Source: Actinomycetota bacterium
GTDB lineage: Bacteria > Actinomycetota > Geothermincolia > Geothermincolales > RBG-13-55-18
Length of the DNA stretch: 64,000 bases
Assembly: GCA_014360645.1 (NCBI GenBank)
Contig: JACIXD010000005.1
Location: 1 to 64,000, forward strand
Direction of reading: 5' to 3'
Part shown: piece after piece, positions 1 through 64,000 of the stretch
Numbering within the stretch: the first letter of the stretch is position 1
How the letters are laid out: every line of letters begins with the position of its first letter
The notes under the pieces: model-generated
What the model was told of the DNA's origin: nothing
Databases searched by the model: none
The model's input: the letters and a program-made list of their open reading frames with translations, nothing else
Made by a program: the position numbers and the translations under genes

Positions 1-102
1 TTCGGAGGTAAGACCTGCGACAACGGCCACTTCGTCTGCAAGGACTGCTACAGGGCCAGTGCAAATGTAAAATGCCGTCTGTGCGGAACGAGGCTGAAGT
101 AA
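1..102 (+). CDS. C-terminal end of a cysteine-rich zinc-binding protein (partial)
   Basis: The window opens inside this frame, and only the last 33 codons before the TAA at 100-102 are present. The tail contains cysteines spaced as C-x4-H-x2-C-x2-C followed by C-x2-C near the end (KCRLCGTRLK). This is a RING-like or treble-clef style zinc-binding pattern. No other domain can be seen, so the function of the whole protein is unknown. Confidence 0.5.
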   Translation, partial: FGGKTCDNGHFVCKDCYRASANVKCRLCGTRLK

Positions 103-232
103 GCGATTATGCTCAGCGAATAGGCCTTGACTCTTGGTTGGTGACAGTCCGGTCTCGGGTCATGGGGCGGTCTTCAGTCGAAGGGTGCGGTTATTGCCCG
201 GTAGGTTAAGGTAGAGTTGGTAAGTTACCGGG

Positions 233-257
233 ATCGAAGATCGAAGATACGACCCCG
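233..257 (+). repeat. 25-bp repeat, left copy flanking the nuclease-like gene
   Basis: The unit contains two overlapping ATCGAAGATCGAAGAT words followed by a GACCCCG-type tail. The same unit recurs at 1828-1852 and 1876-1900 in direct orientation and at 1703-1726 inverted, on the far side of the 435-1609 genes. Apart from this repeat and a simple-sequence stretch, I see no gene in 103-434. Confidence 0.7.
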
Positions 258-317
258 GGTTACTTCAATCGTTTTACCGGTTCCCTTGTCCGAACCGAGA
301 GAGAGGGGAACGATGTC

Positions 318-356
318 TCTTGCTTTCTTGCTTTCTTGCTTTCTTGCTTTCTTGCC
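318..356. repeat. 8-bp simple tandem repeat (TCTTGCTT)
   Basis: The unit TCTTGCTT is repeated nearly five times in a row. It lies in non-coding sequence upstream of the promoter for the 435-1609 gene pair and could vary in length by slippage. Confidence 0.8.
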
Positions 357-411
357 ACGAGACCGGCAAGCGGCATATCTAGATTTCCGTACAGACGAGA
401 GTTTCTCTTTA

Positions 412-417
412 TATAAT
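412..417 (+). promoter_or_regulatory. -10 box (TATAAT) upstream of the 27-codon ORF
   Basis: A perfect TATAAT lies 17 bases before the ATG at 435. No good -35 box stands at the usual spacing. A purine-rich GGTGGGG at 421-427 could be the ribosome binding site. Confidence 0.4.
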
Positions 418-434
418 GTTGGTGGGGTGATCGG

Positions 435-518
435 ATGTTTGTGGCCGAGCTCTATGAAAAACTGCCCGGTGATATACAAAGGATGGAGGACATCCTCACA
501 TCCTATTTTTTGGGGTGA
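435..518 (+). CDS. 27-residue leader ORF, start/stop-coupled to the nuclease-like gene
   Basis: The frame reads MFVAELYEKLPGDIQRMEDI and seven more residues, then TGA at 516-518. The stop overlaps the GTG (515) and ATG (518) start codons of the next gene, a TGATG coupling junction. A TATAAT box lies upstream and GGTGGGG sits 7 bases before the ATG. The peptide is charged and looks helical. It could be a genuine small protein, a translational leader, or the surviving end of a longer gene. No family is recognised. Confidence 0.4.
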   Translation: MFVAELYEKLPGDIQRMEDILTSYFLG

Positions 519-1609
519 TGAAGAATCTCCCTGAAGACTTACTCCTGCTCCCCTGGTTGGAGGCCGCTGGGTTTCAAGCCGATTGGGATGCGCATTCCTC
601 AGTGGCTTTTTCCTTCTGGGAGGCCCTTCCCGACGCCACGGAACCGGACCTGATAATCAGGACAGAGCACGACCTTATAATGATCGAGGTGAAACATCTC
701 TCTACCCTGGGCACTGACAAGAGCCAGTTGGAGAGAGAAGTGCTTGGAGGTCTTGCTCTGGCAAAGACCGAGGGACTCCGCTTTTCCTTCATCGCCTTGA
801 CAAACGACTACAAGGAACCGGATGTATTGGGGGAGTTTAAGGCGGCTCATCCGCCAGGTGAATTGGGATACAGATGTCTATGGACTTCGTGGCGTAAGGC
901 TTTTGAAGTGGTGGAAACGGCCATCGTTGCGGATTCCCCGCATGGCAAGATGCTGGTCGATCTGCTTAAGGTTATGGAGAAGCGTGGTCTAAGGGGCTTC
1001 CGTGGATTCGGCAGCTTGGAGGGAAAGATTATGAAGTGCAAAGAGGCAATCAGCTTGTTGGACGAAATAAGCAGGAACATATCGTCCATGTTCAGAGAGC
1101 TTGACCCCTTGCTAGAAAACATCGGGTTTTCCTGCTTAAAACCTTTCGCCAACACCGTGATAAGGGACGGTGCATATAGAAACCTGAATGAGCCCCAGAC
1201 TTGGATACCCACCTACTTTGCCAGGGCTTACAGAAAGACCCTGGGAGAGACCGATCCGGAAGATGCTCTGTACTTTATCAAGGTCCGGCTGGACGAGGAG
1301 GACCCACGCTTAATCGTTGGTGGTGCAATTGCAATGGAGAGAGCTACAGCCAAGACGTTCGAACATACCGAAATAAACCGTTTCTTCTTGGACATGCGAA
1401 ATCTCCCATTGGAACCCTTTGATGTTCTTGCAATAGAGAGCGCTTATGACATGTCCTTTTATCGCATGGGAGGATACCTGATCATCCAACACCAGGAATC
1501 TATGATGGCGGTGGGAAAAGTGGAAGATTTAGGTAATATTACGTCCCTTTTCACAGAGATGCGGAGGGTACTGAAGGAAGCAGCGAAACAGCTGTCTGAT
1601 AACGCATAG
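518..1609 (+). CDS. PD-(D/E)XK nuclease-fold hypothetical protein
   Basis: The protein has about 363 residues. Residues 41-60 carry the restriction-endonuclease-like signature: PD at 43-44, then IEVK with E57 and K59, the D-x(n)-E-x-K metal-binding set of the PD-(D/E)XK superfamily. The rest has no motif I recognise. The start is GTG 515 or ATG 518, and both overlap the stop of the preceding 27-codon ORF, so translation is probably coupled. 25-bp repeats flank the pair on both sides, which suggests it arrived as a mobile unit. A defence or repair role would fit the fold but is only inference; substrate and partners are unknown. Confidence 0.6.
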   Translation: MKNLPEDLLLLPWLEAAGFQADWDAHSSVAFSFWEALPDATEPDLIIRTEHDLIMIEVKHLSTLGTDKSQLEREVLGGLALAKTEGLRFSFIALTNDYKEPDVLGEFKAAHPPGELGYRCLWTSWRKAFEVVETAIVADSPHGKMLVDLLKVMEKRGLRGFRGFGSLEGKIMKCKEAISLLDEISRNISSMFRELDPLLENIGFSCLKPFANTVIRDGAYRNLNEPQTWIPTYFARAYRKTLGETDPEDALYFIKVRLDEEDPRLIVGGAIAMERATAKTFEHTEINRFFLDMRNLPLEPFDVLAIESAYDMSFYRMGGYLIIQHQESMMAVGKVEDLGNITSLFTEMRRVLKEAAKQLSDNA

Positions 1610-1702
1610 GAATTACCCTGTGCAATATCCTAGACTAAAACGGACATGGTGGTAATTGCTGTTTATGGATCAAATGCACATGATGATATGCGGGCTCGCT
1701 GT

Positions 1703-1900
1703 GGGGTCACATCTTCGATCTTCGATGCGAGTGTGCCTGGGCTTGAACATGAAGCCCGCGCATTCGAGCCTCGGTCTCACGGTCAGAGCTGACACGAGCA
1801 GAAATGGGACGTCAAGCAATTGCAGGGATTGAAGATCGAAGATCTGACCCCGCTGAGTTGGTGTAAGTCGCCTTCATCGAAGATCGAAGATGTGACCCCG
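1703..1900. repeat. Three 25-bp repeat copies on the right flank of the nuclease-like gene
   Basis: The copies are at 1703-1726 (inverted), 1828-1852 and 1876-1900, with the same ATCGAAGATCGAAGAT core and TGACCCCG tail as the left copy at 233-257. They fill most of the 1610-1905 gap between the nuclease-like gene and the oxidoreductase. An inverted copy followed by two direct copies resembles the ends of small mobile units or REP-type palindromes. Confidence 0.65.
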
Positions 1901-1905
1901 CCTCG

Positions 1906-2982
1906 TTAGTGGCAGCTGACGGGGCTGAAGCCGGGGATGGCGGAGTTCTTGCGCCCCCTGCGCAGCCCCTCGATGATGAGCTTGAGGGTGTTCTCGGTGC
2001 CCAGGACGCGCGCCAGTCCCTCGAGCAGGTCCACCCTGGCCCTCAAGGGGTACCAGACGTTGTGCTTGAACTGGAAGACCCTGGCAAAATTGCGGTTGAA
2101 GCGCTGGAACTCCTCGAGGGCCTTCTCGCGGTCGGTGACGGCGATGGCGGCCACCTTCCCCGACACCAGGGCGCCGGAGATGCCGAAGCCCATGAAGGGG
2201 TCGATGGAGCCGCTCATGGTCCCGCACAGGATCAGCCCGTCGTGGAAGAGGTGAGGGCTGTCCGGCGAGGAGGCGGGGGCCACGCCGTGCACGTACTCCC
2301 AGTTGTCCTCCTCCATGCCCCGCACCCTCCGCATAAAGGAGCGGTACCTCTCCAGTCCCTCGCGGGGGATCTCCTGTCCGTAGGAGAAGAGAAGGTTGTA
2401 GTAGATGCCGTTGGCAAAGGAGATGTAGCCGTACTCGTTGATGCACTCGTCCAGCCAGATCCAGGCATAGGGGTCCGATTCCGCCTCGCCCGAGGCCATC
2501 CAGGCGTACCAGTGCACGTAGGGGATCTTGAGGTGGTCGTAGGCGGGCTGGTTGAGGCCGCAGGCGACGATGGTCCCCGGCTCGAGGCCCGGCACGTCCT
2601 CGGCGCGCAGCGGGGAGTTGAACTCGAACTCCACCCCCGCCTCCAGGCACTTGTTGTAGAGCAGGGTGTCCAGGCTCTGGGGGCGGGAGCTGCGCTCCAC
2701 GTGGTAGGACATGGCCGCCGGGGCGGGTATCTCCAGGTCGTGCAGGTAGATGGAGAGGGAGCTCACGGGGACGAACACCGGCGTGAGGTCTATACCCACG
2801 TACTCCGAGGTCGCCGCCACGTCCAGGGGTGTGGTGTGCAGGGATGGATTGAAGACGCGCGAGCCGCCGTAGGAGGGCTCCTGCTCGCGCACCAGCACCT
2901 TATGCCCCTCCACCGCCAGGTTGTAGGCCGCCACCATGCCGGACATGCCGGCCCCGTAGATCAGGACCTCCCTGGGGGCCAT
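1906..2982 (-). CDS. FAD-dependent oxidoreductase (NAD(P)-binding Rossmann family)
   Basis: The protein has about 358 residues. The N-terminus carries the dinucleotide-binding glycine motif GAGMSGMVAAYNL right after the first beta strand, with an acidic end to the second strand (VREQEP). A second glycine-rich segment, CGTMSGSIDPFMGFGISGAL, resembles the FAD-pyrophosphate contact of geranylgeranyl-reductase and lycopene-cyclase-type flavoproteins. ATG 2982 is preferred because GGGAGG lies about 8 bases upstream; a GTG three codons earlier is possible. It stands alone on this strand and its substrate is unknown. Confidence 0.65.
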   Translation of the reverse strand: MAPREVLIYGAGMSGMVAAYNLAVEGHKVLVREQEPSYGGSRVFNPSLHTTPLDVAATSEYVGIDLTPVFVPVSSLSIYLHDLEIPAPAAMSYHVERSSRPQSLDTLLYNKCLEAGVEFEFNSPLRAEDVPGLEPGTIVACGLNQPAYDHLKIPYVHWYAWMASGEAESDPYAWIWLDECINEYGYISFANGIYYNLLFSYGQEIPREGLERYRSFMRRVRGMEEDNWEYVHGVAPASSPDSPHLFHDGLILCGTMSGSIDPFMGFGISGALVSGKVAAIAVTDREKALEEFQRFNRNFARVFQFKHNVWYPLRARVDLLEGLARVLGTENTLKLIIEGLRRGRKNSAIPGFSPVSCH

Positions 2983-3314
2983 CACCCTCACCTCCCGTGT
3001 GCTCCGAAGACTGCTCCCTCGCTCCGTATCCGCCAGGCGCGGCGGTCGCGCTGACCAGACCCCTTATGCCGTGCGAAACGGTCAAGCCGCCCGAGCCCGT
3101 TGCGCGGGGATGCCAATCCATACCATCTTTTTCCGGTAGCGCCGTTAGGCGCGGCATGGATCAGGCTTTCCCCGCGCAGGCCTCCTCACCCGAGGCCGCA
3201 AGATCCGGGCGATCGCCTTGCGCCGTCCAGCCCGGCGGGGCGATGCGCCGGTACCCCGCCGAGCCATACCATTATAGCGTTATCCGCGCCGTGTCCCGCA
3301 ACATCGCACGGATG

Positions 3315-3376
3315 CGGTGGACCGGGGATGCGGACCCGCGAGCCGTTGACGGCCAGCGGTTTTACGGCACCTGCGC
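3315..3376 (-). repeat. Degenerate tRNA-Ser 3'-half fragment A (oldest copy)
   Basis: About 40 bases match the T-arm, variable arm and anticodon-side part of the tRNA-Ser at 11161-11248, in the same orientation; the match then decays. The T-loop change GATGCG (GATTCG in the intact gene, read on the plus strand) is shared with fragments B and C. It lies in the 2992-3426 gap, where I see no gene. Confidence 0.6.
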
Positions 3377-3426
3377 CATGTAACGCAATCTTCTTACAAC
3401 TGCCCCGGCCTCATAGTGTGCCAAGA

Positions 3427-4596
3427 TCATCGCTGCAAAGGCTCTGTCCCCTCGCTCAGGATAGACAGGTAACGATCGTAGGCGAATATCCTGTTGCGCT
3501 TTCTGCCCGTCAACTCCCGCACGATACCAAGTCCGGTCAATCCGGCCACAGCCTTGGCGGCAGTGGGAAAGGTCAACCCAGTGCTTTTACATAGATCGTT
3601 GAGGCTGATCAAGGGTTGCCGGCGGAAGGCCTCGAAAACCAGCAGCGCGGATCCGGAGGACCTTCCCATGCCTTTGATGCGTTCGGAATCATCGTCAAAA
3701 AGATTTACCAGGCTGCGAGCGGTTTCCACTGCGTCTGTCGAGACCGACTCGACTCCCTTCAGGAAAAAATCCACCCATGATTCCCAATCTCCGTGCTTGC
3801 GGACCCTGTTCAACAGGCGATAGTAGCTCGTGCGATTCTGTTTGAAGTACAGGCTCAGATAAAGCAATGGCTGGCTCAATATCCCGACATCGTGCAGCAT
3901 CAGCACGATGAGCAGGCGGCCAACACGGCCGTTGCCGTCCAGGAAGGGGTGAATGGTCTCGAACTGTACGTGCGCGAGCGCGGCCTTGATCAGAGCCGGA
4001 AGCGCTGACTTCCTGTCATGGATGAATCGCTCCAGCTCTGCCATGCAGTCCTCTACTTGCTGATGAGGCGGCGGCACGAAGACGGCGTTTCCTGGTCTTG
4101 TCCCCCCTATCCAGTTTTGTGAGCGGCGGAATTCCCCCGGCGATCTATCGCTCCCTCTCCCGCGCGAAAGCAATATGGCATGGACCTCCCGCACAAGGCG
4201 GTTCGAGAGGGGGAAGCCGTCACGCAAGCGCGCGACGCCGTGCTCAAGGGCCGCGACATAATTGGAAACCTCTACTACATCGTCCAGCGGCACGCCAGGC
4301 ACTTCTTCCATTTCGAAAAGCAGGAGGTCGGCGAGGGAAGATTGGGTGCCCTCTATCTGCGAAGACAAGACCGCCTCCCGCCGCACGTAGGAGTACAAGA
4401 ACAGGTGAGGGTCCGGGAGCAGGGTCGAGATGCTGTCCAACCGTCCCAGAGACAGCAAGGCCTTCTCCAGAAGAAGCTGACGTTTACCGCTGAGATCCAG
4501 CGCCGGGCTCGGTGGCAGCGGGTGCGGCACGAAGCTGCGGATTCGCTCACCGCCTATAGTCTGAACCTCATAACGCCCCGTCAGCCCTCTTTCCAT
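3427..4596 (-). CDS. Fic family protein (AMP/NMP transferase), self-inhibited class
   Basis: This is a full-length protein of 389 residues. The Fic active-site loop is HPFLDGNGRVGR at residues 216-227, with His216 the catalytic base. An N-terminal (S/T)xxxE(G/N) inhibitory motif, SSQIEG, is at residues 78-83, which places it in the Fic class with an N-terminal inhibition helix. The C-terminus (about 320-389) looks like a winged helix. Such enzymes transfer AMP or another NMP to a hydroxyl of a target protein; the target here is unknown. AGGAGAG precedes the ATG. The gene sits alone between tRNA-Ser fragments A and B, consistent with an acquired module. Confidence 0.88.
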   Translation of the reverse strand: MERGLTGRYEVQTIGGERIRSFVPHPLPPSPALDLSGKRQLLLEKALLSLGRLDSISTLLPDPHLFLYSYVRREAVLSSQIEGTQSSLADLLLFEMEEVPGVPLDDVVEVSNYVAALEHGVARLRDGFPLSNRLVREVHAILLSRGRGSDRSPGEFRRSQNWIGGTRPGNAVFVPPPHQQVEDCMAELERFIHDRKSALPALIKAALAHVQFETIHPFLDGNGRVGRLLIVLMLHDVGILSQPLLYLSLYFKQNRTSYYRLLNRVRKHGDWESWVDFFLKGVESVSTDAVETARSLVNLFDDDSERIKGMGRSSGSALLVFEAFRRQPLISLNDLCKSTGLTFPTAAKAVAGLTGLGIVRELTGRKRNRIFAYDRYLSILSEGTEPLQR

Positions 4597-4877
4597 TTTC
4601 GTTCTCTCCTGCTGAAGAAATTTTAATAACTATTATTTTGTTTAAGGTTTGCGCCCTATGTTTAAATAATAATTGCCTGCCTCTACCGGGTCAATCCTCG
4701 CGATCCATCCCTAGACCGAATCTGCGGCCCGGATGCCCGGCCACGAAACGATCCGCTCATTTCTCCCCGGGGACGATCTCGCGGCTGTACGTCAATGCCT
4801 CTTCACTGCATACCTTCTCGCAGCCGGTTTGCATTGCGCAATCGAAGTCGCTGAAGAAAGACATAAATCCAGATAAC

Positions 4878-4945
4878 GGCGGCGGGCGGGATGCGGACCC
4901 GCGAGCCGTTGCCGGCCGATGGTTTTCTAGGCACCCGCAGTCGTC
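4878..4945 (-). repeat. Degenerate tRNA-Ser fragment B
   Basis: The 3' part of tRNA-Ser(UGA) recurs here in the same orientation as the intact gene at 11161-11248. Over a 55-base aligned core I count 8 mismatches, with a 2-base deletion in the acceptor side. The match extends past the anticodon towards the D arm. It lies in the 4597-5007 gap just upstream of the toxin-antitoxin promoter; nothing else is visible in that gap. Confidence 0.7.
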
Positions 4946-4960
4946 TTTGTCATCTACTGC

Positions 4961-4989
4961 TTGTCAATTGTACTAGATTGTAATACAAT
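4961..4989 (+). promoter_or_regulatory. Promoter with overlapping operator for the RHH/PIN operon
   Basis: TTGTCA (4961-4966) and TACAAT (4984-4989) are separated by 17 bases, a near-consensus sigma70-type promoter. The inverted repeat ATTGTA (4967-4972) / TACAAT (4984-4989) overlaps the -10 box. It is a natural operator for autoregulation by the ribbon-helix-helix antitoxin encoded next. Confidence 0.6.
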
Positions 4990-5007
4990 TGCATTGAGGT
5001 GATTTGC

Positions 5008-5226
5008 ATGAGAGAGTCGGTTACCATAAGCCTTCCGGCTGATCTGAAGAAGAAGCTCGATCAAGCGACCAAACGCGGGCATGTCAACCGGAGCGATATA
5101 GTACGGGATGCCCTGCGCCAATACTTCGCTCTCCAGGACTTCAGGACCATACGCAATAAGGCGGTCGCCGAGGCCGAGGCAAGGGGCATCTTTACCGACG
5201 AGGATGTGTTCAAGGAAATATCTTGA
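5008..5226 (+). CDS. Ribbon-helix-helix (CopG-like) antitoxin
   Basis: The protein has 72 residues starting MRESVTISLPADLKKKLDQA. A short beta strand (SVTISLP), helix A and helix B containing NRSDIVRDALRQYF form the RHH fold. ATG 5008 is chosen because GAGG lies 7-10 bases upstream; a GTG at 4999 would overlap that site. The stop overlaps the TTG start of the PIN gene by 4 bases (TTGA). As in other RHH/PIN pairs, it should bind its own promoter through the N-terminus and the toxin through the C-terminus. Confidence 0.85.
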   Translation: MRESVTISLPADLKKKLDQATKRGHVNRSDIVRDALRQYFALQDFRTIRNKAVAEAEARGIFTDEDVFKEIS

Positions 5227-5639
5227 GGGTCTTTTTCGATACCAACGTCCTCATCTCCGCGTTCATCGCCCACGGCACATCGAGCGAGGTGTTCGAGCAT
5301 TGCCTGTCGTCCTGCCAGGTCTATACCTCTCCGTTCATACTGGACGAGTTGAAGGACGTGCTCTCATCCAAACTCCACCTATCAGTCTCCAGGATAAAGG
5401 AGATCTCCGAGTTCCTGATGAATAACCTGGAGTTGGTCGAAGCCGGCAGTTTGGAAGAGAAGGTATGCAGGGACCACGATGATGACTTCGTGCTTGCAGG
5501 AGCCCTTGCAGCCGCCGCCGACTGCCTGATAACCGGCGATGAAGACCTCCTTGTAATCAAGGAATACAAGGGTATCCGCATCATTAGACCGATTGATTTC
5601 TGGCGCTTCGAAAAGGTCTTCGGCTCTGCCCTTGAATAG
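5223..5639 (+). CDS. PIN-domain toxin (probable RNase)
   Basis: The protein has 138 residues and starts with TTG inside the antitoxin stop. PIN-domain acidic residues are visible: D6 in FFDTNVLIS, E in LDELKDVL, D in RDHDDDFVLAGAL and D in ITGDEDLL. It resembles the COG1569 type of PIN toxin, a Mg-dependent RNase whose RNA target cannot be read from sequence. The 4-base overlap with the RHH gene and the shared promoter make this a complete type II toxin-antitoxin operon, lying between tRNA-Ser fragments B and C. Confidence 0.87.
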   Translation: MRVFFDTNVLISAFIAHGTSSEVFEHCLSSCQVYTSPFILDELKDVLSSKLHLSVSRIKEISEFLMNNLELVEAGSLEEKVCRDHDDDFVLAGALAAAADCLITGDEDLLVIKEYKGIRIIRPIDFWRFEKVFGSALE

Positions 5640-5779
5640 AAACTCAGCTTGCCTTTGTGCTTCCTAAAGAATCAAGATGGCGGGGGCGATCTTACAACCG
5701 AACCTTCGGTAAACACGGGGCGGATCGTTTTCGATTCTAGAATCTTTTTCAAAAGCTCATCTCAAGGACAATATAGAGG

Positions 5780-5842
5780 TGGCGGAGGAGGCGGGATGCG
5801 AGCCCGCGAGCCGTTGCCGGCCAATGGTTTTCAAGACCACCT
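5780..5842 (-). repeat. tRNA-Ser 3'-half fragment C, including CCA
   Basis: About 62 bases from the CCA end through the T arm, variable arm and anticodon loop match the intact tRNA-Ser at 11161-11248, with only three mismatches, in the same orientation. The match stops abruptly inside the anticodon arm. This is the expected structure of a displaced tRNA 3' end left by a tRNA-targeting integrase. No gene lies in 5640-6027 apart from this and the repeats just before the IS21 remnant. Confidence 0.85.
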
Positions 5843-5963
5843 ACACCTATCCCGCCAGCTTGCTATAAGGATTACCTGGTTCATATCTATGTATTAGATA
5901 GCCTTCTTTAACTAGTTTTTTTATCATTTTTTGCTTTTCTGGTATTTATATCGAAGGCGTCAC

Positions 5964-6014
5964 TCGGCAATCAAAACCGGCCGGCAATCGGCACTTGAAA
6001 ACCGGCCACTTGAG
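5964..6014. repeat. Short direct repeats at the end of the IS21-like element
   Basis: AAAACCGGCC occurs twice within 30 bases, and CGGCAATC twice as well, just beyond the 3' end of the decayed istB. IS21-family ends carry several short internal repeats of this kind, so this may mark one terminus of the element. The opposite end was not found. Confidence 0.4.
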
Positions 6015-6027
6015 ATTCAACAACTAT

Positions 6028-6802
6028 CTACTCCTTTGTTCCCTTCTTGTCGCCTCCAACATCAAGGCCTCGGCGCTTGCGCTCATGCAAACTGTATGAT
6101 GGCCCGGTGACGGCGATGACGTCAGCATAGTGCAAAAAACGGCCAGGCAGGGGCGCCTGCTGCCACGGTGTTGTTCAGCGCCTTGCCCCAGTCCTCGATG
6201 GGCCGGTTGGTAGTCACGATGGTGGAGGCTTTCTCGTAGCGGCGGAGGAAGCCTTCCAGCAGATATTCCGCTCCGCCGGCAGGGATGGTCTTGAGTCCTG
6301 ATTCCTCCAGGAGCAGCCGGTCCACAGAGGTTAGTTCGGAGACGAGTTCGCCCCGCCCTCCGGTGGCCTAGGCTTCGGCCCTCTGGGCCACCGGGTCGAA
6401 GGTGGATTCGTGCAGCACGGTGTGTCCCGCGGCAATGGCCGATACCGCCGGCGAGATGGCGATGCGGCTCTTGCCCGCGCCCCCCGGCCCGATCAGGAGC
6501 ACCCCCCGCTTCTCTCTAACGAACCTGGCCGTGTTCAGCTTGAGCGCCAGGCGTTTGGGTATCTTGGGGTTGAAGGCGAAATCGAAGTCGGACAGGTACT
6601 TGACGCAGGGCAGCTTGGCCTTCTTCAGCCGGCGGGCGAGCCGGCGGCCCTTGCGCACCGCCGGCTCGTCTTCTACCAGCAACTCCAGGAACTCGCGTGC
6701 GCTCAAGTCTCCCTGATCCGCCTGGAGCAGGCGAGCCGGAAGGGTGGAGGCCATCCCCGAGAGCCTCAGCGCCCGCGGCCTCTTTTCAAGTCCGGCGCTC
6801 AA
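6028..6802 (-). pseudogene. istB: istB (IS21-family transposition helper ATPase), broken
   Basis: The N-terminal part (6802 down to 6371) has Walker A GPGGAGKS and the usual IstB lead-in (QADQGDLSAREFLELL). An in-frame TAG at 6368-6370 interrupts it. The same frame resumes with RLLLEESGLKTI and TIVTTNRPIEDWGKAL, IstB C-terminal motifs. A second lesion, a frameshift near 6150, follows: the next frame reads GRFLHYADVIAVTGPSYSLH and runs to a TAG at 6028-6030. It is clearly inactive. It follows istA on the same strand with a small overlap, the normal IS21 arrangement. Confidence 0.85.
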
Positions 6803-8040
6803 TCACATCCGTCTCCTTCCCTATGTCGGCAAGCGGCCGGATGATCTCGTGGGACTGGATGAGCTCCGGGCGCTGCTCACGGTCGCTGGCCTGCTCAGCC
6901 AGCTTCTTCAGGCTCTTGCAGTGGTAGACGCCTTTGTTCACGGCCAGCTTGCAGGCCCATTTCGCCGACTCCTTGCGGTGGTGACGGGTGAGCGAGAGCA
7001 TCCCCTGGATGAGCCGGTAGGAGCGGGGGCCGCGCGTCTCGATGACGCTCCTGGCCCGGGCGGCTGCCTCCGGGCCGATCCGCTCGGCTCTGGCCAGCAG
7101 GCTTCGCTCATAGGCCTCCGCCCGGGCCGGCTTGTGGGCAGGGCGATGCTCGGGGGTCGTCGGCCACCACCCCGGCCCCCTGATCTGGTGGACCGCCTCC
7201 AGGTTCTGGCCGAAGTAGGCCTTGAGCAGGCGCTCTGTGTAGCTTACCTCCACCGTTTCGGCCAGCAGGCGGGCGGGCACCGAGTAGTAGGCGTTGTTGA
7301 GCTGGATGTGTCCGTCGGGGTGCACCTTGCGGAAAGCGCACTGGAAGTATTCGAAGGCGCAGAGGGCCAGGGGCCCCAAGGCGCCCTTCTCGGCCTCCAG
7401 GGAATGGGTGATGACCTGGCGGCGGGTGGTGCCGTGGATGCGGAGTGAGGCGACGGTGCGGTTCCAGTGGGCCAGGAAGCCGTTGGCGCCGGCTAGCGAG
7501 TTGAACCGCCTGCCCTTTAGGACGTGGTCCTTGACCTAGCCGCCGTTGCGCTCCGCCTTGCCCTTCTCCTCGGCCTTGCCGGGGAGGCAGGGCACCGGGC
7601 AGAAGCCCCTGTGATTCGCGAAAGCGGCATAGACGGCGTTCATCTCCGGATCGTAGAGGCAGGCCTTGGCCACGCCCGCTTTGAGGTTGTCGAGCTTGAT
7701 CGCCCGGGGCACTCCGCCGAAGAAGCGGAAGGCGTTCTCTTGTGCTCGGATGAAGGCGAGTGCCGTCTGCGAAGAGGCCGCCTCCTGGTAGGGGTGGCGG
7801 GAGTGAGACAGCGTCATCACAATGATCCGGGGGCGATACCGTTTCCCGGTGGCCTCGTTTAAGGTCGGAGGGCCCGAGAAGAAGTCCACCTGGGCCTCTT
7901 CTCCAGGGGCTGAGTGCAGCACGTCAACCAGTTCGGGGTGCTTTTTCTTGATCTTTTTGCCCCGGCGCCTGACCGCGTCATGGCTGCCGGCGAACCCATA
8001 CTCCTCCACCCTGAAAGGAAGGCTGAGCCTTGGATAAAAT
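6786..8040 (-). pseudogene. istA: istA (IS21-family transposase), 5'-truncated with an internal stop
   Basis: DDE-type integrase-core motifs are present: AQVDFF (first Asp) and KLDNLKA (second Asp), with the third acidic position near EEKGKAERNG. An in-frame TAG at 7536-7538 interrupts the gene right after that, and the same frame then continues with the C-terminal segment (YFQCAFRKVHPDGHIQLNNA onward). Upstream, the coding similarity starts abruptly around 8040 with RLSLPFRVEEYGF, and a stop lies just beyond, so the N-terminal helix-turn-helix region is missing. The gene is non-functional. Confidence 0.85.
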
Positions 8041-8111
8041 AAAGTTGACGCTATTCATCTCGTTTCGACGTGAAATGAAAATGAGGTTTAAACTAGGGCG
8101 TTCGGGGAATA

Positions 8112-8146
8112 TTGGTTGTAAGACAAACGCCAGGTTATAATATAAT
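8112..8146 (+). promoter_or_regulatory. Promoter for the structured leader and secreted-protein gene
   Basis: TTGGTT (8112-8117) is 18 bases from TATAAT (8136-8141); a second overlapping TATAAT is at 8141-8146. Transcription would start near 8148-8153, just at the start of the structured leader. Confidence 0.5.
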
Positions 8147-8148
8147 AG

Positions 8149-8247
8149 TTTTCGGGAAGCTGTGAGCCGCGGGCGAGACCTGGTCACCTGGTCCGCGGGG
8201 AGCTAGTGGTGAAACCGGCCCGACCCTCTCGGAAGGTCGGGCCTTTT
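8149..8247 (+). ncRNA. Structured 5' leader ending in an intrinsic terminator (candidate cis-regulatory RNA)
   Basis: From the predicted transcription start the RNA can fold an outer AGCT/AGCT pairing around a CCGCGG/CCGCGG stem, then a small GGTGAAACC hairpin, then the strong terminator hairpin. Premature termination 350 bases before the coding sequence is a riboswitch- or attenuator-like layout. I compared it from memory with the conserved cores of c-di-GMP-I, c-di-GMP-II, fluoride, glycine, tetrahydrofolate and cobalamin riboswitches and found no match. It could also be a free small RNA. The class is unknown. Confidence 0.4.
8217..8247 (+). terminator. Rho-independent terminator inside the leader
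   Basis: GGCCCGACC (8217-8225) pairs perfectly with GGTCGGGCC (8235-8243) across a 9-base loop and is followed by TTTT. It lies about 350 bases upstream of the next coding region. The sequence from 8248 to 8583 holds no gene; a CTGCCT/AGGCAG hairpin nested in GATCTC/GAGATC is visible near 8530-8580. Confidence 0.75.
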
Positions 8248-8597
8248 CATAGGGCGTTGGGACGGAAAACAGAATAGGGCTTGAGGGATAACGAGCAGCT
8301 GGTACGCGAGTATACGACAGCCTGAAGGTCGCAGCCCACTCGGCGTAGATGGCGGCGACATCCACGTGTTCATCGCTTCCCTCAGACCCGGCCTTGTATT
8401 TTCCGGCTTCCGTCCCTACGCCCCGGTATGAGGACAGGTGGAGGATGGACACCGGCTGCTTGCGGATGAGCAGAACGGGCAAGGAGGTGGTCCTGGGCTG
8501 CGAAGACAAGAGGAAAGTCGGTATGCGAGATCTCTGCCTATTGACGGCATGAGGCAGGGAGTAAGTGCAAACGTGAGATCCGCGAAAGGAGGGTGAT

Positions 8598-10100
8598 ATG
8601 AGAAAGGCGATAATAGCTGTCCTGCTGACCGCACTCGCCCTCACCATGATTGTACCGGCGATGACGACGGCGGCAGATGGTTGGGACGGGTCGATTAGTT
8701 GGTCAGGTCAAGGCATGGATTCAAGCCCGAGAAGTGATTTGGTCGGTGAAGGGCCGCGCACGGAGGCCGGCTGGATACACTGGAACGTCACCCAGGCTGG
8801 GGGTGTGACTTCGGCTCAACTGGAGCTCGGCGGCTCCGGGTCCGGCACCTATTATGTGCACGCAAAACATGGTAAAACGCTTCAGTTCTTCACGCCATAT
8901 TTCGACTTGGGAGCGCTTACGGCAACCGTGTGGTACAACGGCTACCTGGGAGATAACCCGCAGTTCATAATCTCCGACTGGTGCGATCCGATTGAATCGG
9001 AAAGGCTGACTGTCACCAAGACCGTGGTCACCTCCTACATACGCACTCACTTTTGGGACATAGACAAGTCCGTCTCCACCGAAAACGGTTACACGCACGA
9101 AGGTTACCCCAAGATCTGGCTCTACGTGGACGGCAGGGGAGACGAGACCGCCACATGGACGGTGGACGTGTCTTACGAGGGCTACGAGGACAGCGGCTTC
9201 AACGTATCCGGGGAGATCACCATCAAGAACACCGGGACTCTCGACGCTGAGATTGTGGGCATTGCTGACGAATTGGCTGGCCAAGAGATTGACATCCACT
9301 GTCCGGAAGAACTACCTTTCACCCTCGCGGTAGGCGAGACCCTAACTTGCACCTACAGCGTGGACGTAGAAGGTAAGGTCGAGGGGTCCAACGTCGTGAC
9401 GGTCACCACCAAGAGAGGCAGTTATGAGGAGAAAAAGGACATCGTTTGGGGTGACCCCACCACCGAGTTCGGCAAGACCGTCACCGTCGAGGACGTGAGC
9501 GACCTCTTCGGCGAGAGGGAGCTGGGAAAGGTCACGGCTCCGAGCGGCGACACTTTCACCTACACAAAGGACTTCGCATGGGCGGATTACGGCGAAAATA
9601 GGGCTGGTGACTACACCTACGACAACACCGCCATCATCGTCGAGACGGGGCAGTCCGCGAGTGCGACCCTTAAGGTAAACGTCCAGGGATTCATCTACGA
9701 GACGGCCTACGCCAAGGGCTCATCCGCAATACCCTTCATCCCCACCTTCGCCAACTGGGGATGGACCAATCCCATCTGTAGCGGGACTTACACCTGGGAC
9801 CTCTGGGCCGGCGCCGCGAAGTGCGACACCAGCAAGGGCACGCTGGTCGGCTCGGTTACGGTGACATACCCCTCCGATGGCTGCGTAACCGTTGATTACA
9901 ACGTATCAACACCCAACATCCTCAAGGAAACCCACGTGTACGCGGGTTATGACATATTCCCCAAGGTGTTGTCGGGCAAGCGTTGGGTGTACACCGTCGC
10001 ACCGGGGCAGTACTACAATGACAGCCCGTTCAACGGCAGCCAGGTCTACGTCATAGCCCACGCGGTGGTCGGTATCCCCGACCCGAATTTTGGCCCCTGA
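8598..10100 (+). CDS. Large secreted protein with beta-sandwich repeats
   Basis: The protein has 500 residues. It starts with a clear Sec signal peptide (MRKAIIAVLLTALALTMIVP, cleavage likely after the TTAA segment). The rest is rich in Thr, Asp, Gly, Trp and Tyr, with repeating beta-strand patterns such as SGEITIKNTGTLDAEI and YDNTAIIVETGQSASATL, similar to DUF11/Ig-like adhesion modules. Only four or so cysteines are present, and there is no LPXTG motif or C-terminal membrane helix, so it is probably released or loosely attached. AAAGGAGG precedes the ATG by 5-7 bases. It follows a terminated leader and is closed by a strong terminator, so it is monocistronic. Its function is unknown. Confidence 0.75.
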   Translation: MRKAIIAVLLTALALTMIVPAMTTAADGWDGSISWSGQGMDSSPRSDLVGEGPRTEAGWIHWNVTQAGGVTSAQLELGGSGSGTYYVHAKHGKTLQFFTPYFDLGALTATVWYNGYLGDNPQFIISDWCDPIESERLTVTKTVVTSYIRTHFWDIDKSVSTENGYTHEGYPKIWLYVDGRGDETATWTVDVSYEGYEDSGFNVSGEITIKNTGTLDAEIVGIADELAGQEIDIHCPEELPFTLAVGETLTCTYSVDVEGKVEGSNVVTVTTKRGSYEEKKDIVWGDPTTEFGKTVTVEDVSDLFGERELGKVTAPSGDTFTYTKDFAWADYGENRAGDYTYDNTAIIVETGQSASATLKVNVQGFIYETAYAKGSSAIPFIPTFANWGWTNPICSGTYTWDLWAGAAKCDTSKGTLVGSVTVTYPSDGCVTVDYNVSTPNILKETHVYAGYDIFPKVLSGKRWVYTVAPGQYYNDSPFNGSQVYVIAHAVVGIPDPNFGP

Positions 10101-10132
10101 GGTGACCGAACGGCGCGAAAACTGAGCCAGGC

Positions 10133-10170
10133 AAAACCCCCGGGGGAGCCCCTCTCCCGGGGGTTTCCTT
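10133..10170 (+). terminator. Rho-independent terminator after the secreted-protein gene
   Basis: AAACCCCCGGG and CCCGGGGGTTT form an 11-bp stem around a short G/C loop, followed by a T-rich tract. It lies 33 bases after the stop codon at 10100. Confidence 0.85.
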
Positions 10171-10328
10171 TCTTGGCCCGCATGTTTGACTGATTGATAT
10201 TCTCATCTACCCCATTGCTTATGCCTCCCTTAGTCACTGAGTAAGCCGTTAGATCCCTTGTCGGGTTATTTTGCTCGCAACGTTTTTCCTCATCGATTTC
10301 CGCCTCGCCGCAGCCTGACTTCCCGCCC

Positions 10329-10925
10329 ATGGCCTCAAGTCGCTTTAAGGATTCCCTGATGGCTAAAGGTGATGATAATGCCACAAGAGAAACGGTCACA
10401 CAGGTAAGGGAAGAGGTCAAGCGGAGAGAGAAGGCCATCATGCAGCGCCTCATGGCTGAAGAGAGGGAGCTCTTTCTGGATAAGAACCCCGAGGACAGGG
10501 GGAACGGTTTCCAAGGGCGTACCCTACTCACCTCAGGCGGGCACATAGAGGACTTACGGGTGCCGGTATGCCTCGCCCAGGGGACAGACCACGAGGGAGG
10601 GCGAGAGATCTTGGGTTTCTGGATCATGGGGGGATCCGGAGCGAGCGCACACGCCTGGCGGGAGATATTCAGAGAGCTCAAGGAAAGAGGAGTGGAGCGC
10701 ATAGACATCGTGGTCTCCTGCGATCTCTCCTGTATCTTGGAGGCTTCGAGGTCGGTCTTTCCGGGGGCGGATCACCATTTATGCGTGGTGCACGCGGTGA
10801 GGGGCGCCAGGACCAGGGTAAGGCGTTCCGACTGCGCTGCGGTGCTTCAAGGCCTCAAGGCCATATACCGGGCCCAAGATCAAGAGGAGGCGGAGCGAGC
10901 TCTGTCCGCCTTTGCGGATACATAA
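10329..10925 (+). pseudogene. IS256/mutator-family transposase remnant
   Basis: The N-terminal part contains NGFQGRTLLTSGGHIEDLRVP, typical of IS256 transposases before the catalytic domain. The block REILGFWIMGGSGASAHAWR and FPGADHHLCVVHAVRGARTR belongs to the later catalytic region. The segment with the first catalytic Asp is missing between them, and the frame ends early at FADT with no C-terminal half. It therefore has an internal deletion and a 3' truncation and cannot encode an active enzyme. No intact inverted repeats were found. Confidence 0.75.
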
Positions 10926-11160
10926 TTCGGTGCGGGGAGAGGAAGGAAAGATATACGGACACGATTTTCTTGACGCTATCGGGCGTTAGAAAGCCTTTCT
11001 GCCACTGACATAATCTGTGTGTCAGTATCCAGTAGCTTATGGGGGGTCAGATTTATAAAAGGGCACAAAACGTGCATATTCTATGGAAATGCGATTTTAA
11101 AGAGAACCGCAGCGTTTCACAATTCTTCGATAAAAAAACCAGTTCAAAGCACATATTAGG

Positions 11161-11248
11161 TGGCGGAGGGGGCGGGATTCGAACCCGCGAGCCGTTGCCG
11201 GCCAATGGTTTTCAAGACCACCGCAATCGTCCGCTCTGCCACCCCTCC
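11161..11248 (-). tRNA. tRNA-Ser (anticodon UGA)
   Basis: On the minus strand the gene begins GGAGGGG and ends CCCCTCC-G-CCA, so the acceptor stem is fully paired and CCA is encoded. The anticodon loop CTTGAAAA has UGA as anticodon, and a long variable arm (GGCCGGCAACGGCTC region) is typical of serine tRNAs. The T arm carries the normal GGTTCGAATCC. It reads UCA-type serine codons. Three degenerate copies of its 3' part (fragments A-C) lie downstream of its 3' end. Confidence 0.95.
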
Positions 11249-11588
11249 AAGGTCAATTGTAGGGGTGGACGGCGGGGTAGTAAATGCGCCACCTTCCGGG
11301 GGCGCGTAGCGGCGGGTGCCGCTCAGGACCTCGCCGGGGAGGAGGGGCCTGCCCTGCAGGCGGGCCCGGAAGGCCTCGGCGGAGACCACCTCCAGGCGCA
11401 TCCCCGGGAGCAGGGGGGAGAAATCGCGCACGATGCGGCGCATTATGACCAGCAGATCCTCGGCTCGCATCTCTGACCACGACCGCGCCTCGCGGGCGCG
11501 CCGGATTCAACCTCCCACATCTATACCTTGCACCCGCTTGCAGCGCTGTCAAGCCTGTATGAGGGCTCGGGTAGCCCAGCGGCAGAGC

Positions 11589-13718
<2,130 letters not shown>

Positions 13719-13731
<13 letters not shown>

Positions 13732-14315
13732 GAGCCGTCCTCCTCCCTGGTGGAGACGCCGCCTTCGTCGGCGGCCAGGACGTCGAAGGGGGCTTGCACA
13801 CTCCCCTTCCGTGCCCGGATGAGGGGAGGTTTCACGCCCAGGGCACGGCGCAGCGCCTCTTCCTCCTCCTGTGAGAGCACGTGGGAAGCCCTGCCGGCGC
13901 GCACCGCCTTGGCATATGTGCGGTTCTCGTTGCGCCCGTAGATGGAGGTGAAGATGACCCCGTCACCGTTCTCGTCCAGCATGGCTACGGAATAGCTCAG
14001 CTTGCCGCCCATGTCCTCGAAGGCGTCGAAGCGCACCACCGCCACGCGCTGCAGCGCGCCAGCCAGCACGTCGGTGAGGTATTCCTTCTGGGCCGAGTGC
14101 TCATCGAGGAGGTGGAAGATCTCCTCTATCTGCAGGGCTTGGGAGGCCACTTTCTCCACCAGGCTCGAACCGTCGACACCCCGCTTGAGGATGGTGATGT
14201 TGCGGCGCAGCAGGGAAAGCTGGCGGAAGAGCATGAAAACCGCCACCAGCAGCACCAGGTCCAGCAGGAAGAGCAGGGTGATGAAAACGCCGGCGTTGTT
14301 CTTTAGCGCGTCCAC
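13719..14315 (-). CDS. DUF4446 family membrane-anchored protein
   Basis: The protein has 198 residues. One membrane helix lies near the N-terminus (about 10-30), followed by a coiled segment, and then the conserved DUF4446 block VVRFDAFEDMGGKLSYSVAM with DENGDGVIFTSIYGRNE. The family is found mainly in Actinomycetota and Bacillota and its biochemical role is unknown. It is the first gene of the minus-strand pheA-serS unit. The 110-bp tandem repeat array stands directly upstream, in the region shared with the divergent larE gene. Confidence 0.85.
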
Positions 14316-14360
14316 TCCTTGGCCTACCTCCTTTCACTCAAGAGGATACCACATTCCTGG

Positions 14361-14722
14361 CCGGCCCCGAGGATGGGTGGCGGGGGCGGCGGAGGCGGGG
14401 AGGTTTGGTGGAGGGGACTGGGTGAGGAGGAGGGTGACGGTTGCTCGATCGGGGACCGAAGCTCCTCTGGACGGCCCCGAGGACGGGTGGCGGGGGCAGC
14501 GGAGGCGGGGAGGTTTGGTGGAGGGTACTGGGTGAGGAGGAGGGTAACGGTTGCTCGATCGGGGACCGAAGCTCCTCTGGACGGCCCCGAGGACGGGTGG
14601 CGGGGGCGGCGGGGGCGGGGAGGTTTGGTGGAGGGGACTGGGTGAGGAGGAGGGTGACGGTTGCTCGATCGGGGACCGAAGCTCCTCTGGCCGGCCCCGA
14701 GGACGGGTGGCGGGGGCAGCGG
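14361..14722. repeat. 110-bp tandem repeat, about 3.3 copies
   Basis: Copies begin at 14361, 14471, 14581 and 14691, exactly 110 bases apart, and are nearly identical (GGCCCCGAGGA at each start). The period is not a multiple of three and no gene crosses the block. It fills the divergent intergenic space between the DUF4446 gene (minus) and larE (plus). Confidence 0.95.
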
Positions 14723-14807
14723 GTGACTCAACGGCCCTTTTGACCCGCTGACAATAAGGATGACCTGCGGCATTCCTGGTTTTATACTTTTCATGGAACG
14801 GGAAACG

Positions 14808-15662
14808 ATGAAGGTGGAAGGGACGTTGGAAAACAAGCTCGACGCGGCACGAGAGATGATCGCGGGACTCACGTCCGCCGTGGTCGCGTACTCGGGCGGC
14901 GTGGACTCCACCCTGGTCGCCTTCCTGGCCCACGAGGTGCTGGGCGACCGCGTGCTGGCGGTCACGGTGTCCTCCCCCCTCGTGCCGTCGCGCGACCTGG
15001 CCCGCGCCATCGCGGTGGCCAAAAAGTTGGAACTTCCCTTCGAGATGGTGGAGGCCGACGAGATCTCGCTGCCGGGCTTCGAGGACAACCCCCCGGAACG
15101 CTGCTACCTGTGCAAGCGTTTCCGGCTCGATCTGCTGGGAAAGAATGGTCGAGAGCGTGGCTATTCCGCCCTGCTCGAGGGGTCCAACCTCGACGACGCC
15201 TCGCTGCACCGTCCGGGCAGGAAAGCGGGCCTGGAGCTGGGCGCCCTGAGCCCCCTCGAGGAGGCCGGGATGACCAAGCAGGAGGTGCGGGCCGCAGCAA
15301 GGGAGCTCGGCCTTCCCAACTGGGACGCACCGGCGCGGCCGTGTCTGGCCACACGATTTCCTTATGGCATGACCCTGGACCGCGCCGCGTTGGCCAGGGT
15401 CGACGCGGCGGAGGAGTGGCTGGAGAAACTGGGGCTGCGCGAGCTGCGGGTACGGGTCGAAGGGCCGGGCGAGGTCAGGATAGAGGTGGAAAAAGGCGAA
15501 GTTGGCCGGTTGCGCGGGGAGGAAGTGCGTGAAAGGCTGGTGAAGAAGTTCAAGGGCCTCGGGTTCAGGCGCATTCGCCTCGACCTGGAGGGCTTCCGCA
15601 GCGGTAGCATGGACGAGGCCGACCGCGACAGGAAATGCGAGGACCTGTATATTGAAGGATGA
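14808..15662 (+). CDS. larE: LarE-type ATP-dependent sulfur transferase (nickel-pincer cofactor synthesis)
   Basis: This is a PP-loop enzyme of about 284 residues. AYSGGVDST (about 27-35) is the ATP-pyrophosphatase loop, and RPCLATRFPYGM aligns with the segment of LarE that holds the sulfur-donor cysteine. Two further cysteines (ERCYLCKRF, C99 and C102 from this start, plus C179) make a three-Cys set. In some LarE homologues such a set is thought to bind a [4Fe-4S] cluster that supplies sulfur, instead of a single sacrificed Cys. The C-terminus has the usual LDLEGFRSGSMDE. Start sites at 14760 or 14793 are also possible. Substrate: adenylylated pyridinium biscarboxylate mononucleotide. Confidence 0.93.
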   Translation: MKVEGTLENKLDAAREMIAGLTSAVVAYSGGVDSTLVAFLAHEVLGDRVLAVTVSSPLVPSRDLARAIAVAKKLELPFEMVEADEISLPGFEDNPPERCYLCKRFRLDLLGKNGRERGYSALLEGSNLDDASLHRPGRKAGLELGALSPLEEAGMTKQEVRAAARELGLPNWDAPARPCLATRFPYGMTLDRAALARVDAAEEWLEKLGLRELRVRVEGPGEVRIEVEKGEVGRLRGEEVRERLVKKFKGLGFRRIRLDLEGFRSGSMDEADRDRKCEDLYIEG

Positions 15663-15890
15663 GCGGGCCTTCACGAAAAGGCAGGGACGAAGGGCGCGGG
15701 CGGTGGTGAGAGTGCCGGGCGAGGCGGGCATGGGGACCGGGAGAATGGGCCGCATGGTCAGGGCGGATAGAAGCGACGGTTCTTACCCAGACTTCCCGTC
15801 GGTAGAGCGAACCCCTGCTGCTGTATATGCAGCCCTCACGGCCGAAATGAACGGTCTTTTCACGGCGACAGGGGCTTACGAGGAGGCTCC

Positions 15891-17078
15891 ATGAGGACCC
15901 TTTACCTGGACGCCTTCGCGGGGATCAGCGGGGACATGGCCCTGGGCGCCCTCGCCGACCTGGGTGTCCCCCTGGACGTGTACCGCGCCGTCGCCTCGGA
16001 CCTGGGATTGAGCGAGGTGGAGATCAGCGCCTCGCGCATCGAGCGCAAGAGCATCGGCGCGGTGAAGATAAGCGTGAGGGTGCAGGAACGCGGCGTGGTG
16101 AGAACCTACGCCAACATCCGGGCCCTTATCGACGCCAGCGCCCTGCCGGCAAAGGTCAAGGAAGACTCGCTGCGCGTCTTCTCTCTCATCGCCGAGGCCG
16201 AAAGCCGCATCCATTCCCGCAACATCGACCAGGTCCATTTCCACGAGCTGGGGAGCGCCGACACCATGGTGGACGTGGCGGGGACGGTGGCGGGGCTGCA
16301 CTACCTGGGGGTAGAGGAGGTGCTCTGCTCGCCACTTCCCATGGGCACGGGCATGGTCAAGACCCACCACGGGGTGCTCCCGGTGCCGGCTCCGGCGGTG
16401 GTGGAGATCCTCAAGGATGTGCCGGTGTATTCCAGCGGCATACCCACCGAGCTGGTGACCCCGACGGGCGCCGCGCTGGCCAAAGCCCTGGTCGCCGAAT
16501 TCTGCCTCCTCCCCCCCATGCGCATCCACGGCGTGGGATACGGCGCGGGCGACCGCGACCTGGAGATACCCAACCTCCTGCGGGCCTGCCTGGGGGAGCG
16601 TGAGGCGGCCGGGCGCGGGAGATCGCGGGAGCACAGTCTGGTAATCTCTACCAACATCGACGACATGAACCCGGAGATCTATCCCTACGTGCTGGAGAGG
16701 CTCTTCGAAGCGGGGGCAGACGACGTCTGGCTCCATCCCATCCAGATGAAGAAATCCCGCCCCGCTGTGACCCTGAACGTGCTGGCTCCGCCGGAGAGGG
16801 AGGAAGAGATAAAGGAGGTCGTCTTCGCCGAGACCAAGACCCTTGGCGTGCGCATCACCCAGGTGGAAAAGGAGTTCCTCGACCGCGAGGTCGTCACCGT
16901 GGCGACGCCTTACGGGAAGCTGCGGGTGAAGCTTGCCCGCCAGGAGGGGAGACCGGTGAACGTGGCGCCGGAATACGAGGACTGCCGCGAAGCGGCCGCG
17001 AGATGCGGCGTCCCCCTCAAGGAGGTCTACGCCGCGGCGGAGGAGGCGGCCAGGGCCCTGTTCCTGGAGGAAGCGTGA
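15891..17078 (+). CDS. larC: LarC nickel-insertion protein (nickel-pincer cofactor cyclometallase)
   Basis: The protein has 395 residues in one uninterrupted frame covering both the LarC1 and LarC2 regions, so no ribosomal frameshift is needed, unlike in Lactobacillus. The N-terminus MRTLYLDAFAGISGDMALGA is the family hallmark. VHFHELGSADTMVDV and STNIDDMNPEIYPYVLERLF are further conserved blocks, the latter in the CTP-binding C-terminal part. LarC inserts nickel into the pincer cofactor using CTP. The start follows GGAGG (15881-15885). The 228 bases between larE and larC hold no gene. Confidence 0.93.
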   Translation: MRTLYLDAFAGISGDMALGALADLGVPLDVYRAVASDLGLSEVEISASRIERKSIGAVKISVRVQERGVVRTYANIRALIDASALPAKVKEDSLRVFSLIAEAESRIHSRNIDQVHFHELGSADTMVDVAGTVAGLHYLGVEEVLCSPLPMGTGMVKTHHGVLPVPAPAVVEILKDVPVYSSGIPTELVTPTGAALAKALVAEFCLLPPMRIHGVGYGAGDRDLEIPNLLRACLGEREAAGRGRSREHSLVISTNIDDMNPEIYPYVLERLFEAGADDVWLHPIQMKKSRPAVTLNVLAPPEREEEIKEVVFAETKTLGVRITQVEKEFLDREVVTVATPYGKLRVKLARQEGRPVNVAPEYEDCREAAARCGVPLKEVYAAAEEAARALFLEEA

Positions 17079-17199
17079 CGCGAGAACGGGGGTCAGGTAA
17101 CGGGCCGCCGGGCCTGATGAGAAGGATACGGGAGATCGAGCTAAACGCAGCCAAACAACAGCGGGCTGCCGGGCCCGAGGAGAAGGAGGTCTTACATCC

Positions 17200-17661
17200 A
17201 TGTATGTCGGCGTGATAGGGGGGCAGTTCTGCAGCGAGGAGGAATCCCGAACCGCCTTTGAGCTGGGACGGATGCTTGCTGAAAGGGGCGCGGTGGTCGT
17301 CTGCGGCGGCCTGGGCGGCGTGATGGAGGCCGCCTGCAAGGGCGCCCGCGAGGCGGGCGGCACCACCATCGGCATCCTTCCCGGACCCTTCCGCAGCGAC
17401 GCCAATCCTTACGTGGACCACGCCATAGCCACCGACATGGGACAGGCACGCAACGCCGTCATCGTGCGCACCGCCGACGCGGTGGTGGCGGTGGGCGGCG
17501 AATACGGCACCCTCTCCGAGATCGCCATGGCCCTCAAGATGGGCAAGAAGGTGGTGGCCATCTCCAGTTGGGAGATAGCGAACAAGGGGGTGCCGGACGA
17601 TAAGATCATCCGCGCCTCCGGACCGGCGGAAGCGGTGGAGGTCCTCCTGGGAGGGGAATAG
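17200..17661 (+). CDS. TIGR00725/LOG-like SLOG-fold protein
   Basis: The protein has 153 residues with a Rossmann-like SLOG fold: VGVIGGQFC at the start, then CGGLGGVMEAACKGAREAGG, GILPG, and the late block GGEYGTLSEIAMALKMGKKV. This is the nucleotide-binding pattern of the LOG (cytokinin phosphoribohydrolase-like)/TIGR00725 proteins. Its exact substrate is unknown; nucleotide or nucleoside monophosphate handling is the family expectation. AAGGAGG lies about 10 bases before the ATG. It follows larC on the same strand by 121 bases and converges on larA. Confidence 0.85.
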   Translation: MYVGVIGGQFCSEEESRTAFELGRMLAERGAVVVCGGLGGVMEAACKGAREAGGTTIGILPGPFRSDANPYVDHAIATDMGQARNAVIVRTADAVVAVGGEYGTLSEIAMALKMGKKVVAISSWEIANKGVPDDKIIRASGPAEAVEVLLGGE

Positions 17662-17731
17662 CGGGCCGGAGCTCGCCCGCGCCCCCGGCGGCGCCTCTCG
17701 AAGGCGGGGCGTACCGCGACCGGCGTGGATC

Positions 17732-18055
17732 GTCAGCAGGCCGGGGAGGGGATGGTCTGGGAGGCGTGAGGCATGAGCAGGACCTTGCCGGCCGGCACCG
17801 TCTCCATGGCCTCGCGCAGCGCGTCCTCGATGCTCGCGTGGGGGATGATGCCGATGCGCCTCACCACTTCCGGGTCCAGCCGGGATACGCACCCGGCCGT
17901 CAGCAGGCCGGGGAGGGGATGGTCTGGGAGGCGTGGGGCATGAGCAGGACCTTGCCGGCCGGCACCGTCTCCATGGCCTCGCGCAGCGCGTCCTCGATGC
18001 TCGCGTGGGGGATGATGCCGATGCGCCTCACCACTTCCGGGTCCAGCCGGGATAC
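17732..18055. repeat. Tandem duplication of the 3' end of larA (167-bp period)
   Basis: The bases 17732-17888 repeat 17899-18055 with a single obvious substitution (17769 versus 17936). The second block is the last ~50 codons of larA including its stop at 17900-17902, so the gene's tail has been copied again just downstream of it. The extra copy is not part of the intact reading frame. Confidence 0.92.
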
Positions 18056-19189
18056 CAGCATGACCTTCTTGGCCTGGCGGTGGAGCAGGGCGGCGCGGAA
18101 GACCACGAAACCGGCCACGGTGAAGCTCCTCCTCAGCTCCGCCTCGATGGCGTCCTCCCCCCCGAGGTCGAACCAGCGCTGGAACTCGTAGGGGCCGAGG
18201 CCCTCGCTGCATTCCCCCACCATGATCAACACGCCCTCTCCGTCCTCCCGCAGGGCGGCCCTGGCGTTGGCGTTGGACTGGAAGGCCTGGTAGAAGGTGA
18301 GGTCCATGGGATACCCCCCGCGCGAGGCGACCACGATGTCGCCGCGGGAGGGTATCTCCACCCTGAAGGCCCGGGAGACGAAATCGCATCCCTTTTCGTG
18401 CGCCTGGACCAGGTCGCCCGCGAAGACCCCGAGGAATGCGCCGTCCTCGCTCAGGGCGAAGTTCACGATGAAGCGCGGTCCCGCCATGCGCGCCGCCTCC
18501 AGCATGTCCTCGTGCACGGGGTTGCCGGCCAGCACGCCGGGCCTGGCCATGGGATGCGTGCCCCCTCCCGGGACATCGCTCAGGGCACGGCCGTGGTTGG
18601 CCAGGATGGTGGCCATGCCGGATAGGCCCGGCAGCACCGCCTTGCGTCCCCCTCCGTATCCGGCGAAGGCATGGGGCACCACGGCACCAGTGAGGATGAG
18701 GTGGTCGGCATCCAGGGCGTGGCGGTTGACCAAAACCGGCGTGCCCATGGGAGTTTTTCCCAGATAGCGCAACTGGGAGGGGTCGCGCGCTTCGTGGTTG
18801 ACCACCCGCACGCCGCGGGGGAGGCGTTCTCCCACGATCTGTTTGATCCCCTCGTAGCCGGGCGCGCCATGGGTGCCGTTGGCGATGATCACCGTGATGT
18901 CGCGCTCCCGTATCCCCGCGCGGTTGAGGGCGCCGACCAGCATGGGCAGCCATACCCGCGACCGCACCCACAGGCGGTGGAAATCCGGGCAGGCGATGGC
19001 CACCTTGTCCCCGGGGCGCACCAGCTCCGCCAGGGGCCGAGATCCGACAGGGGCCGAAAGCGCCTCCGTGAGGGCCTTCTCGAGGTCGGGAAGGGGATCC
19101 ACGGAGACCCCCTCCACCACCCCTAAAAGGTGGTGGTCGGGGACCTCGAACTCCTGCGTTCCTCTCCCGAAACCCCACCTGAATCTCAT
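17900..19189 (-). CDS. larA: LarA-type nickel-dependent lactate (2-hydroxyacid) racemase
   Basis: The protein has 429 residues. Catalytic landmarks fall one residue away from those of L. plantarum LarA: H107 (NGTHGAP), H173 (VPHAFAGYGGG) and K183 (GGGRKAVLPG), the lysine that holds the nickel-pincer cofactor. It interconverts the two enantiomers of lactate or a related 2-hydroxyacid in the cytoplasm. The natural substrate of this branch is not evident. It is convergent to larE-larC-SLOG, so the enzyme and its maturation genes are adjacent but not in one operon. Its 3' end is tandemly duplicated downstream. Confidence 0.92.
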   Translation of the reverse strand: MRFRWGFGRGTQEFEVPDHHLLGVVEGVSVDPLPDLEKALTEALSAPVGSRPLAELVRPGDKVAIACPDFHRLWVRSRVWLPMLVGALNRAGIRERDITVIIANGTHGAPGYEGIKQIVGERLPRGVRVVNHEARDPSQLRYLGKTPMGTPVLVNRHALDADHLILTGAVVPHAFAGYGGGRKAVLPGLSGMATILANHGRALSDVPGGGTHPMARPGVLAGNPVHEDMLEAARMAGPRFIVNFALSEDGAFLGVFAGDLVQAHEKGCDFVSRAFRVEIPSRGDIVVASRGGYPMDLTFYQAFQSNANARAALREDGEGVLIMVGECSEGLGPYEFQRWFDLGGEDAIEAELRRSFTVAGFVVFRAALLHRQAKKVMLVSRLDPEVVRRIGIIPHASIEDALREAMETVPAGKVLLMPHASQTIPSPAC

Positions 19190-19901
19190 GAGAGAAACTC
19201 TAACAGAAAGAACGCGGGGAAGGAACGACGCTTCTCGCGCGCCCGGCCGCCTTCTCCCCTCTCTCCCCTCTTCCCCGTCTCCCCCCTCCCCTTCGCTTCG
19301 GAGACCAGACGTAATGTCATGTTCACCGGATCGAACATTCGGGAGATCGTCCCTTTCTTTTTTTACCGAATCTGCCCGGTTTGCGAGGATGATGGGATGG
19401 CCTCTCGATCTGTCTAAACCCGGAAGGCGGCTGCCGAGGCGGCTCTACATACCTCACGCGATACGCGGGACGGGTGCGGGGATGCAGCGATGCTTCCAGC
19501 GACGAAAGCGGGGAGATATCGTCTTCGACTTCTGGTTGGCGCGTGGGGGCAAGGCGGGAACGGGCGCCCCTGTTCCTGGTCGAGTACCCCATCTATACTG
19601 CACATCGGGGCACGCCGCTCGCGAGAGCAGGGTGGGCAGGCGGAGTCCTCGCGCTGGATCGCTCATCTCCTCCGGGACAAGACCGAGCCCCGGCCCGTGT
19701 TCACCTCCCTTGACCCGAATTTTCGTAGTAGAACTCCAGGCTGACCCCATAAACCCGGCAACAACAAGAGGGTTGTGCGCGTTCTATCCGCCCGGAACGG
19801 AAAGGACCTTCCGCCGCGATACGCCGGTCCTGTAAGGTTGAACGGGAGTCCTGCCGAAATAGGATTACGTCACGGACCTCTTTCCGCGGAGGTATGGCGG
19901 T
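19190..19901. other. Non-coding interval between larA and the 19902 gene
   Basis: No reading frame here has a plausible start site or a recognisable product. The only distinct element is the 14-bp word GGCTGACCCCATAA at 19739-19752, which recurs at 20660-20673 on the other side of the next gene. The early part may contain the promoter of the divergent larA. Confidence 0.5.
19739..19752 (+). repeat. 14-bp direct repeat flanking the 19902-20474 gene (left copy)
   Basis: GGCTGACCCCATAA is identical and in the same orientation at 20660-20673. The TGACCCC part also ends the 25-bp repeats that flank the 435-1609 genes, and a GGGGTCAG word stands at 11042-11049. Confidence 0.55.
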
Positions 19902-20474
19902 ATGACGGCGATAGCGGTCCTGGGGTGGGACGCGCTGGTGAGCGATCCCGACGGTCTCGACCTCAGGGACGGCGTATGGCACGAGGACGGGCCCGAGCTT
20001 CCCGTGGAGCTCGCTTACGTGAACCCGCGTCGGGCCCTGGTCCCGGTATTGTGCCGCGGCGCCGGCCTGGTGAGGGTCCTGTGGGCCTACATGGGAACGG
20101 AAACCGTGGGCGAGGCGGTCTGGAGCCTCTCCCAGGCCGAGGGCTCCAAGCCCGAGAACGTGGGTTTTCTCGACCTCAAGACGGGCGAGCACTGGTGCCG
20201 CACCGTGGACGAGCACCTTCCCGACATCCGCGCGTGGGCGGAGGGGAAGAACGCCGCCGGGGAACGCATAGAGGTGGTGATCTGGAGCGACCTCAAGCCC
20301 AACTTCGAGAGGAAGGCGCGGCGCGATCTCAGCGCCGAGAACGTCATCGCCTACCTGAAGAACCTGCGCCCCGAGTTCAAGGACCATGCCAGGCAATACC
20401 TGGCAAATATACCGCAGCACATCGACACCGCTATCGTTGGCGCCATAAGGGGTGTCTGGAAAGAGATCTGGTAG
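19902..20474 (+). CDS. Hypothetical protein resembling gamma-glutamylcyclotransferase-fold proteins
   Basis: The protein has 190 residues beginning MTAIAVLGWDALVSDPDGLD. The start is reminiscent of the GWGSLIWDP opening of a family of uncharacterised GGCT-like (BtrG-like) proteins. The later blocks ELPVELAYVNPRRALVPVLC and VVIWSDLKPNFERK also fit the pattern I associate with that family. The usual Gly-Ser of the opening is Asp-Ala here, so catalysis is uncertain. CGGAGG lies 12-17 bases upstream of the ATG. The gene is isolated and flanked by a 14-bp direct repeat. Confidence 0.55.
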   Translation: MTAIAVLGWDALVSDPDGLDLRDGVWHEDGPELPVELAYVNPRRALVPVLCRGAGLVRVLWAYMGTETVGEAVWSLSQAEGSKPENVGFLDLKTGEHWCRTVDEHLPDIRAWAEGKNAAGERIEVVIWSDLKPNFERKARRDLSAENVIAYLKNLRPEFKDHARQYLANIPQHIDTAIVGAIRGVWKEIW

Positions 20475-21230
20475 GCGCAAACTGTCCCCTTTGCGCACCT
20501 CTCTCCCGTGCGGCTGTCGTGCCTGGGGTTTTCGGGCAACGAGGGGGAGAGGAAGAGTTTGGTCTTAGCGAGAATGTGAGGCGGCGTCGATCCAGCCCGG
20601 CAGTCTGCTCGTCGCAGTCGGAGCGCAATGCCGGGCGAGGAAAAGTGTCCCATGTCCGGGGCTGACCCCATAAGAAAGGGAGAGGGAGAGTCGTGGTGTA
20701 ACACTCTTATCCGCACCTCTTTTGGAAGGTTAACCATCGCCTCGGTCTCCCTCTCCAATTATCTTATCGGCCTCCGAGCCCGGCGGGATTAGGGCTTTCG
20801 CCAGGGTTTTTTCGGCAACACCAATATCGCCTGCGGGCATGGCGCGGCGGCCGTGGCGGTTGCGCTTCGCCGCCCGGGCCTCCTGCGCTCTCTTTCCTGC
20901 GCGAGCGCGGAAATGGGCGCCGTAAAGCATATGCCATATTATGGTTATGCTGCCGGACAGGCATGCGCGCCTTGAAACCGCAGCCGAGAACGCCGGGGCG
21001 CGTGAAGCGGGACGTGCCGCAGCGAACACAAAGTGGCAGCCCGCCGTAAGGGCATAAATACCGGAAAGCCACGAGCGAGAAAAGAGGGCGACTTGACCGG
21101 GGCAAGACGCGTCAATCCTTTGTGCGCGAAAGCGAAGACCCCCTTTTCCGGTTACGTCGCTAAGCCAGAGGGGGCACTTGTCTGGTGGTGACCGAGGATC
21201 GAGGGCATGGTCCCTCCCTGAACCCGCGCC
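20475..21230. other. Non-coding interval of about 750 bases
   Basis: I find no convincing gene or RNA here. The right-hand copy of the 14-bp word GGCTGACCCCATAA is at 20660-20673. Translations of the open frames in this stretch are low-complexity and Arg/Pro-rich, as expected of GC-rich non-coding DNA. Confidence 0.5.
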
Positions 21231-23555
21231 CTATATTCGGGCCCCCAGGTCCGTCTCCAGGAGCTCCAGCAAGGCCAACGCGGCCTGCTTGTTCAGGGGC
21301 TCGTTGCCGCTGCCGCACTTGGGAGAATGGATGCAGGAAGGGCAGCCCTCCTTGCAGCGGCAGCTGCGCACCATCTCGCGGGTGGCCCGCAGGTGGGCGG
21401 AGGCCATCTCGAAGCCGCGGGCGGATATGCCCACTCCGCCCGGATAGGCATCGTAGATGAACACGGTGGCCTGCCCGGTATCGGGATGGCCCGAGGTGGA
21501 CATGCCGCCGATGTCCCAGCGGTCGCACATGGCGAAGAGGGGGAGCATGGCGATGGCGGCGTGTTCCAGGGCGTGCAGCCCTCCGGCCAGGGAGTACTCA
21601 TCCAAGCCCAGCGCGGCCAGGCGATGCGGGGGCAGGGTGTACCACACGGCACGCGTGGCCAGCACCTGGGTGGGGAGGTCCAGCGCCAGGGTCTCCAGGA
21701 CCTCGTGGGTGACCATGCGGCGCCGCTGGTAGGCATAGACCCTGGTGGACACCTCCACCTCCCCGTAGTGCAGGGCGCAGGCCCCCGTAGCCGCCGCCCG
21801 TCCCTTTTCCTCGGAGAGCACCGACACGTCGGTGTTGTCCATGGGGTTGGTGTAGTAGTCGAGCTGCACCCCGCGCACCAAGGCCACCATGCGTTCCAGG
21901 TCCAGCTCCTCCACCAGGTAGGACTCGCCCTGGTGGAGATAGATCGCCCCCGGATGCACATGGAAAAAACTGGTGGCCTCTTCCACCGTGCCCAGCAGGC
22001 TGCCGGTATCGCTCTCCACGATGCTGATGAGGGAGCCGGAGGCGGAACGCAGGTTGATGTCCTGGGCGGGCGCCTCGCGGCGCGCGTAATAGAAGATGCG
22101 GCCCTTGCGCCTGAGGGCACCCTCACCTTCCAGGGCCTCAAGTGCAGGGCGCATGGCGGGGCCGAAATATTCCTCGTCCTCCTCCCGCAGCGGCAGCTCG
22201 TAGGCGGCGCACGCCAGGTGAGCCGCCAGGATGCGCGGGTTCTCGCGGTCGATGACCGCCTCCTCGCAGGGGGAACCGAAGAGGAACTCGGGATGCCGCA
22301 CCAGGTACTGGTCCAGGGGGTCGTCGGCGGCGACGAGCACCGCCAGGGACTCGTCCTGCCGCCTCCCCGCCCGTCCCGCCTGCTGCCAGGTGCTGGCGAT
22401 GGTGCCCGGATAGCCGTTCATGAGGCAGGCCTCTAGCTCGCCGATGTCCACCCCCAGCTCCAGGGCGTTGGTGGTGCTCACCGCCAGCAGCTCGCCGGAG
22501 AAGAGGCGCCGCTCTATCTCCCTGCGCTGCTGGGGAAGATACCCGCCACGGTAGGCCGCGAGCCGCTCCCCCAGCTCGCGCTCGCCCTTGGCCAGGAAGC
22601 GGCGCACGTATCCGTAAACCAGCTCCGCGGCCTTGCGGGAGCGGGAAAAGGCTATGGTGCGCACCCCCAGGCGCATGAGGCGCACCAGGAGCTCGGCCGT
22701 CTCCAGGTTGGAGGAGCGGTGGATCTCCCCGCCTCCCGTTTCCAGGATGTCCGGGGGGTTCCAGAGGGCGAACACCTTGCGCCCGCGGGGCGACCAGTCG
22801 TCCTCCACCACCTCCACCTCCAGCCCCGAGAGGTTGCGCGCATGCTCGCCGGGGTTGGCGATGGTGGCGCTGGCGAAGAAGAAGCGGGGACGCGACCCGT
22901 AGAGGGCCGCCACTCGCCGCAGCCTCCTCAGCACCTGGGCGACGTGGGATCCGAAGACACCGCGCGCCACGTGGGCCTCGTCCAGGACCACGTAGCGCAG
23001 GTTGGAGAAAAAGCCTCCCCATAGCCGGTGGTTGGGAAGGATGCCGAAGTGCAGCATGTCCGGGTTGGAGAGCACCACCTGGGCCTCGCGCCGGATCCAC
23101 GACCTCAGCTCCCGCGGCGTGTCCCCGTCATAGGTGGCGGAACGCACCCCGTGCCCGTGCAGTTCCTTGAGGCTGCGCAGCTGGTCCTGGGCCAGGGCCT
23201 TGGTGGGAAAGAGGTAGAGGGCGCGTGAGGCCGGTCGTTCCAGGATCTCTTCGTAGACGGGCAGGTGGTAACATAGGCTCTTGCCGCTGGCGGTGCCGGT
23301 GGACATGATCACGTGCCGTCCCTGACGGATCAGGTCCATGGCGCGTGCCTGGTGGGGATACAGGCTGCGCACTCCCAGGCGCGCGAGGGCCTCCTTCAGC
23401 CCAGGGTGCATGTCGCGGGGGAGGTCCACCCAGGTGGCGGGGCGAGCGGGGATGATCTCCACGTGGGTCATGCGGTGTTCGTCGCCCTTTCTCGCGGAGA
23501 TTTCGGCGAGGAGCTCCTCGAACCCTCCCTGCATGCGTCCGCGGCGGCCGCTCAC
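21231..23555 (-). CDS. mrfA: MrfA-type DEAD/DEAH-box helicase with zinc-binding DUF1998/MZB domain
   Basis: The protein has 774 residues. The helicase core shows Walker A STGTASGKS, motif II VVLDEAHVARG, motif III SATIANP and motif VI QQAGRAGRRQ. The C-terminus has the four-cysteine MZB signature in SCRCKEGCPSCIHSPKCGSG followed by NEPLNK. This architecture matches the YprA/MrfA and Hrq1 helicases, 3'-5' enzymes that in Bacillus act with the nuclease MrfB in excision of mitomycin C damage. No mrfB-like exonuclease gene is beside it here. The symbol is by architecture only. Confidence 0.88.
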   Translation of the reverse strand: MSGRRGRMQGGFEELLAEISARKGDEHRMTHVEIIPARPATWVDLPRDMHPGLKEALARLGVRSLYPHQARAMDLIRQGRHVIMSTGTASGKSLCYHLPVYEEILERPASRALYLFPTKALAQDQLRSLKELHGHGVRSATYDGDTPRELRSWIRREAQVVLSNPDMLHFGILPNHRLWGGFFSNLRYVVLDEAHVARGVFGSHVAQVLRRLRRVAALYGSRPRFFFASATIANPGEHARNLSGLEVEVVEDDWSPRGRKVFALWNPPDILETGGGEIHRSSNLETAELLVRLMRLGVRTIAFSRSRKAAELVYGYVRRFLAKGERELGERLAAYRGGYLPQQRREIERRLFSGELLAVSTTNALELGVDIGELEACLMNGYPGTIASTWQQAGRAGRRQDESLAVLVAADDPLDQYLVRHPEFLFGSPCEEAVIDRENPRILAAHLACAAYELPLREEDEEYFGPAMRPALEALEGEGALRRKGRIFYYARREAPAQDINLRSASGSLISIVESDTGSLLGTVEEATSFFHVHPGAIYLHQGESYLVEELDLERMVALVRGVQLDYYTNPMDNTDVSVLSEEKGRAAATGACALHYGEVEVSTRVYAYQRRRMVTHEVLETLALDLPTQVLATRAVWYTLPPHRLAALGLDEYSLAGGLHALEHAAIAMLPLFAMCDRWDIGGMSTSGHPDTGQATVFIYDAYPGGVGISARGFEMASAHLRATREMVRSCRCKEGCPSCIHSPKCGSGNEPLNKQAALALLELLETDLGARI

Positions 23556-23564
23556 GGCTTCACG

Positions 23565-24944
23565 CTACTCTACCCTCTGGCCTTCCTTGACCTTGCCGAC
23601 CCCTTCCACCACCACGCGCTCGCCGGGGTCGAGGCCGGAGAGGACCTCTACCCACTCCTCGGACCGCACCCCCACCTCTATCTCCCTGCGGGCGGCCTTT
23701 CCGTCCACCACCACGTAGACGTAGCGGGCGCCGTCTTCATCCATCACCGCGGTCACGGGGACGGAGATGATGTCCTTTTTGCTCAACACCTTGATGTCCA
23801 CGGTGGCGTTGTATCCCAGGCGCAGGGGAATATCGGTGCGGTCCATCTCCACCACCACCGGGAAGACGGTGGATCCGGATGAGCCCGTCTTCGACTTCAC
23901 GCCCACCTGCGCCACCCTCCCGGTGAAGATGAGCTCGGGGTAGGCGTCCAGGAACACCTCCACCTCCTGGCCTTCCTGCACCTTGGGTATATCCGCCTCC
24001 TCCACCTCCGCGAGCACCCGCATGTTCTGAAGATCCACGATCTGGAAGGCGGTCTGGCCGGCGCTGAGCTTGGAGCCCACCTTGAGCTCCGCTCCCTCGC
24101 CGCCTCCACCCAGGAGCCCGCCCAGGTCCCCCCCGAGAAAAGCGCTGAGGTCGCCGAATCCGGAGACCAGCGAACCCAGCCCGCCGAGCATCTCGGTGAG
24201 CATGTCCGTGGGCAGTCCCCCCGAGGGCGCGGCGAAGACCACATAACCCGACACGGGCGCGACGATATCGGGACTCTTGGTGCCCTCCATGACGCGCTGG
24301 TAATCGTAGCGCGCCGCCTCCACCCGCGCTGCGTCGGCCGCGGCCGCGCTGGAGGGATAGCCGGAGTAGGCTATGGGGGGAGGGCCGGTACGGTTCGCCA
24401 CCGCCTCCAGGTAGTTCTGTCTTTCCTCCGCCAGCAGGGACTTGAGGAACTCCTGCTGGTCGGGGGGGAGAAAGGGCACGATGACCGGCATCATGTCCAG
24501 AAAATCCAGCACCGCCTGGTCGATCTGGCCCTGTATCTGCGTGAACGCCTGGTAGGCGTATTCCACGCTCTTGTACATGGCCAGGGAGTTGTTCCACTGG
24601 CCCCGCAGGATGTCCCCTATGGAGGCGCTGGTGAGGTAGTCGGCCTTTGCCTTGGCCGCCTGGGCCGCGAGCTCGGCCGCATCAAGGGTAGCGATGGCCT
24701 GACCGGCGGTGACGTAATCGCCCTCCTTTACGTGCAGCGCGGTGATGGTCCCGCCCACGAGGGGCTTTACGTCCACCGGCTGGGCGGCATCGAGGGTGCC
24801 GACGGCGGATACCTTCCTGCTCACGTCCCCTCTGGTCACCTCGGCGACCCTGACTCCCTCGATAGAGGAGCCGAAGCACCCCGCGCAGAGGCAGAGCAGA
24901 CCCGGCAGCAGGACGGCGGCTGCAATCCTTGCGATGACCTTCAA
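23565..24944 (-). CDS. HlyD/MacA-type efflux adaptor lipoprotein
   Basis: The protein has 459 residues. A signal sequence ends in lipobox LCAGC (about 19-23), so it is a lipoprotein outside the cytoplasmic membrane. It contains a barrel-sandwich lipoyl-like half (GGTITALHVKEGDYVTAGQA), a long alpha-hairpin (about 90-225), the second lipoyl half (SPDIVAPVSGYVVFA) and beta-barrel strands (VLAEVEEADIPKVQEGQEVE). A Gly/Leu-rich insert (about 245-285) is unusual. MacA-like proteins work with MacB-type ABC permeases. None is adjacent, so its partner must be elsewhere. It ends 10 bases from the start of the helicase gene on the same strand. Confidence 0.88.
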   Translation of the reverse strand: MKVIARIAAAVLLPGLLCLCAGCFGSSIEGVRVAEVTRGDVSRKVSAVGTLDAAQPVDVKPLVGGTITALHVKEGDYVTAGQAIATLDAAELAAQAAKAKADYLTSASIGDILRGQWNNSLAMYKSVEYAYQAFTQIQGQIDQAVLDFLDMMPVIVPFLPPDQQEFLKSLLAEERQNYLEAVANRTGPPPIAYSGYPSSAAAADAARVEAARYDYQRVMEGTKSPDIVAPVSGYVVFAAPSGGLPTDMLTEMLGGLGSLVSGFGDLSAFLGGDLGGLLGGGGEGAELKVGSKLSAGQTAFQIVDLQNMRVLAEVEEADIPKVQEGQEVEVFLDAYPELIFTGRVAQVGVKSKTGSSGSTVFPVVVEMDRTDIPLRLGYNATVDIKVLSKKDIISVPVTAVMDEDGARYVYVVVDGKAARREIEVGVRSEEWVEVLSGLDPGERVVVEGVGKVKEGQRVE

Positions 24945-25156
24945 CGCATCAAATCCTCCAGGCCATAAACCCCCAACCCCCCTGCGAGACGTGGGCCTCG
25001 TGCATCATACTATATCCGCGGGTGTTTAGGCAGTCAATGAGACCGCGGGCATGGGCACCGCGCCTATGCGTCCCACGCGCGCGGGCGCCGTTCCCAATAC
25101 CTCCGGGGGGCGGGGCGACCCACAAAATGCGTCCCACGCGCGCGGGGGCCGTTCTC

Positions 25157-27274
25157 TCACGGCAGCAACGGGAGCACGCCGGCCAGTACGGACGACGCGG
25201 CCTGGGGCGGCGCGGCCCGGCCCGCATGCATGCCCGCCATCCCGGCGGCGGTGATGAAGAGGTTCCAGTTGTAACAGGCGGCGCACAGGAAGGCCAATCC
25301 CACCATGACCGGGAAGAAGGCGAGGAAGGTGAACAGCCTACCCCAGCCGCGTGGCGGCGCCACGAAACCGGCCACGATGAGCAGCGCGCCGGCGGCGCTG
25401 ACCATCCACAGGGGCGTCCCCATGCCCGGAACGCCCGCACCGCCGGAGAAGAGGCTCCCGATGCCCGGCGAGGGCTGGATCTCCACCCCGGTCTGGCGCA
25501 GGGGAAGCACGGCCTGGAAGAGCAGGTAGGCAAGGGGGAGCAGGAGCAGGCATCCGGTCAGGATGAACATCGGACCCCTGCCGACCCTTACCGCGAGGAA
25601 GACGAGGGTGATAACGATGCCCACCGCGACCACCAGGCCCACGGTCAGGAATTCCGTGCCCTGGTAGGGCAGCATGCCCGGACCGCCCAGGAGATCTGGG
25701 CGTCCCTGCGTAAAGGCGCCCTGGTGGGTGAACATGCCGATATCCATGCCTTTCTTCCAGGAAAAAGATTCCATGAAGCTGGAGAGAGCCAGCGCCGCGC
25801 CCGCCGCCCCGACCGCCAGCAGCGCAAGGACGTCCGTGGCGCCGAAGGACTTTTCGCCCCTTGCGGCGCGGTCCCTTTTGGCGGCGCGCATGTCTCCCGG
25901 CTCCACCTCTGCCAGGGCTCCGGGCGTGAGCAGCGCCGTTTGCTCCCTGCCCTCGCGCGGCGCCGCGCGCCCGGACACCGGCGTCCTGGCCCTCACCGGG
26001 GACAGGGGGCTGCCGCATTCCTGGCAGAAGCTGTTGCCCTCCGGGTTGGGTGCATAGCATTCCGGACAGGTGACGGTGGCTCGCCTCACGGTGCGGGGCG
26101 GCGGTGGGGGCGGGGCGCCGCCGGGCACCACCTGGGTCCTCTCCGGGTCCATGGCCGGCGTCTCCCGCGCAGGCGTCTCCGTTCCCCGGGGCGGCGGCTC
26201 CGGAAGGGGCGCCGCGCCCCTTGCCTCCCCGGCGATGACGTAATCCGCCTCCGGCGGCAGGTAGTAGTCGGGGCGTTCGCGCGGCGGAGACGGGGATACC
26301 GGCAGCTCTCCGGGCCCTCGAGGGGGCTGCGGCGGTATGGTCTCCTCCAGCAGCGGCGGGCGCCCCGGGACCGCTTCGCCGCCGGAAGTCACCCCCGCCT
26401 CCACGCCGTGGGCGTCGCGAAAGGCGCCGGCACCGGGCACGGGGGCGGGAGGGGGCTGCGGCGGCCGTATGTCGGGGGCGGGCGTTGGGGCCTGTCTTTC
26501 CGTGACCGAGGGCGGTCCCGGAGCGGTAGAGGGAGCGGGCGTCTCCGGAAGCGGCGCCCCTGCCGGGGGAGCCGCATGACCCGGAGCCCCGCCGGTCCCG
26601 GGGCCTCCTTCCCGGGCGGGTGTGGTGACCGCGCTCTCGGCCGCCTCCTCGATAATGCGTATCTCCTCCACCACCGACCTTCCCGCCTCCACGCCGTGGG
26701 CGTCGCGAAAGGCGCCGGCACCGGGCACGGGGGCGGGAGGGGGCTGCGGCGGCCGTATGTCGGGGGCGGGCGGTGGGGCCTGTCTTTCCGTGACCGGCGT
26801 CGCGGCCTGACCGGGCGGTGGGGCCTGTCTTTCCGTGACCGAGGGCGGTCCCGGAGCGGTAGAGGGAGCGGGCGTCTCCGGAAGCGGCGCCCCTGCCGGG
26901 GGAGCCGCATGACCCGGAGCCCCGCCGGTCCCGGGGCCTCCTTCCCGGGCGGGTGTGGTGACCGCGCTCTCGGCCGCCTTTCCGGTCCCGGCCCGGGGCA
27001 CCGCGGGCATGGGAACGGTACGGTCCTCCGCCCCGGCAACCCGGGGCGGCGCCTCCGCAGTCCCCGCTCCTCCGGAAGAGGGGACCGTGCCGGCTACATG
27101 AACGCTGCCTCCAACGTGAGGCATCCCCTCTCCCGGCACCCCCTCTTCCCCCGCAGGCCGCGGCCTCTTCTCCAGTTGAGCGAAAGGCGCGTCCGGGAGC
27201 GGGGTCCCGCAGGACATGCAGAAAGCGGCGTCAGGCTTGTTCTTCTGGCCGCACTTCGGGCAATTCACTTCCAT
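25157..27274 (-). CDS. Membrane protein with two zinc ribbons and a Pro-rich repetitive linker
   Basis: The protein has 705 residues. It begins with a zinc ribbon (CPKCGQKNKPDAAFCMSCG). A long Pro/Ala/Gly linker (about 25-400) contains an in-frame duplicated segment. A second zinc ribbon (CPECYAPNPEGNSFCQECG) follows, then five predicted membrane helices in the last ~270 residues. It looks like a cytoplasmic sensor or scaffold head on an integral membrane domain. Similar double-ribbon membrane proteins are common in Actinomycetota and are uncharacterised. The linker's codon content is extremely GC-rich. Short direct repeats follow the stop at about 25066-25155. Confidence 0.7.
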   Translation of the reverse strand: MEVNCPKCGQKNKPDAAFCMSCGTPLPDAPFAQLEKRPRPAGEEGVPGEGMPHVGGSVHVAGTVPSSGGAGTAEAPPRVAGAEDRTVPMPAVPRAGTGKAAESAVTTPAREGGPGTGGAPGHAAPPAGAPLPETPAPSTAPGPPSVTERQAPPPGQAATPVTERQAPPPAPDIRPPQPPPAPVPGAGAFRDAHGVEAGRSVVEEIRIIEEAAESAVTTPAREGGPGTGGAPGHAAPPAGAPLPETPAPSTAPGPPSVTERQAPTPAPDIRPPQPPPAPVPGAGAFRDAHGVEAGVTSGGEAVPGRPPLLEETIPPQPPRGPGELPVSPSPPRERPDYYLPPEADYVIAGEARGAAPLPEPPPRGTETPARETPAMDPERTQVVPGGAPPPPPPRTVRRATVTCPECYAPNPEGNSFCQECGSPLSPVRARTPVSGRAAPREGREQTALLTPGALAEVEPGDMRAAKRDRAARGEKSFGATDVLALLAVGAAGAALALSSFMESFSWKKGMDIGMFTHQGAFTQGRPDLLGGPGMLPYQGTEFLTVGLVVAVGIVITLVFLAVRVGRGPMFILTGCLLLLPLAYLLFQAVLPLRQTGVEIQPSPGIGSLFSGGAGVPGMGTPLWMVSAAGALLIVAGFVAPPRGWGRLFTFLAFFPVMVGLAFLCAACYNWNLFITAAGMAGMHAGRAAPPQAASSVLAGVLPLLP
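26396..26980 (-). repeat. In-frame duplication in the Pro-rich linker
   Basis: Two near-identical segments of about 250 and 295 bases lie 288 bases apart at one end and 333 at the other. The difference is a 45-base (15-codon) insertion in the upper-coordinate copy. All offsets are multiples of three, so the reading frame of the zinc-ribbon protein is kept and the linker grows by about 100 residues. Confidence 0.85.
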
Positions 27275-27396
27275 GCCAACCTTTCCTCCGGAAACGCATA
27301 TCCTTTAAACATATGTTAACCCTCCCAGCGAAAACCATTAACGCCATCGCGGCCGGCCTCATGGCGGGAGGCTCGACCGCCGCTCTTTCTAAATGG

Positions 27397-27735
27397 TTAT
27401 CCGCGCCCGCGCAAATGTCCTTGTGCGCCGGGGATGGCGGTGCGCCATCCCGCCCGGGGAGGGGGTGGATATCCCGCGCGTCCGCGGCTTGCGGGGTAGG
27501 GGGAAGGTGGTCGAGTTATCCGCGCCCGCGCAAATGTCCTTGTGCGCCGGGGATGGCGGTGCGCCGTCCCGCCCGGGGAGGGGGTGGATATCCCGCGCGT
27601 CCGCGGCTTGCGGGGTAGGGGGAAGGTGGTCGAGTTATCCGCGCCCGCGCAAATGTCCTTGTGCGCCGGGGATGGCGGTGCGCCGTCCCGCCCGGGGAGG
27701 GGGTGGATATCCCGCGCGTCCGCGGCTTGCGGGAC
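27397..27735. repeat. 119-bp tandem repeat, nearly three copies
   Basis: TTATCCGCGCCCGCGCAAAT starts each copy at 27397, 27516 and 27635, exactly 119 bases apart. The copies are almost identical and GC-rich. They lie in the 27275-28010 gap between the zinc-ribbon gene and the uspA-like gene, where I see no gene. Confidence 0.93.
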
Positions 27736-28010
27736 AAGGGGAAGTCCCCGGGCTTGCTGTTGCGTCGCTCTTACCGTTACGGGGACGCCGGTGCGCATAC
27801 GGAGGTGGCGGCCGGAAATCCGGCGCTCATCAGTCCGTAACGCCTTGCGACGAGGTCGCGGGCGTTCATGAGAACGCGGGGCTACGGAGCGAATCAAGCC
27901 CGCATGAACGCGGCCGAGCCAGAATGCATGCAGGGCGCCCCGTCCATCCCTTCCCGTGGCGATGCCGCGCAGCTCTATCGCTCTCCAAATCCCCGCATCT
28001 CACTTCCCGC

Positions 28011-28901
28011 CTAGGCCTTGAGGACCAGGACCGGCCGCTCGCTCTCCCTGACCACCCTCTGGGCGACGCCCCCCAGAAAGCCCCCGGTGGTGCGATAACC
28101 GAAAGCCCCGATGATGATGAGGGAGGCGTTCATGTCCTCGGCCACCTGCAGTATCCACTGCGCGGGGTTGCCCTCGACCAGCTTCACGCTGACGCTCCTG
28201 CAGGAGGGGGCAAGAGAGTCGGCAAACTCCTGGAGGGCCTCCATCTCGCTCCTGGCCTTCTCCTTCCTGGCCTTGAAGGCGGCGTCCCATCCGAAGGTGG
28301 ATTTTCCCTCCTGGACGTGCAGCAGGGTCACCGGAGCGCAGAAGGATGCGGTGAAGTTTTCCAGAACAGGCTTGATCTTCTCCGCGTATTCCGAGAAGTC
28401 GTTGGCGATGAGGATGTTCTCCAACAGGAGCTTGCACACGTTCTCGCATGCGAACCCGCCGCCCTCGCCCTCGTTGACCCTGCATTGCTGGATCATCACC
28501 GGCCGGTCGGAGAGCGCCAGCACCTTTTCGCTCACGCTGCCCAGCAGGAGGCGGTTGAAGAACCCTTTGCCGTGCGCGCCCAGGTAGATGAAGTCGACGT
28601 CCTCCTCCCGGGCGGTCTCCACGATGGTCGGTGCCGGACTTCCCGCCTTGATCACCGTCTTGACCTTGTAGCCGCTCCCGTCCGTCCTCCCCGCCAGCAG
28701 CTCCATCTGCCGCCGCGCCTCTTCCTCCATGGCCGTGTAGGCCGGGCTCAGGTGCTCGCCGTACTCCGCGTGCATCTTGGCGTCGATGACGTGGAGGAGC
28801 ACCATCTCGTTCATGCCCACTCCCGCCAGCTCGCCGGCGCACTCGAGCATCCTTTCCGTAAAGGGAGAGAAGTCCACCGCAAACAAGACTTTCTTCAGCA
28901 T
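28011..28901 (-). CDS. Tandem-domain universal stress protein (UspA family)
   Basis: The protein has 296 residues with two Usp domains (about 1-145 and 160-296). The nucleotide-binding glycine pattern G-x2-G-x9-G-(S/T) appears in the first (GAHGKGFFNRLLLGSVSEKV) and a partly altered version in the second (GAFGYRTTGGFLGGVAQRVV). The last Gly of the second is followed by Val rather than Ser/Thr, so ATP binding may be limited to the first. It is a cytoplasmic stress protein of unknown specific role and appears monocistronic. Confidence 0.88.
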   Translation of the reverse strand: MLKKVLFAVDFSPFTERMLECAGELAGVGMNEMVLLHVIDAKMHAEYGEHLSPAYTAMEEEARRQMELLAGRTDGSGYKVKTVIKAGSPAPTIVETAREEDVDFIYLGAHGKGFFNRLLLGSVSEKVLALSDRPVMIQQCRVNEGEGGGFACENVCKLLLENILIANDFSEYAEKIKPVLENFTASFCAPVTLLHVQEGKSTFGWDAAFKARKEKARSEMEALQEFADSLAPSCRSVSVKLVEGNPAQWILQVAEDMNASLIIIGAFGYRTTGGFLGGVAQRVVRESERPVLVLKA

Positions 28902-29240
28902 TTTCCCCTCCGTTTCTTTGCCTTATCCCCGTCCGATCGCCCGTCGACGCGAGAAAGCCGAGCCTGTCCGCGCAGGTTTCCCGCCGTGACGGCCGCCTCC
29001 GCCTCCTCGCTCGAAACCGTCATACGCCGCCTTGCGGCGCAGGCAGCACGCGCGTTCCTTTCAATATCTCCGGCCGTGTACACCTCTTTATATCGCCGCC
29101 ATCTTCTATTCTTGCCATTTGCGGGGATTTTACTCGTCATTTTTCGTCGCCCCCACGACAAGGCCTGCCGGCTCACCGGTTGCGGCATCCCGCGGGCGGC
29201 ACGACCCGGCATCCACGATGAGCCGCACGGCCGGCCGTTG

Positions 29241-29540
29241 GAGGAAGAAAGCGACGAAGTCGTTCAGGGCATGGGCGGTGATGGGGAGATGCGGGGGTCA
29301 AGATCCCCAGATGACCACGAGGGGGAGGAAGAAAGCGACGAAGTCGTTCAGGGCATGGGCGGTGATGGGGAGATGCGGGGGTCAGGATCCCCAGATGACC
29401 ACGAGGGGGAGGAAGAAAGCGACGAAGTCGTTCAGGGCATGGGCGGTGATGGGGAGATGCGGGGGTCAAGATCCCCAGATGACCACGAGGGGGAGGAAGA
29501 AAGCGACGAAGTTGTTCAGGGCATGGGCGGTGATGGGGGA
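29241..29540. repeat. 84-bp tandem repeat of the 3' end of the CPBP gene, four copies
   Basis: GAGGAAGAAAGCGACGAAG begins copies at 29241, 29325, 29409 and 29493, exactly 84 bases apart. The last copy is inside the CPBP protease gene and encodes its final codons, with the stop at 29466-29468. The three extra copies lie downstream of the gene and each repeats the terminal codons and the stop. The remainder of the 28902-29240 gap shows no gene. Confidence 0.93.
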
Positions 29541-30770
29541 CCAGAGGTTGTCGTTGTACTCGTAGAGAAGGCAGAAGATCACCCCTGCCAGGGTCCGCCC
29601 GATAAGCCCGAAGACGCTGAAGTGAACGGCGGAGAAGAGGAAGCCATTGAGGAACGCGGCGCCCCACAGACCCATGCGGTCTCGCATGGCCGGATACAGG
29701 TACCCCCGGAAGAAGAGTTCCTCGCAGATGGGAGCGGCAACGATGATGATCAGCCCGGCGATGAAGACGTCCGCGCCCGTGAGTTCCTTCACGTTCACGT
29801 CGAAAAACCCCTGCAGCCAGCGCTCGACGTTCTCCAGGCTCCGGAACATCCCCGCCGACATGAGGCCGCTGGCCACGGCCAGCCAGAAGGCGAGCGATCC
29901 TCCCACCAGCCCCAACCCCAGGCTGGCCGGGAGATTGCGCCCGTTCAGGCGCATCTCCTCCAGGGGGTTCCCGTAGCGGTAGACGACCAGGAAGGCGAAG
30001 GCCAGGGTGGAGGAATAAAGGAGCAGGGAGATGAGGAGTTGAGCCGCTCCCACGGAGACCTCCTCTCCCTGGCGCATCATGTAGGTCATGAGGCCGTTGA
30101 GCAGGAAGGGCACGGGGAGAAAGGCGAGCCCCGGCCACAGCTTCCAGGGGACGCCCGCATACATCGCTCCCGCATCCCGGGACCGGGCCCCGCTCCCGCC
30201 CGGGGTTCCGGCGCGGGCGTCGCGGAAACAGGCCTCGCACCAGCTCCTGTTCCCCTCCACCCTCCTGCACCCCGCGCAGATGAGAGCTCCGCACCTCGCA
30301 CAACGCGTCACCGCCCTCACTCCGGGGTGGTAGGCGCAGGTGGCCACCAGCTTCGCCGCCACGGGAGCGCCGCCCTCCGGAGATCCCGCACCGGGGCCGG
30401 CGGGAGGAGCCGCTCCCGCGCGAACGGCCCCCTCTCCCGGCGGAGAGGATGAAGGCGGGACGGGGGGAGGCGCGCTTGATGCCGGGTGGTAGGGGGAAGG
30501 CGAGGGGGTGACGGGACGAGCGTGTTCTCCCTGCGGGGGCCGCGCCGGCTCCTGCCTGGAAACGGTTTCCATCTCCCCCGCGGTGCCCCCTCCAGCAGGC
30601 GCGTTTCCGGCCGCCCGGAAATGTCGGCCCTCCGCCCGGGCGGCGCATTCGCGGCACCAGGGGCGCGCCGCCGCCTCCACCAGGCATTCGCGGCAGAGAT
30701 ATCTTCCGCAGCCCGCGCAGCGGGCCACCGCCGGCTCACGTGCGTGCACCTCGCAATAAGGACGCTGCAT
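29466..30770 (-). CDS. CPBP intramembrane protease with N-terminal zinc-finger module
   Basis: The protein has 434 residues. The N-terminus has B-box-like zinc motifs (CAGCGRYLCRECLVEAAARP and, after a Pro-rich linker, CARCGALICAGCRRVEGN). The C-terminal half is a multi-helix membrane domain with the CPBP (CaaX protease/bacteriocin-processing, Rce1-like) motifs EELFFRGYLY, FSAVHF and HALNNF, giving the catalytic Glu-Glu-xxx-Arg and two His positions. It should cleave a membrane-embedded or prenylated substrate; which one is unknown. It lies 36 bases after a related CPBP gene on the same strand, and its 3' end is amplified. Confidence 0.85.
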   Translation of the reverse strand: MQRPYCEVHAREPAVARCAGCGRYLCRECLVEAAARPWCRECAARAEGRHFRAAGNAPAGGGTAGEMETVSRQEPARPPQGEHARPVTPSPSPYHPASSAPPPVPPSSSPPGEGAVRAGAAPPAGPGAGSPEGGAPVAAKLVATCAYHPGVRAVTRCARCGALICAGCRRVEGNRSWCEACFRDARAGTPGGSGARSRDAGAMYAGVPWKLWPGLAFLPVPFLLNGLMTYMMRQGEEVSVGAAQLLISLLLYSSTLAFAFLVVYRYGNPLEEMRLNGRNLPASLGLGLVGGSLAFWLAVASGLMSAGMFRSLENVERWLQGFFDVNVKELTGADVFIAGLIIIVAAPICEELFFRGYLYPAMRDRMGLWGAAFLNGFLFSAVHFSVFGLIGRTLAGVIFCLLYEYNDNLWSPITAHALNNFVAFFLPLVVIWGS

Positions 30771-30806
30771 GCCTCTCCCGCGCCTTTCCCAGAGCGCCGC
30801 CCCGGG

Positions 30807-31820
30807 CTATCCGCCGACGAGAACGGTTATCAGCACCACCGCCAGGTTATACATAGAATGCGCCAGCATGGGCGCCACCAGGGATTCCGTCTTCTCGTAC
30901 AGGTAGGCGAGGATCATGCCCACCAACACCAGGGAGAGCATGAAGAGGGGCTGCATGTGCAGCGCTCCGAAGATCACCCCGTTGAGCGCTATCGCCCCCC
31001 ACACCCCCAGGCGCCTGCGCAGCGCGGGGTAGAAGAGCCCCCGGAAGAAGAGCTCCTCGAACACGGGCGCCAGCACCACCGTCACCAGCACCAGCAGCAC
31101 CAGGCTGCCTCCCCCCAGGTCGCGCAGGTGTTCGCTCTCCGCGCTCACCGGGCCGCGGCCGGCCAGGAGATAAAAGGCCAGGTAGACGAGGAAAAACGCC
31201 GCGTAGCTCAGGGCCACCGCCGCCATCGCCCCCAGCCACCCGAAGGCGAGGGTGCGGGAGGGTTTTCCCCAGCGCAGGCCCAGCTCCTCGCGCCCTCTGC
31301 CGTGCCGCCGCGGGATGACGGCCACACACAGGGCGATGAGGGGGCAGAGAAAGAGCGCGTAGGCCAGGTAGTTATAGATGACAGGGTTGTCGGTGGAGAC
31401 GAGGAGCACCACGCCCAGCACGGTGTAGATGCCGAAGATCGCCAGCCAGGATAACAACACCTCCGCCAGCCCCCAGTCCGCCCTCCACCACCTCCGTTCG
31501 CTCTCGCCGGCCGGCTCGGCCACGGGAGGAGCCGGCGCGGCGGGTGGAGCCGCGGGTGGAGTGGCCGGCGCCCATCCGGGTCCGTATCCCCAGGCCGGCA
31601 CGTCTCCACAGCCCGGAAACGCGGCAGGAGGCGGAGGAGCCGGCGCGGCGGCGCATACGGGGCAGAGATGACGCCCGGAGATGAAGCGGGCACACCGCGC
31701 GCAAGCCGGCCTCCCGCAAAGCACGCACACGGCGAAAGCGGGCTCGTAGGGATGCCATGCGCAGCGGGGCAGCCGGGGGAGGATACCCTCTTCCCCGCCT
31801 CCGCGCGCGCTCCCCTCCAT
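30807..31820 (-). CDS. CPBP intramembrane protease with N-terminal zinc-finger module (second paralogue)
   Basis: The protein has 337 residues. The N-terminal B-box-like segment has C/H pairs (CAWHPYEPAFAVCVLCGRPA and following CARC, CPVC), then a Pro/Ala linker, then about seven membrane helices with EELFFRGLFY, FGALHM and HSMYNL, the CPBP catalytic positions. Its ATG follows the stop of asd with no intervening base (TAGATG), so it is probably co-transcribed and translationally coupled with asd. It shares its design with the next gene, indicating a tandem paralogous pair. Confidence 0.85.
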   Translation of the reverse strand: MEGSARGGGEEGILPRLPRCAWHPYEPAFAVCVLCGRPACARCARFISGRHLCPVCAAAPAPPPPAAFPGCGDVPAWGYGPGWAPATPPAAPPAAPAPPVAEPAGESERRWWRADWGLAEVLLSWLAIFGIYTVLGVVLLVSTDNPVIYNYLAYALFLCPLIALCVAVIPRRHGRGREELGLRWGKPSRTLAFGWLGAMAAVALSYAAFFLVYLAFYLLAGRGPVSAESEHLRDLGGGSLVLLVLVTVVLAPVFEELFFRGLFYPALRRRLGVWGAIALNGVIFGALHMQPLFMLSLVLVGMILAYLYEKTESLVAPMLAHSMYNLAVVLITVLVGG

Positions 31821-32828
31821 CTAATACCCCTGGATGAGCTCCGCTATCTGCACGGCGTTCAGCGCCGCGCCCTTGCGCAGGTTGTCCGCCACGATCCACA
31901 TGTTCAGGGCGCGCGGACAAGAGGTGTCGGCGCGGATCCGGCCCACGTAGCAGGGATCCTTCCCGGCGGCGTCCAGCGCCAGCGGATAGAGGTTGTTCGC
32001 GGGGTCGTCCACCACCTCCACTCCCGGTGCCCCGGCCAGGATGCCTCTCGCCTCTTCCGGGGAGATCGCCTCCTCGAACTCCGCGTTCACGGACTCGGAA
32101 TGGCCTATGAAGACGGGCACCCGTACCGTGGTCGCGGACACCGGCAGATCCGGAAGGCCCATGATCTTCCTGGTCTCGTTGACCATCTTCATCTCTTCCT
32201 TTGTGTGGCCGCCGTCCAGGAAGACGTCGATGTGCGGCAGGCAGTTGAAGGCGATGGGGTGCGGGTAGACGCGGGCGGTCGGCTCCCTCTCCTCCAGCAC
32301 CTCCCTGGCTTGCTGCCGCAGCTCCTCCACCGCGTCCTTCCCCGTCCCGGAGACGGACTGGTAGGTGGAGACCACCACCCTGCGCAGAGGCGAGCGGTCG
32401 TGCAGGGGCTTGAGCACCACCACCATCTGGATGGTGGAGCAGTTGGGGTTGGCGATGATGCCGCGGTGGCGGCGGGCATCTTCGGGGTTGACCTCCGGGA
32501 CCACCAGGGGCACGTCCTCCTGCATGCGGAAGGCGCTGCTGTTGTCCACCACCACCGCCCCCGCCTCCACGGCCAGCGGGGCGAAGCGCCGCGAGATCTC
32601 CGCGCCGGCGGAAAACAAGGCGAGGTCGATCCCCCGGAAGGAGCCCTCGTCCAGCACCTCGACCTCCACCTCCTCGCCGCGGAAGAAAAACCGCCGCCCC
32701 CGCGAGCGTTCGGAAGCGAGCAGGCGCAGTTCCGCCACGGGAAAGCCCCTCTCCTCGAGGATCTCCCGCATCGCCTGGCCCACCATCCCGGTGGCCCCGA
32801 CCACGGCTACCCTGAGCTCCCTGGCCAT
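31821..32828 (-). CDS. asd: Aspartate-semialdehyde dehydrogenase
   Basis: The protein has 335 residues. NADP-binding GATGMVGQ (11-18) is near the N-terminus. The catalytic Cys130 lies in NPNCSTIQMV and the substrate-binding RVPVFIGHSE is present. It reduces aspartyl phosphate to aspartate semialdehyde for lysine/diaminopimelate, threonine and methionine synthesis. AAGGAGAAC precedes the ATG. It follows lysC on the same strand, separated by 301 bases in which I see no gene. Confidence 0.96.
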   Translation of the reverse strand: MARELRVAVVGATGMVGQAMREILEERGFPVAELRLLASERSRGRRFFFRGEEVEVEVLDEGSFRGIDLALFSAGAEISRRFAPLAVEAGAVVVDNSSAFRMQEDVPLVVPEVNPEDARRHRGIIANPNCSTIQMVVVLKPLHDRSPLRRVVVSTYQSVSGTGKDAVEELRQQAREVLEEREPTARVYPHPIAFNCLPHIDVFLDGGHTKEEMKMVNETRKIMGLPDLPVSATTVRVPVFIGHSESVNAEFEEAISPEEARGILAGAPGVEVVDDPANNLYPLALDAAGKDPCYVGRIRADTSCPRALNMWIVADNLRKGAALNAVQIAELIQGY

Positions 32829-33129
32829 GTTCTCCTTCTCTTTCCCCTGCTCTACCTCGCCCGCTGATGCCTGTCCGCCTCTTGCCGGCCATGCCGGTCT
32901 TTATCTCCTCCGCAACGAATCGGCATGGTTAAAAATGCCAACACCCTTTCCTTTCACCGGCCGGGCCGGGTTTTCCTTCCCTTTTCCGCCTTCCTTCCCC
33001 ACGTTCCCCCGCTCCCGTCCTGCACCCGGGGCGTCGCCCGCGGGGTGCCGTTTCGCGGCGCACGAGCCCGAAGCCCTGAACGCCGCTCGGCCGGAACGCC
33101 CCGGCCGCGCGCCTTCCCGCCCGCGGGGC

Positions 33130-34362
33130 TCAGGCCCGCATCACCACCCCCCTGTCCAGGCCGAACTTGGCATGGATGGCCCTCACCGCCTTGAGGGCGT
33201 CCTCGGCGCGGATGACGCAGCTTATCTTGATGGTCGAGGTGCTGATCATCTCGATGTTGATCCCGTTCTCCGCCAGCGCGCTGAACATGTCCGCGGCCAC
33301 CCCGGGGTGGGTGCGCATCCCCGCGCCCACCAGACTGACCTTGGCGATGCCCTCGTCCACCGCCGTCCCCGCCGCCCCCAGCTCCACCGCGACCCTTTCG
33401 CTGATCTCCGCCGCTTTGGCCAGATCCTGCAGGCCCACGGTGAAGGAGATGTCCGTCCTCTGGTCGGCGCTCACGTTCTGGATGATCATGTCCACGTTTA
33501 TGTTCTCGGCGGCCAGGGCCTGGAACAACCTGGCAGCCACGCCGGGGCGGTCCGGGACGTTGAAGACGGTCACCTTCGCCTCCTCCGTCTCGTGCGTCAC
33601 CCCGCTGATGATCGCCTTCTCCATGCGCTCGTCCCCCTCCGAGATCCACGTTCCCTCCTCGCGTGAAAAGCTGGACCTCACATGAATCACCACCCCGTAG
33701 TTCCTCGCGAACTCGACGCTGCGCAACTGCAGCACTTTCGCGCCGGTGGCGGCCATCTCCAGCATCTCCTCGTAGGAGAGGTGCGAGAGCTTGCGCGCCT
33801 CCGGCACCAGCCTGGGGTCCGCGGTATATACCCCGTCCACGTCGGTATAGATCTCGCACACCTCCGCCCCCAGGGCCGCGGCCAGGGCCACCGCCGTGGT
33901 GTCGGAGCCCCCGCGCCCCAGGGTGGTTATCTGGTCGTCCAAGGTCACTCCCTGGAAGCCGGCGACGATGACGATGTTTCCCTTCTCCAACTCGTCCAGT
34001 ATACGGCCCACCTTCACGTCCAGGATCTTGGCTTTGGTGTGGGCGCCGTCGGTCACGATGCCCACCTGGGCGCCCGTGAAGGAGATGGCCTCGTACCCCA
34101 GCTCGTGGATGGCCATGGAGAGCAGGGCAACGGAGATCTGCTCCCCGGTGGCGAGCAGCATGTCCATCTCCCGCTCGCGCGGAGAGGGGGTTATCTCGTA
34201 GGCGAGCTTGACCAGGCGGTCGGTGGTGTCTCCCAGGGCGGAGATGACCACCACCACGTGGTCCCCGCTTCTCCTGGCTTCGCAGACGCGGCGCGCCACG
34301 TTGCGTATGCGCTCGGTATCCGCCACCGAGGTGCCGCCGTATTTCTGAACCGTGATCTTCAA
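33130..34362 (-). CDS. lysC: Aspartate kinase
   Basis: The protein has 410 residues. The kinase domain begins with KYGGTSV and contains [14 protein letters not shown], typical of class II aspartokinases. Two C-terminal ACT domains (about 265-340 and 345-408; [26 protein letters not shown]) form the allosteric site for lysine and/or threonine. It phosphorylates aspartate, the first step of the pathway continued by asd. No lysine riboswitch-like leader was recognised in the following gap upstream of the gene. Confidence 0.96.
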
Positions 34363-34650
34363 CCTGCGCCGCCTTCTTCTCCTCGCGGCCTTGCCCGCAC
34401 GGGGCGGGCAGCCTCCCTTTTCCAGCCCGATCCCGGGACGCCGGCCCTTCTTTAGAAGTGTGGGCGAAGATGGCGACCGGAGTCAAGGCGACCTGGCCCT
34501 CTCCCTCACGGATCGGTCCCATGAAGGAAAAGGTTCGTGGGCGCTATACGGCGCGAGCAAGGTGCTCGCGACCCACATGGCGGCGATCTCGGCCGGCGGC
34601 CGGGACGTGAGCCTTGTGCGCGACAGGCATCCGTCGAGAGCGGAGTCGGG

Positions 34651-34799
34651 AAAACGCCCTCGCGTGCGGAGGGGATGGGAAGTTGGGCGCGGTATCCGGT
34701 CGCGGCTCTCAAAACGCCCTCGCGTGCGGAGGGGATGGGTGTAGTCCCCTCCCCGAATCGTGTGCCTACACAAAACGCCCTCGCGTGCGGAGGGGATGG
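34651..34799. CRISPR. Three-repeat CRISPR-like array without cas genes
   Basis: A 28-bp sequence beginning AAAACGCCCTCGCGTGCGGA is repeated exactly at 34651-34678, 34711-34738 and 34772-34799. The two intervening segments are 32 and 33 bases and unrelated to each other. Repeat length, spacer length, the internal CCCTC/GAGGG palindrome and the GGGGATGG end resemble type I-E/I-C style arrays. No cas gene is in the window. Nothing else was found in the 34363-35049 gap. Confidence 0.65.
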
Positions 34800-35049
34800 T
34801 GTCCCGGGATCACTTCTGCGGAGGGTCGGCGGCGAGACGGCTCCGGGCAGTCAAATGAGCGCTGCCTGCCCCGTGCACGAGGTACCCGTAGGCCTCGAGC
34901 CGCGCAGCCCCGCTGCCCTGTCGACAGCGGCATCGATAATGCGACGTATCTTGAACGAATGCCCTGGACTGAGCCGCGCTTTCCCGGTCATTGCCGCTGC
35001 GTTCCTCGCGCAGCGACATCTGGCACCCCGCCCCCCGGAGGTCGAGAGG

Positions 35050-35646
35050 TCAAAGCTCGAGGCGCCCTTTCAGCGCCCGTCCCAGGGTGATCTCGTCCGC
35101 GTATTCCAGGTCTCCCCCTACCGGGAGACCGCTGGCGATGCGCGTAACCTTGACCCCCAGCGGCTTGAGGAGACCGGCGAGGTAGGAAGCGGTGGCCTCC
35201 CCCTCCACCCTGGGGTTGGTGGCCATGATCACCTCGCTGACCCCGTCCCTACGCACCCTCTCCAGGAGCTCCCTGACCTTGAGGTCCTCCGGCCCGATGC
35301 CGTCGATGGGAGAGATGGCGCCCCCCAGTACGTGATAGAGGCCGCGGAATTCCCCCGTGCGCTCCACCGCCACGATATCCTGCGGCCGCTCGACCACGCA
35401 GACCAGCGATGGGTCGCGCCGCGGGTTGGCGCAGAACTCGCAAAGCTCTCCCTGGGCGAAGTTGAAGCACCGCGAGCAGAAGGTGACCTTCTCCCTCGCC
35501 TCCACGATGGCCTCGGCTAGGGCGCGCGCCTCTTCCGGAGGCACCTTTAGCAGGTGAAAGGTGAGGCGCTGGGCGGTCTTCTGGCCTATGCCGGGGAGTT
35601 TGGAGAGCTCCTCCACCAGGCGCGCGATGGGCTGGGCGTACAGCAA
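35050..35646 (-). CDS. recR: Recombination mediator RecR
   Basis: The protein has 198 residues from a TTG start at 35646, chosen because family proteins begin just before YAQPIARLVEELSKLPGIGQ. It has an N-terminal helix-hairpin-helix (LPGIGQKTAQRL), a C4 zinc finger (CSRCFNFAQGELCEFC) and a Toprim domain (LVCVVERPQDIVAVER onward), then the ATNPRVEGEATA segment. RecR loads RecA at gaps with RecF/RecO. A longer frame continues upstream but its translation is shadow sequence of ybaB. It is last in the ffs-dnaX-ybaB-recR block. Confidence 0.95.
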   Translation of the reverse strand: MLYAQPIARLVEELSKLPGIGQKTAQRLTFHLLKVPPEEARALAEAIVEAREKVTFCSRCFNFAQGELCEFCANPRRDPSLVCVVERPQDIVAVERTGEFRGLYHVLGGAISPIDGIGPEDLKVRELLERVRRDGVSEVIMATNPRVEGEATASYLAGLLKPLGVKVTRIASGLPVGGDLEYADEITLGRALKGRLEL

Positions 35647-35659
35647 CGTCGCGCTCCCG

Positions 35660-35974
35660 TCAGGTGAGGCCGGGGATCTTGAGCCCCTTGGTGAAGGCCC
35701 CCATGCGCTCCTCCGCCAGTTCACGGGATCTGCGCAGGGCCTCGGACACCGCCGCCAGCACCAGGTCCTCCAGCATCTCCACATCCTCCGGGTCCACCGC
35801 CTGGGGGTCGATCTTCACCTCCAGCACGTTCTGCTGCCCGTCGGCCACAACCTTCACCATGCCGCCCCCCGAGGTGGCCTCCACGCGCTCCTCCGCCAGG
35901 GCTTCCTGCGCCTCCAGCATCTGGCGCTGCAGCTTCTGCGCCTGTTTCATCATCTTCTGGATGTTTCCGTTCAT
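35660..35974 (-). CDS. ybaB: YbaB/EbfC nucleoid-associated protein
   Basis: The protein has 104 residues starting [20 protein letters not shown], with GGAGG placed 5 bases ahead of the ATG at 35974. It is a helix-strand-helix DNA-binding protein: N-terminal amphipathic helix, a beta segment ([20 protein letters not shown]) and a C-terminal helix. It lies between dnaX and recR with a 13-base gap to recR, the classic order. Confidence 0.93.
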
Positions 35975-36160
35975 GGTCACCTCCGCCTCATCGAGCCGCA
36001 CCCTTCGCGGGGCCGGGACGCCTCCCCGGCCGGGCATGGGCCCGGGCTCCGCACCGCGCGGTATTCCGCCGCCGCGCCCGGATTGCCCGCGGCGGTTCCC
36101 GCGGCGCCCCTTCCGTCCCGTCGCTTCCCGCCTCGCGTCTCTCCCGCGCTCGTCCTCCGT

Positions 36161-38128
36161 CTATTCCCCCAGGGTGATCTCCTCGATCACCTCCGCTCCG
36201 AAGATGTCCTTGACCAGCTTCACCCTGCCCGCATCGTGCCCCTCGGCCGCGGCGCCGGCGTAGGGCCCGCGCCTGCCGGTCCTCTCCGGCTCGCCGCGCT
36301 CCCTGACAGGGGCGGTCTCCGGGGGTGCCTCTTCCTCTTCCTCCTCCGTCTCGGCCGGTCCCCTCTTCTCCGCGGCCTCTCTTTCCGGCCCGCTTCCCTT
36401 CGCCGTCCCGGGCTCCTCCGCCGGCGCGGCCGCCTTCCCTGCCGGCACCTCGCGCTCCCGCTCCACGCGCTCCGCCGCCTTCTCCTTTTCCCGCCCGGCG
36501 GGGGGTCGCGGAACGCCTTTCGAGCCCTCCTCCAGCCTCGTTATCACCTTCAGCCCGACGCCCAGCACCTCTTCCAGCGCGGCCTCGAGCACTTCCTTGT
36601 TGGCATCTTTTTCCATCTCGCCGCGGTGGAACGAGCGTTCCGGCGGGAAGGAGAGCACCAGCTCCCCTCCCTCCACCTCCGCCGGCCTGCCTTCCAGCAG
36701 GAGGGCGTGCACGGTTATCTTCCTCTCCTTCACGCGCTCCCTGATCTGGGGCCAGGACCTCTTCACCGTCGCCACGTCCAGCGGCATTCCGGCGGGCTGC
36801 TCCGCGTACGGACGCCCCGCCGCCTCCTCGCGCCGTTCCGGCGGCCTCTCCACCGACGGCGCGTCCGGGGGTTTTTCCGCGCTCTTTCCGGCCCCGGCTG
36901 TCCCACGCGGCGCGGCTGGGGGAGCCTTCGCGGCCGGCCTTTCCGCTTCCGCCGCCGAGAGGGCGCCCCGGCGCGCCATCCTCTCCAGCTCTCCCTCCAA
37001 CCTCTCCACACGCGCCAGGATGGCCTCGGGAGCGGGATCGAGCTCCGCCACCGCCATGCCCACCAGGGCGCTCTCCAGCAGGAGCCGGGGCGAGGAATCG
37101 GAGCGCATCTCCCTCTCCGCCTCCGCGAGGGCGGCGATGAAGTGGTGGAGACGCCCGGCGGGGATGCTCTCGGACTGCTCGCGCATGCTCGCGTAGGCCT
37201 CCTCGTCCACCTCCAGCTCCTCGGAAGAGAAGCCGGCTTGCTGGAGAAGCAGGACCTTGCGGAAGTGCTCCCGCGCACCGCGCGCGAACTGAGCCAGGTC
37301 CTTTCCCTCCTCGTAGGCCCTTTCCACCACCGCCAACGCCCCCGCCGCATCTCCGGCGGCCAGGCGGTCGCCCAGCTCCACCAGCAGTTCGTCCTCCACC
37401 ATGCCCAGAAACCCCGCCACCCCGGCCTCGTCCACCTCGCCGTCCCCGTAGCTGGCTACCTGCTCCAGCAGCACCAGGGCGTCGCGAGCCGAGCCCTTGG
37501 CCCTGCGGGCGAGGAGGCGCAGCGCTTTCTCGGTGATCCTGATCCCCTCGCGCTCGCTCACCACGGCCAGGTGTTCCGCGAGCCTTTTCGCGGAGACGCC
37601 GCGAAAATCGTAGCGCTGGCAGCGGGAGAGGATGGTCTGGGGCATCTTGTGCGGCTCGGTGGTGGCGAGCACGAAGACCACGTGCTGGGGTGGCTCCTCC
37701 AGCGTCTTGAGAAAGGCATTGAAGGCCTCCTTGGTGAGCATGTGCGCCTCGTCCAGGATATACACCTTGATGCGCGCCGAGGCGGGAGAGAACACCACGC
37801 GCTCCCTCAGGTCGCGGATGTCGTCTATGCCGCGATTGGAGGCGGCGTCCACCTCCACCACGTCCACCGAGGTTCCCTCGGTTATCTCCCTGCAAGGCGC
37901 ACAGCGGTTGCAGGGGTTGGGGGTGGGTCCTTCCTCGCAGTTCAGGGCCTTGGCCAGGATGCGCGCGGTGCTCGTCTTCCCGGTCCCCCGCGGCCCGGTG
38001 AAGAGGTAGGCGTGGGAGAAGTTCCCGTTGCGCAGGGAATTCGCCAGGGTACGGGTGACGTATTCCTGCCCCAGCACCTCCTCAAAGTTCTGGGGCCGCC
38101 ATTTCCTGTACAGCGCCACGTAAGCCAT
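36161..38128 (-). CDS. dnaX: DNA polymerase III subunits gamma and tau
   Basis: The protein has 655 residues from ATG 38128 (GGGAG 6 bases upstream; an ATG two codons earlier is too close to it). AAA+ motifs: FTGPRGTGKTSTAR, zinc cysteines CEEGPTPNPCNRCAPC, DEAHML and the sensor/arginine-finger segment ILSRCQRYDF. The C-terminal half (about 370-655) is Ala/Glu/Pro-rich and low in complexity, as in many tau tails. It is the clamp-loader motor. It lies directly downstream of the SRP RNA gene on the same strand. Confidence 0.96.
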   Translation of the reverse strand: MAYVALYRKWRPQNFEEVLGQEYVTRTLANSLRNGNFSHAYLFTGPRGTGKTSTARILAKALNCEEGPTPNPCNRCAPCREITEGTSVDVVEVDAASNRGIDDIRDLRERVVFSPASARIKVYILDEAHMLTKEAFNAFLKTLEEPPQHVVFVLATTEPHKMPQTILSRCQRYDFRGVSAKRLAEHLAVVSEREGIRITEKALRLLARRAKGSARDALVLLEQVASYGDGEVDEAGVAGFLGMVEDELLVELGDRLAAGDAAGALAVVERAYEEGKDLAQFARGAREHFRKVLLLQQAGFSSEELEVDEEAYASMREQSESIPAGRLHHFIAALAEAEREMRSDSSPRLLLESALVGMAVAELDPAPEAILARVERLEGELERMARRGALSAAEAERPAAKAPPAAPRGTAGAGKSAEKPPDAPSVERPPERREEAAGRPYAEQPAGMPLDVATVKRSWPQIRERVKERKITVHALLLEGRPAEVEGGELVLSFPPERSFHRGEMEKDANKEVLEAALEEVLGVGLKVITRLEEGSKGVPRPPAGREKEKAAERVEREREVPAGKAAAPAEEPGTAKGSGPEREAAEKRGPAETEEEEEEAPPETAPVRERGEPERTGRRGPYAGAAAEGHDAGRVKLVKDIFGAEVIEEITLGE

Positions 38129-38193
38129 GGTCATCTCCCGCTCGCCGGGATGCGTCCGGCCCCCACCGCCGGGCGTCGTTCAAATATACAGGT

Positions 38194-38467
38194 GTGATCG
38201 TGCACCCTTCCTCGACTCCCGGCCCCAAGCGCTACACGGGTAGTTGGCTCCGGACAGGTTGATCTGCGGCACACGAGAAGATTTGCTTACCGCTGCTTCC
38301 TTCCGGACCTGACGGGGTTCGCAAGTTCCCGTTGCGCAGGACCCGACCTTCAACACCACTTGCCTGTGCGCAATACTCAAGACCGGAGAGCCTCAGTTGG
38401 GGATTCGGCCCCGCTGTAGCGGATTGCGGGTTCAGGGCACCGCTAGCTCCCCGCTTAGCACGATCAC
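38194..38467 (-). ncRNA. ffs: Signal recognition particle RNA, large (Alu-containing) type
   Basis: On the minus strand the conserved domain IV hairpin GTCAGGTCCGGAAGGAAGCA is present, with GCAGCG following. The two ends are complementary (5' GTGATCGTGC against 3' GTGCACGATCAC). The total length of about 274 nt is that of the long Gram-positive SRP RNA with a 5'/3' Alu domain. It forms SRP with Ffh. It immediately precedes dnaX, as in many Gram-positive genomes. Confidence 0.95.
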
Positions 38468-38473
38468 GTCTCT

Positions 38474-38479
38474 AGTATA
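38474..38479 (-). promoter_or_regulatory. -10 box of the SRP RNA gene
   Basis: TATACT on the minus strand ends 6 bases before the inferred 5' end of the SRP RNA at 38467. No clear -35 element is visible. Confidence 0.45.
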
Positions 38480-38906
38480 TCACGGGGCGGCGACGTGGTA
38501 GCGGAGCAGCGCGGATCGCCTTGCCTGGAGGGATGGCGGGCTCCCGGTCATCCCCGGCCCGGAAGGCACGGGTGGAGCCGACGCGATCCCGGACGACCGT
38601 TCCGGATACGGCCGCGCGACGCTCGGCCCTTGACGCCCACGCCATGGCACGGGAGGCAAGCCAACACGCCAGGGCGGACCGCCCGCCGGTCGGCGCCGTT
38701 CCGCCCTGGCGAAGGGCATGCGTCGATCCTTCCCGCTGCCGGCGGCGCATTCCGGGGGCGCTTCCCGACGACTCCGGGCCGGGGGGCGTCGTCGGCGGAG
38801 GGGACGGTTCGAGGCCAAGGCCGGCTGCGCATCTGCAAGGGCGGCGAGGAGAGGGAGGCCGAAGTGTATAATAATAGAACGGTAGGGCGGTACGGCGGGA
38901 GGAACG
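38480..38906. other. Divergent intergenic region between ffs and the KaiC-like operon
   Basis: There is no gene here. A TATAAT box on the plus strand at 38867-38872 lies about 35 bases before the ATG at 38907 and probably drives the six-gene signalling operon. No -35 consensus is seen at the expected position. Confidence 0.45.
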
Positions 38907-39719
38907 ATGGGTGAAAGCGAGTTCGGGGAAAGGGTGTCCACCGGCAACACCGAGCTGGACGCCATGATGGACGGAGGCCTGCTCCGTGGATCGGTGACCT
39001 TGGTGACCGGAGCCCCGGGGACTGGCAAGACCTGCCTGGGCCTGCAGTTCATCTATCGCGGCATCACGGAAATGGAGGAACCGGGCCTCATCGTGACCTT
39101 CGAGCATTTCCCCAAGAAACTGCTGCGCGACGCTTACTCCCTGGGCTTCGACCTCCCGGAGATGGAGCGGAGGGGGATGCTGCGCATCCTCTTCACCTCG
39201 CCAGAGATCTTCTTCGAGCAGGCACAGGCGTCCGGAGGCCTGCTGGACACCATGGTGGAGGAGCTGGGGGCACGGCGCGTGCTCATCGACTCCATCTCCC
39301 ACCTGGAACGGCTGACGCGTGACCCGGTGAGGCTGAGGGAGGTGGCCTTCACCTTCGTCAACGCCCTCCTCCGCCACGGGCTCACCGCGGTGGTGACGCA
39401 GGAGGACCCGGACATCACCGGGGACATGGCCGCCGCCCAGTACGGCATATCCTACCTGGTGGACGCGGTGATCGTGCTGCGCTACGTGGAGCTCGATTCC
39501 AGCATCGGCAGGGCCATCCTGGTGCTCAAGCAGCGCGCCAGCTCCCACGACAAGAGGATCAGGGAGTTCCGCATCTCCACCGGCGGTATCGCCATCGGCG
39601 ACCCCTTCACGGACCGAGAGGGAGTGCTGTCGGGGTTGCCGCGCAAGCGGGAGGTAGAGGCGTTCGTGGAGGTTTTCGGCAGGAAGGGCAAGTCATCTTC
39701 CAAGGGGGAGGTGGGATGA
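38907..39719 (+). CDS. KaiC/RAD55-like RecA-superfamily ATPase (single domain)
   Basis: The protein has 270 residues. It opens with STGNTELDAMMDGGLLRGSV, the KaiC/RadA lead-in. Walker A is GAPGTGKT, the Walker B strand is RRVLIDSISHL, and the catalytic carboxylate segment is VTFEHFPKK. The C-terminus has the family's SSHDKRIREFRISTGGI. Only one ATPase domain is present and there is no HTH, unlike circadian KaiC. Such single-domain KaiC-like proteins are frequent beside two-component genes. It is the first gene of the operon (GGAGGAACG before ATG), and its stop overlaps the start of the response regulator. Confidence 0.88.
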   Translation: MGESEFGERVSTGNTELDAMMDGGLLRGSVTLVTGAPGTGKTCLGLQFIYRGITEMEEPGLIVTFEHFPKKLLRDAYSLGFDLPEMERRGMLRILFTSPEIFFEQAQASGGLLDTMVEELGARRVLIDSISHLERLTRDPVRLREVAFTFVNALLRHGLTAVVTQEDPDITGDMAAAQYGISYLVDAVIVLRYVELDSSIGRAILVLKQRASSHDKRIREFRISTGGIAIGDPFTDREGVLSGLPRKREVEAFVEVFGRKGKSSSKGEVG

Positions 39720-40114
39720 TGGCGGACAAGATCCTGATCGTTGACGACGACCGGGAGATGGTGGAGCTCATCGAGCTCTTCCTGCGCAACGCCGGTTACG
39801 CCACCATCTCGGCCTTCTCGGGCGAGGAGGCCCTCGAGAAGACCTTCCACGAGAAACCCGACCTCATCCTGTTGGACATCATGATGCCGCGCATCGACGG
39901 CTGGGAGGTGCTGCGGCGCATCAAGAACGACCCCGAAGCCCGCGACATCCCCGTGGCCTTCATCACCGCCCGTACTCAGAACATCGACAAGATGATCGGG
40001 CTCTCGGTGATGAAGGCGGCCGGCTATATCACCAAGCCCTTCAGCAAGCAGGAGCTGCTCAGCGAGGTCAAGCGCATACTCGACGAGCGAGGCGGAGGAC
40101 CGCCGTCGCCCTAG
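39716..40114 (+). CDS. Single-domain response regulator
   Basis: The protein has 132 residues. The CheY-like receiver has the acidic pair VDDD near the N-terminus, phospho-acceptor Asp in LLLDIMMPRIDG, the Thr of AFITART and the Lys of ITKPF. There is no output domain. The start overlaps the preceding stop. Likely phosphoryl donor: the histidine kinase three genes downstream. Its partner may be the KaiC-like ATPase, given their coupling. Confidence 0.92.
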   Translation: MMADKILIVDDDREMVELIELFLRNAGYATISAFSGEEALEKTFHEKPDLILLDIMMPRIDGWEVLRRIKNDPEARDIPVAFITARTQNIDKMIGLSVMKAAGYITKPFSKQELLSEVKRILDERGGGPPSP

Positions 40115-40143
40115 GGGGCGGGTTTCTCGGAAGGGGGGCGTTG

Positions 40144-40446
40144 ATGTTGAAAGAATGGTGGAAGACGCTGTCGCTCTTCCTCTGGTTCTACAACACCTCT
40201 GCGACCGCCGTGCTCCTGGTGTATTTCGCCGGGATCTGCCGCATGGCGGAGGAGAAGTTCCAGGGAAGGACGTTTTACTTCCTGCTCCCCATCTTCTTCG
40301 TGCTCATGGGGGGCAGCACCCTCGTCTATTCCTTGTCGGACTCCATCGTGGCCATCAAGATATGGTATGCCTTCTGGCCCACGGCCGCGGGGCTGATCCT
40401 CTTCGTAGTGGTATACCGCGCCTACCGCCTGATGATGGGAAGATGA
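40144..40446 (+). CDS. Small three-helix membrane protein I of the signalling operon
   Basis: The protein has 100 residues from ATG 40144 (GGAAGGGGGG upstream). Three hydrophobic segments are about 12-32, 43-65 and 73-95. It is rich in Trp, Phe and Tyr and has no recognised family motif. Its stop overlaps the start of the next membrane protein by 4 bases (ATGA). Its position just before a histidine kinase suggests a membrane sensing or accessory module, by inference from context only. Confidence 0.75.
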   Translation: MLKEWWKTLSLFLWFYNTSATAVLLVYFAGICRMAEEKFQGRTFYFLLPIFFVLMGGSTLVYSLSDSIVAIKIWYAFWPTAAGLILFVVVYRAYRLMMGR

Positions 40447-40814
40447 GCTACCTCTCCTCCGCCCTGTACGTGGTCGGCCCCATCTCGGTGGCGGTCCTTC
40501 TGCTCCTGCTCGCCGCCATGGGGAAGCGCTTGGGGCAGGCCCTGGAGCTCCCCCCCTACTACCGTCTGTACTACGTCTCTTTTTTCTTTTTTGTCGCTCC
40601 GCTTCCCGCCGCCTGGATCCTGCTGCTCACCGGCGCCTGGGGGCTCCCCGACCCGGAGCCGCTCACGGGCCTGATCATCAAGATCGCCGTGGCCTCCATC
40701 CCCATGGGCCTGGCCATCACCTTCGCGCTCATCGCCAGCGCGAGGTACTGGGGGTGGATCTGGGGAGAGCTCGCCCGTTCCCGTCGCAGGAAGGAGAACG
40801 AGGGTGAGGGGTGA
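40443..40814 (+). CDS. Small three-helix membrane protein II of the signalling operon
   Basis: The protein has 123 residues starting MSYLSSALYVVGPISVAVLL. Three hydrophobic segments are about 6-25, 43-65 and 77-108, and the tail is basic (ARSRRRKENEGEG). It overlaps the preceding gene by 4 bases and the histidine kinase gene by 11 bases. No family is recognised. With the previous protein it gives six membrane helices, perhaps a heteromeric sensor for the kinase. Confidence 0.75.
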   Translation: MSYLSSALYVVGPISVAVLLLLLAAMGKRLGQALELPPYYRLYYVSFFFFVAPLPAAWILLLTGAWGLPDPEPLTGLIIKIAVASIPMGLAITFALIASARYWGWIWGELARSRRRKENEGEG

Positions 40815-42897
40815 CGCAAGGAGCAGAGCCGCGGCGGCGGCGATGGCGGCCGTCCTCCTGCTGGTGATCGCCTCCCTTGCCGCCGCCGTGGCGGGACGGC
40901 GGGCCGTTACCCTGGCCCTGCTCATCCCGGCCGCGCTGTGCGCCGCCGTCTCGACGGCGGCCGCTCGCCGGAGGGTCCGGCAGCCCTCTTCCGCGCCGCC
41001 CCGGCAGAGCGAGGGCTCCGTGCTGCTGGAGGCGATCCCCTCTCCCGCCCTGTTGGTGAGCTCCCGAGGGACCATCCTGGAGGCCAACCGGCGCGCGGCG
41101 GAGTTCATCCCTCTGCCGGGCGGAGCGTTGAGATCCCTCGCGGGCAGGGAACTGGACGAGGTCTTCATGCCTCCCTATTTCGGGGCCTGGACGCCGGCGC
41201 TCAAACGGGCCCTGGAATCCGAGGTCCCCCTGGAGATCCGGCAGGAGCAGTATTATCTGGAGGATTATTCTGGAATATGCCGGGTGTGGCTCTCCGCCCT
41301 GCCGGGCGACGGCGGCACGCACCGCGTGCTGGTTATCATCCAGGACATCACCCAGGAGGCCTGGGAGCGCGCCGCCTTGCTGGAAGCGTCCGAGCGCGAA
41401 GCGGGCGTCTTCGAGGGCGTGCCGGTGAAGATCGCCGTCCTGGACCGCAACTTCCGCCTCGTGCGTTGCAACCAGTCCATGATGCGCTGGATCCTCGACT
41501 CCTGCGGCTTGGACGAGAGCCGCCTCCCGGGCCTTCCCGCCCTGGACATCATGCCGCAGGAGTTCCGCCCCGACTGGAAGCACATCCTGAGGAGGGTGCT
41601 GGTCGAGGGACGCTCCTTCGAACAGCCCCGCGTGCACCAGGTAGTGGGGGGGGCGGAGTTCTTCCACCGCGTGCGCCTGCACCCCATTATGGACGAGTCC
41701 GGGAACGTACACGAGGCCCTGCTGCTCTTCGAGGACGTCACGGAGTACGTGCGGCTCGAGCGCCGCTTGGCGGAGACCACCGACTACCTCAACCTGCTCA
41801 TCGAGAGCTTGAACGACGGCTTCTACGCCATGGACGCGGAGGGAAAGTTCTCCTTCTGCAACCAGGCGTTCCTGGACATGCTAGGCCTGCGGAACAGCTC
41901 GGACCTCTTCGCGAAAGAGCCCGTGGACATCGTGATGCCCGAGGAGGCACCGAAGATCGAGCGCATGCTGGAGCGGCGTCGTCGGGGGGAGAAGGTCTTC
42001 TTCGAGACCCTGCTGCGGCGCAGCGACGGGAGCTCTCTGCCGGTGCAGATCAGCTCCGCTCCCCTCTTCCGCTCCGGCGAGTTCGCCGGCATCGTGGGCA
42101 TAGCCCATGACCTGAGCGAGCGGCGCCGCCTGCAGGCCATGGTGGAGGAGAGCCACAAGTACCTGGAGATCGCCTACGAGGAGCTCTCGGTGCTGGACAA
42201 GATGAAATCCGATTTCATCGCCATCGCCTCCCACGAGCTGCGCACGCCCCTCTCCATCATCAAGGGATACGCGGACGCCTTCCAGTTCGGCGAGCTGGGA
42301 GAGCTCACGCCCTTCCAGATGGACAAGATCAGGATCATCAACGCCCGCGCGGACCAGATGACCAAGATCATCAACGACCTCCTGGACATCACGCGCATGG
42401 AGGAGGGGCGGCTGGTGGGTGAGAGATGGCCCGCGCCGGTGGAGGGCCTGGTGCTCAACGCGGCCTCGGAATACGAGGGGCGGGCGCAGCAGGCGGGGCT
42501 CACGCTGCGCCACTCCGTGGCCGAAGGCCTGCCGGCGGTGAGCGTGGACGTATGGCGTATCCACCAGGTGCTGGAGAACCTCATCGGCAACGCCATCAAG
42601 TTCACCCCTCCCGGGGGGGAGATCGAGGTGTCGGCGCGCTTGGCGGAGGACCCGGACATGGTGGAGATGGAGGTGCGCGACACCGGTCCCGGGATACCGC
42701 TCGAGCAGCAGCGTAAGTTATTTACCATGTTTTACCAGATTGAGACGGACTCCACGCGTTCCGCGGGAGGCCTGGGCCTGGGCCTGGTCATCTCCAAGGG
42801 GATCGTGGAGGGTCACGGGGGGCGCATATGGGTGGAGAGCGAGCCGGGCAGGGGCTCGTCCTTCAAGTTCACCCTCCCCGTGCACAGGGAGGGCTGA
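40804..42897 (+). CDS. Membrane-anchored multi-PAS sensor histidine kinase
   Basis: The protein has 697 residues from a GTG start. Two N-terminal membrane helices (about 10-55) with almost no external loop are followed by three PAS-like domains (about 70-190, 195-320, 330-450). The HisKA domain has phospho-acceptor His477 (ASHELRTPLS), and the HATPase has N box ENLIGNAIKF, G1 DTGPGIP and G2 GLGLGLVISKGIVEGHGG. Since it lacks an extracytoplasmic domain, it should sense a cytoplasmic, redox or membrane signal, possibly through the two small membrane proteins encoded just before. Confidence 0.93.
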   Translation: MRGDARSRAAAAAMAAVLLLVIASLAAAVAGRRAVTLALLIPAALCAAVSTAAARRRVRQPSSAPPRQSEGSVLLEAIPSPALLVSSRGTILEANRRAAEFIPLPGGALRSLAGRELDEVFMPPYFGAWTPALKRALESEVPLEIRQEQYYLEDYSGICRVWLSALPGDGGTHRVLVIIQDITQEAWERAALLEASEREAGVFEGVPVKIAVLDRNFRLVRCNQSMMRWILDSCGLDESRLPGLPALDIMPQEFRPDWKHILRRVLVEGRSFEQPRVHQVVGGAEFFHRVRLHPIMDESGNVHEALLLFEDVTEYVRLERRLAETTDYLNLLIESLNDGFYAMDAEGKFSFCNQAFLDMLGLRNSSDLFAKEPVDIVMPEEAPKIERMLERRRRGEKVFFETLLRRSDGSSLPVQISSAPLFRSGEFAGIVGIAHDLSERRRLQAMVEESHKYLEIAYEELSVLDKMKSDFIAIASHELRTPLSIIKGYADAFQFGELGELTPFQMDKIRIINARADQMTKIINDLLDITRMEEGRLVGERWPAPVEGLVLNAASEYEGRAQQAGLTLRHSVAEGLPAVSVDVWRIHQVLENLIGNAIKFTPPGGEIEVSARLAEDPDMVEMEVRDTGPGIPLEQQRKLFTMFYQIETDSTRSAGGLGLGLVISKGIVEGHGGRIWVESEPGRGSSFKFTLPVHREG

Positions 42898-42900
42898 GGG

Positions 42901-43890
42901 GTGCGGGCTGTTTCGCCGGGAGACCGCGGACCCGCAGTGAGCGACGTGCAGAAGAGGCTCTTTGAGCTCGGCTTCGCCCCCCCGGGGATGGAGTCGGAGA
43001 TGCGCGAGGCCTATTACGGCGAGAGTACGGCGCGGGCGGTGCGCGAGTTCCAGGAGAAACGCGGCCTGCGCGCGGACGGGAAGGTGGACGAAAACACCTG
43101 GCACGTGCTGGTGGAGGCCTCCTACCGCCTTGGCGACCGCTTCCTGTATCTCCGCGTTCCTCCCTTCCGCGGGGATGACGTGCGCGATCTGCAGCGCTAC
43201 CTCAACCGCCTCGGCTTCAATGCCGGGCGCGAGGATGGCATCTTCGGCCGGGATACCGACCGGGCCCTGCGCGCCTTCCAGCACAACATGGACCTCCCCG
43301 TGGACGGCATCGCCGGCTCCTCCACTCTCTCCTGTCTCCGGCGGCTGCGCCATGCGCTGAAGGACACCAGCGTGGCCGAGGTCCACGAAGCCATTATCGA
43401 CCTCTCTTCCCGCGGCATGGAGGGACGCACGGTGGCGCTGGACGCCGGCGAGGGCGACCCTCGCGCCGAGGACGCCGTGCGCCTGGCGGCGGGCGAGCTG
43501 CGGGCGTTGGGCCTGGCGGTGGTGCTGACCGGCGGCGTCTCATCCGGAGTCCCCGAGGGCCAGCGGGCGCGCCGGGCCAACGACTGCGGCGCGGACATCG
43601 TGCTCGGGCTGCGGTCATCGGAGGGGGGCGGGGTGCGCGTGCTCTACTTCGGGAGCGGCGATTATTCCTCGCCGCGCGGCAGGCGGCTGGCTTCGCTGCT
43701 GCACGAGGAGCTGGAGCGGAAGGGGGTGGCGCCGCTCTTTCCTCCCGAAGCCCGCAGCTACCCCATGCTGCGGGAAACGCGCATGCCCTGCGTGATCGCC
43801 GAATACGGCGTGGAAGTGGATCCCGTCTCCGCCTTCCGTCCCGCCCTGGTAAGGGCGGTGGCCGCATACTTCGAACCCGACGGGGATTGA
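42901..43890 (+). CDS. Peptidoglycan-binding amidase-like protein with degenerate zinc site (CwlM-like)
   Basis: The protein has 329 residues, GTG start, no signal peptide. Two PG_binding_1 domains (about 8-75 and 90-150) are followed by an Amidase_3-like fold (about 176-325). Active enzymes have DPGHGG and SLHAN zinc-ligand motifs. Here these positions read DAGEGD (E184) and LGLRSSEG (R238), so both zinc histidines are lost, while the catalytic Glu in VIAEYG (E301) remains. Domain order, cytoplasmic location and origin-proximal position recall mycobacterial CwlM, a non-catalytic regulator of peptidoglycan synthesis. That equivalence is inference. It is the last gene of the operon, and its stop abuts that of asp23. 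Confidence 0.8.
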   Translation: MRAVSPGDRGPAVSDVQKRLFELGFAPPGMESEMREAYYGESTARAVREFQEKRGLRADGKVDENTWHVLVEASYRLGDRFLYLRVPPFRGDDVRDLQRYLNRLGFNAGREDGIFGRDTDRALRAFQHNMDLPVDGIAGSSTLSCLRRLRHALKDTSVAEVHEAIIDLSSRGMEGRTVALDAGEGDPRAEDAVRLAAGELRALGLAVVLTGGVSSGVPEGQRARRANDCGADIVLGLRSSEGGGVRVLYFGSGDYSSPRGRRLASLLHEELERKGVAPLFPPEARSYPMLRETRMPCVIAEYGVEVDPVSAFRPALVRAVAAYFEPDGD

Positions 43891-44238
43891 TCAGGCCGAA
43901 GGCTCGACGTCCTCGATCACCACCTCGACCTCCTCGACCGGGAGGTCGGTAAGCCCTTCCACGTATTCCTTGACCTTGTCCGCGACCTCGCGCGCGAGGG
44001 AAGGGATGTCGGTGCCGTATCGCACCTTCAGGTGCACGCCCAACCGGTAGGAGGAATCCTCGCGACTCACCTTTATCCCCCTATGCACGAACTCGCGCCT
44101 GACGCGGGAGGTTATGCTCTCCACCGCCCCGGGCTGGCATATCTCGGCGCCCTCTATCTCCTCCACCGCCTGCGCCGCCAGGGCTGCGATGGCCTCGCGA
44201 GATACCTCCACCCGCTCGCCCCTGGTCTCTTCCTTCAT
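43891..44238 (-). CDS. Asp23/Gls24 family envelope stress protein
   Basis: The protein has 115 residues. It shows the Asp23 pattern: VEVSREAIAALAAQAVEEIEG, the central VRREFVHRGIKVS, and LGVHLKVRYGTDIPSLAREV. Members associate with the inner face of the membrane and relate to envelope stress or alkaline shock. It is the last gene of the minus-strand chemotaxis unit, overlapping cheD by 4 bases, and converges with the amidase-like gene with no gap. Confidence 0.88.
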   Translation of the reverse strand: MKEETRGERVEVSREAIAALAAQAVEEIEGAEICQPGAVESITSRVRREFVHRGIKVSREDSSYRLGVHLKVRYGTDIPSLAREVADKVKEYVEGLTDLPVEEVEVVIEDVEPSA

Positions 44239-44771
44239 AGTTCCTTCCTGCCGTGCTTGATGGAGCTTATGGTCACCCTGCCGCTGGAGATGTCGAAGCG
44301 CATGGTCCTTCCGTAGTTCCCTCCCGTGTCCTCCGCCACCAGCCTGATGCGGTGATCTCGCAGGGCCGCCTTCGCGGCCTCCACGTTGCGTTCACCGATC
44401 TGCATCCCCAGGCAGGGTCCGGGGACGTTGCGCGGGTTGGTGGCCCCCGGAATGGTGAACATGCACGCCCCTCCGGCGATCTTGGCCTTGATGTCGGAGC
44501 GGCGCGAGCCAAGTTTTTCCATCTCCTCCACCATGGCCTTGATGGCCGTGTCCGCGAACTTGCCGGGGTTGCCCTTCTTGCTGATGGCGGTGGAGTCGGG
44601 GAGCATGATGTGGGCCATGCCTCCTATACGGCGCTTTTCGTCGTACAGGACCACGCCCACGCAGCTGCCCAACCCGTAGCTCGCCAGCGTATGCGGGTTG
44701 TGGGTGACGTAATACTCCGCCACCCCTATGTTCACCGTATCCTGCGGCTCCTGCAAGTCGCTCCTGCCCAT
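44235..44771 (-). CDS. cheD: Chemoreceptor glutamine deamidase CheD
   Basis: The protein has 178 residues from ATG 44771, preceded by GGAGG; an earlier in-frame ATG at 44849 lacks such a site. The catalytic Cys is in YGLGSCVGVVLYD and the His in GGMAHIMLPDS. AGGACMF and IGERNVEAAK are further family blocks. CheD deamidates glutamines of chemoreceptors and binds CheC. The cheC gene lies 95 bases upstream. Confidence 0.93.
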   Translation of the reverse strand: MGRSDLQEPQDTVNIGVAEYYVTHNPHTLASYGLGSCVGVVLYDEKRRIGGMAHIMLPDSTAISKKGNPGKFADTAIKAMVEEMEKLGSRRSDIKAKIAGGACMFTIPGATNPRNVPGPCLGMQIGERNVEAAKAALRDHRIRLVAEDTGGNYGRTMRFDISSGRVTISSIKHGRKEL

Positions 44772-44865
44772 GGCTCCCTCCTCGTCCCCGCCGGCATCCG
44801 CACCGGTCTCCCGGTGGGGGCGCGCCTGGCGGGGCCGGGCCGCCTTCATGGCCTCCCGCCTTCCC

Positions 44866-45477
44866 TCAACCGCTCACCCCCAGTCTCCCCAGTATGAGGT
44901 CGAGGGACCCGAGGTCCGGGAAGAGGATGAGGTGTCCCTTGATCACATGTTCCAGTATGTCGAACTCCGTCTCGATCACCAGCACGTAATCCTCGGACTG
45001 GCTTATCTCCACCAGGATGAAATCGATTATCGCCCCTGCCATGTCCATGGCGAAGCCCGGCACCGAGGGCCGCAGCAGGATGCCGGTCATCTGGGAAAGG
45101 GCGTTGAGGTAGGAGCCCGCGAGGATGCTCCCCGTCTCCTGCAGCGCGGACTGCTCCATGGTGGAGAGCTCTCCCGCCTCGCTGCCGCTCACCATGAGGT
45201 GGGCCAGCTGGTTGGCGCTGTGCTCCTCCAGCAGCAGCAACATGCTCCCGGAGGCCTCGCCGCTTATATGAAGGTAGATGCCCACCACCGGCGTCTCCGC
45301 CCCTCCGACCAGGTCCGAGACCCTGACCAGGGGCACCAGGGTAGCCCGCGGAACACTCAGCAGCACCTTCTTGTCCACCATGGTGGAAAGGGCGACGGCC
45401 GCGTTCCCGGAACCGATATTGCCCACCTCTCTCAGCGCGTCCAGCTGAAGTGGCGTCAGCCCTCTCCTTTCCGCCAT
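44866..45477 (-). CDS. cheC: CheY-P phosphatase CheC
   Basis: The protein has 203 residues with the two internal active-site repeats of CheC: LREVGNIGSGNAAVAL and LQETGSILAGSYLNAL, each with the Glu-x2-Asn pair used to dephosphorylate CheY-P. GAGGAGAG precedes the ATG. CheC-CheD pairing is the adaptation scheme of Bacillus and Thermotoga. Confidence 0.92.
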   Translation of the reverse strand: MAERRGLTPLQLDALREVGNIGSGNAAVALSTMVDKKVLLSVPRATLVPLVRVSDLVGGAETPVVGIYLHISGEASGSMLLLLEEHSANQLAHLMVSGSEAGELSTMEQSALQETGSILAGSYLNALSQMTGILLRPSVPGFAMDMAGAIIDFILVEISQSEDYVLVIETEFDILEHVIKGHLILFPDLGSLDLILGRLGVSG

Positions 45478-45514
45478 CTCTCCTCCTTTCGAGGAAACCT
45501 CTCGTCCACAACCT

Positions 45515-47665
45515 TCAGGATATCAGAGTCGGTATGTCAAGGATAAGCGCCACCTCGCCCGTGCCCAGGATGGTCGCCCCCCCGAATCCCCGGATGCCCT
45601 TGAGAAAGCGGTCCAGGCTGGTGATGACGATCTCCTGCTGGCCCAGGAGCTCGTCCACGGCGATGGCCACGCTGCGGGGCGCCGTCTCCACCACCACCAC
45701 CGGAAAGGTGCCCTGGCCGTCCCCCTCTTCGAGGCCCAGACAGCGCGCCAGCCTCACCAGGGGCAAGGTCTCGTCCCGCAGGAAGATGGCCTCCTGTCCC
45801 GATACGTACTTGATCTCGTAGGAGGAGATCACCGCCGTCTCCAGGACCACCCCCAACGGGATGGCGTATATCTCCCGGTTCACCTTCACCAGTAGGGCCT
45901 GGATGATGGCCAGGGTCAGGGGCAGCTTGAGAGCGAAGGTGGTGCCTTCGCCCTTCACGCTCTGCATGACCAGTATGCCTCCCAGCGACTCCACCTTGCT
46001 TTTGACCACATCCAGGCCTACTCCCCGGCCGGAAACCCCGCTCACCTCCTCCGCGGTGGTGAAGCCCGGCATGGCCAGAAAGCGCAGGGCGTCTTCCGCG
46101 CTGAGCGACCTCGCCTCTTCGGCGGTCAGCAGGCCCCGCTCCTGGGCTATGGCGTAGATCCTCTCGGCGTCCACCCCCTGCCCGTCGTCCTGGACCTCGA
46201 TGGAGACGTAGTTGCGGTCGCGCCGCGCCGCCAACTTGATGCTCCCCCGCCTCGGCTTGCCCCGCGCTTCTCTCTCCTCCGGGCTATCTATGCCGTGGTC
46301 CACGGCGTTGCGCAGGAGGTGCATGAGGGGGTCGCTTATCTCGTCCAGGATGGTGCGGTCCAGCTCGATGTCCCTGCCCTCGATGACGAAATCCACCTCC
46401 TTGCCCCTGCTCTTGGCCAGGTCGCGCACCATGCGCGGGAAGCGGTTGAAGATGTGTTCCACGGGGACCATGCGCGTCTTCATCACCTCGTCCTGCAGGT
46501 CCGCGGTAAGGCGCGCGGTGTGCGCCAAGGCCTCCTTCAGCTCCGGGATATTATAGGAAGAGGAGATCTCCTGCAGCCGGGTGCGGTTGATGACCAGCTC
46601 CCCGATGAGGTTCATGAGGTTGTCCAAGCGTGAGATGTTCACCCTCACGCTCTGGGTGCGTACCGGAGCCATGGTGGAGGGCTCCGCTTCTCGCCGCGGG
46701 ATCTCAGGGGCCTGCGCCTCCCGGGGTTCCTCCCTTTCTCCCGTCACGGGTTTCTCAATCAGCGGTTTCCCGCCCTCGAGGGGCAGCGTCTCTACCTCCT
46801 GCACCTCCGCGATAGTCATCAAGGCCCTGCGCACCTCTCCCGCGTCCTCGGCGCTGGAAAGCACCACCTCGAAGGAATGGTCGAACTTCTCGTCCTCCAG
46901 GTCCTCCACGGAAGGTGTGGAGTCCACCACCCTCCCGAGCTGCGACAGCTTCTTGAAGATCATGAACACCCGCACCGACTTCAATACGCAGTCCCTGTCC
47001 AGGGTCACCCTCAGCCGGAGGAGGCGTTCCTCCCCCGCCTCCTCGCGTGGCGCGGGAGCCTCCTCTCCGGCCAAGGTCTCTTTGCGCGTAGCACGCGCGG
47101 CCTCTTCTTCCCCGGCTTTCATCCCCTCCAGCGGCTCCTCGCCCGCCTCGCTCACGGCGGCCGGGGCCTCTTCGGCGCCCACGCCCGCCGCCTTCTCCTC
47201 GGGAGAGGGCTTCGCCGCGCTTCCCCTCTTCGCCCTGCTCTTTCTCGCCTTGCGGGGCGCCTCCACTCCCGTCACCCCTCCACGCCCGCCCGCGTACACC
47301 CCGCGCAGCGCTTCTATGAGGGAAGTGGTGTCGAGCGCCTCGGGGCTCTCTTCGGCGATGGAAGCCACTATGGAGGCCAGCATGTCGAAGCAGCCGAAGA
47401 GGAGGTCCACGATGTCCGTGGTGACCTCGATGTCTCCGCTGCGCAGTCCGTCCAGCACGTTTTCCATCTCATGGGAGAGCTCGGTCAGCTGGTCGAACCC
47501 CATGGTGGCGGACATGCCCTTCAGGGTATGAGCGGAGCGGAAGATCTCCGTGAGCACATCCGGGTTGCCGGGGTCCCTCTCCAGGTCCACCATGGCCTGG
47601 TTCAGGGCCTCCAGGTGCTCCTGTGCTTCGCTGATGAACAGTTCCTTGTATTGAGAGATGTCCAT
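45515..47665 (-). CDS. cheA: Chemotaxis histidine kinase CheA
   Basis: The protein has 716 residues. P1 (Hpt) domain with phospho-His46 in FRSAHTLKGMS; a long Ala/Glu-rich linker (about 135-215); a P2-like segment (about 220-300); P3 dimerisation (VNISRLDNLMNLIGELVINR); P4 ATPase (HLLRNAVDHGID, VQDDGQGVD, VSGRGVGLDVVKS); and C-terminal P5 CheW-like domain. It is the central kinase that phosphorylates CheY and CheB. Confidence 0.96.
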   Translation of the reverse strand: MDISQYKELFISEAQEHLEALNQAMVDLERDPGNPDVLTEIFRSAHTLKGMSATMGFDQLTELSHEMENVLDGLRSGDIEVTTDIVDLLFGCFDMLASIVASIAEESPEALDTTSLIEALRGVYAGGRGGVTGVEAPRKARKSRAKRGSAAKPSPEEKAAGVGAEEAPAAVSEAGEEPLEGMKAGEEEAARATRKETLAGEEAPAPREEAGEERLLRLRVTLDRDCVLKSVRVFMIFKKLSQLGRVVDSTPSVEDLEDEKFDHSFEVVLSSAEDAGEVRRALMTIAEVQEVETLPLEGGKPLIEKPVTGEREEPREAQAPEIPRREAEPSTMAPVRTQSVRVNISRLDNLMNLIGELVINRTRLQEISSSYNIPELKEALAHTARLTADLQDEVMKTRMVPVEHIFNRFPRMVRDLAKSRGKEVDFVIEGRDIELDRTILDEISDPLMHLLRNAVDHGIDSPEEREARGKPRRGSIKLAARRDRNYVSIEVQDDGQGVDAERIYAIAQERGLLTAEEARSLSAEDALRFLAMPGFTTAEEVSGVSGRGVGLDVVKSKVESLGGILVMQSVKGEGTTFALKLPLTLAIIQALLVKVNREIYAIPLGVVLETAVISSYEIKYVSGQEAIFLRDETLPLVRLARCLGLEEGDGQGTFPVVVVETAPRSVAIAVDELLGQQEIVITSLDRFLKGIRGFGGATILGTGEVALILDIPTLIS

Positions 47666-47693
47666 ATCCCGACCGCGGTGTACTCGAGGCGCC

Positions 47694-48745
47694 CTAGAGC
47701 AGTTCCATGACCTTCTCGGGTATCATCTCCAGGGACACCACCCAGTCAACACAACCCTTCTCTATGGCCACCTTGGGCATACCGAAAACCAGGCTGCTCT
47801 CCTCGTCCTGGGCTATGGTCGCGCCCTTGCTCTTCTTGATCTTCTCCATGCCCCTCGCCCCGTCCGAACCCATTCCGGTCATGATCACGCCGACGGCCAT
47901 GGGTCCGTAGACCTCCGCCGCCGTGATCATGGTGGTGTCGATGCGCGGGGAGGCACCGGCTCGGTTCTGGGAATCCATCAGCCCCACCCTTCCCTCTCCC
48001 TGGAGGTCGGGCGCGATGATGAGGTCCTTGCCCCCCGGCGCCACCAGCACGGTCCCGGGGCGCAGTGGCTCGTTCTCCTCCGCCTCCTTCACCTTCATCT
48101 CGCAGAGGCTGTCGAGGCGCCCGGCGAAGGAGCGCGTGAAAACCCCGGGCATGTGCTGGACGATGATGAATGCCGCCGGGGCATCGGCGGGAAAGCGCGG
48201 CATGATCTCCGTCAGCGCCTTGGGCCCCCCCGCCGAAGCGCCGATCACCACCACCTTGTTGCCCGAGCGTGGGGCTCCCCTGCCCGCCGCGGCCACCGGC
48301 TTCCCGTGGCGAGGGCGGCCCCGGAGGACCTCCCTGCTGGCCTGGGCAGCCGCCCTTATCTTCAGCACCACCTCGTCCCGTACCTCCTTGACCGCGGAGG
48401 GATAGTGCGAGGGCTTGGCGATGAAGTCCACCGCGCCCAGCTCCAGCGCCCTCAGGGTCGCGGTGGCGCCTTTCTGTGCCAGGGCGCTGAGCATGATCAC
48501 GGGACGTGGATGTTTGCGCATGATGTATTCCAGCGCGGTGAGCCCGTCCATCTCGGGCATATGGATATCCAGGTCACCACGTCGGGATCCAGCTCGGTTA
48601 CGCACCGTATCGCCTCAACGCCGTTGGAGGCGGCCCCCGCCACCTCCATGTCCTCGCTTGCGGCGATCACGTCGCGGATCAGCTTTCGCACCAGGGCGGA
48701 GTCATCGACGATCAGGACCCTGATCTTGCGGGACAAACGTTTCAC
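47694..48745 (-). pseudogene. cheB: Chemotaxis methylesterase CheB, interrupted by a one-base frameshift
   Basis: The receiver begins RVLIVDDSALVRKLIRDVI and runs in one frame to DPDVVT. The expected continuation LDIHMPEMDGLTALE is in the next frame, starting near 48575. A single missing C in the GTGACC|TGGATATC context explains it. The methylesterase domain is complete (GASAGG, VQHMPG, MTGMGSDGARG; the Ser-His-Asp triad). Either the gene is newly broken or the assembly has an indel error. Translation starts at GTG 48745 or TTG 48736. An intact product would demethylate receptor glutamates. Confidence 0.9.
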
Positions 48746-48769
48746 CTCCAGCCCCGCGGCGGGACCGGC

Positions 48770-49135
48770 CTATTCCTTGAGGGCCTTTTCCACCGCCTCG
48801 ATCACCTTCGAGGGCTGGAAGGGTTTGATGATGAAGTCCTTCGCCCCCGCCTCCAACGCCTCCACCACCAGCGGCTGCTGGCCCATGGCGCTGCACATGA
48901 GGATCTTGGCGTTGGGGTCGATCTTCATGATCTGCTTAACCGCCTCGATGCCGTCCATCTCCGGCATGACGATGTCCATGGTCACCAGATCCGGCCTCGT
49001 CTCCTTGAAGCGCTCCACCGCTTCTACGCCGTTCTCGGCCTCTCCCACCACCTCGAAGCCGTCCTTGGACAGGATGTCCCTGATCATCATGCGCATGAAG
49101 AGGGCGTCGTCGACGATCAGCACGGTCGGCGCCAT
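48770..49135 (-). CDS. cheY: Chemotaxis response regulator CheY
   Basis: The protein has 121 residues. Receiver residues: VDD near the N-terminus, phospho-acceptor Asp in VTMDIVMPEMDG, the Ser/Thr position in LMCSAMGQQ, and Lys in IIKPF. There is no output domain. AAGGAGGAAAGG precedes the ATG. It is set between cheW and cheB and is the CheA phospho-target that controls the motor or pilus. Confidence 0.94.
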   Translation of the reverse strand: MAPTVLIVDDALFMRMMIRDILSKDGFEVVGEAENGVEAVERFKETRPDLVTMDIVMPEMDGIEAVKQIMKIDPNAKILMCSAMGQQPLVVEALEAGAKDFIIKPFQPSKVIEAVEKALKE

Positions 49136-49185
49136 CCTTTCCTCCTTTCCTTGCCGTCTGCGCAATCTATCGTCCAAGCGCTCCC

Positions 49186-49653
49186 CTAGAATCCCAGGCT
49201 CGCCATCTCGTCCAGCGACAGGACCTTGGTCAGGTCCAGGAGGATGATCAACCTGTTTTCCTGTTTGACCACCCCCTGCAGGTATGCGGCGGATATGTCC
49301 GCCGCCAGGGTGGGGCTCGGCTCCACGGCATCCGCGCCCACGCGCAACACCTCCGATACCGAGTCGACGATCATGCCCACCTTCACGTCCTCCGCTTCCA
49401 CCACGATGATGCGGCTCTCGCCGCTCCTCTCCGCGGATTCCAGGTTCAGCCTCTTGGCGAGGTCGATCACCGCGATTATCTGCCCGCGCAGGTTGATGAT
49501 CCCCTCCACGAAATGTGGGCTCTTGGGCATGCGGGTGATCTCCTCCATGCGCATGATCTCGCGCACCTGTGTGACCTCGACGGCGAATTCCTCCCGTCCC
49601 AGGCTGAAGACCACCAGTTGCATCTCGTCTGCCGGCCTGGTTTCGCTGGCCAT
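49186..49653 (-). CDS. cheW: Chemotaxis coupling protein CheW
   Basis: The protein has 155 residues. It is a single CheW domain: MQLVVFSLGREEFAVEVTQV, ITRMPKSPHFVEGIINLRGQ and IAVIDLAKRL are the conserved blocks. It links receptors to CheA. It is in the same orientation as its neighbours, 104 bases from the preceding receptor gene. Confidence 0.94.
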   Translation of the reverse strand: MASETRPADEMQLVVFSLGREEFAVEVTQVREIMRMEEITRMPKSPHFVEGIINLRGQIIAVIDLAKRLNLESAERSGESRIIVVEAEDVKVGMIVDSVSEVLRVGADAVEPSPTLAADISAAYLQGVVKQENRLIILLDLTKVLSLDEMASLGF

Positions 49654-49757
49654 ACTCTTCTCCTCCCGTGCCGCGCCCGCCGTCCCGCGGCTTCAACCTC
49701 AATATATCCCAACCGGAACCCGCTCACAACGAAAGCGGCGGGTGCCCCCGGCCTCCT

Positions 49758-51050
49758 TCAGACCTTGAACTCCCTCTGGATCTCGCGCAGGCGGCCGGCT
49801 ATCTCCTCCAGCTCCTGCGCGGCGGCGGTCACCTCCTGCATGGCTGCCGTCTGCTCCTCGATGGAGGCGGAGACCTCCTGGGTGGCCGCCGCCGCCTCCT
49901 CCGAGATCCCCGCTATGGAGGTCATCACCTCCACCACCTTGCCGCTCTTCTCCGCGATCTGCTGCGTAGCCTCGTAGATGGCCGTCACCCGGTCCGCGAT
50001 GGAGCGCGAGGCCTGGTCGATCTCCTGCAGCATGTACTGCGCCTCAGCCACCACCAGGTTTCCCTCCTCGGCCTCGCGCGTGCCTCCCTCCATACCCTCG
50101 ATGGTGTGCTCGATACCGCGCTGGATCTCCCGCACCAGGTTCGCTATCTGCGAGGCGGCCTTTGCGGAGCCCTCCGCGAGATTGCGCACCTCGCCCGCCA
50201 CCACCGCGAATCCGCGCCCCTGCTCCCCCGCGCGTGCCGCCTCGATGGCGGCGTTGAGGGCCAGGAGGTTGGTCTGGTCCGCGATGGAGGTGATGACGTC
50301 CACGATCAGCCCGATCTGCGCCGAGTGCTCCCCCAGTTCCCTGACCGCCCCCGCCGAGGCGTCCACGGTCTTTTTTATCTGTTCCATCTTCTGGGTGGCG
50401 CGGCGCACCGCCGTCACGCCCTTTTCCACCGTCTCCTGCGCCTGGGCGCTGTACTGTCTCGCCTCCTGGCTCCTCTCGGCGGCGAGGTTTATCTCCTCCA
50501 CGATCTCGGCCACCGTGGCCTGGGCCTGCACGATGGCGTGCACCTGCTCCTCCGACCCGCGCGCCAGCTGCGAGACGGTGTTCGCCGTCTCCTGCGCGGT
50601 CTCCGTGGTCTCCCTCGACACCCCCGACATCATCTCGCTGGCGGAGGTGAGCTGGTCGGCGGTGTCAAGCTGCTCCTTGATCACCGTGCGCATGGAGGAG
50701 GTGAAGTCGTTGAGCGCCCGCGCGAAACCTTCCATGACGCCCGCCTTTTCGGTATCCACCTGGGAGGTGAAGTCGCGCCTGGCTATTCTTTCCAGGTGCT
50801 CGGTGAGCAACCCCACCGCCTTGAGCTGGCTGAGGAGGAAGGCCAGGGCTCCCGCCGCCATCGCCGCCACCAGCAGGGCCCCGAAGAGCAGGCCCGAGAG
50901 CGCCGGGCTCCAGGAAAGCCCCTTGCCCGCATAAGCCACCCCTATGCTGCCCCCCACCCCCAGGAGGACGAAGGAACTCAGCAGTTTGAGCAGCAGGCCC
51001 GATGCCCTCACGTCCTGTTTTTTCTCCGCCACCCTTCCGGCCGCCGTCAT
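49758..51050 (-). CDS. Methyl-accepting chemotaxis protein without an external sensor domain (receptor I)
   Basis: The protein has 430 residues. Two membrane helices (about 20-41 and 49-74) are joined by a loop of only a few residues. A HAMP-like segment (about 75-130) follows, then a long cytoplasmic coiled coil. The signalling tip is [20 protein letters not shown] with [16 protein letters not shown]. With no ligand domain outside, it must sense something in the cytoplasm or membrane, or act through a partner. It ends with FKV, like the next receptor. Confidence 0.93.
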
Positions 51051-51063
51051 GCCCTTCCTCCAC

Positions 51064-52464
51064 TCATACCTTGAAGCCGCTCACCAGTTGGTTCAGCTTT
51101 TCCGCCATGGCTGCAAGCTCCGCCGCGGCGGCGGCCATCTCCTGCATAGAGGCGGTCTGTTCCTCCACCGTGGCCGAGGCCTCCTCAGAGGAGGCGGCCG
51201 TCTCGTCCGCGATGCTGGCGATCTCGGTGATGGCCTTCAGCGCTTCCTCGTTCCCCAACACCTGCCGTCGCGTGGTCTCCGCGATCTCGCTGGCGTAGCG
51301 GGAGGTGCTCTGGATGGATACCGCGATCTCCTGCAGCGCCCTCCCGGCCTTCTCCACCACTTCCGTGCCCGCTTTCACCTGGTCGATGGCGGAGTCTATG
51401 CTGGTCCGCATGCGGTTGACGCCTCCCTGTATCTCGCGTATGAGGTTGGAGATCTGCTCCGCCGACTTGCGGGAGTTCTCCGCCAGGCTGCGCACCTCCT
51501 CCGCCACCACCGCGAAGCCGCGCCCCTGCTCCCCCGCGCGCGCCGCCTCGATGGCGGCGTTGAGGGCCAGGAGGTTGGTCTGGTCCGCCACGCTGGTGAT
51601 GACGTCGACGATGATCCCGATCTGCATAAAGCGTTCCTCGAGCCCCGTGCTGGCGTCCACCACCGCCTCGGCGGCATCGCGGATGATCTCCATGGCGCTC
51701 GCCGTCTCCACCGCCGCCTCCGCCCCTCTCTGGGCTATCTCGATGGCCTCCATGGCCGCCTGGTTCGACATGTCCGCCTTCTCCGCCATCTCCTGCATGG
51801 AAGCGGTCATCATCTCCATGGCGTGCGATGTCTCGAGGACGCGGCGCGCCTGTTCCTCTCCCCCCTTGGCGATGTGCGCGATGGTGCTCGAGATGTCCTG
51901 GCTGGAGGCGTTCATCTGCTGGATCACCGCCGACATCTGTTCGGCGCTGTTGCTGAGCTCGCCGGCTATCCTGCCGATCTCCGCCACCGAGCCCCTCAGG
52001 GCGCCGATCATCATGTTGATGGAATCGGCCAGCGGCCCGAACGTGGACCTGTCCTCCACCTCGATGTGGCGCGTGAGATCGCCGTCCCCCGCCGCCACCT
52101 GTTGCACCTGCCAGGTGATCTCGCGCACGCCGCCGGACAGCCAGCGGTAGAACAGGAAGGCCCCGAGCGCAGCGACGGCCGCCTCCACCACCAGCAGGAC
52201 GATGAGGGCCGCCCTCGCCCCATCCATCATGTCCTTGGCGGAATCCACCTTGTCCCTGGGCTCCCCGGACTCCAGGCCCCTTGCCGCCTCCCCGGTCCGG
52301 GAGGAGCCGGCCGCGAGCACGGCCACCCCCAGGATCCCCGCGGCCAAGGCCAGCACCAGGAAGAGCGCCGCCGCCGCCAGGGCCAGGGTGCGCAGGTTTC
52401 TCCAGCCCCCGGCCTCTCCCTTCCCTTCTCCAGAGAACATGCTCATCAAGCGTACCTCCGACAT
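51064..52464 (-). CDS. Methyl-accepting chemotaxis protein with minimal external loop (receptor II)
   Basis: The protein has 466 residues. Two membrane helices (about 26-52 and 84-107) enclose a loop of about 30 residues, too small for a standard sensor domain. HAMP ([20 protein letters not shown]) and the coiled-coil signalling domain with [20 protein letters not shown] follow. It lies 13 bases upstream of receptor I. The two share an identical signalling tip and a similar C-terminal end (FKV), suggesting duplication. Confidence 0.93.
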
Positions 52465-52614
52465 CTCCAGAAGACCTGGGCCGCGGACCGTGCCCCGCCG
52501 CGGGAACCCCCGGTCAACTCAAGCATGGCGCCGCTAAAAGGTATTTCGGCACCGGGTCATATAAGTTTTATGCCTGCCCGGCCCTTCTCCCTTCTCTCGG
52601 AAGCCCCCGTCTCC

Positions 52615-53481
52615 TTATTCCCGTTTGCGGTAGATCCTCTCCCTGCGCCGGAAGGGCGCGAAGCCGCTCTGTGCCGCGCCCACGATCGCCTCGCTCTTTC
52701 CCAGCACCAGGAAACCCCCGGGCCGCAGGCTGCGGTGGAAGATCTCCATGATCTCGGACTGCCTGTCGCGCTCGAAGTAGATGAGCACGTTACGGCATAG
52801 TATGAGGTCCAGGTGGCGCAGTGGTGGCGGCTTGGCCAGGTCCAGGAGAAGGAACCTCACCAGGCGCCTGACCTCGTCGCGCACCGCATACCCGCCCTCC
52901 ACCGGCATGAAATAATCGTCCAGCTCCAGCCCGGGGAGCAGGTTCACCTCCTCGTAACGTGCGGCCTTCGCGCGCTCCAGGGCTTTGTCGTCCAGGTCGG
53001 TGGCGGTGACTCGGGCCGCCCATCTCGTGCGGCCTCCTTCCCGCGCGAGCGCTTCCAGGATGAGGATGGCCAGGGAGTAGGGCTCCTCGCCGGTGGCGCA
53101 ACCCGCGCTCCAAGCCCGCAGGCTCCACATGCCGCCGCGGCGCTTGTAGTCGAGGATGTCCGGGATCACCGCGCGCCGGATAGCCTCATAGACGTCCCCG
53201 TCTCGGAAGAACTCGGTCACGTTTATGGTGAGGTCATTGATCAGCCTGCGCGCCTCACCGGGATGCTGCCTTAGGTACTGCCTGTACTGAAGGTAGTCGG
53301 AGCACCCCGTGGCGCGCATGCGCACCCCGATGCGCCGCTTGAGATAATTCGGCTTGTACTGCCTGAAGTTCAGGCCCAGCTCGCCCTGGAGTTGCCGCAG
53401 GAGCACCTCCAGCCCGAAGTCGGCGCCGCTCGCGCCCCCACCCGGATCCCTTGCCACGCGCTCCTCCGCCATCGCTGGCAT
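52615..53481 (-). CDS. cheR: Chemotaxis protein methyltransferase CheR
   Basis: The protein has 288 residues. An N-terminal helical domain (LQGELGLNFRQYKPNYLKRR) precedes the SAM-dependent fold with WSAGCATGEEPYSLAIL, ATDLDDKALERAK, LILCRNVLIYF and GFLVLGKSEAI. It methylates receptor glutamates. It is the promoter-proximal gene of the chemotaxis unit. No flagellar genes lie in the window, so the output organelle is unknown. Confidence 0.95.
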   Translation of the reverse strand: MPAMAEERVARDPGGGASGADFGLEVLLRQLQGELGLNFRQYKPNYLKRRIGVRMRATGCSDYLQYRQYLRQHPGEARRLINDLTINVTEFFRDGDVYEAIRRAVIPDILDYKRRGGMWSLRAWSAGCATGEEPYSLAILILEALAREGGRTRWAARVTATDLDDKALERAKAARYEEVNLLPGLELDDYFMPVEGGYAVRDEVRRLVRFLLLDLAKPPPLRHLDLILCRNVLIYFERDRQSEIMEIFHRSLRPGGFLVLGKSEAIVGAAQSGFAPFRRRERIYRKRE

Positions 53482-53775
53482 CGCCCTGCCCGCACCTCCG
53501 GTTACGTCGTCCCTCCCGCTCCGTGACCCGGCTCTCGCCGCGACCCCGCGGGGGGAACCGGCCTGGACGGCACGGCACGGTCAAATGATATACGGCTCCT
53601 GCATAGCTGTTATCGACCCCGCCGGGGCCTTTCTTAACCGGCTCGCTCGCGGCCTCGGGCACGGGGACGCCCTCTCCCCCGTGGGGCCCTTGCCCACGTG
53701 ATGCGCGCCGCGCTATCATTTATACTTCATTTACATAGCCGGGATCGCGACGGGGAGCGGTAGAGAGGTGATGGT

Positions 53776-55065
53776 ATGTCCCCGAGGTTCGCCCTCGATC
53801 CCTTCGAGGGCAAGTACGCCCACCGCACGTCGAGCATGCTGTCCTCGGAGATCCGGGACCTGCTCTCGGTCACCGCGCGCCCGGATATCATCAGCCTGGC
53901 GGGAGGGCTGCCCTTCACCCAGGCCTTAGATGCCGAGACCATCCTCAGGACCGTGCGCGGGGTCCTGGAGGACGACTGCGCCGCCGCGTTGCAGTACGGC
54001 CCCACCGACGGCTACGCCCCCTTGAAGCGCGACCTCATGGCCATCATGGCCGCGGAGGGCACGCCCTGCTTCCCGGAGGACATCATGATCACCAACGGAG
54101 CACAGCAGGGCCTGGAGCTCATCGCCAAGATCTTCATCAACCCCGGGGACAACATCATCACCGAAGCCCCCAGCTACGTGGGCGCCCTCAACAGCTTCCT
54201 CAGCTACCAGCCGTGCATCCATTCCATTCCGCTGGACGGCCAGGGCCTGAGGACGGACCTCCTGGAGGAGAAGCTCGTCGAGCTCGCCCGTCAAGACCGG
54301 CGGGCGAAGTTCATCTACGTGGTGCCTAATTTCCAGAATCCGGCAGGCATTACCATGAGCAGGGAGAGGCGTTTCCGGCTGCTGGAGCTGGCCCATGAGC
54401 ACGACTGCCTGGTGGTCGAGGATAATCCCTACGGCCTCCTGCGCTTCGAGGGCGAGCCGGAGCCCTCGCTTCGCAGCCTCGACGAGGGAAGGGTGGTCTA
54501 TCTCGGCACCCTGTCCAAGATCTTCGCGGCCGGCATGCGCATAGGCTGGGTGGCCGCTCCCCACCCCATTCTGGACAAGCTGCTGCTGGCCAAGCAGTCG
54601 GCCGACCTCTGCTCCTCGACCTTCGTCCAGATGGTGGCACACCGCTACCTCAGCAGCGAGGACTGGCGGGGGCAGGTAGAGCGCCTCCGGGAGATATATC
54701 GCGGCAGGAGGGACGCCATGCTGGAGGCCCTGCACGAACACCTCGAGGGGATAGCCCGGTGGACCAACCCCCAGGGAGGGCTTTTCGTGTGGGTGACCCT
54801 GCCGGAATTCATCAAGGCCTCGGAGATGCTGGCCGCGGCCATAGACGCTCGGGTTGCGTTCGTGCCCGGGACCGGGTTCTTCCCCTACCGCGGGGGCGAG
54901 AGCTGTATGCGGCTGAACTTCAGTTACGCGGACGAGGAGACCATCCACGAGGGCATCAAGCGGCTCGCCAGGGTGATCAAGCACGAGCTGTCCCTGGCCC
55001 GCGCCCTGGGCTACGCGGTCGCGCTTCCGCCCGAGGAGGAAGCCGGCGGCTTGACGGGAGGTTGA
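53776..55065 (+). CDS. PLP-dependent aminotransferase (fold type I, LysN/MocR-like catalytic domain)
   Basis: The protein has 429 residues. Landmarks: GGLPFTQAL near the start, PNFQNPAGITMS (184-195), D216 (VVEDNPYG), Schiff-base K248 in GTLSKIFAAGMRIGW, and Arg in CMRLNFSY for the substrate carboxylate. There is no GntR domain. Related enzymes are 2-aminoadipate or aromatic/branched-chain aminotransferases; the true substrate cannot be decided. The stop overlaps the first possible start of ddl, so the two are probably one operon. Confidence 0.9.
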   Translation: MSPRFALDPFEGKYAHRTSSMLSSEIRDLLSVTARPDIISLAGGLPFTQALDAETILRTVRGVLEDDCAAALQYGPTDGYAPLKRDLMAIMAAEGTPCFPEDIMITNGAQQGLELIAKIFINPGDNIITEAPSYVGALNSFLSYQPCIHSIPLDGQGLRTDLLEEKLVELARQDRRAKFIYVVPNFQNPAGITMSRERRFRLLELAHEHDCLVVEDNPYGLLRFEGEPEPSLRSLDEGRVVYLGTLSKIFAAGMRIGWVAAPHPILDKLLLAKQSADLCSSTFVQMVAHRYLSSEDWRGQVERLREIYRGRRDAMLEALHEHLEGIARWTNPQGGLFVWVTLPEFIKASEMLAAAIDARVAFVPGTGFFPYRGGESCMRLNFSYADEETIHEGIKRLARVIKHELSLARALGYAVALPPEEEAGGLTGG

Positions 55066-55070
55066 TGGAC

Positions 55071-56009
55071 ATGCGCGTAGGTGTGCTGATGGGCGGCAGG
55101 TCCCTGGAAAGGGATGTCTCGTTGCGGTCGGGCAGGCGCGTCTCCCGCGCCCTGGCCGAGCTGGGACACGAGGTCCTGGACCTGGACGTGGACGAAAGCC
55201 TCGTCCCCACACTCAAGAGGGAGCGTCCCGATCTGGTGTACATCGCCCTGCACGGCAAGTTCGGCGAGGACGGCACGGTGCAGGAGCTCCTGGAGATCCT
55301 CGACATCCCCTTCACCGGCCCCGGCGTGTTCGCCAGCGCCCTGGGTTTCAACAAGGCCCTCTCCAAGGAGGTCTTCCGGAGCCGGGGCATTCCCACCCCT
55401 CCCTACTTTGTGCTCAGCGAGGCCACCTTCCGGGAGATGGGCGCGCTGCACGCCCTTCATCCCGCGGGCGAGAAGCTCGGGTTTCCCCTGGTGGTAAAGC
55501 CGGTCGCCCAGGGATCGGCGCTGGGCATAAAGGTGGCGCGCTCGCAGGAGGAACTGCCGGAGGCGGTGCGCACGGCGCTGCATTACGACGACCGGGTGTT
55601 GTTGGAAAAATATGTCAAGGGAACCGAGGTGGCGGCCAGCATCATCGGCAACCTCGATCTCCAGGCGCTGCCGCTGGTGGAGGCTGTCCCCCGGGGAGAG
55701 TTCTTCGACTTCGAGTCCCGCTATACCCCCGGCCTCACCGATTATTACTGCCCCGCGAGGCTGGACGAGGCGGTAACGCGGCGCGCCGTCGAGGTCGCCC
55801 TGGACACCCACCTCGCCCTGGGATGCGCCAACGTATCCCGGGTGGACATGATCATCGACGAGGACGGGGTCCCACAGGTGCTGGAGCTGAACATCAGCCC
55901 GGGCATGACCGAGACCAGCCTTCTCCCCATGGCCGCGGAGGTGGCGGGCATGGGCTTCACGGAGCTGGTGGGCCGTCTGGTGGACCTGGCTCTGGAAAAA
56001 TATTCTTAG
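55071..56009 (+). CDS. ddl: D-alanine--D-alanine ligase family ATP-grasp enzyme
   Basis: The protein has 312 residues from ATG 55071 (GGGAGG 9 bases upstream; ATG 55065 also in frame). The N-terminal block VGVLMGGRSLERDVSLRSGR, VYIALHGKFGEDGTVQELLE, ATP-grasp VVKPVAQGSALGIKVA and the metal/substrate block RVDMIIDEDGVPQVLELNIS are typical of Ddl, which makes the D-Ala-D-Ala end of peptidoglycan precursors. The residue before RD in the first motif is Glu (LERDVS), as in normal enzymes. It converges with parB, with 4 bases of overlap at the stops. Confidence 0.9.
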   Translation: MRVGVLMGGRSLERDVSLRSGRRVSRALAELGHEVLDLDVDESLVPTLKRERPDLVYIALHGKFGEDGTVQELLEILDIPFTGPGVFASALGFNKALSKEVFRSRGIPTPPYFVLSEATFREMGALHALHPAGEKLGFPLVVKPVAQGSALGIKVARSQEELPEAVRTALHYDDRVLLEKYVKGTEVAASIIGNLDLQALPLVEAVPRGEFFDFESRYTPGLTDYYCPARLDEAVTRRAVEVALDTHLALGCANVSRVDMIIDEDGVPQVLELNISPGMTETSLLPMAAEVAGMGFTELVGRLVDLALEKYS

Positions 56010-56869
56010 GCCTGCGGGGCCTCCGCCGCAGGGCCGACCCCCAACTCCTCCAGGAGGCGTAAGAGGTCCTTCTCTCCCTTGAATTCTATGATTATCTTCC
56101 CCTTGCGCTTGCCGCGCACCACCTTCACCCTTGCGCGCAGGGAGGCCGAGAGCAGTTCCGCGTATTCGCCGAGGGACTCCGGCTTTTCCCTCGCCCTCTT
56201 CTCCGCGGCACCGCCGAGACGCCTGCGAACGATCTCCTCCGTCTGGCGCACAGACAGGTCCTCGTCGATGATGCGCTGGAGCAGCGTCGCCTGATAGGGA
56301 TCGCCCTGTAGAGCTAGCAGCGCGCGTGCGTGCCCGGGCGTTATCTCCTCGGCGACGATGGTTGCCTGAACCTCAACCGGAAGTTGAAGCAACCTCAGGG
56401 AGTTGGCCACCGCGGACCTGCTCTTGCCCACCTTCTTGGCTATCTCCTCCTGGGAGAGCCCGAAGTCCTCCATCAGCTGGCGATACGCAGTGGCTTCCTC
56501 GATGCCGTTGAGGTCGTCGCGGTGGATGTTCTCCACCAGGGCTATTTCCAGACACTGCGATGCCTCCGCATCACGGATCACCGCCGGAATCGATTTCAGT
56601 CCCGCCATCTGTGCCGCCCTCCACCTGCGCTCGCCCACCAGGAGCTCGTACCCGGTGCCCGAGGGACGAACGATCACCGGCTGCACCACGCCGTGCTCCT
56701 TTACCGATGCGGCGAGTTCCTCCAGGCTCTCTTCCTTGAATCTTCGCCGGGGCTGCGTTGAGCTCGGCTTGATGCTGTCCACGGGCAGCATCTCGTGCCG
56801 CGGCTGCTCCGCCGAGGCGCCGTTGGATATCAAGGCGCCCAGGCCCTTGCCCAGTCCTTTTTTAGCCAT
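56006..56869 (-). CDS. parB: Chromosome partitioning protein ParB
   Basis: The protein has 287 residues. The N-terminal ParB/Srx domain holds the CTP-binding blocks [12 protein letters not shown] and [14 protein letters not shown] (His where Gln is more usual). The central helix-turn-helix [20 protein letters not shown] recognises parS, and the C-terminal dimerisation segment starts at about 230. Four perfect parS sites lie at 58651-58951. It overlaps parA by 8 bases. Confidence 0.96.
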
Positions 56870-57668
56870 TGGAGATCACTTCCTTTGCCAGGTTCTGATA
56901 GGCCAACGCCCCCCTGCAATACGGATCGTACTGGGATATGGGTCGTCCGTAACTGGGGGCCTCGCTGAGGCGCACGTTCCGGGGAATGACGGTAACGAAG
57001 GTCTCCTGGGGATACTGCCTCCTCACCTCCTCCATGACCTGCCTGGAGATGCTGGTGCGAGAGTCGTGCATGGTGAGCAGTATGCCGCCGATACGCAGCT
57101 CCGGGTTAAGGTATACGCGGATCTTTTCTATGGTGCGCAGAAGCAGGACCAGTCCTTCCAAGGCGTAATATTCACATTGGATGGGGATCAAGACCTCGTC
57201 CGCCGCCGCCAGGGCGTTTACCGTAAGCAGGCCCAACGAGGGGGGGCAGTCTATAAGCACTATGTCATAGCGGTCCTTCACGGCCTCCAGGCACTTCCTG
57301 AGCCTGGTCTCCCGCGAGAGCAGCGACACCAACTCCACCTCCGCGCCGGCAAGGCGGAGCGAAGACGGCGCCAGGTCTAAACCCTCGGTTGAGGTTTTGA
57401 CTATTACCTCTTCCAGCGGCACCTCGTTGACCAGGGCATCGTATATCTGCTGCCCCGTCATCCCCCCGCTAACGCCAAGCCCGCTGGTGGCGTTGCTCTG
57501 GGGGTCGAGGTCGATGATGAGAACTTTTTTGCCCTCAACGGCCAGATATGCGCCCAGGTTGATCGCTGTGGTGCTCTTCCCCACGCCCCCTTTCTGGTTT
57601 GCTATCGCCAGAACCTTCGTTCTGGCCTGATTTTCCGCACCAACCGAAGTGGCCTCTTCGACTTCCAT
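56862..57668 (-). CDS. parA: Chromosome partitioning ATPase ParA (Soj)
   Basis: The protein has 268 residues. The deviant Walker A is [17 protein letters not shown], with [13 protein letters not shown] and [12 protein letters not shown] (Walker B) following. It has about 15 residues before the P-loop strand. It moves ParB-parS complexes along the nucleoid. It is transcribed with parB; rsmG is 26 bases upstream on the same strand. Confidence 0.96.
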
Positions 57669-57694
57669 CCGCCATCACCTCGCGATCTTCTAGC

Positions 57695-58423
57695 TCACCT
57701 TCCCGGAGAACGCGCCTCGCGCATACCATGGGGCCTGGTTTTAACCAACTGCACGAGGTAGCAGTCCCTCGATGTAAGCCTTTTCGTCGATCTCGTCGCC
57801 TGGACCCTTAAGCCCTTCGCCTCGAGAGAAGCGCCGTATCTCCTGATCTCTCCGGCATCTTTCTCCCCCGCAAAGAGCACCAGCTGGCCTCCTTCGCAGA
57901 GGAGGGGCTCGGCCATCCTGGCAAGGCGGAGGGGGTCGGTGACCGCCCTTGCCATCGCCGTCTCATAGGCGTTCAGATGATCGTCATCGCGAGCCATGGC
58001 CTCGACTCTTCCCGGATATATGCTTATGCCTTCCAGTCCCATTTTCCTTCGTATGTGACGCAAGAAGGTCACCTTTTTTCTCTGTGGCTCCACCAGGGTG
58101 AGGGGAAAGGGTCCTGCGAGGATGTATAGCGGTATGCCGGGCATGCCGGCGCCGCAACCGATGTCAAGGACCTCCTTTTCCTCCCCGAAAAGCCCCTTTA
58201 TACAGAGGGGGGTGATGGCATCCACGCAAAGATCGATCATCCCCTGGGTTCCCACCCTTCTTCCTACCAGGTTGTACGCCCGGTTCCACCTCGCGAGTTC
58301 GTCAATATACACGCAGAGCGCTGCTGCCCTTTCTTCCTCCAGAAAAACCCCCATCCTTGTACAGGTCTTTTGCAGCGCATCTTTCAACTGCGAGGAGAGA
58401 GGGGCTTCGTTCGTTTCGTCCAT
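57695..58423 (-). CDS. rsmG: 16S rRNA (guanine527-N7)-methyltransferase RsmG
   Basis: The protein has 242 residues from ATG 58423 (GAGGAAG upstream; a frame extension to 58480 has no such site). SAM-binding VLDIGCGAGMPGIPL and LVEPQRKKVTFLRHI are the family hallmarks, with ETAMARAVTDPLRLARMAEP and LVLFAGEK later. It methylates G527 of 16S rRNA. It is the last gene before the parS array. Confidence 0.95.
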   Translation of the reverse strand: MDETNEAPLSSQLKDALQKTCTRMGVFLEEERAAALCVYIDELARWNRAYNLVGRRVGTQGMIDLCVDAITPLCIKGLFGEEKEVLDIGCGAGMPGIPLYILAGPFPLTLVEPQRKKVTFLRHIRRKMGLEGISIYPGRVEAMARDDDHLNAYETAMARAVTDPLRLARMAEPLLCEGGQLVLFAGEKDAGEIRRYGASLEAKGLRVQATRSTKRLTSRDCYLVQLVKTRPHGMREARSPGR

Positions 58424-58650
58424 GATGCTTCCTCGTGGCCTCCGCGAAAATAACCGGCTGCCGTCATGCCTCCCAAACAATATTTTCTATCGTATCGCAG
58501 GCAATCCTCTCCAAAAGGATACTCGTAAAGGAGGTATTCTGTTTAGCGCCGCATCCCCGCGGTCCGGCGACGGGGGGCGATGACGCGTTTAGCCCGATGG
58601 TGTCCAACATACCATTCACATAATAGGCAAGGACCTCGTTTCCGGCAAGG

Positions 58651-58951
58651 TGTTTCACGTGAAACGTTTATGCGTGATCTCGCGGTTTGCCCCCGTCGTA
58701 CGGCGGCTAATTGCCCCGCCGGCGTTGCTTCCCTGCGGAGGTCGTTGTTTCACGTGAAACGTTTATGCGTGATCTCGCGGTTTGCCCCCGTCGTACGGCG
58801 GCTAATTGCCCCGCCGGCGTTGCTTCCCTGCGGAGGTCGTTGTTTCACGTGAAACGTTTATGCGTGATCTCGCGGTTTGCCCCCGTCGTACGGCGGCTAA
58901 TTGCCCCGCCGGCGTTGCTTCCCTGCGGAGGTCGTTGTTTCACGTGAAACG
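58651..58951. repeat. parS: parS array: four sites at 95-bp spacing in a tandem repeat
   Basis: TGTTTCACGTGAAACG occurs perfectly at 58651-58666, 58746-58761, 58841-58856 and 58936-58951. Each matches the bacterial parS consensus (TGTTTCACGTGAAACA) except the last base. The three 79-bp intervals between sites appear identical, so the sites multiplied by tandem duplication of a 95-bp unit. ParB should load here and spread. The array is about 1 kb upstream of parA-parB, behind rsmG. Confidence 0.97.
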
Positions 58952-59759
58952 TTTTCCTGGCACCTCTTTTTCCCGCCCCCTTCTCTCTCTGTCCGCCTTC
59001 TCTTGCTTCCTCTTTTTGTGTTATCGGGATTTTTTCCTCGCCTGGACTCCTGCTCAACACAGCCATATGGGTTTCCGTGATCGTCCCCGTGGTTGTCCCT
59101 TCCCCTTTACGCTGCTTTTTCCGCAATAAGCCCTTCTGTGGGTTTGCCCGCCGCATCTACCATATATTCTATGAACTCCTTCCCTCCCGCCCCTGTTTGC
59201 CACTCCCGTCATCCCCCTGACGTCGCTTTGGAGCGGGTGCGCCGCTCTTGTGGGAATCGGCGCTACTGGGCCGGCGTGGTTGTTTTTGTCCAGCGCGTAC
59301 TGCTCCAGACTTCCGGGTCGCTAGGTGCGTCACCGTTGCTGTCCCCTTACTCCACAATTCTTCGCATGGTCCCGGGCGGCAAGACGCTGCCGTCGTAATC
59401 GCTTATCAAAAACCGCCCTCTCTAGTCTCTTTTGCTGCGTTGGCCTCGAATAGCGAGCCCGGGCTCCGAGGTGTGCCGTTTGTAGGCAGTAGGGCTGGAT
59501 TTCCCGGTCATGGCGTGGCGTTTGCCGAATTCTTAGTGTTCGTTTCTTGCCGATATCGCCCGCTCGAGTTCTTATGGCGGTTTCTCTACCTTAAGCTTGG
59601 GTTGAGCCTTTGCGGTGTTCCTGCTTCCCGTTTTCGATCTTGGATGTTTTGCCCGCTGCCACGCCCATAAATCGCCTCGGTGTCGCGGTTTTTCTTTTTT
59701 CCTTTTCGTGACTGCCTGGCGCGGTTCCCGGTGCGTGGATTACCCCGTGACACTTCGCC
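58952..59759. other. Non-coding interval between the parS array and jag
   Basis: About 800 bases, more T-rich on the plus strand than the flanks (CTTTTTCCC-type runs). I find no gene with a start site, no DnaA box matching TTATCCACA and no tRNA. It could be a decayed gene or part of the origin-proximal DNA. Confidence 0.45.
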
Positions 59760-60215
59760 TCAGGCCGGGGTGATGACGATCCTGCGCTCGGGCTCTTCCC
59801 CCTCGCTCTTGCTCTCCACTCCCCCGACGTCCTTGAGCGCGTCGTGCACGATCTTTCTTTCGCGCGGCGGCATTGGCTCCAGCCTTACCGGCTTTCTCGT
59901 CGTCAGGGCCTTTTCCGCCATCTTCTGGGCATATTCCCGGAGTTTTTGCCTTCTTCTCTCCCGGTATCTTTCCACGTCGATGATGATTCTGCGCGTTTCG
60001 CGCCCATTTCGCCTGATGATGGTGGTCACGATATCCTGCAGGGCCTGCAGGGTCGCGCCCCCCCTCCCAATGAGGATTCCCAGGTTGTCTCCCCAAACGT
60101 CGACGTGAATCTCCTCGTCATCTTCCCAGCTCGTTACCCTGGTCCTCAGGTTCATGAGGTTTACGATGTCCACCACGATGCTCTTGGGGGTATAAGGCCT
60201 CTCAGCGGCTTCCAT
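59760..60215 (-). CDS. jag: Jag/KhpB-type KH and R3H domain RNA-binding protein (short form)
   Basis: The protein has 151 residues. The KH domain includes VWGDNLGILIGRGGATLQAL and the R3H domain follows (EPMPPRERKIVHDAL). The Jag_N domain found in Bacillota is absent, as is usual in Actinomycetota. It partners with KhpA in RNA regulation. It lies 15 bases after yidC, the normal order. Confidence 0.93.
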   Translation of the reverse strand: MEAAERPYTPKSIVVDIVNLMNLRTRVTSWEDDEEIHVDVWGDNLGILIGRGGATLQALQDIVTTIIRRNGRETRRIIIDVERYRERRRQKLREYAQKMAEKALTTRKPVRLEPMPPRERKIVHDALKDVGGVESKSEGEEPERRIVITPA

Positions 60216-60230
60216 TGTCCTGTCCTCCCC

Positions 60231-61301
60231 TTATCTCTTGCGCGTGCCGCCTTTCCCCTGGCCACCCGCATTCTTTCGCCGCGACTGCGGCGGTGGGCTC
60301 TTGGGCTTTCTTTTTTGTCCTCCGCTTCCCGTGGGGGCACTTTTTGGCGGCGTTTCCTTTTTCTTGTCCACCGGCTTGCTCTTCTGCTGGCTCCCCGGCC
60401 CCTTCGCCTTCTGCCTGGATGGCTGAGCGGAGGTGGCCAGCGACGATCTTGCGCCTTTTTGGGCCGGCTTCTGCGCCGGCTTACCCGTGGCCTCCTGAGG
60501 TTTTGCCTTGCCCTTCTCGGCTTCCGGTTTCCGCGTCACCGCGACCTTAGGCTCTTCTTTGGGGCGCTTTTTGTCGTAGTACTCCATGCCATATTGCTGC
60601 GCAATCTGCAGTATGTTGGTGGTCAACCAGTACAGCACCACGCCCGCGGGCAGGCTCCACCCTATGAAGGCGGTGAGCAGGGGCATTATTATCATCATGT
60701 TCTTCTGCCTGGGATCCGTCATCACCTGCTTCTGGGAGTACCAGGTAGATAGCGCCAGCAGGATGATCAGGATAAACGTGGGGTCGGCGATCCTTGTAGA
60801 GTCCGCAAGGTTTTTCACCCACAGGAACCCGGACGATTTAATCACCGGCAGGGATGCGTATGCACCCGGAAGACCGGCCGCAAACTGGGGCAGGCCCTTC
60901 ATCACAGCGTAGGTGTTTCCCGCTATCAACGTCGGGGGAGTCAAGAGGTATTTTCTCAGCACCGTGAACAGCGCGAAGAACACCGGGAGCTGGAGCAGCA
61001 GGGGCAGACAACCTCCCAGGGGATTGACCTTGTTCTCCTTGTAGAACTTCATCATCTCCTGCGAGAGCCTCTCCCGATCGTCTTTGTATTTTTCCTGCAG
61101 CTTCCTTATCTCCGGCTGTATCTTCTGCATGGCGATCATGGACCGCGTCTGCTTTATGGTGAGGGGAAGGAGCACCAGTTTTACCAGCAGGGTCAGCAGG
61201 ATGATGGCGACCCCGTAGTTCCCGGTCAGTTGGTAGAATGCCTGGAGGAGGAAGTTGAGCCCTCCCACAATGCCGTTCCAGATCGAGGACCAGATGTTCA
61301 T
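60231..61301 (-). CDS. yidC: YidC/Oxa1 membrane protein insertase
   Basis: The protein has 356 residues. Five or so membrane helices with the family core GVAIILLTLLVKLVLLPLTI, the amphipathic hairpin MQKIQPEIRKLQEKYKDDRE, and VNPLGGCLPLLLQLPVFFAL. There is no large periplasmic domain (Gram-positive type). A long basic Lys/Pro/Gln-rich tail (about 250-356) probably contacts the ribosome. It inserts membrane proteins alone or with Sec. Confidence 0.95.
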   Translation of the reverse strand: MNIWSSIWNGIVGGLNFLLQAFYQLTGNYGVAIILLTLLVKLVLLPLTIKQTRSMIAMQKIQPEIRKLQEKYKDDRERLSQEMMKFYKENKVNPLGGCLPLLLQLPVFFALFTVLRKYLLTPPTLIAGNTYAVMKGLPQFAAGLPGAYASLPVIKSSGFLWVKNLADSTRIADPTFILIILLALSTWYSQKQVMTDPRQKNMMIIMPLLTAFIGWSLPAGVVLYWLTTNILQIAQQYGMEYYDKKRPKEEPKVAVTRKPEAEKGKAKPQEATGKPAQKPAQKGARSSLATSAQPSRQKAKGPGSQQKSKPVDKKKETPPKSAPTGSGGQKRKPKSPPPQSRRKNAGGQGKGGTRKR

Positions 61302-61307
61302 CTTCTA

Positions 61308-61544
61308 CTACTTCTCCGGCAGCGGATCATATCCGCCCTCGTTCCATGGGTGGCACCTGGAGAGCCTCTTGATTCCCAGCCACATACCCCTTGCTGGACC
61401 GAACCTCTCAACCGCCTGCAAGGCATATTGGGAGCAGCTCGGGTAAAACCTGCACCTTGGCGGCATCCAGCTCGATATCACGACCTGGTACGCCCTTATG
61501 GCAGTGCATATCGGCCTTTTCAGCGCCGATCTCATCGTCCTCAT
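61308..61544 (-). CDS. yidD: YidD membrane insertion efficiency factor
   Basis: The protein has 78 residues. It contains the invariant RFYPSCSQYALQAVERFG and the C-terminal RCHPWNEGGYDPLPEK of YidD. It overlaps the end of rnpA by 4 bases and precedes yidC, the usual order. Confidence 0.94.
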   Translation of the reverse strand: MRTMRSALKRPICTAIRAYQVVISSWMPPRCRFYPSCSQYALQAVERFGPARGMWLGIKRLSRCHPWNEGGYDPLPEK

Positions 61545-61867
61545 CGTCCCTCTTCCTTATCCCCACACAAGCTGCAGATATCCCTTTCCAGCTCATGAAA
61601 AGATGCCTCCCCGGCGCCCTTTCTCGTCATGACGACCATGTCGACGCTCTGGGGTAGACGGTGCGAGTTTTTTCTTACCGCTTCCTTTATCCTTCTCTTT
61701 ATCCTGTTGCGCTTCACGCTCCCGCCGGATTTGCGGGATACCGACACTCCCAGGCGGATCTTCCCCTCGCGGTTGGGCAGAGTAAATATGGTAATCGTTT
61801 CCAATACTGCCTTATTACCACCCTCGATGACCTTCCGGAAATCACGGCTCTTCCTGAGGCTCTCCAT
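61541..61867 (-). CDS. rnpA: Ribonuclease P protein component
   Basis: The protein has 108 residues. The basic RNR motif GGSVKRNRIKRRIKEAVR and the LGVSVSRKSG strand are diagnostic. It assists the RNase P RNA in 5' maturation of tRNAs. It starts 6 bases after the stop of rpmH. Confidence 0.94.
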   Translation of the reverse strand: MESLRKSRDFRKVIEGGNKAVLETITIFTLPNREGKIRLGVSVSRKSGGSVKRNRIKRRIKEAVRKNSHRLPQSVDMVVMTRKGAGEASFHELERDICSLCGDKEEGR

Positions 61868-61873
61868 GTGCTC

Positions 61874-62008
61874 TCAGGCGGTCAACCTCTTCCTTCCTTT
61901 GAGCCGACGCCTCTTTATTATCGCCCTTCCGGCCCGGGTGCTCATGCGCTTCCTGAAGCCGTGGTTCTTTTTCCTTTTTCTGGTATTTGGCTGATAGGTC
62001 CTTTTCAT
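61874..62008 (-). CDS. rpmH: Ribosomal protein L34
   Basis: The protein has 44 residues: [20 protein letters not shown] is the start and KGRKRLTA the end, a complete L34. GGAGGTAAGTT precedes the ATG at 62008. It is the first gene of the minus-strand rpmH-rnpA-yidD-yidC-jag set. Confidence 0.97.
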
Positions 62009-62391
62009 AACTTACCTCCAGATAAAGCATAAAGATTATATCCGCGGCCCTTGGGGGTGTCAAGAAACGGGCTGTTCGCGGACGGGCTCCGCCTGCCCGA
62101 GGTCTTTTCCTGCCTGGATACAGTTTTTCCGATCCCACAACCCATCGCTTGCGCCGCATTGATTTCTCGAGGGAAACGCCGGGGGGCCAAAGAATCCTCC
62201 GGTTATAGTGTGGGGGGTTCCCCATCCACCGTTTGCTGCCTCCTCTTCTCATACGGCTCTTTCTCCCGAGTCCGGCGGCGCATTTACCCCTTCTTCCGGT
62301 ATTTCTCCCGCCACCTCCTCGTTTCCGGATATCTTTCCGCTCTTTTCATCCTCCTCCACCTCTGCTCCATCGTTCAATTCGTTGACGGTGT

Positions 62392-62419
62392 GGTCCCCAT
62401 TCAGTCCGGTTGATATAAT
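62392..62419 (+). promoter_or_regulatory. Strong promoter for the GHKL gene-dnaA unit
   Basis: TTGACG (62392-62397) and TATAAT (62414-62419) are separated by 16 bases on the plus strand. It is the best promoter in the rpmH/62678 divergent region. Two DnaA boxes lie about 50 bases downstream of the expected start. Confidence 0.65.
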
Positions 62420-62467
62420 AGGCCGTGTGAGCGCAGGCGCCTGTATCGTTCTCTGGTTTTCAACAAC

Positions 62468-62488
62468 TGTGGATTATTCTGTGGATAA
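62468..62488 (+). promoter_or_regulatory. Two closely spaced DnaA boxes
   Basis: TGTGGATAA (62480-62488) is a perfect reverse-oriented DnaA box (TTATCCACA), and TGTGGATTA (62468-62476) differs at one base. They are 3 bases apart, between the promoter at 62392-62419 and the 62678 gene. No larger cluster is visible in 62009-62677, so this looks like an autoregulation site or an origin edge rather than a full oriC. Confidence 0.7.
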
Positions 62489-62677
62489 TCAGCTTTTTGC
62501 CTGCTAGAAGGCCATTTTCAAGGAGGTCAGTCCTTTTGTTGGAGCAGCCGTTGTTCCACGTATTCCCGCCCCTCGCTCGCATCATGGCTGTGAATAACGG
62601 CGCTGTCTTTTTCGCCTTTTTAGAGTTTTCCATCTTCCTTCGCTGGTTTTTTACGTACGGCCTGAAAGGAGTGGAAA

Positions 62678-63430
62678 ATGGCCTCCGGTAAGGCCAGCGG
62701 GCGGGACGCGAACAAGCCTCCCCGCTTCTCTCCTCCTCCCACCCGCGTTGCCGTTCCCGATGGTGATGGGGGGTTCGAGGTCGTTGAGGTCGTGGAGAGC
62801 GATTTCTTCTCCCTAACAGGACGCGTCTCCGATTTGTTGAAAAAGGAGCTGGAGGCGGCGCAGTCCCCCTTTCCCGCAACGGCCCTGCGGGAAGTGATGG
62901 AGAACCTCGTTCACGCCGTCCCCTGTACCGCCTCAGTTGTCCTTGACCCCCTCTACTCCTCCATCTCCATCTGCGACACCGGTCCGGGCATGGAACGCAC
63001 CGACATCGCCTTTGAGTTGGGGTTCACCACCGCCGACGAGCGCCTCCGCCAAGTGATACGGGGGGTGGGGATCGGACTCAACCTCGCTCTCGAAGAGCTG
63101 CGTTCCCTCGGCGGCGACCTTCTCCTGGACTCCCTTCCCGGCAAAGGAACCTTCGCCCGGCTTATCCTTTCCCCCACCCCGACAATCAATCCCGCCACCC
63201 GTGAAGAGGTGTCGCTCTCGCAGCGCCAGAACAACATCCTTTTCCTGCTCTCGGAGGGAGACCAACTCGGACCATCTCTCATCTCCTCCGAGCTCAACAT
63301 AAGTCTGGGAACCGCCCACCGCGACCTGGTGAAGCTCCAGGAGATGGGACTCGTCGGCGTGACAAAAAATGGTAAAAGATTCCTTTCCAACGCCGGTAAA
63401 TCCTACTTGCAGAGGCTTCTCTCGCTGTAA
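62678..63430 (+). CDS. GHKL-type ATPase fused to a winged-helix domain, upstream of dnaA
   Basis: The protein has 250 residues. A disordered start (1-30) is followed by a Bergerat/GHKL ATP-binding fold: N box REVMENLVHAV (N76), G1 DTGPGM (D100) and G2 GVGIGLNLALEE (about 129-140), then GKGTFARLIL. There is no HisKA or phospho-acceptor His. The C-terminal part (about 179-250) is a winged helix: SQRQNNILFLLSEG, a recognition-helix region LISSELNISLGTAHRDLVKL, and a wing. This implies an ATP-dependent DNA-binding regulator. AAAGGAG precedes the ATG. It is followed by dnaA after 48 bases, so co-transcription and a role in initiation control are plausible but unproven. Confidence 0.8.
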   Translation: MASGKASGRDANKPPRFSPPPTRVAVPDGDGGFEVVEVVESDFFSLTGRVSDLLKKELEAAQSPFPATALREVMENLVHAVPCTASVVLDPLYSSISICDTGPGMERTDIAFELGFTTADERLRQVIRGVGIGLNLALEELRSLGGDLLLDSLPGKGTFARLILSPTPTINPATREEVSLSQRQNNILFLLSEGDQLGPSLISSELNISLGTAHRDLVKLQEMGLVGVTKNGKRFLSNAGKSYLQRLLSL

Positions 63431-63478
63431 TAGAATTGCCCTGTGTCGCAGCCGAATACCCACCCGGGGGATGATCCG

Positions 63479-64000
63479 ATGGTGCAGAAGGCCGACCTTT
63501 TATGGCAAAAATGCCTGACAAGATTACAGGAACAGGTCCCCGATTCCTCCTCCATGTGGTTTAAGAATCTGCACATGGACAAGGTCGAGGGCTCGGTCCT
63601 ACTGGTCTACACCAACAACACCTTTACTAAAGAGTGGGTGGACAAGAGGTATCTGGGCCTCCTGCAGCAAGTGGCCTCGGAGGTGTTCCCCGGCGTCAGC
63701 GAGGTTAAAGTCCTACTAAAGGATCGCAGGAAAAAGGGCCGGGATCCTGTCTACCTCGACGTAAACATCCTCGCGGAGCAGGACGGTCTTGGGGTAAGCG
63801 ATGACCTAAACCCGAGGTTCACCTTTGAGACCTTCGTCATCGGATCCAGCAACCGCTTCGCCCACGCCGCCGCGCTCTCTGTGTCGGAGAATCCCACTTG
63901 TTATAATCCCCTCTATATCTACGGAGGGGTGGGGCTGGGGAAGACGCACCTTCTTCATTCTATCGGCCACTACACCAAGCGTCTGTATCCCGACTTCAGG
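63479..64000 (+). CDS. dnaA: Chromosomal replication initiator DnaA (5' part, runs off the window)
   Basis: 174 codons are present. Domain I ([20 protein letters not shown] onward) is followed by a short linker and the AAA+ domain opening with [20 protein letters not shown] and Walker [21 protein letters not shown] at 63443 in the same frame is an alternative start. It initiates replication by binding DnaA boxes. It is incomplete at the window edge. Confidence 0.96.

Follow-up and report, generated by a model that had tools for sequence, protein, structure and literature searches.

A c-di-GMP-II riboswitch leader with predicted docking hairpins for a small RNA in relatives of Candidatus Solincola

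Sortase substrates of Clostridioides difficile were reportedly the subject of work by Peltier in 2015. In the same species, the c-di-GMP-II riboswitches (RF01786) of CD2831, CD3246 and the pilin operon resemble the locus described here in aptamer class and in the control of surface proteins (accessible part of PMC11477304). C. difficile also harbours a tandem of a c-di-GMP-II aptamer and a group I ribozyme, and there, as here, a second RNA device lies behind the aptamer (according to the excerpted text of PMC9481103). A flagellar-type promoter, like the one predicted in this study, drives the sigma28-dependent small RNAs of E. coli and Campylobacter (PMC10578931 and PMC11187230, both in excerpt). 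Furthermore, c-di-GMP-bound RsiG can keep WhiG-type sigma factors inactive; a motif E(X)3S(X)2R(X)3Q(X)3D has been published for RsiG (both from the available part of PMC8325347). Both proteins are encoded in the genomes studied here, and the promoter consensus of that system, with TAAA at −35 and GCCGATAA at −10, is alike (same part of PMC8325347).

Here we analysed a stretch of 64,000 nucleotides, referred to as the window, to which all positions refer unless another locus is named. We propose, with a probability of about 0.7, that its riboswitch gene has a two-layer leader, in which a c-di-GMP-II ON switch is followed by docking hairpins for a trans-acting small RNA (sRNA) that would oppose adhesin mRNAs.

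Class and direction of the riboswitch

The covariance model RF01786 matched positions 8146-8229 (+) with 62.1 bits (E 1.9e-11), above its curated cut-off of 53.5. This region is a c-di-GMP-II riboswitch aptamer, for which ligand binding is predicted. The first-pass annotation had recognised compact stems and, ahead of a secreted protein, the layout of a transcription-terminating riboswitch or attenuator, but could not assign it to a known class. The stems lie within 8146-8229, and the match supplies the class and rules out an unknown one. When folded on its own, this region showed no gain in stability over shuffled sequences (z 0.47), and its significance therefore rests on the covariance model, not on folding energy.

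In the fold of 8146-8229, P1 is formed by 8152-8156 with 8219-8223 (+). An intrinsic terminator follows at 8217-8247 (+), with a perfect stem of 9 bp (8217-8225 with 8235-8243) and TTTT at 8244-8247, as the annotation had described; its hairpin has a z of -3.8 and was equalled in stability by 1 of 200 shuffles. The 5′ arm of the terminator holds the 3′ strand of P1, so that the two compete for 8219-8223 and P1 overlaps the expression platform. Ligand that closes P1 would block the terminator, and the device is therefore read as an ON switch. In total, we found 57 c-di-GMP-II copies in the window's own genome, which has four, and in 39 relatives, 22 of which gave matches. In all but one of these 57 copies (56), a terminator begins within the 3′ strand of the aptamer. 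The secreted surface-protein gene in the window is probably turned on by the riboswitch at high c-di-GMP.

Ahead of the aptamer, 8112-8146 (+) contains a promoter-like site, with TTGGTT at 8112-8117, TATAAT at 8136-8141 and a second TATAAT at 8141-8146. A promoter had been claimed at this place and the TATAAT box agrees with it; the −35 element TTGGTT is weak, which is why the site is missing from the list of a consensus promoter scan. The region 7900-8800 gave no group I match at E ≤ 5, so that no group I intron core was found to follow the aptamer, and neither a group I ribozyme nor any other Rfam RNA was matched in the rest of the leader. A search for a phage origin of the leader gave no match.

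The terminator ends at 8247 and the start codon lies at 8598, in agreement with the claimed distance of 350 nt. It is this 350-nt part after the terminator, passed over by the annotation, that is the unusual part of the leader; the covariance search and the comparison of homologous leaders that the annotation had recommended gave the class and exposed it. A second hairpin had been reported at 8530-8580, close to the ribosome binding site. A 9-bp hairpin does exist there (8531-8560, +; 8531-8539 with 8552-8560; z -2.3, with 5 of 200 shuffles equally stable), but relatives lend it no support, as the 22 aligned leaders showed nothing equivalent. The ribosome binding site AGGAGG (8587-8592, +) is followed by a gene for a secreted protein of 500 aa (8598-10100, +), which has an N-terminal signal-like stretch and a weak DUF7507 match below cut-off, and is without an LPxTG anchor. 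The gene is flanked by IS21-type IstA/IstB pieces (6368-8009, −) and a Mutator transposase (10329-10925, +). Further on, tRNA-Ser(UGA) (11161-11248, −) lies directly behind the seryl-tRNA synthetase gene (11589-12866, −).

A two-hairpin element in related leaders

Among the 57 c-di-GMP-II leaders, 22, chosen by eye, carry an element of two hairpins with conserved loops, GGGCAG in hairpin A and CACUCGGCGUAGAU in hairpin B. Two models were built without the window sequence, R1 from five element leaders and R3 from 20. At E ≤ 1e-5, R1 recovers 20 of the 22 element leaders; G014_C145_8196 fell short of this threshold (14.8 bits, E 0.31) and scored 20.7 bits with R3. Searched over the own genome and the 39 others, R1 gave 32 matches at E ≤ 1e-5. 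Twenty of these are leaders, all carrying c-di-GMP-II, and 12 are extra loci, one in each of 12 genomes of the family f1, which here comprises 15 genomes (G000-G014, G000 being the window's genome). A match at G015:C78 (26.4 bits) has loops that do not fit and was taken as chance.

In the 20 leaders, 9 of the 17 pairs have changed on both sides (0/500 shuffles), and 82.5% of the paired cells are filled by pairs compared to 29-56% when the alignment was slid, a comparison that leans toward the proposed structure because the alignment was fitted to it. A distance of 64-81 nt separates the start of the element from the end of the aptamer. G-U pairs occur on the leader strand at columns 4-29 in 17 of the 20 and at columns 6-27 in 15, where the other strand would have A-C. 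At the sequence level, the leader stems are thus conserved and covary in cis. The new part of these leaders would be a newly recognised docking hairpin behind the riboswitch, at which a predicted small RNA from another locus of the genome would bind.

The window holds the weakest element copy (R1 16 bits, E 0.16). R3 matches 8319-8356 with 20.3 bits; the E value was 1.4e-4 in an unfiltered search of 701 bases and 0.023 when 117 kb were searched. At the hairpin-A position (8298-8321, +) the GGGCAG loop is missing and another hairpin, GUAC-GCGA-GUAU, is found. Hairpin B (8328-8359, +) has a stem of 8328-8332 with 8355-8359 and 8334-8336 with 8351-8353, and its conserved loop at 8337-8350, CACTCGGCGTAGAT, is the predicted contact site of the sRNA. 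The genome has two exact copies of CACTCGGCGTAGAT, one being this loop and the other lying in the sRNA locus. The fold of hairpin B is weak (z -1.0).

It could be argued that the window simply has a common c-di-GMP-II ON riboswitch whose leader is long, and that hairpin B is a functionless relic of a transposon rearrangement. The loss of loop A and the weak model score would fit this, as would the flanking transposon genes (IS21 and Mutator) and the fact that no counterpart of the locus was seen among the c-di-GMP-II loci of the two genus-mates. We nevertheless consider a relic unlikely: loop B matches the own small RNA letter-perfectly over 14 nt, the 8-bp stem around it is built from other bases than in relatives, and the cofold with the sRNA (see below) beats 60 of 60 shuffles. 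Under the two-layer reading, the window copy may be a target that works through a single loop, or one that is fading.

Some c-di-GMP-II leaders of the collection showed other features. Five of them (L038, L044, L049, L059 and L073) contain a different element, consisting of the hairpin GGGGCAGCTGCCACTGCCCC and GGCACAC..GAGCCCGGYYAGGCC..GTGCACCC, in which some pairs have changed on both sides; in L049 it gave no Rfam match. Its core GAGCCCGG recurs further on in four of the five loci, and those four are located upstream of 16S rRNA. L034 has two c-di-GMP-II riboswitches, at 6001-6084 (−) and 6324-6407 (+), that precede divergent LPxTG genes, with an sRNA target in one leader only. Divergent c-di-GMP-II pairs of this kind were also found in G001, G002, G007, G012 and G014. 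In addition, a decayed leader of the window's genome (L156/L139; G000:C7:159.3-159.7 kb) has a terminator, an element-like site CGCTCGGCGTAGAT and a gene with an in-frame stop; no aptamer was detected in it.

The partner locus and its match to the leaders

The opposite strand of the extra locus would, judging from its sequence, yield an RNA of ~72 nt that ends in a terminator. The loops of this RNA are the reverse complements of the leader loops. On the sRNA strand the order is TAAAG, a GCCGAT-like box, a hairpin with the loop AUCUACGCCGAGUGAG, a terminator hairpin with the loop CCUGCCCA and a U-tract. An own promoter and an intrinsic terminator are predicted at all 12 aligned loci: TAAAG and CGA are invariant, the U-tract has TTT in each of the 12, and TAAAG is separated from the GCC of the first hairpin by 35 nt in 10 of the 11 loci measured by script and by 36 nt in the remaining one. 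The promoter pattern of WhiG/FliA regulons, TAAA-N14-16-GCCGATAA, is present at the locus, where the promoter in G000 fits TAAA-N16-GCCGATAA with 0 mismatches, and the core letters are kept in the 12 genomes. The strict pattern occurs twice in the G000 genome and a backward control also occurs twice, so that rarity alone is no evidence for the promoter; its conservation and placement count instead. In 4 of the 12 loci the sRNA stem has a G-U pair on the sRNA strand. Such strand-specific G-U pairs on both sides argue that the hairpins of the leaders form in the leader transcript, and that the RNA of the partner locus is antisense to it.

The sRNA locus lies behind a sortase gene in all 12 genomes. 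In 11 of them a c-di-GMP-I riboswitch follows beyond it on the same contig, and in G013 a contig break separates the two. In G000, the locus (C3:136067-136174, minus strand; predicted RNA start at GCCAAA) has RNase E/G and the sortase on one side and, on the other, the c-di-GMP-I riboswitch followed by a secreted protein with CAP/DUF5719; the sRNA is on the strand opposite to these neighbours. R2, a model built from the sRNA loci, scored 97-125 bits in 12 of the 15 f1 genomes; its other matches stayed below 58 bits and were mostly leaders read backwards. Among 296 genomes drawn from the phylum, only those of f1 matched at E ≤ 1e-5. The pattern of the partner locus was found in eight named contigs, all from Actinomycetota or Ca. 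Solincola, including Candidatus Solincola daggyaiensis and Ca. Solincola sediminis, a genus that NCBI places in Ca. Geothermincolia.

Each of the 12 sRNA-bearing genomes also contains one or more element leaders. In G011 a leader is present, and both the sRNA and the c-di-GMP-I riboswitch are absent from its fragmented assembly. G004 and G008 (78% and 62% complete) contain c-di-GMP-II copies and neither the element nor the sRNA. Outside the family, two related elements lie ~520 nt apart in the sister-family locus L169 (G015:C104; ~2440 and ~2960), one behind a gene and one before a secreted repeat protein, both with GGGGCAATC in loop A. c-di-GMP-II was not found in this genome, and the two elements are possibly an older form of the leader/sRNA pair.

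We then compared each leader with the sRNA of its own genome. Pairing is possible in 133 of 145 positions of loop A (92%), 252 of 283 positions of loop B (89%) and 701 of 892 positions of stems and linkers (79%). G011 was left out of these counts because its assembly has no sRNA, and the alignment puts gaps in loop B of the G000 and G003 sRNAs, which lowers their counts. Since sRNA and leaders share stem sequence too, part of the complementarity may be due to common descent. The loops have changed in step in three genomes: loop A of G003 (GGGCAUG at both loci) and loop B of G005 (GGCA/UGCC) and G009 (GGCGC/GCGCC). Loop mismatches to the own sRNA were seen in loop B of C19 (G000), loop A of G013 and loop B of G002_C91. 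When the sRNAs were permuted among genomes, the observed 365 pairs stood against a mean of 351 (p 0.013), a modest excess.

Cofolding was tested for eight leaders with 60 shuffles each. The window leader with its own sRNA gave a z of -4.2, beyond 60 of 60 shuffles. The other two element leaders of G000 gave -8.9 (C13+) and -11.6 (C19), and the leaders of four relatives -2.5 to -16.7, compared to -0.5 for a short leader that served as negative control. In each of the 22 leaders, ~90 nt or more separate the predicted contact from the ribosome binding site downstream, and the accessibility of that site showed no consistent change when the leaders were folded with the element blocked. UCACCUC tracts complementary to the ribosome site were considered as a means of sequestering it and were rejected, as folding of the 22 leaders showed no consistent effect.

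The position of the contact and the lack of a consistent folding effect upon blocking would also suit an sRNA that pairs with the leader in the same way and activates or stabilises the mRNA. We regard this sign as improbable, because the logic of WhiG and RsiG (from the available part of PMC8325347) predicts the sRNA at low c-di-GMP, when adhesins would be unwanted. Least probable of all is that the conserved hairpins act in cis, as a second aptamer or a protein-binding site, and that the extra locus is a 3′-UTR copy on the leader strand: such sites would also show conserved loops and covarying stems, and the copy does sit behind the sortase gene on the leader-type strand, but its opposite strand has a promoter at fixed spacing, a predicted start beside the hairpin and a U-tract, only that strand permits the G-U pair, and the same loop changes appear at unlinked sRNA and leader loci.

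Targets, regulators and comparison with known systems

Of the 22 target proteins, five are cut by contig ends and one ends in a run of N; these were left out. Among the 16 complete proteins, 14 have LPxTG near the C terminus, one has LAATG and the window's protein has neither. The two other target proteins of G000 are rich in SdrD B-like domains. As most targets carry LPxTG, the adjoining sortase is a plausible candidate for the anchoring enzyme.

Each of the 15 f1 genomes encodes a WhiG/FliA-type sigma factor that scores above cut-off, and 14 of them also have RsiG. The RsiG of G000 reads ESRISYQRRILHGKID, which corresponds to the published motif with H for Q. Flagellin was found in only seven of the 15 genomes, and no WhiG-type promoter was found in the ~250-300 nt before the flagellin genes of G000. 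A flagellar regulon was rejected, as the strict promoter occurs only twice genome-wide and is absent before the flagellins; we therefore claim a WhiG-type promoter and no motility regulon. Flagellin genes (L155, before 10061 and 11744; also in G001 and G005) have GTTCAAGGAAGGACGGTGATGCC upstream and no sigma28-type promoter.

In the proposed two-layer leader, the ligand-bound aptamer would keep P1 closed and block the terminator, so that transcription reaches the gene. The transcript would then expose hairpins complementary to the two loops of the ~72-nt sRNA encoded beside the sortase gene. WhiG would drive this sRNA from its flagellar/WhiG-type promoter, with RsiG-c-di-GMP restraining WhiG. 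Since c-di-GMP can restrain WhiG via RsiG, it would turn the riboswitch on and the sRNA off, and the feed-forward loop thus formed would be coherent. At falling c-di-GMP levels, the sRNA would kiss the leader loops, spread into a long duplex and silence the mRNA that is still present. Decay of the mRNA or a block of elongation is the probable route, in preference to masking of the ribosome binding site. We infer from these features that the sRNA is transcribed and pairs with the leaders in the cell. Repression is the favoured sign, and the mechanism of the sRNA is the least certain step. For the complete three-part circuit, with the riboswitch turned on, WhiG turned off by RsiG-c-di-GMP, and a WhiG-dependent, Hfq-independent sRNA that forms two simultaneous kissing loops at a near-fixed distance behind the riboswitch, we see even odds.

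If true, an uncultured family of Actinomycetota would have riboswitch leaders equipped with a module dedicated to the docking of a trans-acting sRNA, and the circuit would unite three readouts of c-di-GMP (riboswitch, anti-sigma factor and sRNA) in the control of sortase-anchored adhesins. In the portions of the open-access literature covered, no such combination was found. The prediction is precise, as it names the exact loops, the exact partner and natural variants changed in step (G003, G005 and G009).

Compared to the c-di-GMP-II riboswitches of C. difficile, those described here belong to relatives of Ca. Solincola (Ca. Geothermincolia), and 22 of 57 have an sRNA target downstream. In contrast to the ribozyme tandem, there is no ribozyme at E ≤ 5 behind the window aptamer, and the second device would answer to a predicted RNA in trans. 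The sigma28-dependent sRNAs differ in lineage; here Hfq was not found in any of the 20 genomes searched (0/20), the contact would be made by a double stem-loop, and the targets are riboswitch leaders. Finally, the output of the RsiG-WhiG switch would here include a predicted sRNA, and the RsiG of the window's genome departs from the motif by its H for Q.
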